A DNA stretch of 28,920 bases from a virus: IMG/VR virus record IMGVR_UViG_3300037010_000815, positions 1 to 28,920 of that record; one strand, written 5' to 3'. The position numbers were made by a program, and so were the translations under genes. Positions 1-28,920 of the stretch are shown in pieces (positions within the stretch are counted from its first letter, which is position 1; the number at the start of each line of letters is the position of its first letter). The notes under the pieces are model-generated. The model did no database searches. It was not told the origin of the DNA and saw only the letters and a program-made list of their open reading frames with translations.

Positions 1-99
1 CCGCGCATCGACGGCAAGCAGATCGTTCTCGACATCGTGCTTGGCGCAGTAACGCAACCTGGCCCATTTAGAGACGGCATGAAAGGAGCGCTCGCATAA
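1..99 (+). CDS. C-terminal end of a probable tail tape-measure protein (partial)
   Basis: The frame is open from the first base and stops with TAA at 97-99, giving the last 32 residues of a protein that begins outside the window. The piece reads PRIDGKQIVLDIVLGAVTQP near its start. In lambda-like tails the gene just before the M-like minor tail gene is the tape measure, the long protein that sets tail length, and such proteins often end with a short arginine- and isoleucine-rich tail of this kind. The stop overlaps the next start by one base (TAATG), as expected within one tail operon. The assignment rests mostly on position; another minor tail protein is possible. Confidence 0.45.
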   Translation, partial: PRIDGKQIVLDIVLGAVTQPGPFRDGMKGALA

Positions 100-455
100 T
101 GCTGGATTTTCCACTGGCTGATATTCAGGATTCAAAGTATTACTCGGTAACGTCAGAAGACGTGGCGATCAAGTCGAAGATGGAGGGTGGCTATGTAGTG
201 AGTCGCCCGCGTCACACTCGCAAAGCACGCAAGACATTCAGAACGGGGTTCTCCGATCTATCTAGCGATCAGAAAGCAACACTTGAAGTTTTCTGGGATT
301 CCGTGTCGGGCGGCAGCGTTATATTCTTGTGGCTCAATCCGGTAGACAATGTGAGCTATCAGGTGCGCTTCACGAAGCCGATGGAGTTCAAATACGTCGG
401 CGCTGGCGGTCATCATCGTTGGGATTGTCCCACTATTGAACTTGAGCAGGCTTAG
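99..455 (+). CDS. Minor tail protein, gpM-like
   Basis: 118 residues. It carries basic and aromatic stretches (RPRHTRKARKTFRTGF at about 36-51) and a beta-rich C-terminal half (YQVRFTKPMEFKYVGAGGHH), as in the small minor tail proteins between tape measure and gpL in lambda-like tails. These proteins form part of the tail-tip complex where the tube meets the central fibre. The start is supported by AAGGAG at 83-88, ten bases ahead of the ATG. Gene order (tape measure, this gene, L-like, K-like, J-like) is the strongest argument. I see no enzymatic motif. It could also be described as a distal-tail-like protein of unknown family. Confidence 0.68.
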   Translation: MLDFPLADIQDSKYYSVTSEDVAIKSKMEGGYVVSRPRHTRKARKTFRTGFSDLSSDQKATLEVFWDSVSGGSVIFLWLNPVDNVSYQVRFTKPMEFKYVGAGGHHRWDCPTIELEQA

Positions 456-461
456 TGAGAC

Positions 462-477
462 AATTCACCAGTGACTT
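462..477. promoter_or_regulatory. Palindromic element, copy A (AATTCA-CCAG-TGACTT)
   Basis: An inverted repeat in the short gap before the L-like gene. The half-sites are AATTCA and TGACTT around a four-base centre, 11 of 12 positions matching the ideal AAGTCA-N4-TGACTT seen at 25183. No good -10 box follows. Its value comes from recurrence of the same pattern in other gaps of the window; alone it could be chance. Confidence 0.45.
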
Positions 478-491
478 ACTAGGCGACCCAA

Positions 492-1124
492 ATGGCACAA
501 CCACTTTCACTTGCTTCGGCAGTAGATAAAAACAGCATCGACTCACAGACACCCTGGCTTATTTGTCTGGAGGTCGATCTGATCGACTTTGATACGGGGG
601 CATCATTCGGAACAGGCTACTTTGTTCGCAATACCGAGGATTTGGTCTTCAACGGCAATACCTACATCAAGACCTCGTTTGACATTAACGTCAAGAATGA
701 TGCAGGCGGCCAGCCTAGCGTCACGATTACAATCAATGACTACACTGGAACTTTTCAGTCCTACATGCAGCAGTATGGCGGTGGTGTGGGTTCTAACTGC
801 CGAATCATTGTCGTGAATTCCGGCAATCTGGACGCTGGCATCGAAGTGATCGAGTATTTCAAGATCATCGGCGCATCAGCAAACAACTATGTGGCGACGC
901 TTACGCTCGGCGCAGAGAACTCACTATCCATCATCTTTCCTCGCCGTCGTCAGTTTCACGGTCGCTGCGGCTGGCGTTACATGAGCGCTGAATGCGGTTA
1001 TGTCGGCACCTTGACGACATGCGATCTGAGTCTGGCCGGCCCCAACGGCTGCGAAGCTCATCTTAACCAAGCCCGCTACGGCGGCTTTCCTGGAATCAAC
1101 AGCAACGGAATGAGGTACGCATGA
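492..1124 (+). CDS. Tail-tip protein, lambda gpL-like, with iron-sulfur cysteines
   Basis: 210 residues. The N-terminal part (about 20-145) is beta-rich. The C-terminal part has four spaced cysteines, C159, C168, C177 and C187 (RCGW, ECGY, TTCD, NGCEAH), followed by YGGFPGI. Lambda gpL ends in a domain whose four cysteines bind a 4Fe-4S cluster and which carries a similar GGFP stretch, so the same role in the tail-tip assembly is likely. The downstream K-like gene starts inside the stop codon (ATGA), indicating coupled translation. No strong ribosome site is seen before the ATG. Metal type in this protein is inferred, not shown. Confidence 0.85.
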   Translation: MAQPLSLASAVDKNSIDSQTPWLICLEVDLIDFDTGASFGTGYFVRNTEDLVFNGNTYIKTSFDINVKNDAGGQPSVTITINDYTGTFQSYMQQYGGGVGSNCRIIVVNSGNLDAGIEVIEYFKIIGASANNYVATLTLGAENSLSIIFPRRRQFHGRCGWRYMSAECGYVGTLTTCDLSLAGPNGCEAHLNQARYGGFPGINSNGMRYA

Positions 1125-1495
1125 CCGACTACTCTGAATTGATCGGCACGCCATTCGAATATGGCGGTCGCGGTCCTGACAAGTACGACTGTTGGGGTTT
1201 GGTGATGCATCTCTACAGGAGTGAGAAGGGCATTGGCATTCCAGACTATATCAGTCCATCTGATGCATCGCGCATTGCCGCGCTGATGATTGGCGATCTG
1301 CACCTTTGGGAACAGATTGAGGAAGCGAAAGGCGCTGTTGTGCTGTTTAGAGCTTCGGAATTCATGCACGTTGGTTACTGTATTGGTAACGGGCGGTTCA
1401 TTCATACGTGGGACAAAAGCGGTGGCGTTTGTATCGAACGTCTGTCCGATTGGAAACGTCGCATTCTTGGTTTTTACAAATATGTCGGAAAATAA
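1121..1495 (+). CDS. Tail-tip NlpC/P60 peptidase, gpK-like
   Basis: 124 residues, a compact NlpC/P60 domain. The catalytic cysteine is C24 in YDCWGL; the histidine partner is H83 in FMHVGY, and H95 in GRFIHTW fits the third polar residue. This family cuts peptide bonds in peptidoglycan. Tail-tip copies are thought to open the wall locally for DNA entry or to act in tail assembly. Lambda gpK has an extra N-terminal JAMM domain, absent here, so this is the short form. It begins inside the stop of the L-like gene and ends 14 bases into the J-like gene, consistent with one transcript. Confidence 0.9.
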   Translation: MTDYSELIGTPFEYGGRGPDKYDCWGLVMHLYRSEKGIGIPDYISPSDASRIAALMIGDLHLWEQIEEAKGAVVLFRASEFMHVGYCIGNGRFIHTWDKSGGVCIERLSDWKRRILGFYKYVGK

Positions 1496-4400
1496 ATCCA
1501 CACACTTCGCCGCGCCAGTTGTTCTTGTCACGGACTCGAAATCTTTTGACATCATTCGAATCGTTAATCCGTTTGATGTGCGTCAACACGTAAAAGAAGC
1601 GCATGACTGGTCGCCAGAACTGACAATTGCCGAGTGCATCGAAAAGTATGAAGGCGAGTTTGTAGCGTCGATCAACGGTCGCATTATCGAGAAAAACGAA
1701 TGGGGTTTGACTCACGTCTCTCCCGGCGACAATCTGGTCATTTGCCCGGTGCCACAAGGTGGCGGCGGTGGCGGCAAAAGCATTGTACGTCTCGTGGCAA
1801 TGATTGCCGTGGCGGTCTACGCTCCGTATTTGGTAAACGCCATTGCTGGAGATAGCTTTGTCGCAGCTACCGCCGGGACGTTCGCGGCGACACCTGCCGG
1901 AATGATGGTGACGGCGGGCGTCACGATTGCCGGCTCAATGCTTGTCAACGCCATGCTTCCCGTCTCGCCGATTCAAGGCCCATCCTCCACGTTTGCCAAC
2001 AGTCGCTCTTACGGTATAGATGGCCCTAAGAATTCTTCACTTGAGGCAATTGCAGTTCCGGTCTGCTACGGTAAATTTCGCATGGCCGGCAATCTGATAA
2101 ACGGGTACGTCGAAAACTACACGACCGCCACGGCCAGCGTCAGCGGCTTAATGCCGATCAGCTACGGTAAATTTGGCACGACCAGCGCTGATGACTCATT
2201 ACCCGTCGGCACAGACAGTCAAATGGTTTACCTGCTGTATAACGCTGGTGAAGGCCCGGTGTCTATGATTTCTGATATTGAAGTCAACGATCAGCCAATC
2301 GCCAACTACACGCAGATGGAAAGTGCAATCAGGCTTGGTCTGCCATCGCAAACGTCCATCCCCTGGTTTGCGAGTGTGATTGTTCCGATCTCAAAACAGC
2401 TCAAGCTGACAACGGACTGGATTTACCATACCACGACAGACGTGATAGATCAGGCCCGTTTTGACGTGGTGTTTCCTAATGGACTGGCGAAGATCGACAG
2501 TTCGAGCGGCAATACGGAAGCGTATTCTGTAGAGCTGGAAATCGAAGCGCGTCCGGCCTCGACGGAGCTTATCAACCCTAATGATTGGACGCCGCTGACG
2601 ACGCCCGTGGCAATTGTCTCAAGCGCATCGCATACCGTTCATCATAGCGACAGCAAGACGTTCTCAAACGTAGAAGGCACATTGATAGGAGCGCTTGTAG
2701 TGAACCCCACTACAGCGGTAACATCGCTCGCATCATCTACGGCGACTGGTGGGAACACCACTCTTTCTGATTTACTCGCATCTAAGTTCGGCGTAACAAC
2801 TGGCCCGAGTATCTCGAACATTCTCGTTACGAAAGATAGCTGGGCTGACGGCTCCATGCCGCCGGACGCATTTAGTACCAGGACCATTTCTGTCTCTTGG
2901 GATGAGGCGGTTGCCGATACCTCCGGCCCTGGTGGTAGCTACACTATCACCGAAAAATCACGTTCTGCCGTGCGTCGCTCGCTGTTCACGCCGAAGTCGT
3001 CAGTCAGATCGAAGTACGAGTTTCGCATTCGTCGCAAGACGCCAAAACAGACCGATTCGACATATCTGGATGAGTGCTACCTGTCTGACGTGAATGAGAT
3101 CAATTTCGACGATATAAGCTACAACAACACGGCACTGGTGGGAATCAAAATTGCGCTGTCTGACCAGATCAGCGGTATGCCAACCGTCACCTATCTCAAC
3201 CACGGTGTAGTTATCAATGCCCCGCTAGGCTCTAACAACAATGCGAATCCTGCTAATGTCGCCTGGGATATTCTCACCAATACGAGGTATGGCGCGGGAT
3301 TTGCCACAAGCAGAATCGACATTCCGAAATTCACGGAATGGGCGGCCTATTGCGACCTCAATGAGCTGGAGTTTAATGGCGTTCTCGACCAGAGCATGAA
3401 CGTCTGGGACGTGCTTCAGTATGTATTTCGCTGCGGTCACGCGCAAATTGTAAATATAGGCACACGCTTCTCGGTGGCGATTGAGCGCGCCGACACGCCT
3501 GTCATGATGTTCGGCATGGGGAACATCATCGAGGGCAGCTTCAGCATCAACTGGTTGCCGCTCGCTGATCGCGCCAACGAGATCGAAGTTCAGTTCTTTG
3601 ACTATACAAACAAATACAAGCAGACCGCTATTAAGGCGTATGACTTCGACAGGCTAAATACCGGCGAGCCACAAAAGACATCGACCGTGACGCTGTACGG
3701 TATCGTGGGCAGGAATCGCGCCGACAAGGAGATTCAACTCCTGCTCAACATGAACAAGTTGATTAGGCAGACGGTCACGTTTGACGCTTCGATTGACGCG
3801 ATTGCCTGCACTATTGGCGACTTGATCTATGTGCAGCACGACATGCCCGACTGGGGAGTTGCAGGCCGACTAGAGGCGGGATGCACGACTGGAACACTGA
3901 TTCTGGACAGACCGGTGACGATGGAAGCCGGAAAAATGTATAAGGCGCTCGTCTTGATGGACGGCGACATAATTGCTGAAAGAGACGTGATGCTGCAAGT
4001 AGGTACGACGACTTCAATCACATTACAGCAAACGCTCGCAGTTGCGCCGGCTCAATTTACCAATTTTATGTTTGGTGAAACCGCGAAGGTCAAGAAGACG
4101 TTTCGCATCAAGTCTATTTCTGGATCGAGCGACCACACGCGCACTATTCAGGCAATCGAATATAACCCCGCTGTCTACAACCTGACAGACCGCGTGACAG
4201 ACTATGACGTGGTTACAAATGGAACTATGGGCGGTGGCGTCGCAATCATCAGCCAGGTTCGCTTTCTTGGTGGTTATGAGGAATTTGCGGCTACAGCAAC
4301 AGGCTCGAAAGACCAGATTTATCTGACCTGGGACTATCCGCTATCCGGCAACTATGCTGGCGCTGACATTTACATGAGCGTGGCTGGAGAAACGCTAAAA

Positions 4401-6503
4401 AACGTCGGTTCTGTTGGCGGTTCAAGTAAGTCATACGTGACTGATGCTATAGTCGGACAGCTGATGAAGTTCAAGGTTGTTGCTTATGATATTAACGGCA
4501 AACGTGCGCCATACGATGCGGCCCCAGAATACACAATTACACCGACCGGAATAAATGCGAATCCGCCGAAGCCGGGAGACACGACAGGCGTCACGATCTT
4601 CTTCCAGGGCAAAGACTGCAATATCAACTGGCGTCTCAACTCGACGACCAAGAGCTATGAGTTTGGCTCCGAGCCTCTAGGCGCTGACGCTGGTACGGCA
4701 GACCCTAACTTTAAGGATTGGGAAGTAAAAATTCTGACGATGAATGGCACGGTTCTTCGCACCGAATACGTGACAGCGCCACACTTTGTCTACACTTTTG
4801 ATATGAATTGGGCAGACACGCAAGGTCATCCAAATCGTCAGTTCATGGTTGAGATTTGCGTTAGAACAACCGACAACAGGCTCGGAAATCCGGGCACGGT
4901 AGAGGCGTACAATCCACCGCCAATAATTGATTGCAGTCAAATCGCATCAGTTGGGTCGTTTGACGGATTCTCGTTGCAATATACGAAACCTGCCGATCCT
5001 GATTACGTCGGGGCAATGATGTGGATGAGCATGGACAACGCTGTTGAAATGACAGCGAACAATCTTGTCTACGATGGCCCAGACACGAAAGTTCAAATGA
5101 GTGGGCTGATTCCGATGTCGCAGTATTTTGTGCGAATCGTAGGATACGACGCCTTTGGCAAGTACGCGCTGATAGACGGTTGCGTGGTAGTGTGTTCGAC
5201 AACCAAAATTGACGCCGAGGCTATCGCGAATGACATTCTTAAAGACTCAATGCTTGTGCCGGAACTTCGCGCTCGTATCAACCTGATCGACGATCCATTT
5301 ACGGTTGCGGGTTCCGTGAATCAGCGCCTTCAAGACCAGGCGAACACGCTCGGCGCCGCGATCACGACCGAAAGCAGCGCGAGACAGGCCGCCGACAGCT
5401 CAATTGCGTCGCAACTCAATACGCTGACTGCGGCGCTCAATGCGAATACCGCAGCGATCACCACAGAGCAAACCGCGCGAGTAAACGCTGATGGTTCGCT
5501 CGCTACGCAACTTAACGTGGTTCAAGCGACGACAAATAGCAATACGTCGGCGATCAATGCAGAGACGACCGCAAGAACCAACGCCGACAGTGCTCTATCC
5601 ACGCAAATTTCAACACTCTCGGCAAATGTCGCCTCTAGCATGGCGGCAATTCAGACAGAAGCTACTGCCAGAGCAACGGCGGATAGCGCGAACGCATTCT
5701 CGATCAGTACGCTACAAACAACAGTCGGTGCAAATACAGCGGCAATTTCGGTGCAACAGTCATCCATTGACGGATTGAGCGGTCAGTACACCGTCAAGAT
5801 AGACAATGACGGCTATGTGTCTGGCTTTGGTCTCGCTTCGACCACGGTGAATGGAGCGCCGGTAAGTGAGTTTGCGATTCGCGCCGACAAGTTCTCCATC
5901 GTCACCCCGACCGGCCCAACAACAGAAAATCATCCATTTACCATTGGTCAGGTCAACGGCCAGCCAAAGGTTGTTATGCGCTCGACGTTGATCGAGGACG
6001 CGGCAATCAATACGGCGAAGATTAGCGACCTTTCGGTAACCACGTTGAAGATTGGCGACAATGCGGTCACTGTGCCAATGAATGTTGTAGCGTATCCAAA
6101 TGTCACTCATGCAAAAAACACACTTAATGCAAATGAGGTCGTTAGTGCCTGGCAATGGCTAGACTCTTCAACATTTATTAGCGCCTTGATTACCGTCGAT
6201 CAGCAAGTTCTGCTTAATAATGATATGCCGCTGTATAGTAGATGCAGTATGGTGGCGAGACTGACAAATGTCGACAGTGTTGATGGTTATGAGTTTTGTA
6301 GGCAAAGCGTCAGCATAATGGATACCGAGTATCAATCGTCCTTGTTCAGTTCGGCGATACAGGTTCCCTATTCTGGGTGGTGGAGGGTTGAAATAAGTCT
6401 TGGTAACGACGGACAATATTATGTAAATGGTGATCAAATACACGAGTCATTGTCGTGGGTATCGACAATGGTAATTTTGAATTGTATGGCGTTCAAAAAA
6501 TGA
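1482..6503 (+). CDS. Tail-tip central fibre / host-specificity protein, gpJ-like
   Basis: About 1673 residues from the ATG at 1482, which overlaps the K-like gene by 14 bases; the frame stays open further upstream, but that part is antiparallel to K-like coding needs and not protein-like. Residues about 25-100 look like the ubiquitin-fold region of gpI-type proteins, ending in a glycine run near 94 and then a hydrophobic stretch, so I and J functions appear fused. Next come the J core (VPVCYGKFRMAGN), fibronectin-like beta domains near 937-1012, four 32-residue repeats (1293-1420), and a DUF1983-like region (QYTVKIDNDGYVSGFGL). The last roughly 140 residues are beta-rich and look AT-richer, probably the receptor-contacting tip. 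Confidence 0.92.
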   Translation: MSENKSTHFAAPVVLVTDSKSFDIIRIVNPFDVRQHVKEAHDWSPELTIAECIEKYEGEFVASINGRIIEKNEWGLTHVSPGDNLVICPVPQGGGGGGKSIVRLVAMIAVAVYAPYLVNAIAGDSFVAATAGTFAATPAGMMVTAGVTIAGSMLVNAMLPVSPIQGPSSTFANSRSYGIDGPKNSSLEAIAVPVCYGKFRMAGNLINGYVENYTTATASVSGLMPISYGKFGTTSADDSLPVGTDSQMVYLLYNAGEGPVSMISDIEVNDQPIANYTQMESAIRLGLPSQTSIPWFASVIVPISKQLKLTTDWIYHTTTDVIDQARFDVVFPNGLAKIDSSSGNTEAYSVELEIEARPASTELINPNDWTPLTTPVAIVSSASHTVHHSDSKTFSNVEGTLIGALVVNPTTAVTSLASSTATGGNTTLSDLLASKFGVTTGPSISNILVTKDSWADGSMPPDAFSTRTISVSWDEAVADTSGPGGSYTITEKSRSAVRRSLFTPKSSVRSKYEFRIRRKTPKQTDSTYLDECYLSDVNEINFDDISYNNTALVGIKIALSDQISGMPTVTYLNHGVVINAPLGSNNNANPANVAWDILTNTRYGAGFATSRIDIPKFTEWAAYCDLNELEFNGVLDQSMNVWDVLQYVFRCGHAQIVNIGTRFSVAIERADTPVMMFGMGNIIEGSFSINWLPLADRANEIEVQFFDYTNKYKQTAIKAYDFDRLNTGEPQKTSTVTLYGIVGRNRADKEIQLLLNMNKLIRQTVTFDASIDAIACTIGDLIYVQHDMPDWGVAGRLEAGCTTGTLILDRPVTMEAGKMYKALVLMDGDIIAERDVMLQVGTTTSITLQQTLAVAPAQFTNFMFGETAKVKKTFRIKSISGSSDHTRTIQAIEYNPAVYNLTDRVTDYDVVTNGTMGGGVAIISQVRFLGGYEEFAATATGSKDQIYLTWDYPLSGNYAGADIYMSVAGETLKNVGSVGGSSKSYVTDAIVGQLMKFKVVAYDINGKRAPYDAAPEYTITPTGINANPPKPGDTTGVTIFFQGKDCNINWRLNSTTKSYEFGSEPLGADAGTADPNFKDWEVKILTMNGTVLRTEYVTAPHFVYTFDMNWADTQGHPNRQFMVEICVRTTDNRLGNPGTVEAYNPPPIIDCSQIASVGSFDGFSLQYTKPADPDYVGAMMWMSMDNAVEMTANNLVYDGPDTKVQMSGLIPMSQYFVRIVGYDAFGKYALIDGCVVVCSTTKIDAEAIANDILKDSMLVPELRARINLIDDPFTVAGSVNQRLQDQANTLGAAITTESSARQAADSSIASQLNTLTAALNANTAAITTEQTARVNADGSLATQLNVVQATTNSNTSAINAETTARTNADSALSTQISTLSANVASSMAAIQTEATARATADSANAFSISTLQTTVGANTAAISVQQSSIDGLSGQYTVKIDNDGYVSGFGLASTTVNGAPVSEFAIRADKFSIVTPTGPTTENHPFTIGQVNGQPKVVMRSTLIEDAAINTAKISDLSVTTLKIGDNAVTVPMNVVAYPNVTHAKNTLNANEVVSAWQWLDSSTFISALITVDQQVLLNNDMPLYSRCSMVARLTNVDSVDGYEFCRQSVSIMDTEYQSSLFSSAIQVPYSGWWRVEISLGNDGQYYVNGDQIHESLSWVSTMVILNCMAFKK
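5358..5741 (+). repeat. Four 96-base coding repeats (32 residues each) in the J-like gene
   Basis: Four consecutive units of exactly 96 bases encode 32-residue segments starting AITTESSAR, AITTEQTAR, AINAETTAR and AIQTEATAR, with a shared pattern of T-A-R, A-D-S and hydrophobic positions every seven residues or so. This predicts a trimeric coiled coil forming the shaft of the central fibre. Units have diverged in DNA sequence, so this is an old duplication, not a recent slippage tract. Confidence 0.85.
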
Positions 6504-7069
6504 TTGAATTCGCTAGGTTTGACAGTAATGGTCGGTACATTGCAATGGTGATAGGCGATGAATGGGGAATGAAATTTGAAGACCTGACGCGCGTATATAT
6601 CGGCAAGGTGGATTTGCAAACACAATATCACGACATGACTACTGGGCTGCCAGCAGATAAAGGACCGCAGCCTTCAAAATTTCACGAGTTCGATTACGTC
6701 ACGAAACAGTGGGTGGACCCACGCACGGTGCAGGATCACAAAGATGCAAAGTGGAAAGAAATCAAGATGAAGCGCGATGCTTTGGAAGTGGGAGGGTTTG
6801 TCTGGGATGGTTCGAAATTTGACAGTGACCCGATCAGTCAGAGCAGGATTCAGGGCGCGGTTCAACTGGCAACGATCACTGGCACTAGCTTTACAATTGA
6901 CTGGACGCTTTTCGATAACACGGTTCGAACGCTCAGTGCCGCAGATGTGATCGCTGTAGGGGTAGCGCTTGGGCAGCATGTAAACTCTTGTCATGAGCGA
7001 GCGAGAACCTTGCGACAGCAGATTGACGCGGCGACCGATGTTGCAGAGATTGAGTCAATTGCTTGGTGA
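6500..7069 (+). CDS. DUF4376-type tail accessory protein
   Basis: 189 residues from the ATG at 6500, which overlaps the J-like stop (ATGA); a GTG at 6455 in the same frame is a less likely start. The segment KWKEIKMKRDALEVGGFVWD near residues 100-119, followed by a DSDPISQSRIQGAVQLA stretch, matches the DUF4376 pattern found in phage tail and tail-fibre accessory proteins. The N-terminal part is a separate small domain with no motif I recognise. Position between the J-like gene and the tailspike suggests a role in fibre attachment or assembly. The exact function of the family is not established as far as I know. Confidence 0.75.
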   Translation: MIEFARFDSNGRYIAMVIGDEWGMKFEDLTRVYIGKVDLQTQYHDMTTGLPADKGPQPSKFHEFDYVTKQWVDPRTVQDHKDAKWKEIKMKRDALEVGGFVWDGSKFDSDPISQSRIQGAVQLATITGTSFTIDWTLFDNTVRTLSAADVIAVGVALGQHVNSCHERARTLRQQIDAATDVAEIESIAW

Positions 7070-7077
7070 TGACTTGT

Positions 7078-7102
7078 AAGCCGCAATTGACTGATATACA
7101 AT
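7078..7102 (+). promoter_or_regulatory. Degenerate palindromic element, copy I, with a possible -10 box
   Basis: AAGCCG-CAAT-TGACTG at 7078-7093 matches the AAGTCA-N4-TGACTT pattern at 9 of 12 positions. TACAAT at 7097-7102 is five of six to TATAAT but sits five bases later than in copies C, D and E. It lies 27 bases before the tailspike start, so a tailspike promoter is plausible. The fit is weaker than for the other copies. Confidence 0.35.
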
Positions 7103-7128
7103 GTCTTCAACATTCATAAGACGGCATC

Positions 7129-10100
7129 ATGGCACAATATAAAACCTTAGCATCGGTAACGAACGGTAGCCAGCAAGTTGTTATTTCTGGTCAGAACGCA
7201 GCCTTTCAAATCAAGGCGCGGTCGATTTTTATGGTTGCATCTGAGCTTGTTCCTTATTTTGTCGCTACAGACGCGACATTTGATGGGACGAATACGATAG
7301 TGACGCTAACTGGCGCGTATCAGGGAGCGACGCCGCTAATCAATCCAATCCCATGCGTTTTTTCTAGAGATTTTACATACCCAGACAACATACCCACGAT
7401 TGCTCAGGGCGACGTTGGCACCGCCGCAATCTTCACTTGTGCAATGAATCGCATTCAGGACATGATTCATTCCGTGTCGACGAGCGGTTTGGGACAATAC
7501 GTCGATATGTATAACGCTGTTGTTGCCGCTGCTAACGTGGTTTCAGCGAATACGGCAACGGTAATAAGTGATGCGGCTATTGTCGCATCGGACAAAGCGT
7601 CGGCAGCATCGTCGGCAGAAAGCGCGGCAACTTCTGCTACTTCCGCTACCGCGAGTCAAAATAAGGCAGCTCAATGGGCAGATGCAGACCTCAATATACA
7701 GGTAGAGGATGGGAAATACTCAGCGAAGCATTGGGCGACAATAGCTAAAGCGACGGTTACGGGGATTTTAGTCTATCGCGGGTCTTGGGATGCATCGTCA
7801 GGTGTTTATCCTTCTGCTCCGACGCTTGGCGACTACTATAAAATTTCTGTTGCTGGCGCTATGGGCGGGATTCAGTTCGCAATCGGCGACTCAATGATCT
7901 TTAACGGCACAGATTGGGACAAGATTGATTCGTCGGATCAAGTGACAAGTGTGGCGGGGCGTCAGGGCGCGGTAGTGCTGACAAAGAGCGATGTTGGGCT
8001 TAGCGACGTCGACAACGTAAGCGATATCAATAAGCCTATCTCCGCCGCACAACAGACCGCCCTGAATACTAAGCAGGACACCTCTGGCAAAGACGCATCT
8101 AACGGCTACGCTGGACTGACGCTGTTCAAATTGAATCTTCGTAACGTCGCCAATACAGTCACAAGTTGGTTTACGAACTCAAACACCACTGCAAGAACCT
8201 ACACATTGCCGGACAAGGACGGCACGGTCGCGATGACCAGCGATCTCACATCTGCGTCTATCAGTAACACGCCTTTTGGAAACATTGCCGCAACGACTGT
8301 GCAGAATGCGATCAATGAGCTTGATGCTGAGAAAGCTAAATTGGCAGGAGACGGGTCGCAGACGTTTGCGGTCGCGAATGCCACTTCGTCTAATCAGGCG
8401 GTTAATTTAGGACAACTTAGTAACGCTTCAATAAACACGAATTTTAGTGGGTTAACAGTAACACAAAACATTACTTCACTTCCCGCTAATTATGATGTCG
8501 TTCAAGTTAAGTTGCTGCAAGCTACAACTTCGAAGGCGGGCGTGTCATTTACTTCTAGTGACTCACGAATTTTAACCGCTGGGCTTGGCCCGAACGGACC
8601 ATTTATTCGTTCAGCTACTAACCCGCTAGATTTAACGAATAACGCTGGCGTTTTAGTTCCCAACGCAGCAGCAAGTAATCAAGCCGTGAATCTCGGACAG
8701 CTTACAGCTTCCGCTGGCAGTTCCCTTGTGGGGTTCACTCAATCAGGTGCAGGAGCAGTTACTAGGACTTTACAGGCCAAGAGCAGGGAGAATGTAAGTG
8801 TCAAGGATTTTGGCGCTGTAGGGAATGGAGTAACAGATGACACTGCGGCAATCCAGGCGGCTATTGATTATGTTGCCTCTTTGGGCGGCGGCATTGTTGA
8901 TTGTGCTGGTGGCAGATGGTTGATTGATTCTGCTGATGTTGTGGTAAAGAACGGAGTCACTTTGCATGGCCCGTGGAATAATCTGGGAGAGGCAGACAAT
9001 ATAGATTATTCAAGTATAAAGTCCGCGTTTGTCTTAAATCCTGTGTTTACAATTCGTTTAGCACAAGAATTTTCTGCTATTAAAGGCATGGGAATCTTTC
9101 GCAAAGGATTGTTTGCACCTGCCTCTATCGCGGATGCTACTACCCTCGTCAACAGTTTTGCAGGGAAAGCAATTACAGTAGGTTATGGAAATAGTAAAGA
9201 CGCCTCAGATACCTATGCTGGGTACTGCTTAATCTTAGGTTTTCAGTATGCCTACTGGAATGACTATAACGAGCGCCCGCGTATTGAATATATCACAGGA
9301 GATTGTACTAACGGCATATACTTAAATCGTATATATGATGTGAATCAGCTTTTTGGCTGCCACTTTTGGCCCTTTACAACCGCACATCAGTCTTGGACGT
9401 TTTCTGGAGATGCTGGCTGGAGAAGGCAAGGGACTGCATACTATTTTGGGCTAGGCGTAGATTGGGGCCAAGCTGTAAACTGTTTCAGTTATGGCTATGA
9501 CAACGGATTCTGGATTACTGGCAGCGATAACGTTGAGTTGCTAAATTGCGGGGCTGATGGGCATAAGAACGATAATACTTACTCAGTTGGGTATCGAATT
9601 GAAAGTACCACAAAAAACGCAAGTTTGATTGGATGCAAGGCAGCATCTAAAAATACCAGCGTTCTTATTAACATTTCTGGAGGCGGTGATTCCCAGTGTG
9701 TGAAGATTACTGGCGGTAATTTGTGGTCATGCTCAGCTGGTACTGGCAGTCATGTTTATGTTCAGAGTGGTGACGCTATCATCACCGGCGGCGTGGCAAT
9801 GTTCGATGGGCCTGTAGGGGTTAAAACGGGTGCGGCAGCTGGAAATGTTACTATTGTGGGTAACATTTTTCAACTAATTAGTATGCCATATTCCTTGGTA
9901 AATACAAATATCAGCATTGTTCATAGCAACTCATTCTATAACTGTGCCGATGCAAGTGTAGGTGCGCAGTTAAACTTCAGTAATACCTATGAGGCTATTT
10001 CCCATTCAATATTTGGGACATCGGGTATTAATGGAGGATTATTCTCTAGGCAAGCCGCTGGTAGTGCTGCAGCACCATTAGCATCCCCAAACGGTGGACA

Positions 10101-10791
10101 AGCCGGAAGAATCATTGCGCAGTTCCACGACGGCACAACTTTTGGGACGGCAGGGCATACCCGTTTTACACTTAGGGCAGCCCCAAGTGCTGGGTCAACA
10201 CCTGGTGGTTATATTATTGCGACTACGCCGGCCGGTTCTTCTGTCCCCGTTGATAGAGTAGCTGTCAATGAAAGTGGTGACTTTTATCCAGCGACAGACA
10301 ATGCATATTTGTGTGGGACACCTAGTAATCGCTGGTCAGCAATTTACGCAGCAAATGGTACTGTTCAGACCTCAGACGCCAGAACAAAAACTGATATTAC
10401 TGACGCATCCCTTGGTTTGGAATTTATCAATAGTTTGCGCCCAGTCTCCTATAAATGGATTGAAGGCGGCAAGAAAATAATTCGTCAGGTTTTCAGGGAT
10501 ATTAACGGTAACGAGTGTGACTTCAATGCAAAAGAGGCTATCCCGGCAGAAATTATTACGGAACTCAGCCCCGGTAAGCGAACCCATTGGGGGCTCATAG
10601 CCCAAGAAGTAAAGGCTGTTGTGGATGCCGCAGGGGTAGATTTTGGTGGGTGGGTGCTGCTAGATACTAATGATCCAGATAGTCAGCAAGCTCTACGATA
10701 TGACCAGTTTATTGCTCCTTTGATAAAAGCAATTCAGGAATTGACTGCTCGCGTGAAGAAACTGGAGAGTTCAAATGAAACTGCTGGTTAA
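7129..10791 (+). CDS. Tailspike / tail fibre with pectate-lyase-like domain and S74 chaperone
   Basis: 1220 residues. The N-terminal 120 probably anchor to the tail. An alanine-rich linker follows, then a fibre motif (GRQGAVVLTKSDVGLSDVDN). At V558 begins VKDFGAVGNGVTDDTAAI, the entry motif of the pectate-lyase-3 beta-helix fold used by phage depolymerases to bind and cut capsule or O-antigen. The end is an intramolecular chaperone of the peptidase S74 type from about S1082 (SDARTKTDI) to the C-terminus, with WGLIAQEV and a final coiled coil; this family helps three chains fold and then cuts itself off in front of the serine. The middle is AT-rich (about 33% G+C over 9841-9960). Substrate cannot be read from sequence. 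Confidence 0.9.
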   Translation: MAQYKTLASVTNGSQQVVISGQNAAFQIKARSIFMVASELVPYFVATDATFDGTNTIVTLTGAYQGATPLINPIPCVFSRDFTYPDNIPTIAQGDVGTAAIFTCAMNRIQDMIHSVSTSGLGQYVDMYNAVVAAANVVSANTATVISDAAIVASDKASAASSAESAATSATSATASQNKAAQWADADLNIQVEDGKYSAKHWATIAKATVTGILVYRGSWDASSGVYPSAPTLGDYYKISVAGAMGGIQFAIGDSMIFNGTDWDKIDSSDQVTSVAGRQGAVVLTKSDVGLSDVDNVSDINKPISAAQQTALNTKQDTSGKDASNGYAGLTLFKLNLRNVANTVTSWFTNSNTTARTYTLPDKDGTVAMTSDLTSASISNTPFGNIAATTVQNAINELDAEKAKLAGDGSQTFAVANATSSNQAVNLGQLSNASINTNFSGLTVTQNITSLPANYDVVQVKLLQATTSKAGVSFTSSDSRILTAGLGPNGPFIRSATNPLDLTNNAGVLVPNAAASNQAVNLGQLTASAGSSLVGFTQSGAGAVTRTLQAKSRENVSVKDFGAVGNGVTDDTAAIQAAIDYVASLGGGIVDCAGGRWLIDSADVVVKNGVTLHGPWNNLGEADNIDYSSIKSAFVLNPVFTIRLAQEFSAIKGMGIFRKGLFAPASIADATTLVNSFAGKAITVGYGNSKDASDTYAGYCLILGFQYAYWNDYNERPRIEYITGDCTNGIYLNRIYDVNQLFGCHFWPFTTAHQSWTFSGDAGWRRQGTAYYFGLGVDWGQAVNCFSYGYDNGFWITGSDNVELLNCGADGHKNDNTYSVGYRIESTTKNASLIGCKAASKNTSVLINISGGGDSQCVKITGGNLWSCSAGTGSHVYVQSGDAIITGGVAMFDGPVGVKTGAAAGNVTIVGNIFQLISMPYSLVNTNISIVHSNSFYNCADASVGAQLNFSNTYEAISHSIFGTSGINGGLFSRQAAGSAAAPLASPNGGQAGRIIAQFHDGTTFGTAGHTRFTLRAAPSAGSTPGGYIIATTPAGSSVPVDRVAVNESGDFYPATDNAYLCGTPSNRWSAIYAANGTVQTSDARTKTDITDASLGLEFINSLRPVSYKWIEGGKKIIRQVFRDINGNECDFNAKEAIPAEIITELSPGKRTHWGLIAQEVKAVVDAAGVDFGGWVLLDTNDPDSQQALRYDQFIAPLIKAIQELTARVKKLESSNETAG

Positions 10792-10903
10792 GTTATTTGT
10801 TGATGGCAGTCAAGTTGATTATAAGCTAATGTTGTTCCTCGACCTCATTACTCAGGTTGATGATGGGTATGCGCTAACTAACAGAGGCCGTGCGCTACTG
10901 TAA
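10775..10903 (+). CDS. Small protein after the tailspike (42 aa), possibly truncated
   Basis: Starts inside the tailspike gene (17-base overlap) with GGAGAG at 10764-10769 five bases before the ATG, a good ribosome site. The product begins MKLLVKLFVDGSQVDYKLML and ends GYALTNRGRALL. The last part resembles the wing of winged-helix proteins, but this is a weak likeness. The neighbouring frame continues as protein-like sequence to 10995, so the stop at 10901 may reflect a frameshift. Small proteins just after a fibre are often fibre assembly factors; I cannot assign this one. Confidence 0.5.
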   Translation: MKLLVKLFVDGSQVDYKLMLFLDLITQVDDGYALTNRGRALL

Positions 10904-10995
10904 AGTTGGATGGCTCAGGCGGTCTGAAGATAGCTGATGTCTGGCAAGAAGAATTGAAAATACAAATGGAACAATCAATCATAAACTGGATGTGA
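10882..10995 (+). pseudogene. Frame-shifted continuation of the small post-tailspike gene
   Basis: In the -1 frame relative to the 10775 gene, codons are open from 10882 to TGA at 10993-10995 and read plausibly (LDGSGGLKIADVWQEELKIQ). No start codon with a ribosome site precedes it. A single -1 shift between 10882 and 10903 would join the two parts into a protein of about 73 residues. There is no classic slippery heptamer. Options are a decayed gene, a sequencing error or programmed shifting. Confidence 0.35.
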
Positions 10996-11018
10996 ATACA
11001 GATAAGTAAGTAGGTATG

Positions 11019-11127
11019 GGCTGACAGTGAGCAGACTACGTTCTTTAGGTCGTGGTAGTTGGCACGACAGCCAAATCGAGTGTTCTGATTCGATTGACGT
11101 TCTCCCCGCTTTAGAGAACGGATTTTC
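11019..11127 (+). ncRNA. Hairpin-rich non-coding stretch; possible structured RNA
   Basis: Four perfect helices are nested or in series: GGCTG (11019-11023) with CAGCC (11068-11072), enclosing TCGTG (11050-11054) with CACGA (11063-11067); then AATCGA (11074-11079) with TCGATT (11090-11095); then CGTTCTC (11098-11104) with GAGAACG (11114-11120), followed by a T-rich tract. No long reading frame crosses it. The last helix resembles a terminator, so the whole could be a small RNA or a structured leader. I checked for a tRNA fold and did not find one. No known RNA family is recognised. Confidence 0.35.
11098..11127 (+). terminator. Probable Rho-independent terminator before the YiiX-like gene
   Basis: A seven-pair stem (CGTTCTC / GAGAACG) with a nine-base loop is followed by GATTTTCTT. 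The T-tract is imperfect. It would end transcription from the tailspike region. The next gene starts 22 bases downstream and has its own GGAG at 11130-11133. Confidence 0.5.
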
Positions 11128-11142
11128 TTGGAGCAAGATTAG

Positions 11143-11616
11143 ATGAAGTACGCTGAAGTTCGTAACAAAATAAAATCAGGCGACTTGCTCGCGTGGGCAG
11201 GCACCTGTTTTCAGTGTCGCGTCGTGCGCGCATTCACCAATTCAACATACTCTCATGTGGGCGTGGCGTGGGTGATTGGCGGTCGCGTGTTCGTGCTAGA
11301 AGCGGTTACATCGGGTGTCAGAATTTACCCGCTATCACGCGAAATCCCATTTTACTTGCAACCTACTGGTGCTTTGTGGAATGACGAGGCTGAATCATTT
11401 GCTTTGAAACACGTCGGCGACAAGTACAGTCGTCTCGACGCAATCAAGACGTTTCTGCGCATGCCGATCAAAAACGATATGTGGCAATGTGCCGAATTTG
11501 CCCAGGCTGTTCTGAGTATGGCGAGCGTCAGACTGAATTGTGACGCGACGCCGGAAGAGGTGATGAAGGCCGCCGCGCGAGTCTGTGATACTGGTTTGGT
11601 TCTGGTTGATAACTAA
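11143..11616 (+). CDS. YiiX/LRAT-like permuted papain-fold enzyme
   Basis: 157 residues with the hallmarks of the YiiX/YebB (permuted NlpC/P60) group: SGDLLAW at 12-18, H38 in YSHVG, E53 in VLEAVTSGVRIYPL, and C116 in WQCAEF near the other end, so the His comes before the Cys. Members are amidases, peptidases or acyltransferases acting on wall peptides or lipids. Position just before the lysis genes suggests work on the cell envelope, but a virion or host-modifying role is equally open. GGAG lies nine bases before the ATG. No signal peptide is seen. The fold call is fairly firm; the substrate is unknown. Confidence 0.72.
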   Translation: MKYAEVRNKIKSGDLLAWAGTCFQCRVVRAFTNSTYSHVGVAWVIGGRVFVLEAVTSGVRIYPLSREIPFYLQPTGALWNDEAESFALKHVGDKYSRLDAIKTFLRMPIKNDMWQCAEFAQAVLSMASVRLNCDATPEEVMKAAARVCDTGLVLVDN

Positions 11617-11630
11617 GTCATTACTGATTG
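11615..11630. promoter_or_regulatory. Palindromic element, copy B, before the lysis cassette
   Basis: AAGTCA-TTAC-TGATTG matches AAGTCA-N4-TGACTT at 10 of 12 positions and has the same centre (TTAC) as copy C at 16298. It overlaps the stop codon of the YiiX-like gene and lies 25 bases before the first lysis gene. No clear -10 box follows. Confidence 0.45.
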
Positions 11631-11654
11631 ATTTTTACAAGAAAAGTATTTATC

Positions 11655-12053
11655 ATGTTGGCAACTTACCGCAACGAAAATCAGATGACTGAGAAAGACT
11701 GTGACTCTTGTCACTATGCAAAAGAAAGCGGCGCGTTGAACGGCCAAATTGACATTTTGCAAGATGATATCAGCGACATCAAGAGCAGCATGGGAAAAAT
11801 TGCCGATGCGGTCACGCGCCTCGCAGTGCTGGAAGAAAAGCATCAAACGACAGTTCTGGCGATGGAACGCATCATGACACGTATTGAGCGCGATGAAAAC
11901 CGAATTGGTGAACTTGAAAAGGCGCACATTAGACAAGAAACAGCATTTGAAGCCTATGCAAGGGCAGTTAAGATGGCCTGGGCAGTTCTTGGCGCCGGCG
12001 TGCTGTATATGGGCAGTAACTTAATTCACATTGTTGCCGGAGCAAAGCCGTAA
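11655..12053 (+). CDS. Coiled-coil protein with C-terminal membrane helix, XhlA-like
   Basis: 132 residues from the ATG at 11655; an ATG at 11685 is an alternative and neither has a strong ribosome site. After a short DCDSC motif (residues 15-19), residues about 25-100 form a heptad-patterned coiled coil (ISDIKSSMGKIADAVTRLAV). One hydrophobic helix at about 107-129 (AWAVLGAGVLYMGSNLIHIV) ends the protein. This layout matches the XhlA/hemolysin-type accessory proteins that accompany holins. The stop overlaps the endolysin start by one base, tying it to lysis. It could instead be an inner-membrane spanin-like protein, though those usually carry the helix at the N-terminus. Confidence 0.6.
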   Translation: MLATYRNENQMTEKDCDSCHYAKESGALNGQIDILQDDISDIKSSMGKIADAVTRLAVLEEKHQTTVLAMERIMTRIERDENRIGELEKAHIRQETAFEAYARAVKMAWAVLGAGVLYMGSNLIHIVAGAKP

Positions 12054-12472
12054 TGATTACCGTCGCCGAATACTACATGGGCCGCGATGTTCAGTTCGAC
12101 AACGAGTTGACTGCTGAACTTCGCGCCAATGCCAAAGAGACAGTCAAGCGCACCAATGCCTTGATCGCCGCGCTTGAATCTGATGGCATTGAAGCTCCTG
12201 TAAATCCGGTCACTAAGTCTCAGTTGACGAGTGGTTGGCGTCCAAAAATTATAAATCAGACGACCTTTGGTGCAGCGCTGCATTCGAATCACATAACTTG
12301 TCAGGCAAGCGACATATTCGACCCGCACGGCGACATCGACAACTGGTGTATGAATAACCAGACCAAGCTGGCCGATCTTGGGCTATGGCTTGAACACCCA
12401 AGCAGCACAAAGGGATGGAGCCACGTTCAGATTGTGGCTCCACATTCTGGCAATCGTGTGTTTTACCCGTAA
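12053..12472 (+). CDS. Endolysin, M15-family zinc peptidase
   Basis: 139 residues. The M15 pattern is clear: SGWRP at 60-64, zinc ligands H80 and D87 in SNH-x6-D, catalytic E114 in LWLEHP and third zinc ligand H124 in GWSHVQ, ending in the usual NRVFYP. The family cuts D-Ala or L-Ala/D-Glu peptide bonds in peptidoglycan. No signal peptide or membrane helix is present, so it should rely on the neighbouring holin to reach the wall. ATG overlaps the preceding stop (TAATG). The two cysteines, C83 and C99, have no assigned role. Confidence 0.88.
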   Translation: MITVAEYYMGRDVQFDNELTAELRANAKETVKRTNALIAALESDGIEAPVNPVTKSQLTSGWRPKIINQTTFGAALHSNHITCQASDIFDPHGDIDNWCMNNQTKLADLGLWLEHPSSTKGWSHVQIVAPHSGNRVFYP

Positions 12473-12485
12473 AGGAAATGATTAA

Positions 12486-12932
12486 ATGGAAAACCTTAAA
12501 TTATTTTTTCAGGCCATGCGTTTCGGCTCTCAACTGGCTGACTCTGCCATTTGGAAGAACCGACAGCAGTCAGGCAACGCAATTATCGGCGTTCTCACGG
12601 TCGGCGCAGCCCTGCTCGCACACAAAGGAATTGTTCTTACGCATGAGGACATTGTTTCTATCGCTGGCGCTTTTTCAACTATTGGCTTCGTGTGGAATGG
12701 CTACCTCACACTCGCAACCTCTAAATCTGTCGGGTTCGGAAAAACAAGTGCAGACGCAACCGAGGCCGTCTCACAAGTGCAGCATGGGCCTATCGTTTCT
12801 GCTAAAGACGGTGGAGAGGCGACAAATACAGAACCCATTCGCAGCAACGAGTCTGAACCCAAACAAGGGCGAAGCGGATCAGACGCCTCCAGACCAGAAT
12901 CAGGCTGGAGCAGTGGAACCATTATGGGGTGA
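12486..12932 (+). CDS. Holin-like membrane protein
   Basis: 148 residues with two hydrophobic helices, about 28-48 (SGNAIIGVLTVGAALLAHKG) and 54-78, then a long polar tail rich in S, E, G and P. Two helices next to an endolysin is the usual class II holin layout; holins form the inner-membrane lesion that times lysis. The ATG at 12486 follows AAAGGAAATG at 12472-12481, a reasonable ribosome site. The polar tail is unusually long and overlaps another long open frame (12643-12972), which may constrain its sequence. The role is inferred from topology and position. Confidence 0.65.
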   Translation: MENLKLFFQAMRFGSQLADSAIWKNRQQSGNAIIGVLTVGAALLAHKGIVLTHEDIVSIAGAFSTIGFVWNGYLTLATSKSVGFGKTSADATEAVSQVQHGPIVSAKDGGEATNTEPIRSNESEPKQGRSGSDASRPESGWSSGTIMG

Positions 12933-12972
12933 ACTGTCCGGCCTGAATGTTTTTATCGAGTGCATCAACTAA
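12643..12972 (+). CDS. Candidate overlapping lipoprotein (outer-membrane spanin-like)
   Basis: An alternative frame inside the holin gene encodes 109 residues starting MRTLFLSLALFQLLASCGMA: a positive start, a hydrophobic core and a textbook lipobox L-A-S-C with C17 as the acylation site. The following region holds several prolines and charged residues, as in Rz1-like outer-membrane spanins, which are often encoded in overlapping frames in lysis cassettes. It outruns the holin stop by 40 bases. Weak points: the only ribosome site (AGGA near 12626) lies 13 bases upstream, the tail is longer than a usual Rz1, and an out-of-frame reading of a membrane helix can look hydrophobic by chance. Confidence 0.35.
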   Translation: MRTLFLSLALFQLLASCGMATSHSQPLNLSGSEKQVQTQPRPSHKCSMGLSFLLKTVERRQIQNPFAATSLNPNKGEADQTPPDQNQAGAVEPLWGELSGLNVFIECIN

Positions 12973-12989
12973 CCACCAAGGAGCATCAC

Positions 12990-13229
12990 ATGAACTACCT
13001 GCTTTTGATCCAAACAATGATTTCTTCCATCCACGCCGTTGAGCAACTGATGCCTGAAAGCACTGGCAAGCAAAAATTCGACGCCGCAGTGACGATGGTC
13101 GAAGCTGTCGTCGGTGACGTTCAGCCCATGATTCCGGCCCTGATGACAGTTGCTACGACCATTGTTAATGGTCTGCGTGCCACTGGCGTGTTTAAGGCCA
13201 AATCTGTTGCTGTCGTTGCTGCGAAGTAA
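12990..13229 (+). CDS. Small hydrophobic-patterned protein, unknown
   Basis: 79 residues from the ATG at 12990, chosen because AAGGAG at 12978-12983 sits six bases before it; the frame extends upstream to a GTG at 12960 without a ribosome site. The sequence is alpha-helical with alternating hydrophobic patches (PMIPALMTVATTIVNGLRAT near 48-67) but no clear membrane helix. It is the last gene before a strong terminator and follows the holin, so a lysis-linked or late role is possible. I recognise no family. Confidence 0.7.
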   Translation: MNYLLLIQTMISSIHAVEQLMPESTGKQKFDAAVTMVEAVVGDVQPMIPALMTVATTIVNGLRATGVFKAKSVAVVAAK

Positions 13230-13249
13230 TAAACGGCAGCAGCTCGGTG

Positions 13250-13277
13250 AAAAGCAGGCTGAGTAAGCCTGCTTTTT
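13250..13277 (+). terminator. Strong Rho-independent terminator after the lysis block
   Basis: A ten-pair perfect stem (AAAAGCAGGC / GCCTGCTTTT) with a seven-base loop runs directly into a T-rich tract (TTTTTCGTTTT). It closes the tail-lysis transcription unit and separates it from the replication genes. Confidence 0.92.
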
Positions 13278-13301
13278 CGTTTTGAGTATGGAGTTAAGCA
13301 C

Positions 13302-14630
13302 ATGGCAATTGGGTCAGACATAATTACATTCATCGAAATCTACAACGACACGGACAATTATCCATCCATTGCCGATGTAGCTAAGGCCCTAGATATAAGC
13401 ATCAAGACGGTTCGCAACAAGGCGGGTTTCTTGAGAACGCTGACAAAGAACGACCCAAGTGCGCCAAAGGTCATCATGCGCTCACCAATCACGGACATTC
13501 CCATGTCTGAGGACGCTTCGAAATTCATGGAGTCTTGGGGAGCTGAGGATTGCATCGCAGAACTGCGCCGCATCGCGGAGATCGACACCGAACAAATCGT
13601 GACGCGCAACTACTTTCGCAATCATTCGCATATCTCCGAATCGACATGGAACCGCTACTTCGGAACTTTCGAAGAATTCAAACGCCAAGCCGGTATCAAG
13701 CTCTCGCGACAGCAGCACAGCATGGAGCGCAACATCGCGAAACACGCCTCGGTAGACCATTACCGACGCATGAACGTCGAGCGCATGGACTACGACGACA
13801 AATACCTGCGCGAAAACAGTAACCGCTTTAAAACCGTTATCGCCTGCTCCGATTTGCATGACGTTGAAGTTGACCCATTCTTTCTGCGCGTTCTGATCGA
13901 CACTTGTAAACGGGTTCAGCCTGACGCCATCAACTTCGTCGGTGATGTGTTTGACCTTCCCGAATTTGGCAAGTACAACGTCGATCCTCGCGAGTGGGAT
14001 GTGGTCGGGCGTATCAAGCATGCGCATGACAACATTTTTAGACCATTGCGCGAAGTCTGTCCTAATGCGCAGATGGACTTCGAAGAAGGCAACCATGAAG
14101 CACGAATGCTGCGTCATCTTGCCGACGCAACGCCAGCCATGAGAGCCGTACTGTCTGATTTGCACGACTTCACGGTAGGCAAACTTCTGGGCCTTGACGA
14201 GTTCGAGATCAATTACATTGCGAAAGCAGACCTGACCGCCTGGACGAAGCGCGACTTCGAAAAGGAGCTGGCGAACAACTACAAGGTGTATTGGGACACG
14301 TTGGTCATGCACCACTTTCCACACGCGCGGAATATGGGCCTGCCAGGCGTTAACGGTCATCACCATCGACATGAGGTGTGGGGCATGTTTAGCCCGATCT
14401 ATGGCGCGTATGAATGGCATCAGATGGGTTGCGGTCATCGTCGCAACGCCTCGTATTGCGAGGGCGAAAAATGGCACATGGGCTTTGCCATCATTAACAT
14501 TGACACGCATACTCGCGTCACCAATTTCGACTACGTGTCGGTGACAGACTTTGCGATATCGGGCGGCAAATGGTATCACCGCAACTCATCCGAACAGGAC
14601 GTCTCGGTTGCGAAGACGCTCCTGACTTGA
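13302..14630 (+). CDS. Calcineurin-like metallophosphoesterase with N-terminal DNA-binding region
   Basis: 442 residues. The C-terminal two thirds carry all core motifs of the calcineurin-like family: D184-x-H186 (SDLHD), G214-D-x-x-D218 (VGDVFD), G253-N-H-E (GNHEA), H347-H348 and the final NGHHHRHE at 361-368. These bind two metal ions and cleave phosphate esters, often in nucleic acids. Residues 21-45 (PSIADVAKALDISIKTVRNK) read as a helix-turn-helix. Residues about 97-132 (STWNRYFGTFEEFKRQAGI) resemble repeats found beside HNH homing endonucleases. GGAG lies eight bases before the ATG. A DNA nuclease or end-processing role is likely, in the spirit of SbcD/Mre11, but the substrate is unproven. 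Confidence 0.88.
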   Translation: MAIGSDIITFIEIYNDTDNYPSIADVAKALDISIKTVRNKAGFLRTLTKNDPSAPKVIMRSPITDIPMSEDASKFMESWGAEDCIAELRRIAEIDTEQIVTRNYFRNHSHISESTWNRYFGTFEEFKRQAGIKLSRQQHSMERNIAKHASVDHYRRMNVERMDYDDKYLRENSNRFKTVIACSDLHDVEVDPFFLRVLIDTCKRVQPDAINFVGDVFDLPEFGKYNVDPREWDVVGRIKHAHDNIFRPLREVCPNAQMDFEEGNHEARMLRHLADATPAMRAVLSDLHDFTVGKLLGLDEFEINYIAKADLTAWTKRDFEKELANNYKVYWDTLVMHHFPHARNMGLPGVNGHHHRHEVWGMFSPIYGAYEWHQMGCGHRRNASYCEGEKWHMGFAIINIDTHTRVTNFDYVSVTDFAISGGKWYHRNSSEQDVSVAKTLLT

Positions 14631-14637
14631 TTATAGT
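14608..14637 (+). promoter_or_regulatory. Possible promoter before phoH, overlapping element copy J
   Basis: TTGCGA (14608-14613) and TATAGT (14632-14637) are 18 bases apart, a fair host-type promoter. The same stretch contains AAGACG-CTCC-TGACTT (14613-14628), 10 of 12 to the palindrome seen in other gaps. It overlaps the end of the phosphoesterase gene, so coding constraint could create part of the match. Confidence 0.35.
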
Positions 14638-14710
14638 TTTCTTATATGGTGAAGGGGCAACGAGTGGGTTACACTTGTGACTCCATCAACCATCAGAGAG
14701 CGGAATCTAC

Positions 14711-15481
14711 ATGAGCAGAAGTAAAGGTGGCGCACGAGGCGCGAAACCAAGACAACGCGAAAGTAAGAACACGACAGAAGAGTTCTTCTTGCAAGCATCT
14801 CAGAAAGTTGAGATAGTTACCAAGAAGCCGGTAGAGCAACTGAAGGCACGAACCGACTCTCAGCATCGCTACATGAATGCAATCAAGTCCTCCCCTCTGG
14901 TGTTTGCTACAGGGCCAGCAGGCACCGGCAAGACGTATATCTGCGGCGCAATGGCCGCAGAGGCGCTCGACAGCAAGCAAATCGACAAAATCATCATCAC
15001 TCGCCCCGTGGTGGAAGCGGGCGAAAGTCTAGGCTTTCTACCTGGCGAACTTGAAGAAAAGTTCGAACCTTTTTTAGCACCATTTCGCGATGTTCTCAAC
15101 GAGCGTCTCGGCAAGACTTATGTGGACTATCTAATCAAGATTGGCAAGATCGAGGCAGCGCCATTAGCTTACATGCGCGGTCGCACGTTCAAGAATGCCT
15201 GGGTCATCTTGGACGAAAGTCAAAACACTACGCCGGCGCAGATGCGTATGTTTCTCACGCGCATGGGCGAGAACTGCAAGATGATCGTCAATGGCGATAT
15301 TCAGCAGAAAGACATTTCCGGTATGTGTGGGCTTGAAGATGCTGTGAGCCGTCTGTCCTACATTCCGTCGCTCAAGATTATTCAATTCACGCGTCGCGAT
15401 GTGGTGCGCTGCGGCTTGGTTCAGGAGGTGGTTGAAGCCTATGAGCAGAGGCTTGGGGCCGACGCCTCTATTCGCTATTGA
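14711..15481 (+). CDS. phoH: PhoH-like ATPase
   Basis: 256 residues. Walker A is GPAGTGKT at 68-75; Walker B is VILDESQN at 165-172; between them lie ITRPVVEAGESLGFLPG (96-112) and in the C-terminal half NGDIQQKD, all typical of PhoH. The protein has a basic, probably disordered N-terminus (SRSKGGARGAKPRQRES). PhoH-type ATPases are widespread in phages; RNA helicase or ribonuclease-linked activity has been proposed, but the role in phage growth is not settled. AGAGCGGA lies before the ATG as a moderate ribosome site. The next gene is separated by an 82-base AT-rich gap with a promoter-like element. Confidence 0.92.
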   Translation: MSRSKGGARGAKPRQRESKNTTEEFFLQASQKVEIVTKKPVEQLKARTDSQHRYMNAIKSSPLVFATGPAGTGKTYICGAMAAEALDSKQIDKIIITRPVVEAGESLGFLPGELEEKFEPFLAPFRDVLNERLGKTYVDYLIKIGKIEAAPLAYMRGRTFKNAWVILDESQNTTPAQMRMFLTRMGENCKMIVNGDIQQKDISGMCGLEDAVSRLSYIPSLKIIQFTRRDVVRCGLVQEVVEAYEQRLGADASIRY

Positions 15482-15518
15482 CTTGGGTTAACTTGGGCAT
15501 TTCGATGCTTAACGCTAT

Positions 15519-15538
15519 AAGTTAATACTGTCTATAAT
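15519..15538 (+). promoter_or_regulatory. Promoter-like element, copy D (palindrome plus TATAAT)
   Basis: AAGTTA-ATAC-TGTCTA at 15519-15534 runs into a perfect TATAAT at 15533-15538. The -10 box begins at the fifth base of the right half-site, exactly as in copies C and E. A start near 15545 would give a short leader for the gene at 15564. The surrounding gap is strongly AT-rich. Confidence 0.65.
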
Positions 15539-15563
15539 AAGATCATTATTTATTATTTGCGGA

Positions 15564-16295
15564 ATGCACGGAATGACCCAAAGACCTACATGGTTGGGGA
15601 GCTTTTATGGAGGGAGTCTCGGCTTTCTGAATTACGAAGTTCTCTCAATTCAAAATGTGCCACACAAGGATCTCGCAAAAGAAGCGGAGCTGATGAGTGT
15701 CAAGTGGTTCGACTATCGTCGGCTACACCCTATGCAGACGACCTATTACTTTGTGAAATGTTACACCGACGCCTACCGCGACTTCTGTCGCAAGGCGATC
15801 AACGCCGAGACAGCCCCATACGTTCGGGCAATTAAGCAGCACGACTTTTTGGAAGCGAAGGAGAAGCTCTCGTTTTGGCGTATGCGTCAACTGTGCGACC
15901 GGATGGGTGTGCGCTATGATTTCTTTCTGAGCTTTGCAATGTCTTGGCTGCACAAGATGATCGGTGACGGCAAGGTGTATCCGCCACGCCCCTCGCAAAT
16001 CATGAACAATGAGGATCTCGTTGCTTCAGCAATGCTGGCGTGGGAAGAGCAGTGTCAGATTTCCATGCAGGTCGCTCGCGACCCATATTATCGCGTACCA
16101 AACTTCGTTGGTAGTAGAGATCAGCAAGCGCACGAGGCTTTCGTCATCGGCCAAGTCAAGTCGCGCAACGTGCCGCAATACTCGCTTCATGCTGCGCTTT
16201 ATCTATATGACGTAGTGAGAATTGAGGAAGCACTACGACACTTTGACGCGAGAGTGGTGAATATGGCAATAAATGAGGTTCGGTTGCCTGGTTAG
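15564..16295 (+). CDS. Unknown replication-region protein
   Basis: 243 residues, with a second ATG at 15573 that is an equally good start; ribosome signals are weak (GCGGA and CGGA). The protein is rich in aromatic and basic residues (FWRMRQLCDRMGVRYDFFLSF around residues 103-123) with mixed helices and no transmembrane stretch. A PPRPSQ motif and a NNEDLVASAMLAWEEQ helix lie in the middle. Placement between PhoH and the Hfq-like and helicase genes, with its own promoter-like element, suggests an early or replication-linked role, perhaps a helicase-loading partner, but I recognise no family. Confidence 0.75.
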   Translation: MHGMTQRPTWLGSFYGGSLGFLNYEVLSIQNVPHKDLAKEAELMSVKWFDYRRLHPMQTTYYFVKCYTDAYRDFCRKAINAETAPYVRAIKQHDFLEAKEKLSFWRMRQLCDRMGVRYDFFLSFAMSWLHKMIGDGKVYPPRPSQIMNNEDLVASAMLAWEEQCQISMQVARDPYYRVPNFVGSRDQQAHEAFVIGQVKSRNVPQYSLHAALYLYDVVRIEEALRHFDARVVNMAINEVRLPG

Positions 16296-16297
16296 AT

Positions 16298-16317
16298 AAG
16301 TCATTACTGACTATAAT
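16298..16317 (+). promoter_or_regulatory. Promoter-like element, copy C (palindrome plus TATAAT)
   Basis: AAGTCA-TTAC-TGACTA at 16298-16313 is 11 of 12 to the ideal palindrome and leads into TATAAT at 16312-16317 at the same offset as copies D and E. No good -35 hexamer is found 16-18 bases upstream, so an activator, or a sigma factor reading the palindrome, may replace it. The leader to the Hfq-like gene would be about 60 bases. Confidence 0.7.
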
Positions 16318-16336
16318 GTGACGGTGTTTCACTTTC

Positions 16337-16371
16337 GATTCAATTCAATGCTTTTTAATTTGATTCAATTC
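16337..16371 (+). repeat. Direct repeat GATTCAATTC in the Hfq-like gene's leader
   Basis: Two perfect copies of GATTCAATTC at 16337-16346 and 16362-16371, spaced 25 bases, the second ending three bases before the AAGGAGG ribosome site. Between them is a T-rich tract. They lie in the predicted leader RNA and could bind a regulator of translation; Hfq itself is known to act on its own leader in E. coli. Function here is a guess. Confidence 0.5.
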
Positions 16372-16386
16372 GCAAGGAGGATTCTC

Positions 16387-16710
16387 ATGCAACAAGATCA
16401 AATTCGCGCCGACCAACAAGCCTATGCCCGTCAGGTCGAAGGAACACTTCATCGTCCTGCCGTAACGCGCAAACCTCTCAAGAGCGCAAATGCACCGAAG
16501 GGTCATGAGGCTTTTCTCAAGGCGCTAGAAGCGTCCGGTCAGATCGTTTACTTTGAAAAGGCCAGTAGCGGCGAGCGCGTGGTCGGCAAGATCAAAACAT
16601 CCGACAAGTACACCATCAGCGTCATAACCGAGGTCGGAACCCGCGTTCTGTTCAAGCATGACGTTTCTGAATTCTTCGCGCCGCGCCAAACGTCAGCCGA
16701 GACGAACTGA
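16387..16710 (+). CDS. Hfq-like (Sm-fold) RNA-binding protein
   Basis: 107 residues from the ATG at 16387, preceded by a perfect AAGGAGG (16374-16380) at six bases. After a basic, flexible N-terminus, residues 40-97 line up with Hfq: HEAFLKAL at 40-47 for the N-terminal helix, GKIKTSDKYTI at 67-77 for the first Sm motif (GQIESFDQFVI in E. coli), and RVLFKHDVS at 86-94 for the second Sm motif (MVYKHAIS). The K-H pair of the proximal RNA-binding face is kept. Hfq rings help small RNAs pair with messages. A phage copy could redirect host RNA control. One residue is inserted between the motifs. The N-terminal extension of about 40 residues is unusual. Confidence 0.7.
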   Translation: MQQDQIRADQQAYARQVEGTLHRPAVTRKPLKSANAPKGHEAFLKALEASGQIVYFEKASSGERVVGKIKTSDKYTISVITEVGTRVLFKHDVSEFFAPRQTSAETN

Positions 16711-16711
16711 T

Positions 16712-18169
16712 ATGAGCGTTATGTGTCCTGCGACGGTGGAAGAATCCGTCGTAAAAATGATTGGCGAAAGTTTCACTGATGCTGCTGCATTAACGAAAAC
16801 GGAAGCAGAAGTGGAGACAGTTGGTTTCTTCAGTATGGACGAAGGGTTTGACGCTGACTTTCAGACCAAGATCGCAGCATTTGCCTGTCGTGATGATGAG
16901 TTTATGCGTCGCGTGGCACACTTGCTCAAGCCAGATTACTTCGAGAATGCCGGTGAAGCCGCGCTGGTGAACATTGCTCTGCGTCACTTTGCTAAATACC
17001 GCTGTGTGCCGGATAACGTCTCGATGGCAGCGGCGATTCGTGAAGACGTTGCAGCAAAGATCATTCGCAAGGATGTGTTGCCGCTGGTCGTCGCGCAACG
17101 CAAGGTTATTTTGCATGACGCGCTGAGAAATCGCGAGTATGTCGAGGACAAGGTGGTTGAGTTCGTGAGACATCAGGCGGTAGGCGCAGCTCTGCTAAAG
17201 TCTGTTGATTTGCGCGATAGGCGGCAGTTCGACAAGATAACCGCACTGATGAAGACAGCTATCGACATCGGGCTAAATGAAGAAGGTGACGGCTACGATT
17301 ACGCCGCCCGCATCGGCGACAGAACGACAGAGCGTCTGGACAAAGTGTCAGGCAAGCGACCGCCGCAAGGCATCACAACCGGCATTGTCAAGATGGATGA
17401 AATGCTCTATCACCGGGGCTGGGGTCGCAAAGAGCTGGCGGCGATCATGGGGGCAGCGAAGGCCGGTAAGACGGCAAGTTTGATTAACTTCGCGCAGGCC
17501 GCGTCACTGGCCGGTTATAATGTCCTGTACGTCACGCTTGAGGTTGGCGCAGGTATTATTGCTGATCGCATGGACGCGAGTATTTCATCGACCATGATGA
17601 AGGAGCTGTCGGACAAGATTCACGGCGTTCGCGAAAAGGTTGAAGAGGCAATGGCGAAAGCTGGTCGTCTGATTATCCACGAATACGCATCTGGCACGAT
17701 GTCGCCCAACATGCTGCGAAAGCTGATTGAGCGCTACAAATCGCCAGGGCGCAATGTTGATGGATCTGTACGCCCGATCACCAAGTTCGATCTGATCGTG
17801 GTTGACTACGCTGACATCATGGCGCCCAACTACCGCACTCAGGACACCATCGAGAACTCAAAGTCGGTCTATGTGGATCTTCGTGCGATTGCATTCGAAG
17901 AGAATGTAGCAATGCTGACAGCTACACAAGCCAACCGCGAGGGTCATAAAGCGGCGGTGGTGAAAGCGGAACACGTCGCAGAGGACTTCAACAAGGTTCG
18001 GACGGTCGACCTGATGATCTCCATCAATAAGACGGAAGAAGAGGCCCGTGATGGCATTGCGCGACTGTATTTCGCCGCCTCACGCAATCAGGAGTCCGGT
18101 TTTACCATAGTCATTAAGCAGAATTTGGCATGTATGCAGTTTGTTACATCCGTCCTGCGAATCGAGTAG
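16712..18169 (+). CDS. Replicative DNA helicase, DnaB/RecA-fold
   Basis: 485 residues from the ATG at 16712, one base after the Hfq-like stop; the frame is open upstream to 16658 but that overlaps the previous gene. An N-terminal helical domain (about 1-190) precedes a RecA-type core: Walker A GAAKAGKT at 247-254, VLYVTLEVG at 271-279, Walker B LIVVDYADIM at 361-370, and the TATQANREG motif at 393-401 that senses nucleotide or DNA in DnaB-type helicases. It would unwind the fork with the primase encoded just downstream. The phage presumably also uses its own polymerase (28032). I see no separate helicase loader. Confidence 0.9.
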   Translation: MSVMCPATVEESVVKMIGESFTDAAALTKTEAEVETVGFFSMDEGFDADFQTKIAAFACRDDEFMRRVAHLLKPDYFENAGEAALVNIALRHFAKYRCVPDNVSMAAAIREDVAAKIIRKDVLPLVVAQRKVILHDALRNREYVEDKVVEFVRHQAVGAALLKSVDLRDRRQFDKITALMKTAIDIGLNEEGDGYDYAARIGDRTTERLDKVSGKRPPQGITTGIVKMDEMLYHRGWGRKELAAIMGAAKAGKTASLINFAQAASLAGYNVLYVTLEVGAGIIADRMDASISSTMMKELSDKIHGVREKVEEAMAKAGRLIIHEYASGTMSPNMLRKLIERYKSPGRNVDGSVRPITKFDLIVVDYADIMAPNYRTQDTIENSKSVYVDLRAIAFEENVAMLTATQANREGHKAAVVKAEHVAEDFNKVRTVDLMISINKTEEEARDGIARLYFAASRNQESGFTIVIKQNLACMQFVTSVLRIE

Positions 18170-18221
18170 TCGCCCCCTGAGTTTTGCTTTTATCGTAGCG
18201 GTAATCACAAAGGGAATCGTC

Positions 18222-18410
18222 ATGGAATCGAAAGTTATCGAAGATGCAATCGCCAAGGTTAGAGGCAACGGGTTCTACAGTGGCGCAACTGAGCGGCGTC
18301 TACGTCGCATTGTTGCCAACTTGAGAGTCTGCGGCATCAGTTGTGATCTGATGATCGCTGAGATAATTATGGACTTCTGGGCAACGGTTAGCGTTGAATA
18401 CGATGAATGA
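18222..18410 (+). CDS. Small protein between helicase and primase, unknown
   Basis: 62 residues from the ATG at 18222, with AAAGGGA at 18209-18215 seven bases upstream. The frame is open further upstream but that part overlaps the helicase. The sequence is helical and mixed in charge (GATERRLRRIVANLRVCGIS near 22-41) with no motif. It overlaps the primase start by eight bases, so it is probably co-translated with it. A helicase-primase linker or loader role would fit the position but nothing in the sequence proves it. Confidence 0.68.
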   Translation: MESKVIEDAIAKVRGNGFYSGATERRLRRIVANLRVCGISCDLMIAEIIMDFWATVSVEYDE

Positions 18411-19476
18411 AGATTTGGGTGAAATTCTTGAATCTATTGATGTCGAGTATTGGCTTGATAGGGAAGGTGTCGATTATAAGAAGACGCGAGGCGCCCGTGG
18501 GCTTCAGGCAAACGTTAAAGAATGTCCATGCTGCGGAAATTCAAACTGGAAAGTGTATATAGGACTAGATACAGGGCTTGGAAACTGTTTCGTTTGCGAG
18601 AAGAAATTTAATCTCTGGAGCTTCATACGCTCCAGCTTGGGTACGCTTTCCAATCGTGAGGTCATCGAGCATATCAAGACGGTGGCGCGTGAGCAGGGCT
18701 GGCGACCGGCGCGAATAAAGCCCGTTGCTGTAAATTTGAAAACCGATCTGATACTGCCGGCGTCAGAGGTGTTGCCGATCAACGGGCGTAATTTGAAGTA
18801 CCTGGAAAATCGCAGTATTACGCTCGACATCGCCAAGTATTTCAGTATGCGCTTCTCAATGAATGGCGTTTTCAAGTACAGGGATGAGGAGGGCAGAAAT
18901 CGTGTTCAAGACTATTCGAAAAGGATCATTCTTCCAGTCTTTGACCTTGATGGGGATTTGGTCAGTTTTCAGGGCCGGGACATTACTGGCAACGCAGAGA
19001 AAAAGTACCTATTCCCGCCGGGTTTCGCTTCGACAGGCGCTCACCTCTACAACGGTCAGAACGCGCATGGCGCGAAAGATATAGTAATAGGGGAAGGCGC
19101 ATTCGACGTGGCGGCAACCAAGATCGCGCTCGATGGTCAGTCTGAGCTGCGAAGCGTTGTGCCTGTTGGCTCGTTCGGCAAGCACTTATCTCACGGCGAC
19201 GACGAAAGTCAGTTAGACAAACTCTTGCGCTTGCAAGAGGGCGGTTTGGAGCGCATCACGATCATGTGGGACTCAGAAAAGGCAGCATTGGAGGCGGCGG
19301 CCGAGACGGGTCTGCTGCTTCGCAAGTACGGATTCATCGCGCGAATCGCGGTGTTGCCAAAAGATCGCGACCCGAACGAAGTGGCGCCAAGCGTGGTGCG
19401 TGATGCGTATTGGAAGGCTGAGGTAGTCAACGAGAGTGTCGCGATGCGCCTGCGTCTGGCAAAAAGAATTGCTTAG
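18403..19476 (+). CDS. DNA primase with zinc finger and TOPRIM domain
   Basis: 357 residues. A CHC2-like zinc finger is formed by C41-x2-C44 and C62-x2-C65. The TOPRIM core has E231 in IVIGEGAFDVAATK (227-240) and D290 in ITIMWDSEKAA (285-295); DPNE at 323-326 is a typical primase tail motif. It makes the RNA primers for lagging-strand synthesis. The ATG at 18403 overlaps the small upstream gene; a TTG at 18394 is possible but unlikely. No helicase domain is fused (unlike T7 gp4), which fits the separate helicase gene. After its stop lies a 100-base control region. Confidence 0.92.
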   Translation: MNEDLGEILESIDVEYWLDREGVDYKKTRGARGLQANVKECPCCGNSNWKVYIGLDTGLGNCFVCEKKFNLWSFIRSSLGTLSNREVIEHIKTVAREQGWRPARIKPVAVNLKTDLILPASEVLPINGRNLKYLENRSITLDIAKYFSMRFSMNGVFKYRDEEGRNRVQDYSKRIILPVFDLDGDLVSFQGRDITGNAEKKYLFPPGFASTGAHLYNGQNAHGAKDIVIGEGAFDVAATKIALDGQSELRSVVPVGSFGKHLSHGDDESQLDKLLRLQEGGLERITIMWDSEKAALEAAAETGLLLRKYGFIARIAVLPKDRDPNEVAPSVVRDAYWKAEVVNESVAMRLRLAKRIA

Positions 19477-19518
19477 GAAAGTTATGAGGATAAGTCGTAG
19501 GTGACTATACTTTCCTGA
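19473..19518 (+). promoter_or_regulatory. Promoter-like element, copy E, within a flanking inverted repeat
   Basis: AAGTCG-TAGG-TGACTA (19492-19507) leads into TATACT (19506-19511) at the same offset as copies C and D. The element is flanked by AGGAAAG (19475-19481) and CTTTCCT (19510-19516), a seven-base inverted repeat. The 33 bases 19486-19518 are nearly copied at 25177-25209 (25 of 33 identical by hand alignment). A start near 19519 would give a leader of about 58 bases for the WGR-domain gene. The inverted repeat overlaps the end of the primase gene. Confidence 0.6.
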
Positions 19519-19576
19519 GATTGATATGTATTATTAAATCATTGAAATTAAGCGTGAATGACGCGAGGGAGGGCGG

Positions 19577-20059
19577 GTGGAAATTTTAGTGGAGGCTCGA
19601 TACCTCAAACACGGCGGCGGTACAAAATTCTACGAGGCAATCGAATTTTACAATGTGATCGCAAAGAAGTTTGTTCTGGTAAAGCGATGGGGAAGTCTTA
19701 ATCTGAAGTACGGTGGTGGTCGAACGAAAATCGAGACGTATGATGATATTCGTCAATGTCAAGATGCGGCGGGAAAGATTCTGCGCGAGAAAAGAAGCCA
19801 TTCTTACGACATCACTAGAGAGACATTTGGGCTGCACGGCGCAGAGAGTCACATAGATACGGATGCGCTGCGTTCGACATTGATATCGCATTACAACATA
19901 GACGCCGCCGATAAAATTGTGTCGGCGCTAGGCGTCGTAGATTTTGCCCCTTCGGGCCACGCCCTTGTCGACGCCCTTGTCGACGCCCTTGTCGACGATG
20001 TTGTGGACGAAGAGTCGGCGCCCGAACTTGAGCGCGGCGATGATTGGGGTTCCTGGTGA
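19577..20059 (+). CDS. WGR-domain protein
   Basis: 160 residues starting at GTG 19577, supported by GAGGGAGGG just upstream; a later GTG at 19589 is possible. Residues about 15-75 form a WGR domain: FYEAIEFYN, VLVKRWGSLNLKYGGGRTKI (33-52) and an aligned helix with K-I-L-R-E-K-R. WGR domains bind DNA ends or nicks in PARP proteins and occur beside ligases in bacteria. The C-terminus has an acidic tandem A-L-V-D repeat. Its operon continues through two unknown genes to an ATP-dependent ligase, so nick recognition or a ligase partner role is an attractive inference. There is no catalytic domain. Confidence 0.8.
   Translation: MEILVEARYLKHGGGTKFYEAIEFYNVIAKKFVLVKRWGSLNLKYGGGRTKIETYDDIRQCQDAAGKILREKRSHSYDITRETFGLHGAESHIDTDALRSTLISHYNIDAADKIVSALGVVDFAPSGHALVDALVDALVDDVVDEESAPELERGDDWGSW
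19961..20008 (+). repeat. 12-base tandem repeat in the WGR gene
   Basis: GCCCTTGTCGAC occurs three times exactly in a row (19961-19972, 19973-19984, 19985-19996), followed by a degenerate fourth unit. It encodes A-L-V-D three times, then D-V-V-D. As each unit is four codons, copy-number change by slippage would keep the frame, so the length may vary between related phages. Confidence 0.9.
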
Positions 20060-20069
20060 GGAGAGACAA

Positions 20070-20729
20070 ATGAGCGAACAACTTGTAGATGAAATGGTTT
20101 ACCCACCAAAGATGAGCGAGGGCGGCATCAACGCTTACTATTTGGACGATTGCGCTGCGGTTGGTCATCGTCCGAATTATGCCGTCTGTCTTAACAAGGC
20201 CAACGCACTGAAACGCGACGGTACACTGCACGGATCCGAATGCGAAACGGCTATTCGTCACAAGACATGTAAGGCGCTGGCGCTGCGAAAGGAAGAGCTT
20301 AAGGCAGGCAGGGCGATCTATTTCGTTCATCGCGACAAGTTGCGAGCGTTTAACGAGGAGCGAGATGCGAAGGCAAGGCCGGTGGTCAGCGAGCGCTCCA
20401 AGCAACACACGCCGAACATCGTTAAACCCGCACCGAAGAAGGAAGAGCATTTTCCAAAATTCACACCGAAGAAGGAAGAACATTTTCTCGACGCGAAGAC
20501 TGGAGACTACGCCGATGCTCTCAATGCCTCGCTGCAAGCGAATGCGGTATCTAATGAGCTGGAGCGTTTGTCGCAGAAGCCGGTTGAAGAAAAGCCAGTT
20601 GCGTCAATCATTACTTCAGCACAACAGTCGAAACCAGAACCAGAAGTAGAGAACGTATCGGTCAAGGCTGGTATGAGCATGGTCGAGATCGCAAGAATGC
20701 GCTTGGCCGCGAAACAACCCGTAATTTAA
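20070..20729 (+). CDS. Unknown protein with flexible, lysine- and glutamate-rich tail
   Basis: 219 residues from the ATG at 20070, chosen for the GAGGAGAG ribosome site just upstream; the open frame reaches back into the WGR gene but that part is a shadow. The N-terminal 110 residues look globular, with cysteines at C28, C41, C59 and C68 and a basic helix. The rest is low-complexity and includes a duplicated PKKEEHF unit. The C-terminal segment (MSMVEIARMRLAAKQP) may be a short binding motif. I recognise no family. Location in the ligase operon suggests a DNA-replication helper. Confidence 0.75.
   Translation: MSEQLVDEMVYPPKMSEGGINAYYLDDCAAVGHRPNYAVCLNKANALKRDGTLHGSECETAIRHKTCKALALRKEELKAGRAIYFVHRDKLRAFNEERDAKARPVVSERSKQHTPNIVKPAPKKEEHFPKFTPKKEEHFLDAKTGDYADALNASLQANAVSNELERLSQKPVEEKPVASIITSAQQSKPEPEVENVSVKAGMSMVEIARMRLAAKQPVI
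20431..20486 (+). repeat. 33-base tandem duplication inside the 20070 gene
   Basis: CACCGAAGAAGGAAGA begins at 20431 and again at 20464; the shared 23-base unit differs at one base. It duplicates eleven codons (P-K-K-E-E-H-F shared), so the frame is kept. The near identity suggests a recent event in a disordered linker. Confidence 0.85.
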
Positions 20730-20747
20730 CCACAAGGAGAGTAAGTC

Positions 20748-21086
20748 ATGAGTGAGCAAACGCAAGAAAACAAACGGAGTCTGGTTGAGGCCAACCTTGA
20801 CGAATTTAACGTCAATGTCAGTAAGGCATTGGTGATGATGTCCAAACAAAGTCAAGCCTTGTTGGAAGAGGGCGACGCGCCTAACGCCGCGTCTATCGTC
20901 GCGGTGGCGCTGGCTGCTGCACTGACGGCGGCAGACTTAGTGACAACACTGGCGGTTAGCGTTCAAAATGATGCGGTCATTGATTTAATGTTGGAGGATG
21001 TCATGAAAGACATGAAGAGTCGCGCACACACTGGCTTTGACCGCTTCAAGGAAAAACTCGCGACGACGAAAGCGGAGCCGGCGTAA
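20748..21086 (+). CDS. Unknown alanine-rich helical protein
   Basis: 112 residues with AAGGAGA before the ATG. It is predicted almost all helical, with an alanine-rich centre (SIVAVALAAALTAADLVTTL, about 49-68) that is amphipathic rather than a convincing membrane helix, and a basic C-terminus. The stop overlaps the ligase ATG by one base, implying coupled translation with the ligase. AAGTCA at 20743-20748 abuts the ATG and is part of a weak match to the recurring palindrome. No family is recognised. Confidence 0.75.
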   Translation: MSEQTQENKRSLVEANLDEFNVNVSKALVMMSKQSQALLEEGDAPNAASIVAVALAAALTAADLVTTLAVSVQNDAVIDLMLEDVMKDMKSRAHTGFDRFKEKLATTKAEPA

Positions 21087-22462
21087 TGAACTCAAGCGAA
21101 ATTTATGCTGCTATCGAGCGCATCGCCAGCACAGCGAGCAAGAATGAGAAGGAGCTGCTAGTCAAACAGTTCAGCGCCTTTCCGAGCTTTGTTCGCGTTC
21201 TTGAGTATGCCTACAATCCGTTCAAGACTTACGGCGTCGTTCCAGAAAACCCGCGCGGCAAATGGGCGCAAGAAGGCGATGGGATTGAATTTGACGACAA
21301 GACCTGGAAGATTCTCGACGCCCTGATTGCGCGAAGTCTCACAGGCGCAGCCGCGCGGGCCGCTATCGAGGCTGAGTTCAAGCGCCTGACTGAAGATTCA
21401 GCCGAATTGCTTTATCGCATCGTCAAGAAGGATCTTCGCGCAGGTTTCTCTGAATCGACTTGCAATAAGGCGGTCAAGGGTTTGATTCCAGACTTCCCCT
21501 ACATGCGCTGCTCCTTGACCAAAGACGTCGACCTCGCTGCTTGGCCGTGGGAGGATGGCGTGTTCAGCCAAGAGAAGGCCGACGGCATGTTCGCCAATGT
21601 CGATCACGAATACGGCGGTCTGGTGCGAATCACGTCACGTCAGGGTTCCGAGTTCTCTATTGAGAAGTTCGAGACGCTGGCGAACGAGGTTCGCGCACGT
21701 CTAGCAGAAGGTTGCCAGAATCACGGCGAGATTGTCGTGCTGCGTGATGGTGTGGTGTGTGAGCGTCAGATCGGCAATGGCATTCTGAACAGCGTGTTGA
21801 GCGGCGGTGACTTTGCCGAGAATGAAAAGCCGATGTACTTTGTCTGGGATCAAATCCCGCTGAATGCCGTCGTAACGAAGGGTAGGTACAGGGTCGCCTA
21901 CCGTCAACGCATTACGGGCGTAATAAAGCAATTGAAGGCGGTGCCTGGCAGCTCTATTGCGCTGATTCCGACTAAGATCGTGCGCTCCTTGTCCGATGCG
22001 CTCGCGCATTACCGCGAATTGCTGACGAGTGGTAAAGAAGGCACGGTAATCAAACATCCCGAAGCTATATGGAGGGATGGCACCAGCAAGGAGCAGATCA
22101 AGCTCAAGTTGGAAGTGGATGTTGACCTTAAAATTGTCGGCATTGTTTCGGGTAGTCCAGGTACTAAGACAGAAGGCCGAGCCGGTTCATTTACATGCGT
22201 GACGAGTTGCGGCCAGCTTCAGGTGAACGTGGCCGTCAAGAACGAGAGACTCCGTGACAGGGTAGATGCTAATCCGAGTGACTACATTGGTCGCATCATC
22301 GTTGTGCGGGCCAATTCGATTCTGCCTCCATCCGAAAGCAATGAGTTCCACTCACTGTTTCTGCCGCGCATGGCTGAAGGCGATTATCGCGTCGATAAGA
22401 CTGAGCCAGATAGTCTGCAACGGGTTCGCGATCAGTTTGAATCTGCCGTGAGGGCCGCATAA
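21086..22462 (+). CDS. lig: ATP-dependent DNA ligase
   Basis: 458 residues. The adenylation core has motif I E-K164-A-D-G (the lysine that carries AMP), motif III with E215 in NHGEIVVL, motif IV EGTVIKHP (318-325) and motif V IKLKLE with K339 and K341, followed by an OB-fold region (VDLKIVGIVSGSPGT). An N-terminal helical part (about 1-150) matches the DNA-binding part of T4-like ligases. It seals nicks in replicated DNA using ATP, independent of the host's NAD-dependent enzyme. The ATG overlaps the preceding stop and the next gene again overlaps by one base. Confidence 0.93.
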   Translation: MNSSEIYAAIERIASTASKNEKELLVKQFSAFPSFVRVLEYAYNPFKTYGVVPENPRGKWAQEGDGIEFDDKTWKILDALIARSLTGAAARAAIEAEFKRLTEDSAELLYRIVKKDLRAGFSESTCNKAVKGLIPDFPYMRCSLTKDVDLAAWPWEDGVFSQEKADGMFANVDHEYGGLVRITSRQGSEFSIEKFETLANEVRARLAEGCQNHGEIVVLRDGVVCERQIGNGILNSVLSGGDFAENEKPMYFVWDQIPLNAVVTKGRYRVAYRQRITGVIKQLKAVPGSSIALIPTKIVRSLSDALAHYRELLTSGKEGTVIKHPEAIWRDGTSKEQIKLKLEVDVDLKIVGIVSGSPGTKTEGRAGSFTCVTSCGQLQVNVAVKNERLRDRVDANPSDYIGRIIVVRANSILPPSESNEFHSLFLPRMAEGDYRVDKTEPDSLQRVRDQFESAVRAA

Positions 22463-22692
22463 TGAATGAAATGAGTCAGGCAGAGTTTGAAGCGCTCAAG
22501 CTGACATTCCCCTGGACATCGCGAACGCTAGTTGTGGGTATTGGTGGCATTGTTCAGGTGATTGACAGAAACGGGAACGAGGTGCCGTTGTTTGCCATGA
22601 CGCGATTCCTCGAAGTTATCACGCGCAAGTTGGAAAAGAAACCGTCCTCGCAAGAGGAACCGCAAGCAGCATCAAGCAGCATCTTGAGATAG
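22462..22692 (+). CDS. Small protein after the ligase, unknown
   Basis: 76 residues starting on the last base of the ligase stop (TAATG). The middle reads as a small beta-rich unit (RTLVVGIGGIVQVIDRNGNE, 21-40) followed by a helix and a short low-complexity end coded by a duplicated AAGCAGCATC. It is presumably co-expressed with the ligase. No motif is recognised. Confidence 0.68.
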   Translation: MNEMSQAEFEALKLTFPWTSRTLVVGIGGIVQVIDRNGNEVPLFAMTRFLEVITRKLEKKPSSQEEPQAASSSILR

Positions 22693-22712
22693 TTATTACT
22701 AAAGGAGGTTGC

Positions 22713-22991
22713 ATGATTATCGCTAAATGGATTTATCGCATTATGTGGGTGTTAGTTTTGGTCTTTCTCGCTATGGTTCTCGGCCTGTGGCAATACGTCG
22801 GCGCCATCGCGCTGATTGTTGCGCTGGTATTCTCGCGCAGCGTGGTTGATTACGGCGAGTTTGCGGATCACGTCGCCGGTCTTCATGAGACGGCACGAGA
22901 AATAGTAGAGGCGGGTGAGCGTAACGCGCTTGAGTACGCGCGATTGCTTGCTGAACTTCACCAACATCCAGAGAAGGAAAAAAGCGCGTAA
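22713..22991 (+). CDS. Small inner-membrane protein with two helices
   Basis: 92 residues with a strong AAAGGAGG ribosome site. Two hydrophobic helices lie at about 8-25 (YRIMWVLVLVFLAMVLGL) and 28-44, then a charged helical tail (HETAREIVEAGERNALEYAR). The topology would place both ends on the cytoplasmic side. It is a holin-like layout, but its place at the end of the ligase operon, far from the endolysin, argues for another role, such as anchoring replication at the membrane or host take-over. Function unknown. Confidence 0.72.
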   Translation: MIIAKWIYRIMWVLVLVFLAMVLGLWQYVGAIALIVALVFSRSVVDYGEFADHVAGLHETAREIVEAGERNALEYARLLAELHQHPEKEKSA

Positions 22992-23011
22992 CTGTGATAA
23001 TTGGCATTTCG

Positions 23012-23038
23012 AAAGCGAGCTTTACGCTCGCTTTTTTT
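23012..23038 (+). terminator. Strong Rho-independent terminator after the ligase operon
   Basis: A nine-pair perfect stem (AAAGCGAGC / GCTCGCTTT) with a five-base loop is followed by a run of T (23032-23038 in total). It ends the unit that began upstream of the WGR gene and isolates the following control region. Confidence 0.93.
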
Positions 23039-23045
23039 GTTGCGC

Positions 23046-23121
23046 TTAGGAAATGTGAATTGTGAAGTTGTGATTCCTGACAATCATACGTATGATGTGA
23101 AACATTAGTCACTAATGACGA
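23046..23121. promoter_or_regulatory. Dense control region before the CobT-like gene, with copy G
   Basis: Between the terminator and the CobT-like gene lie three symmetric signals: TTAGGAAA (23046-23053) facing TTCCTGA (23074-23080); a perfect 14-base palindrome ATCATACGTATGAT (23083-23096); and TAGTCA-CTAA-TGACGA (23106-23121), whose core GTCA-N4-TGAC is perfect. The AGGAAA/TTCCT pair also flanks copy E. No clear -10 box is seen. Several dimeric regulators, or one with tandem sites, could act here. Confidence 0.55.
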
Positions 23122-23131
23122 GGGGAAATAA

Positions 23132-25123
23132 ATGAATGAACGTGTAATGTTGCTTCGCGATGCGGTTGTGAAAATAACTCAAATGCTTTCTGGCAAGGGG
23201 ATCACGGTAACTCAGCGTGGAATTAACGCTTATGTGAAATGCGATCACAAGGGGCGTCCGACCGTTGTCAATCTGCCATACCTGCCGGATAACGTCACTG
23301 AAGAATTGTGCATGGCAATTCAAGGTTTCTTGGATCACGAGGTCGCGCGCATCATGTTTTCGGACTTCACGTTGATCGGAGAAGCTGAAAAGATCGGCGC
23401 TAAGTCGATGCTCAATATGCTCGAAGATGCACGTATCGAAAAGGCGATGACGCAGCGCTTCACAGGTTCGGGCCATAACCTCTCTGTCACTGGCAAGTTC
23501 TTTCTCGACAAATATAGCACGCCAATGATGCAAGAAGCCGCAGCCGCCGGTGATGCTAATAAGGTGATCGCCGTGTTGATGGTGCCGCTTATTCGCGCAA
23601 TGGCCGGTCAGTTCGTCTTTAAGGAGTACATGAAAGACAAGATGTATATCGTTCAAGGCGTCTATGACAAGATTGCCGACCTGGAGCCGCAAATCGAAGC
23701 GGCAAGCTCGACGCAAGCCTGTCTTGACCTGGCTAAAGAAATCGAAAGTCGTCTGCGTTCCGGCGAAAATAGTAAGGGCGAGAAGTCTTCTGATAAAGAG
23801 GGTGACGACGATGGTAAAGATGGTAAAGATGAGGGCGAAGCCAAGACCAGCAAGGGCAAGTCAAAGAAGGGCGAGAAGAAGTCTAAAGACAAGAAGGGCG
23901 CTTCTAAGTCCGAAGAGACTGAAGAGTCTGAGTCTGAGTCCGAAGCTGAAGCGAAACCGGATAAGAAGTCCGATGAAAAGGGCGAGGGCGAGAGTAAGAA
24001 GTCCGAAAAGAAAGAGGATGAAAGCGAAAAAGAAGACGCCGGTGAAGGCGACGGTGAAGGCGACGGTGGTGGCGATGGCGAAGGCGACGGCGAAGGTGCG
24101 CAAGGCACTAAATTCGAAACGGGCGATACTGGAGCTGTATGGACCGAAATCGACAAGGAGAACAAGAATGGCTTTGATAGTGCTCTGAGCAGCATTATTT
24201 CCAACGCCGCATCAGTCGCGGCAAAAGAGTCCTCATATCTGGTCTACACCAAAGAGGGTGATGTCGTCGAGCCGCTCAAGATTGGCAGCGGATACGATTC
24301 AACCATGTTAGTCGAACTCTCCGACAAGGTTGACCACATGGTCGGTCCGCTTCAAAAGGATTTGGAACGCGCCATTGCCGCGCGTTCGATGGCGACATGG
24401 GAAGCGGGTCGTCGCTCTGGTCGACTGCATGCCGCAAACCTCGCGCGTCTCGCGGTAGATGATGGTCGCGTATTTCGTAGGCGCCAGAAATCCACGAGCA
24501 AGGATGTGGCTGTCGAGCTTGTCGTCGATGCCTCTGGCTCGATGAGAGGCGCAAAAGTTCACCTGGCTACGCAAGCTGCGTATGCCTTGTCGTCCGTGCT
24601 TGAGCGCATCGGCATTTCGAACGAGGTGATCTGCTTCACCACGGGTCAGCCAGCCGTCGATTATGAGACACTCAACGCGGAAACACGGAAGATTGGGCGG
24701 TCATTTACTCGCACCGAAAGTCTCTACATGCCGATTCTCAAGGGCTTTAACGAGCGTCTTAAAACGGACGTGAAGGAGCGTTTCGGCTGGTTGCCAAACT
24801 CGCGCATCTTGCGCAATAACATTGACGGCGAATGTCTCGAAGTGGCCGCTAGACGTCTGCTTGCCCGCCGCGAAGCTGGCAAGGTGATGATTGTGCTGTC
24901 TGATGGCGCCCCAAACGCGAACGGTGACACGTATACACTCGCCACACACTTGAAAAAGGTGGTTGGAGACATTGCTAAGACAGGTATCAATATCGTCGGC
25001 ATCGGCATCATGACGGATGAAGTGCGAAAGTTCTATCCAAAGAACTTGGTCATCAACAATGTCAGCGAATTGCCGGATCGTGTCGTCCGTGAACTGAAGC
25101 ACCTTCTATTAACGCAAGGCTAA
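23132..25123 (+). CDS. CobT-like protein with VWA (MIDAS) domain
   Basis: 663 residues. The N-terminal domain (1-205) contains LDHEVARIMFSDF (68-80) and LEDARIEKAM, as in CobT-type proteins. Residues about 210-322 are an extreme low-complexity linker of K, E, S, D and G. The C-terminal VWA domain has the metal site D466-A-S-G-S-M, then NNIDGECLEVAARRLLARRE, VLSDGAPNANGD and GIGIMTDEVRKFYPKN, closely following the CobT pattern. In cobaltochelatase, CobT works with the AAA+ CobS; the gene at 25276 is its CobS-like partner. No CobN is in the window, so cobalt insertion is doubtful; a remodelling machine of the MoxR/VWA type is more likely. GAGGGGAAATA precedes the ATG. Confidence 0.85.
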   Translation: MNERVMLLRDAVVKITQMLSGKGITVTQRGINAYVKCDHKGRPTVVNLPYLPDNVTEELCMAIQGFLDHEVARIMFSDFTLIGEAEKIGAKSMLNMLEDARIEKAMTQRFTGSGHNLSVTGKFFLDKYSTPMMQEAAAAGDANKVIAVLMVPLIRAMAGQFVFKEYMKDKMYIVQGVYDKIADLEPQIEAASSTQACLDLAKEIESRLRSGENSKGEKSSDKEGDDDGKDGKDEGEAKTSKGKSKKGEKKSKDKKGASKSEETEESESESEAEAKPDKKSDEKGEGESKKSEKKEDESEKEDAGEGDGEGDGGGDGEGDGEGAQGTKFETGDTGAVWTEIDKENKNGFDSALSSIISNAASVAAKESSYLVYTKEGDVVEPLKIGSGYDSTMLVELSDKVDHMVGPLQKDLERAIAARSMATWEAGRRSGRLHAANLARLAVDDGRVFRRRQKSTSKDVAVELVVDASGSMRGAKVHLATQAAYALSSVLERIGISNEVICFTTGQPAVDYETLNAETRKIGRSFTRTESLYMPILKGFNERLKTDVKERFGWLPNSRILRNNIDGECLEVAARRLLARREAGKVMIVLSDGAPNANGDTYTLATHLKKVVGDIAKTGINIVGIGIMTDEVRKFYPKNLVINNVSELPDRVVRELKHLLLTQG

Positions 25124-25176
25124 CAAGAGGCAGGCTATCAACAAAACGCTTTCGGTTTAGACAATAGGCAATCTGT

Positions 25177-25215
25177 GAGGATAAGTCATCAGTGACTTGT
25201 GTTTCCTGATGACTT
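25177..25215. promoter_or_regulatory. Palindromic element, copy F, overlapping a 10-pair hairpin
   Basis: A perfect AAGTCA-TCAG-TGACTT (25183-25198). Its left part AAGTCATCAG also pairs with CTGATGACTT (25206-25215) as a perfect ten-pair stem with a 13-base loop, so there are effectively three half-sites. The 33 bases from 25177 resemble copy E at 19486. There is no good -10 box. It lies in the 150-base gap between the CobT-like and CobS-like genes, about 60 bases before the latter. Confidence 0.6.
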
Positions 25216-25235
25216 TCTTTAATATCTGTTCTGTC

Positions 25236-25260
25236 GCAGCAATGCTGCATTTTAAGCTTT
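25236..25260 (+). terminator. Weak hairpin with T-rich tail in the CobT-CobS gap
   Basis: GCAGC-AAT-GCTGC (25236-25248) is followed by ATTTTAAGCTTTTT. The five-pair stem with a three-base loop is a short terminator or attenuator candidate. It sits close to the CobS-like ribosome site, so a role in translation is as likely. Confidence 0.3.
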
Positions 25261-25275
25261 TTCAAGGAGGTAATG

Positions 25276-26451
25276 ATGACCGACAAAATAACTTGCCAAT
25301 TGTGCAATGCTCAAATTTATTCCGTGCAGTTGCACCTCAAGAATGACCATCCCGAAGAAACGTTGAAGGGTTATATCGCCAAGTTTCCCGAAGCGCCGTT
25401 AATGTCCGAAATGGCAAAGCAAAAACTCGCAGAAAAACGCGCCGTCAAAGCTGTATCAGAAGAGCGCATGCTGGAAATGGCTGGCACCGCCGCGTCTGTA
25501 ACCAAACTGATACCGAGTGGTTCGGTAATCAAGAAGGCGCTGCATGAAGTCTTTAACTTGGGCAACGTTAAGGCCGCTAAGTCCAGCAAGGGCGACCCCA
25601 TCCTCATTTCCGTGATTACATCGGGCGATTTCCCCGACATGGTGCCGGCGGCATCTGATGACTACGTGTATGATATCGACGAACTAAAGAATGTGATCCT
25701 GGCGCTGGAATTGAACATTCCTTGCTACGTCTGGGGCCACAAGGGTTCGGGCAAGTCTGAACTGTTTGAGCAGATTGCGGCGCGTACCGGGCGTGAGTTT
25801 ATGCGCGTTCAGCACACGGTCAACACAGAAGAAAGCCACATTGTTGGTCAGTGGACCGTGAAGGGCGGTCATACCGTGTTCGAACTAGGGCCGCTGCCGT
25901 TGGCGATGATTAATGGTTGGATGTATAGCGCTGACGAATACGACTTCATGCTGCCGTCCGTCTCTTCTGTCTATCAGGCCGTTCTTGAAGGTAAGCCATT
26001 GATGATTAAAGAGGCTGATGCCGCGAACCGCATCATCAAGCCGCACCCGAACTTTCGTTTTGTGGCGACGGGCAACACCAACGGCTCTGGTGACGAGACT
26101 GGGTTGTATCAAGGCACCAACATTCAGAATGCGGCCAACTACGACCGCTTCGGCATGGTGATCCACAAGCAATACATGAAGAAAGCCGCCGAGTCGCAGA
26201 TCCTTCAAAACCGTGTCGGTCTGGTCAAAGAAGACGCCGACAAGATGGTTGAGTTTGCGGGCTTGGTGCGCGAAGCATACGACGGCGCTAAAATCAGCGA
26301 CGTGATTTCTCCGCGTACTTTAATCTATGCCGCAAAGATCGGCGTCAAGCGCGGCAGCTTTCGTCAGGGCATTACGTTGTCCTTCATCAACAAGCTGTCC
26401 AAGATCGACCGCGAGGTCTGTGATGGCTTGGCGCAGAGAATCTTTGGCTGA
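25276..26451 (+). CDS. CobS-like AAA+ ATPase with N-terminal zinc finger
   Basis: 391 residues from the second of two adjacent ATGs (25273 and 25276); AAGGAGG at 25264-25270 is five bases from the second and only two from the first. An N-terminal C-x2-C, H-x4-H finger (CQLCNAQIYSVQLHLKNDH) is followed by a linker. The AAA+ core has Walker A GHKGSGKS (154-161), Walker B with D210-E211 (YSADEYDF), sensor 1 ATGNTN (264-269) and a RFGM box. This is the pattern of phage CobS-like and MoxR-type ATPases. Paired with the VWA gene upstream it should form a ring that remodels a protein target. The target is unknown. Confidence 0.88.
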   Translation: MTDKITCQLCNAQIYSVQLHLKNDHPEETLKGYIAKFPEAPLMSEMAKQKLAEKRAVKAVSEERMLEMAGTAASVTKLIPSGSVIKKALHEVFNLGNVKAAKSSKGDPILISVITSGDFPDMVPAASDDYVYDIDELKNVILALELNIPCYVWGHKGSGKSELFEQIAARTGREFMRVQHTVNTEESHIVGQWTVKGGHTVFELGPLPLAMINGWMYSADEYDFMLPSVSSVYQAVLEGKPLMIKEADAANRIIKPHPNFRFVATGNTNGSGDETGLYQGTNIQNAANYDRFGMVIHKQYMKKAAESQILQNRVGLVKEDADKMVEFAGLVREAYDGAKISDVISPRTLIYAAKIGVKRGSFRQGITLSFINKLSKIDREVCDGLAQRIFG

Positions 26452-26463
26452 TCGGGGGTCACA

Positions 26464-27114
26464 GTGGATCGCAGTAATTTTGACCGATTCTACGCCAACA
26501 ATACCGGCTTGATTCATACTGTGGCTCGCAAGGGCTTTCGCAGACTTCAAGCGATTGGGGCGTCTATTGAATATGAGGATGTGGTGCAGGAATTGACCGA
26601 AGTGTTCATCAAGTCCTTCGACCGCTTTGATGAGGCAAGTGGGAACAGGTTTTCTTCATACTTTGTGCCGGCAGCTTACCGCAAGGTCAATAGTATCGCG
26701 GAAGACTACGAAAAAGAACGGATTGAATTGAAGATTCATTCGTTTGAGGAAATGAACGCCAGGTTGAATGACGGCAACCACATTGAAGAAACTATATGCA
26801 GCGGCATTTCGTCTGTAGAGAATCAGATTGACGCTGGTCGTCTTGCGGTCAGAATCTTGGGGGACTTGTCGCCACTTGCGTCGATGATCGCGCAGATGGC
26901 TATTGACCCGCCGGAGTTCATGGAGCGAGAGTTTTCTGCGGCACAGGCACATGCGGAATACGCCCGTGGCGTTGGCGTAGAGCTTCGCGCTCGTGGCTCG
27001 CTGAACCTATCGTTCGTGTGTTCTGCGCTGGAGAGGGCCGATGTGTTACCAGCTTCAGTCATTCGCTCTGCAAAGAGGGAAGTAATTAAGGTGGTCAAGA
27101 GGAATGTGATATGA
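26464..27114 (+). CDS. Sigma-70 region 2-like factor
   Basis: 216 residues from GTG at 26464, with GGGGGT a few bases upstream. Residues 36-80 (YEDVVQELTEVFIKSFDRFD, then NRFSSYFVPAAYRKV) follow sigma-70 region 2, which binds the RNA polymerase clamp and melts the -10 box. No convincing region 4 is seen; the C-terminal part (about 140-216) is helical and basic at its end. It may be a divergent phage sigma factor that directs host polymerase to phage promoters, or a sigma-like decoy. It follows the CobS-like gene by 12 bases and overlaps the next gene by four. Confidence 0.68.
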   Translation: MDRSNFDRFYANNTGLIHTVARKGFRRLQAIGASIEYEDVVQELTEVFIKSFDRFDEASGNRFSSYFVPAAYRKVNSIAEDYEKERIELKIHSFEEMNARLNDGNHIEETICSGISSVENQIDAGRLAVRILGDLSPLASMIAQMAIDPPEFMEREFSAAQAHAEYARGVGVELRARGSLNLSFVCSALERADVLPASVIRSAKREVIKVVKRNVI

Positions 27115-27770
27115 GCAAACCGACAAATGCGCCAGCTTGCTTTGCGGCGGCCAGCGTTTTCAGTCACGATTCTGAAATCTGCCAGCAATGCTGCGCCTTC
27201 GAGCAATGCGCCAGCGCCTCACTGGAGACTCTCGAAGCGATTAAGGGCATTGTGAATGTTCATGACTTGCTCAAGCGCCACGCTGTGGCACGTAAGGTCG
27301 CGCAAGACGCGATAAAGCAAGCTGATGAAAAACTCAAAGCCGAAATGTCGCCAGGCAATATCGAACAGCCGCTCATGAAGTCTGCCGAGCGCAAAACGCG
27401 CGTCGTCCAAGTGAGATTTGAAATATCGGCAGATGAAGAGCATGTCATCGCTATGTTGCCGGTGAAGCCTCAAAAAGTCGCGTTGTCACTGTGTAAAACG
27501 GGAATGCTTGAGCGCATCAAGAAGGGCGTCGTGGAAGGGCGCAATGCGCTTGTTGAGACAGGGCCAGAATGGTTGCGGGTTGCGTTGAGCTTGCTACTTG
27601 CTGGTGGCTTCTCTAAAAGCGAATTGCGCGAGTCTTTGCAGAACGAATTGGGTTGGACGGAAGGCACCGCAGCTTCGCATGTCAGTATGGCGTCTGTGCT
27701 GATTTTGGCCTTTGGTATCGGCCAACCAAAAGACGGTCGAATTGTTCTATCTCCTACAACGGGCGTTTAA
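27111..27770 (+). CDS. Unknown protein with N-terminal cysteine cluster
   Basis: 219 residues, starting inside the stop of the sigma-like gene (ATGA). The N-terminus has a cysteine pattern C10, C24, C27, C28 and C33 (ICQQCCAFEQC), likely a zinc or iron-sulfur site. A lysine- and glutamate-rich middle follows, then a C-terminal helical region (EWLRVALSLLLAGGFSKSEL, and NELGWTEGTAASHVSM) that could be a helix-turn-helix. Together these suggest a nucleic-acid-binding regulator, perhaps acting with the sigma-like protein, but this is inference from layout only. Confidence 0.72.
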   Translation: MSKPTNAPACFAAASVFSHDSEICQQCCAFEQCASASLETLEAIKGIVNVHDLLKRHAVARKVAQDAIKQADEKLKAEMSPGNIEQPLMKSAERKTRVVQVRFEISADEEHVIAMLPVKPQKVALSLCKTGMLERIKKGVVEGRNALVETGPEWLRVALSLLLAGGFSKSELRESLQNELGWTEGTAASHVSMASVLILAFGIGQPKDGRIVLSPTTGV

Positions 27771-27771
27771 G

Positions 27772-28035
27772 ATGGGTTACGAGACGAAGATTGTGCGGCA
27801 GAGTTTGCCGTCGGGCACGTATTATCCAGCGCTGATGGGCGGAGTGCCTTCGCCAATGGTGGATGGTATTCATAAGATACCACTGTCGTCGCCAGATGAA
27901 CCTGGCGACTGGCGATTTCGCGAAATGCACATCATGCCGGCGATGCAATACAGCACCTCGCCAGGAGCGCTAACGTCGACAGTATTGCCGTATGAATGCT
28001 TAGTAATCTGGGAAAAATATAAGGAAGAAGAATGA
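27772..28035 (+). CDS. Small protein before the polymerase, unknown
   Basis: 87 residues from the ATG at 27772, one base after the previous stop; the frame is open upstream to 27712 but inside the preceding gene. The sequence is rich in proline, tyrosine and glycine (GTYYPALMGGVPSPMVDG near 15-32) and looks beta-rich, with no motif. It overlaps the polymerase start by four bases, so it is co-translated with it. Function unknown. Confidence 0.68.
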   Translation: MGYETKIVRQSLPSGTYYPALMGGVPSPMVDGIHKIPLSSPDEPGDWRFREMHIMPAMQYSTSPGALTSTVLPYECLVIWEKYKEEE

Positions 28036-28920
28036 ACATAAATCACGCACTGTCCGTAAGAAGCGACTTCAGCATCGGCGAATCGCTGTTGCAATTGGAT
28101 CACATCATCGAGAAGGCGAAGGAATTTGGTTACGAGTCCGTCGCTCTGGTGGATACAATGTCGCTTCACGGCATGGTGGACTTCTCAAACAAGGCCAAAA
28201 AAGCGGGCATTAAGCCAATCATCGGCTGTCGTCTGTGGGTCTACGACGATCCAACTTATCGCAAGCCATCGAAGGCATCGGGCGAAAAGGAAAAGCCTAA
28301 TCCCTTCTACGCGCTCAAGGTTTACGCTGTCGACGAGACTGGCGTAAAGTCCTTACTCAAGCTGCTGTCGCGCGCCTTGACGCCGGAATACTTCTACTAT
28401 CATGCCCGCTGTGGCTTGGATGATGTACTGGCGCTGGAGGGCGTTGCGGTATCGACTGGCGATATGTTTGGTCTGTTTCATCACGATGACCATCTGGCGA
28501 TTCTTAAAAAGCTCGGCTCAAAGTTTGGTTGGGACAAGACGTTCGTGGAGCTAGTGCCGATCAACACACCACTGTTCGACACGTTGAATGCAAAGGCGAT
28601 TCAGGCCGCCACTGACGTGAATGCGAAGACGCTGGTGACTTATCCGACGCTCTACAAAGAGCGTGACGATGCCGACACGCTCGAAGTTCTAAATTGTATC
28701 ACCACGAACACGCAAATGAGCGTCGCTTATCGCCCAAAGCAGTTCGTCAAGGATTTTGCATTCGACAAGCCAGAAGACCTGCTTGAGCGCGTCAAAGAGG
28801 CGGCCAAGCGCGTCTCAGTCTGGAACAAAGTTTCAAGTCCGGCACATTGGGCGAATGGCGTCAAAAACATCGAAGTGCTGGCGGGCATGTGCAACTATGA
28901 ATTCAAGAAGCAGGAAGTGT
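28032..28920 (+). CDS. dnaE: DNA polymerase III alpha subunit (DnaE-like), N-terminal part
   Basis: The frame opens at ATG 28032 (GGAAGAAG just upstream) and runs off the window after 296 residues. The start follows the PHP domain of bacterial DnaE: LSVRSDFSIGE, a helix, ALVDTMSLHGMVDFSNKAKK and AGIKPIIGCRLWVY. This family is the replicative polymerase of bacteria; a phage copy would replicate phage DNA with the helicase, primase and ligase encoded upstream. The usual H-x-H of an active PHP site is V-R-S here and the T-D-H motif reads V-D-T, so the proofreading metal site is probably lost, as in E. coli DnaE. The catalytic palm lies beyond the window. Confidence 0.9.
   Translation, partial: MNINHALSVRSDFSIGESLLQLDHIIEKAKEFGYESVALVDTMSLHGMVDFSNKAKKAGIKPIIGCRLWVYDDPTYRKPSKASGEKEKPNPFYALKVYAVDETGVKSLLKLLSRALTPEYFYYHARCGLDDVLALEGVAVSTGDMFGLFHHDDHLAILKKLGSKFGWDKTFVELVPINTPLFDTLNAKAIQAATDVNAKTLVTYPTLYKERDDADTLEVLNCITTNTQMSVAYRPKQFVKDFAFDKPEDLLERVKEAAKRVSVWNKVSSPAHWANGVKNIEVLAGMCNYEFKKQEV

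Follow-up and report, generated by a model that had tools for sequence, protein, structure and literature searches.

We find that a CobT-like gene and a CobS-like gene, carried side by side on a viral DNA fragment, probably encode a phage MoxR-type AAA+/VWA remodeling machine that serves phage DNA replication, and not a cobalt chelatase. The parts of this reading differ in firmness. That the pair is not a cobalt chelatase is very probable, and that it is a protein-remodeling machine is likely. The further proposal that the target of the machine lies in DNA replication is plausible, falling just short of evenly balanced. The source of the pair is a linear fragment, the whole of a 28,920-base IMG/VR record, and this entire stretch is referred to below as the window.

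The gene pair and its motifs

The two genes and the main elements of their VWA, linker, and AAA+ parts are the following.

23132..25123, + strand: CobT-like protein, 663 aa, with an N-terminal gluzincin-like domain, a charged linker, and a C-terminal VWA/MIDAS domain
23765..24127, + strand: E/K/G/D/S-rich linker, residues 212-332, delimited by composition
24470..25111, + strand: VWA domain, residues 447-660 (PF11775, 2.5e-41; structural matches to MDN1 and NorD)
24527..24541, + strand: MIDAS motif D466-A-S-G-S470, invariant in 90/90 relatives
25273..26451, + strand: CobS-like AAA+ protein, 392 aa, of the MoxR/AAA_5 type with CbbQ_C
25294..25350, + strand: C2H2-like zinc-finger motif C8, C11, H21, H26 at the AAA+ N terminus, from the motif and relatives
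25735..25758, + strand: Walker A GHKGSGKS, residues 155-162 (G155, G158, and K161 in 81/81 relatives; G160 in 80/81)
25933..25938, + strand: Walker B D221-E222 (81/81 relatives)
26146..26148, + strand: candidate arginine finger R292 (81/81 relatives)

Both genes are real, and a preliminary description of this DNA had placed them at exactly these positions. The CobS-like gene adjoins the CobT-like gene in all 84 nonredundant loci (84/84). The gene order is T-S in 85 loci, mostly of phages, and S-T in 28 loci, mostly cellular. When this copy is compared with its relative L003, the dN/dS of the CobT-like protein is 0.10 overall; by part, it is 0.05 in the N-terminal domain, 0.08 in the VWA domain, and 0.06 in CobS, against 0.42 in the linker. 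The pair is under strong purifying selection, and its function is kept, as follows from the low values in these three parts relative to the linker.

The architecture is that of a MoxR-type pair: an AAA_5/MoxR-like ATPase whose Walker A, Walker B, and arginine finger are all intact stands next to a VWA partner with an intact MIDAS. The MIDAS motif, first recognized as D466-x-S-x-S, reads D466-A-S468-G-S470. In structure comparisons, the VWA part resembles the MIDAS domain of MDN1/Rea1 (Z 20.2, rmsd 3.2, 211 aligned) and the VWA domain of NorQ-NorD (Z 18.2, rmsd 3.9, 215 aligned), with MDN1/Rea1 and NorD ranking above integrin and other VWA domains among the matches listed. The sequence of the CobS-like protein matches cobaltochelatase CobS, Midasin (3e-28), CbbQ, and NorQ. 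The linker, initially put at roughly 110 residues rich in K/E/S/D/G, has 121 aa (212-332), 87% of them E/K/G/D/S, and its length varies among near-identical relatives, that of L006 being ~83 residues shorter in a protein with 94% identity elsewhere. The N-terminal zinc finger ascribed to the AAA+ protein corresponds to a real C2H2-like motif with finger spacing, weakly matched by Pfam zf-C2H2 (0.021). C8 is kept in 81/81 relatives and H21 in 77/81, and only C8 is universal. The finger as such is not, because C11 is Asp in 17/81 relatives.

A position in replication modules

The neighbors of the pair in the window are the following.

16658-18169, + strand: DnaB-like helicase, from profile matches, upstream of the pair
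18394-19476, + strand: DnaG-like primase, from profile matches, upstream of the pair
21086..22462, + strand: ATP-dependent DNA ligase (phrog_114, 1.4e-102), upstream of the pair
26464..27114, + strand: sigma-70 region 2 protein (PF04542, 1.9e-5), directly downstream of the pair
28032..28919, + strand: N-terminal part of DNA polymerase III alpha, DnaE (PHP domain, 1.9e-20), running off the window

The pair had been said to sit among replication and transcription genes, and this is correct, with DnaB, DnaG, and ligase upstream and sigma-70 and polymerase III alpha downstream. DnaE lies at most 6 kb downstream of the pair in 72 of 75 nonredundant loci, a count that reflects in part shared descent of gene order within one phage lineage and not 72 independent events. 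Large-genome phage records that carry CobT number 30, and they coincide exactly with the 30 phage records whose DnaE is closest. In cyanophages and in Ochrobactrum phage OC, the pair is found between gp46/47 and the gp45 clamp plus clamp loader, and in Zobellviridae it is near the polymerase and the primase/helicase. The pairs of CRP-810 and L103 are exceptions and are not beside DnaE. Overall, the pair is tied to DNA-replication genes in more than a thousand phages and phage-plasmids. Marine cyanophages have it among their core genes, hundreds of phage-plasmids carry it, and a CobT relative occurs in 988 plasmid records, mostly of Klebsiella, Escherichia, Acinetobacter, and Enterobacter. Our literature search found no phage-plasmid study naming these genes. 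A tree of CobS has long-branch problems in the ICP2, Syn19, and Staphylococcus rows and is used for shallow groupings only.

These contexts bear on the possible targets. The preliminary description preferred a remodeling machine acting on host or virion targets to cofactor synthesis. The machine is supported by the absences of CobN (see below) and by Midasin/Rea1 and NorD as top structural matches. Host or virion targets have weaker support than replication proteins, because several phage groups that are not related to each other keep the pair locked to genes of the replicative polymerase or of the clamp. A role as a virion-assembly chaperone, with or without proteolytic processing of structural proteins, has been proposed for the pairs of MoxR and a vWA-metallopeptidase in group 2.2 jumbo phages, by reference to how an archaeal two-tailed virus assembles its tails (PMC7824862). 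We consider such a role unlikely here, as no capsid or tail assembly genes were found beside the pair in the contexts examined, where it sits in replication or transcription modules instead. We give no better chances to the pair being an early takeover factor that remodels or removes host RNA polymerase, nucleoid, or defense proteins. A sigma-70 region 2 gene does follow the pair directly in 48 of the 75 relatives with enough flank, and bacterial conflict systems also use MoxR-vWA pairs (PMC7159879). However, PADLOC returned no match, which speaks against a known defense system, and the pair keeps one phage genomic position across very different hosts, which argues for a phage-encoded partner.

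A gluzincin-like N-terminal domain with a degenerate site

What the preliminary description overlooked is the metallopeptidase-like character of roughly the first 210 residues of the VWA protein, which carry HExxH in most relatives.

23132..23767, + strand: N-terminal domain, residues 1-212 of the CobT-like protein, made up mainly of helices plus a three-stranded sheet
23336..23350, + strand: degenerate HExxH, here HEVAR, residues 69-73 (HEVAH in close kin)
23414..23440, + strand: N95-x-x-E98-D99-x-x-I-E103 helix (the "glutamate helix"), with a candidate third metal ligand (E98 and E103 in 89/90)

A full-length AlphaFold model from 12 sequences was poor (pLDDT 57.6) and gives no packing of the CobT-like domains, which is why a separate prediction was made for the N-terminal domain. 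This AlphaFold2 model has a mean pLDDT of 92 (77 sequences) and places helices at 57-76 and 91-109. Zinc metallopeptidases dominate its top structural matches, which are weak (Z 4-5), the best Z of 5.1 being under the tool's own trust level. Foldseek against the PDB gave nothing at E<=0.001 (best E 0.37), and related viral structure models match the domain. We call it gluzincin-like on the basis of the HExxH motif, the order of the helices, and these weak structural matches. The ED-x-x-IE region also has a weak match to AcrIIA26 (E 0.0046).

The HExxH with its downstream glutamates is found in 84/90 nonredundant relatives, and HExxH is present in seven phages and phage-plasmids that were checked, among them Kyanoviridae and Zobellviridae; it was not found in the aligned cellular CobTs. 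In the present copy, the gluzincin arrangement of an HExxH on a helix followed by a Glu helix is incomplete, the second His being missing from HEVAR. The codon for the last residue of the motif is CGC (Arg) here and in L001, and CAC in L003, L004, and L006. A sequencing error is unlikely: L001 is a second contig, identical over the shared stretch (10025/10026), with the same codon. L001 and this contig may represent one virus population.

In five of the six degenerate copies both His are lost together. E70 is kept even in copies without both His, which is at odds with a purely catalytic role of this residue. Judging from the sequences, the site has been lost at least four times, with the MIDAS and ATPase motifs kept. 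The best reading is that a peptidase-like activity is dispensable in some lineages, and we see the chances as even that the motif marks a peptidase working, now or once, in the relatives. Quite unlikely, in our opinion, is a reading in which the N-terminal domain works as a protease by itself and the AAA+ and VWA parts do no more than regulate it. The frequency of HExxH and the joint loss of the His pair, expected of metal ligands, would suit such a protease, but the losses are independent, next to no copy has lost its MIDAS or ATPase motifs, and the N-terminal dN/dS is still 0.05 without the site.

Homology to cobaltochelatase without CobN

The likeness to the two small cobaltochelatase subunits is genuine homology, as had been suspected: the VWA protein matches Pfam CobT_C (PF11775, 2.5e-41) and CobT (3.1e-10), and the AAA+ protein matches AAA_5 (3.8e-15) and CbbQ_C (1.1e-7). 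The reported absence of CobN (PF02514) from the window is borne out, although the window is a 28.9-kb fragment and this absence proves little. Thirteen related phage records (mostly 103-120 kb) are likewise without it (0/13), and it was found in none of six enteric genomes that have the pair (0/6) and in 0/119 among Enterobacteriaceae. For these relatives, homologs of CobS and CobT occur without CobN in phage or host. The phage proteins score 123.9 of 759 bits with TIGR01651 (CobT) and 122.5 of 558.6 bits with TIGR01650 (CobS), below both cut-offs. As a discriminator, the NCBIfam CobT equivalog cut-off is too strict, since gammaproteobacterial CobTs from CobN-bearing genomes miss it too (329-364 bits).

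The published idea that viral CobST of tailed viruses recruits host CobN (PMC8651126), raising cobalamin synthesis, can draw on the genuine homology, including that to solved cobaltochelatase subunits, and on the CobN of several alphaproteobacterial genomes with the pair, but it is very unlikely: it is contradicted, at least in enteric hosts, because the pair is kept there, on hundreds of plasmids, in hosts without CobN, and the scores are far under the NCBIfam cut-offs, of which that for CobT is not diagnostic.

How the machine could work

In a remodeling machine serving replication, the CobS-like protein would form a ring, on which the N-terminal domain of the CobT-like protein would dock. 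The linker would let the MIDAS domain seize the target via an acidic residue, by analogy with Midasin/Rea1 and NorQD, and ATP hydrolysis would pull the captured target apart or out of its complex. The intact HExxH of most relatives could additionally clip the target; with its broken HExxH, the machine of this virus would remodel without cutting. The likeliest targets would be proteins that take part in replication, or in transcription coupled to it, whether of the phage or of the host. More speculatively, the AAA+ ring, the MIDAS arm, and an on-board gluzincin protease could disassemble or clip the replisome, e.g., exchanging host polymerase parts for phage ones, the protease being repeatedly lost and the N terminus of cellular CobT being a dead peptidase of shared ancestry; we regard this version as possible but doubtful.

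In viral ecology, the pair is routinely tallied among the "auxiliary metabolic genes" for vitamin B12. If it is a replication-linked remodeling machine, this classification is mistaken, and phages of laboratory E. coli K-12 would offer a way to test a phage function that is widespread but unexplained. If the replisome-disassembly version is true, such a machine is widespread under the wrong name "CobST."

Comparison with known systems

The kind of system is already known, as phage "cobST" and as MoxR-vWA pairs, both unexplained. With cobaltochelatase CobS/CobT (PDB 9uka and related entries), the pair shares whole-length homology of both subunits and the combination of AAA+ plus VWA with a charged linker. 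The comparison of profiles between the phage CobT-like protein and cellular CobTs gives a probability of 100, and the PDB matches to the subunits reach 2.8e-27 (CobT) and 1.2e-31 (CobS). The phage pair differs in lacking CobN, in missing the TIGR01650 and TIGR01651 cut-offs, and in its mostly T-S order, the cellular one being mostly S-T; it adds HExxH in the CobT-like protein and the N-terminal zinc-finger motif in the AAA+ protein. Midasin/Rea1 and NorQD/CbbQO provide the closest solved VWA structures and AAA+ sequence relatives. Midasin consists of one giant chain and works on ribosome precursors, and the substrates of NorQD and CbbQO are metalloenzymes and rubisco; to our knowledge, none of them is viral or has a gluzincin-like domain. 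Gluzincins (the minigluzincins jannalysin and abylysin, M48, BlaR1) share the succession of a helix, three strands, an HExxH helix, and a glutamate helix, but they resemble the domain weakly (Z 4-5), and the second His is missing from this copy.

Among viruses, the "cobST" cluster is the same pair in tailed viruses (PMC8651126), and cobS is listed as cyanophage core (PMC3037559). These genes, including the cyanophage cobS and "peptidase," were earlier read as cobalamin genes, unlike here. The name "peptidase" has been called a mistake (PMC8651126), yet the "peptidase" beside cobS in Syn19 and S-RIM32 has HEVGH, an N-x-x-ED-x-R-x-E motif, and a MIDAS, and the HExxH motif suggests that the name has a basis. 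Finally, the MoxR plus vWA-metallopeptidase pairs of jumbo phages (PMC7824862) likewise combine an AAA+ protein with a VWA protein bearing an N-terminal metallopeptidase-like domain. Those pairs, of group 2.2, were assigned to virion assembly, whereas the pair described here belongs to the replication modules of 100-120 kb phages and has, in this copy, a broken site.

The pair in the window and the search for CobN

The coordinates that the preliminary description had assigned to the two genes matched exactly on re-examination:

23132-25123, + strand: CobT-like VWA protein, 663 aa (CobT_C and CobT in Pfam; phrog_1576 in PHROGs, no function)
25273-26451, + strand: CobS-like AAA+ protein, 392 aa (AAA_5 and CbbQ_C in Pfam; phrog_249 in PHROGs, "porphyrin biosynthesis")

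We also confirmed the features it had described: the MIDAS (D466-x-S-x-S), kept in 90/90 aligned relatives, the charged linker (about 120 residues, rich in E/K/G/D/S), and the N-terminal zinc-finger motif of the AAA+ protein. Elsewhere in the window, a 157-aa protein of phrog_1128 ("enoyl-CoA hydratase/carnithine racemase-like") lies between the tail fibre and PhoH genes (11143-11616).

The window is the entire 28,920-base linear virus record, and its lack of CobN, the large cobaltochelatase subunit (PF02514), carries little weight alone. CobN had no match in 13 records from relatives, including 8 from named phages whose genomes are annotated as complete. Among the pair-bearing bacterial genomes searched, it was present in several alphaproteobacteria and absent from the three Xenorhabdus genomes and from the Buttiauxella, Morganella, and Kluyvera genomes; a wider search of Enterobacteriaceae, to which Buttiauxella belongs, gave 0/119. 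Yet CobT relatives occur on 988 plasmid records, mostly from Klebsiella, Escherichia, Acinetobacter, and Enterobacter. These plasmids are typically of about 105 to 115 kb, and their size and hosts agree with those of the published SSU5-type and AB phage-plasmids (PMC12977533). Hence, the proposal that viral CobST borrows the host CobN (PMC8651126) cannot hold in enteric hosts, to which we restrict this claim.

Chromosomal CobS/CobT-like pairs without detectable CobN were found in Vibrio (loci L139, L142, L144, L146-L148, L156) and in Lachnospiraceae and relatives (L150, L153-L155, L158, L171), extending such pairs beyond phages. The one Lachnospiraceae CobT-like protein that we compared with the CobT family barely matches it. 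The Halomonas sulfidaeris chromosome has a broken CobT-like gene (L112:8001-10325; match spanning more than 2 kb, best open frame 340 aa), probably a decaying prophage.

A peptidase-like site that was lost repeatedly

The alignment of relatives revealed the motif LDHEVAH in the N-terminal domain (residues 1-212), followed by N-x-x-ED-x-x-IE. Among 90 CobT-like proteins (90% non-redundancy), the HExxH site (residues 69-73) is intact in 84, E70 is kept in all, and E98 and E103 in 89. HExxH was also found in 7/7 further proteins checked singly, including those of Kyanoviridae, Zobellviridae, Roseobacter phage CRP-810, and an Acinetobacter phage-plasmid. At this position, the aligned cellular CobTs carry different residues, although most keep the equivalents of E98 and E103. 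The profile stretch LNxxEDxxIE...G...N (window 23414-23440, residues 95-103) weakly matches the anti-CRISPR AcrIIA26 (E 0.0046), possibly by chance.

The six degenerate sites are HEVAR (the window), SEISK (two), SEVSK, REVST, and QEVAK. Both histidines are gone together in five of them, as expected for paired metal ligands. On the CobS tree, the losses represent at least four separate events: the window's sister L003 is intact, the degenerate L091 adjoins the intact L039, and the intact L093 separates L022 from the nickie group. HEVAR arises by one base (CAC to CGC), and contig L001 has the same codon.

Modelled alone (77 sequences; pLDDT 92.2, pTM 0.87), the N-terminal domain starts with a helix and three strands. 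The HExxH helix (57-76) comes next and is separated by a short helix from the E98/E103 helix (91-109). The minimal gluzincin fold has its elements in this order. No PDB match was significant by itself (best Z 5.1), and zinc-metallopeptidase-type folds (jannalysin/selecase, abylysin, BlaR1, ZMPSTE24, M1 peptidases, ArdC) account for the majority of the fourteen best VIA rows. A gluzincin fold is thus probable, not proven. In the full model, the VWA part matches NorD and the MIDAS domains of Midasin/Rea1. The CobS and CobT chains of PDB entry 21vu match in sequence the C-terminal part of CobS and the CobT N-terminal domain. We infer that these parts bind each other, in which case the AAA+ ring would carry the gluzincin-like domain.

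Relative to L003, whose CobT is 97% identical, dN/dS is low in the N-terminal domain (0.05), the VWA part (0.08), and CobS (0.06) and higher in the linker (0.42). The N-terminal domain is under strong constraint despite its broken metal site, and therefore probably has another role, e.g., structural docking. Alternatively, the loss of HExxH could be very recent. Linker length varies among near-identical CobT-like proteins, as is typical of a flexible tether.

Genomic context and function

CobS adjoins CobT in 84/84 non-redundant loci, and DNA polymerase III alpha (DnaE) lies at most 6 kb downstream in 72/75 (exceptions: ICP2, CRP-810, and locus L103). CobT is borne by 30 large-genome phage records, and these are precisely the 30 whose DnaE is closest; the pair is therefore core to that lineage. 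Since many DnaE-linked loci represent one lineage, we gave more weight to other contexts. In T4-like cyanophages and Ochrobactrum phage OC, the pair has the gp46/47 nuclease on one side and the gp45/44/62 clamp system on the other. It lies near polymerase and primase/helicase genes in Zobellviridae, and near one end of CRP-810, among small genes without known function. In Staphylococcus Kayvirus A5W (L179:6704-8679) and Mycobacterium phage Baudelaire (L180:1657-3799), the partner of the CobS-like AAA+ protein is a DUF7192 protein in place of a recognised VWA protein, and it may be a degenerate form of the latter.

We conclude that the pair is probably a protein-remodelling machine. The CobS-like protein would form the ATPase ring, the N-terminal domain of the CobT-like protein would dock, the linker would act as a flexible tether, and the MIDAS would be the capture arm; the peptidase-like site would be ancestral and lost in the window virus. 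The preliminary description had proposed remodelling of host or virion targets. The absence of CobN from the 13 phage records and from enteric hosts favors remodelling; as for the target, gene position, and this only, makes replication proteins our best guess. The main rivals are virion assembly and host takeover. The former was proposed for the MoxR/vWA-metallopeptidase pairs of jumbo phages (PMC7824862), but in no context examined does the pair lie with genes for head or tail assembly.

The literature already describes cobST clusters in phages, cobS with a "peptidase" in cyanophages, and MoxR/vWA-peptidase pairs in jumbo phages. Our analysis adds that these appear to be a single architecture whose usual home is the replication module. 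It also adds that enteric hosts do not fit the CobN hypothesis and that the peptidase-like motif, although general, has been lost repeatedly.
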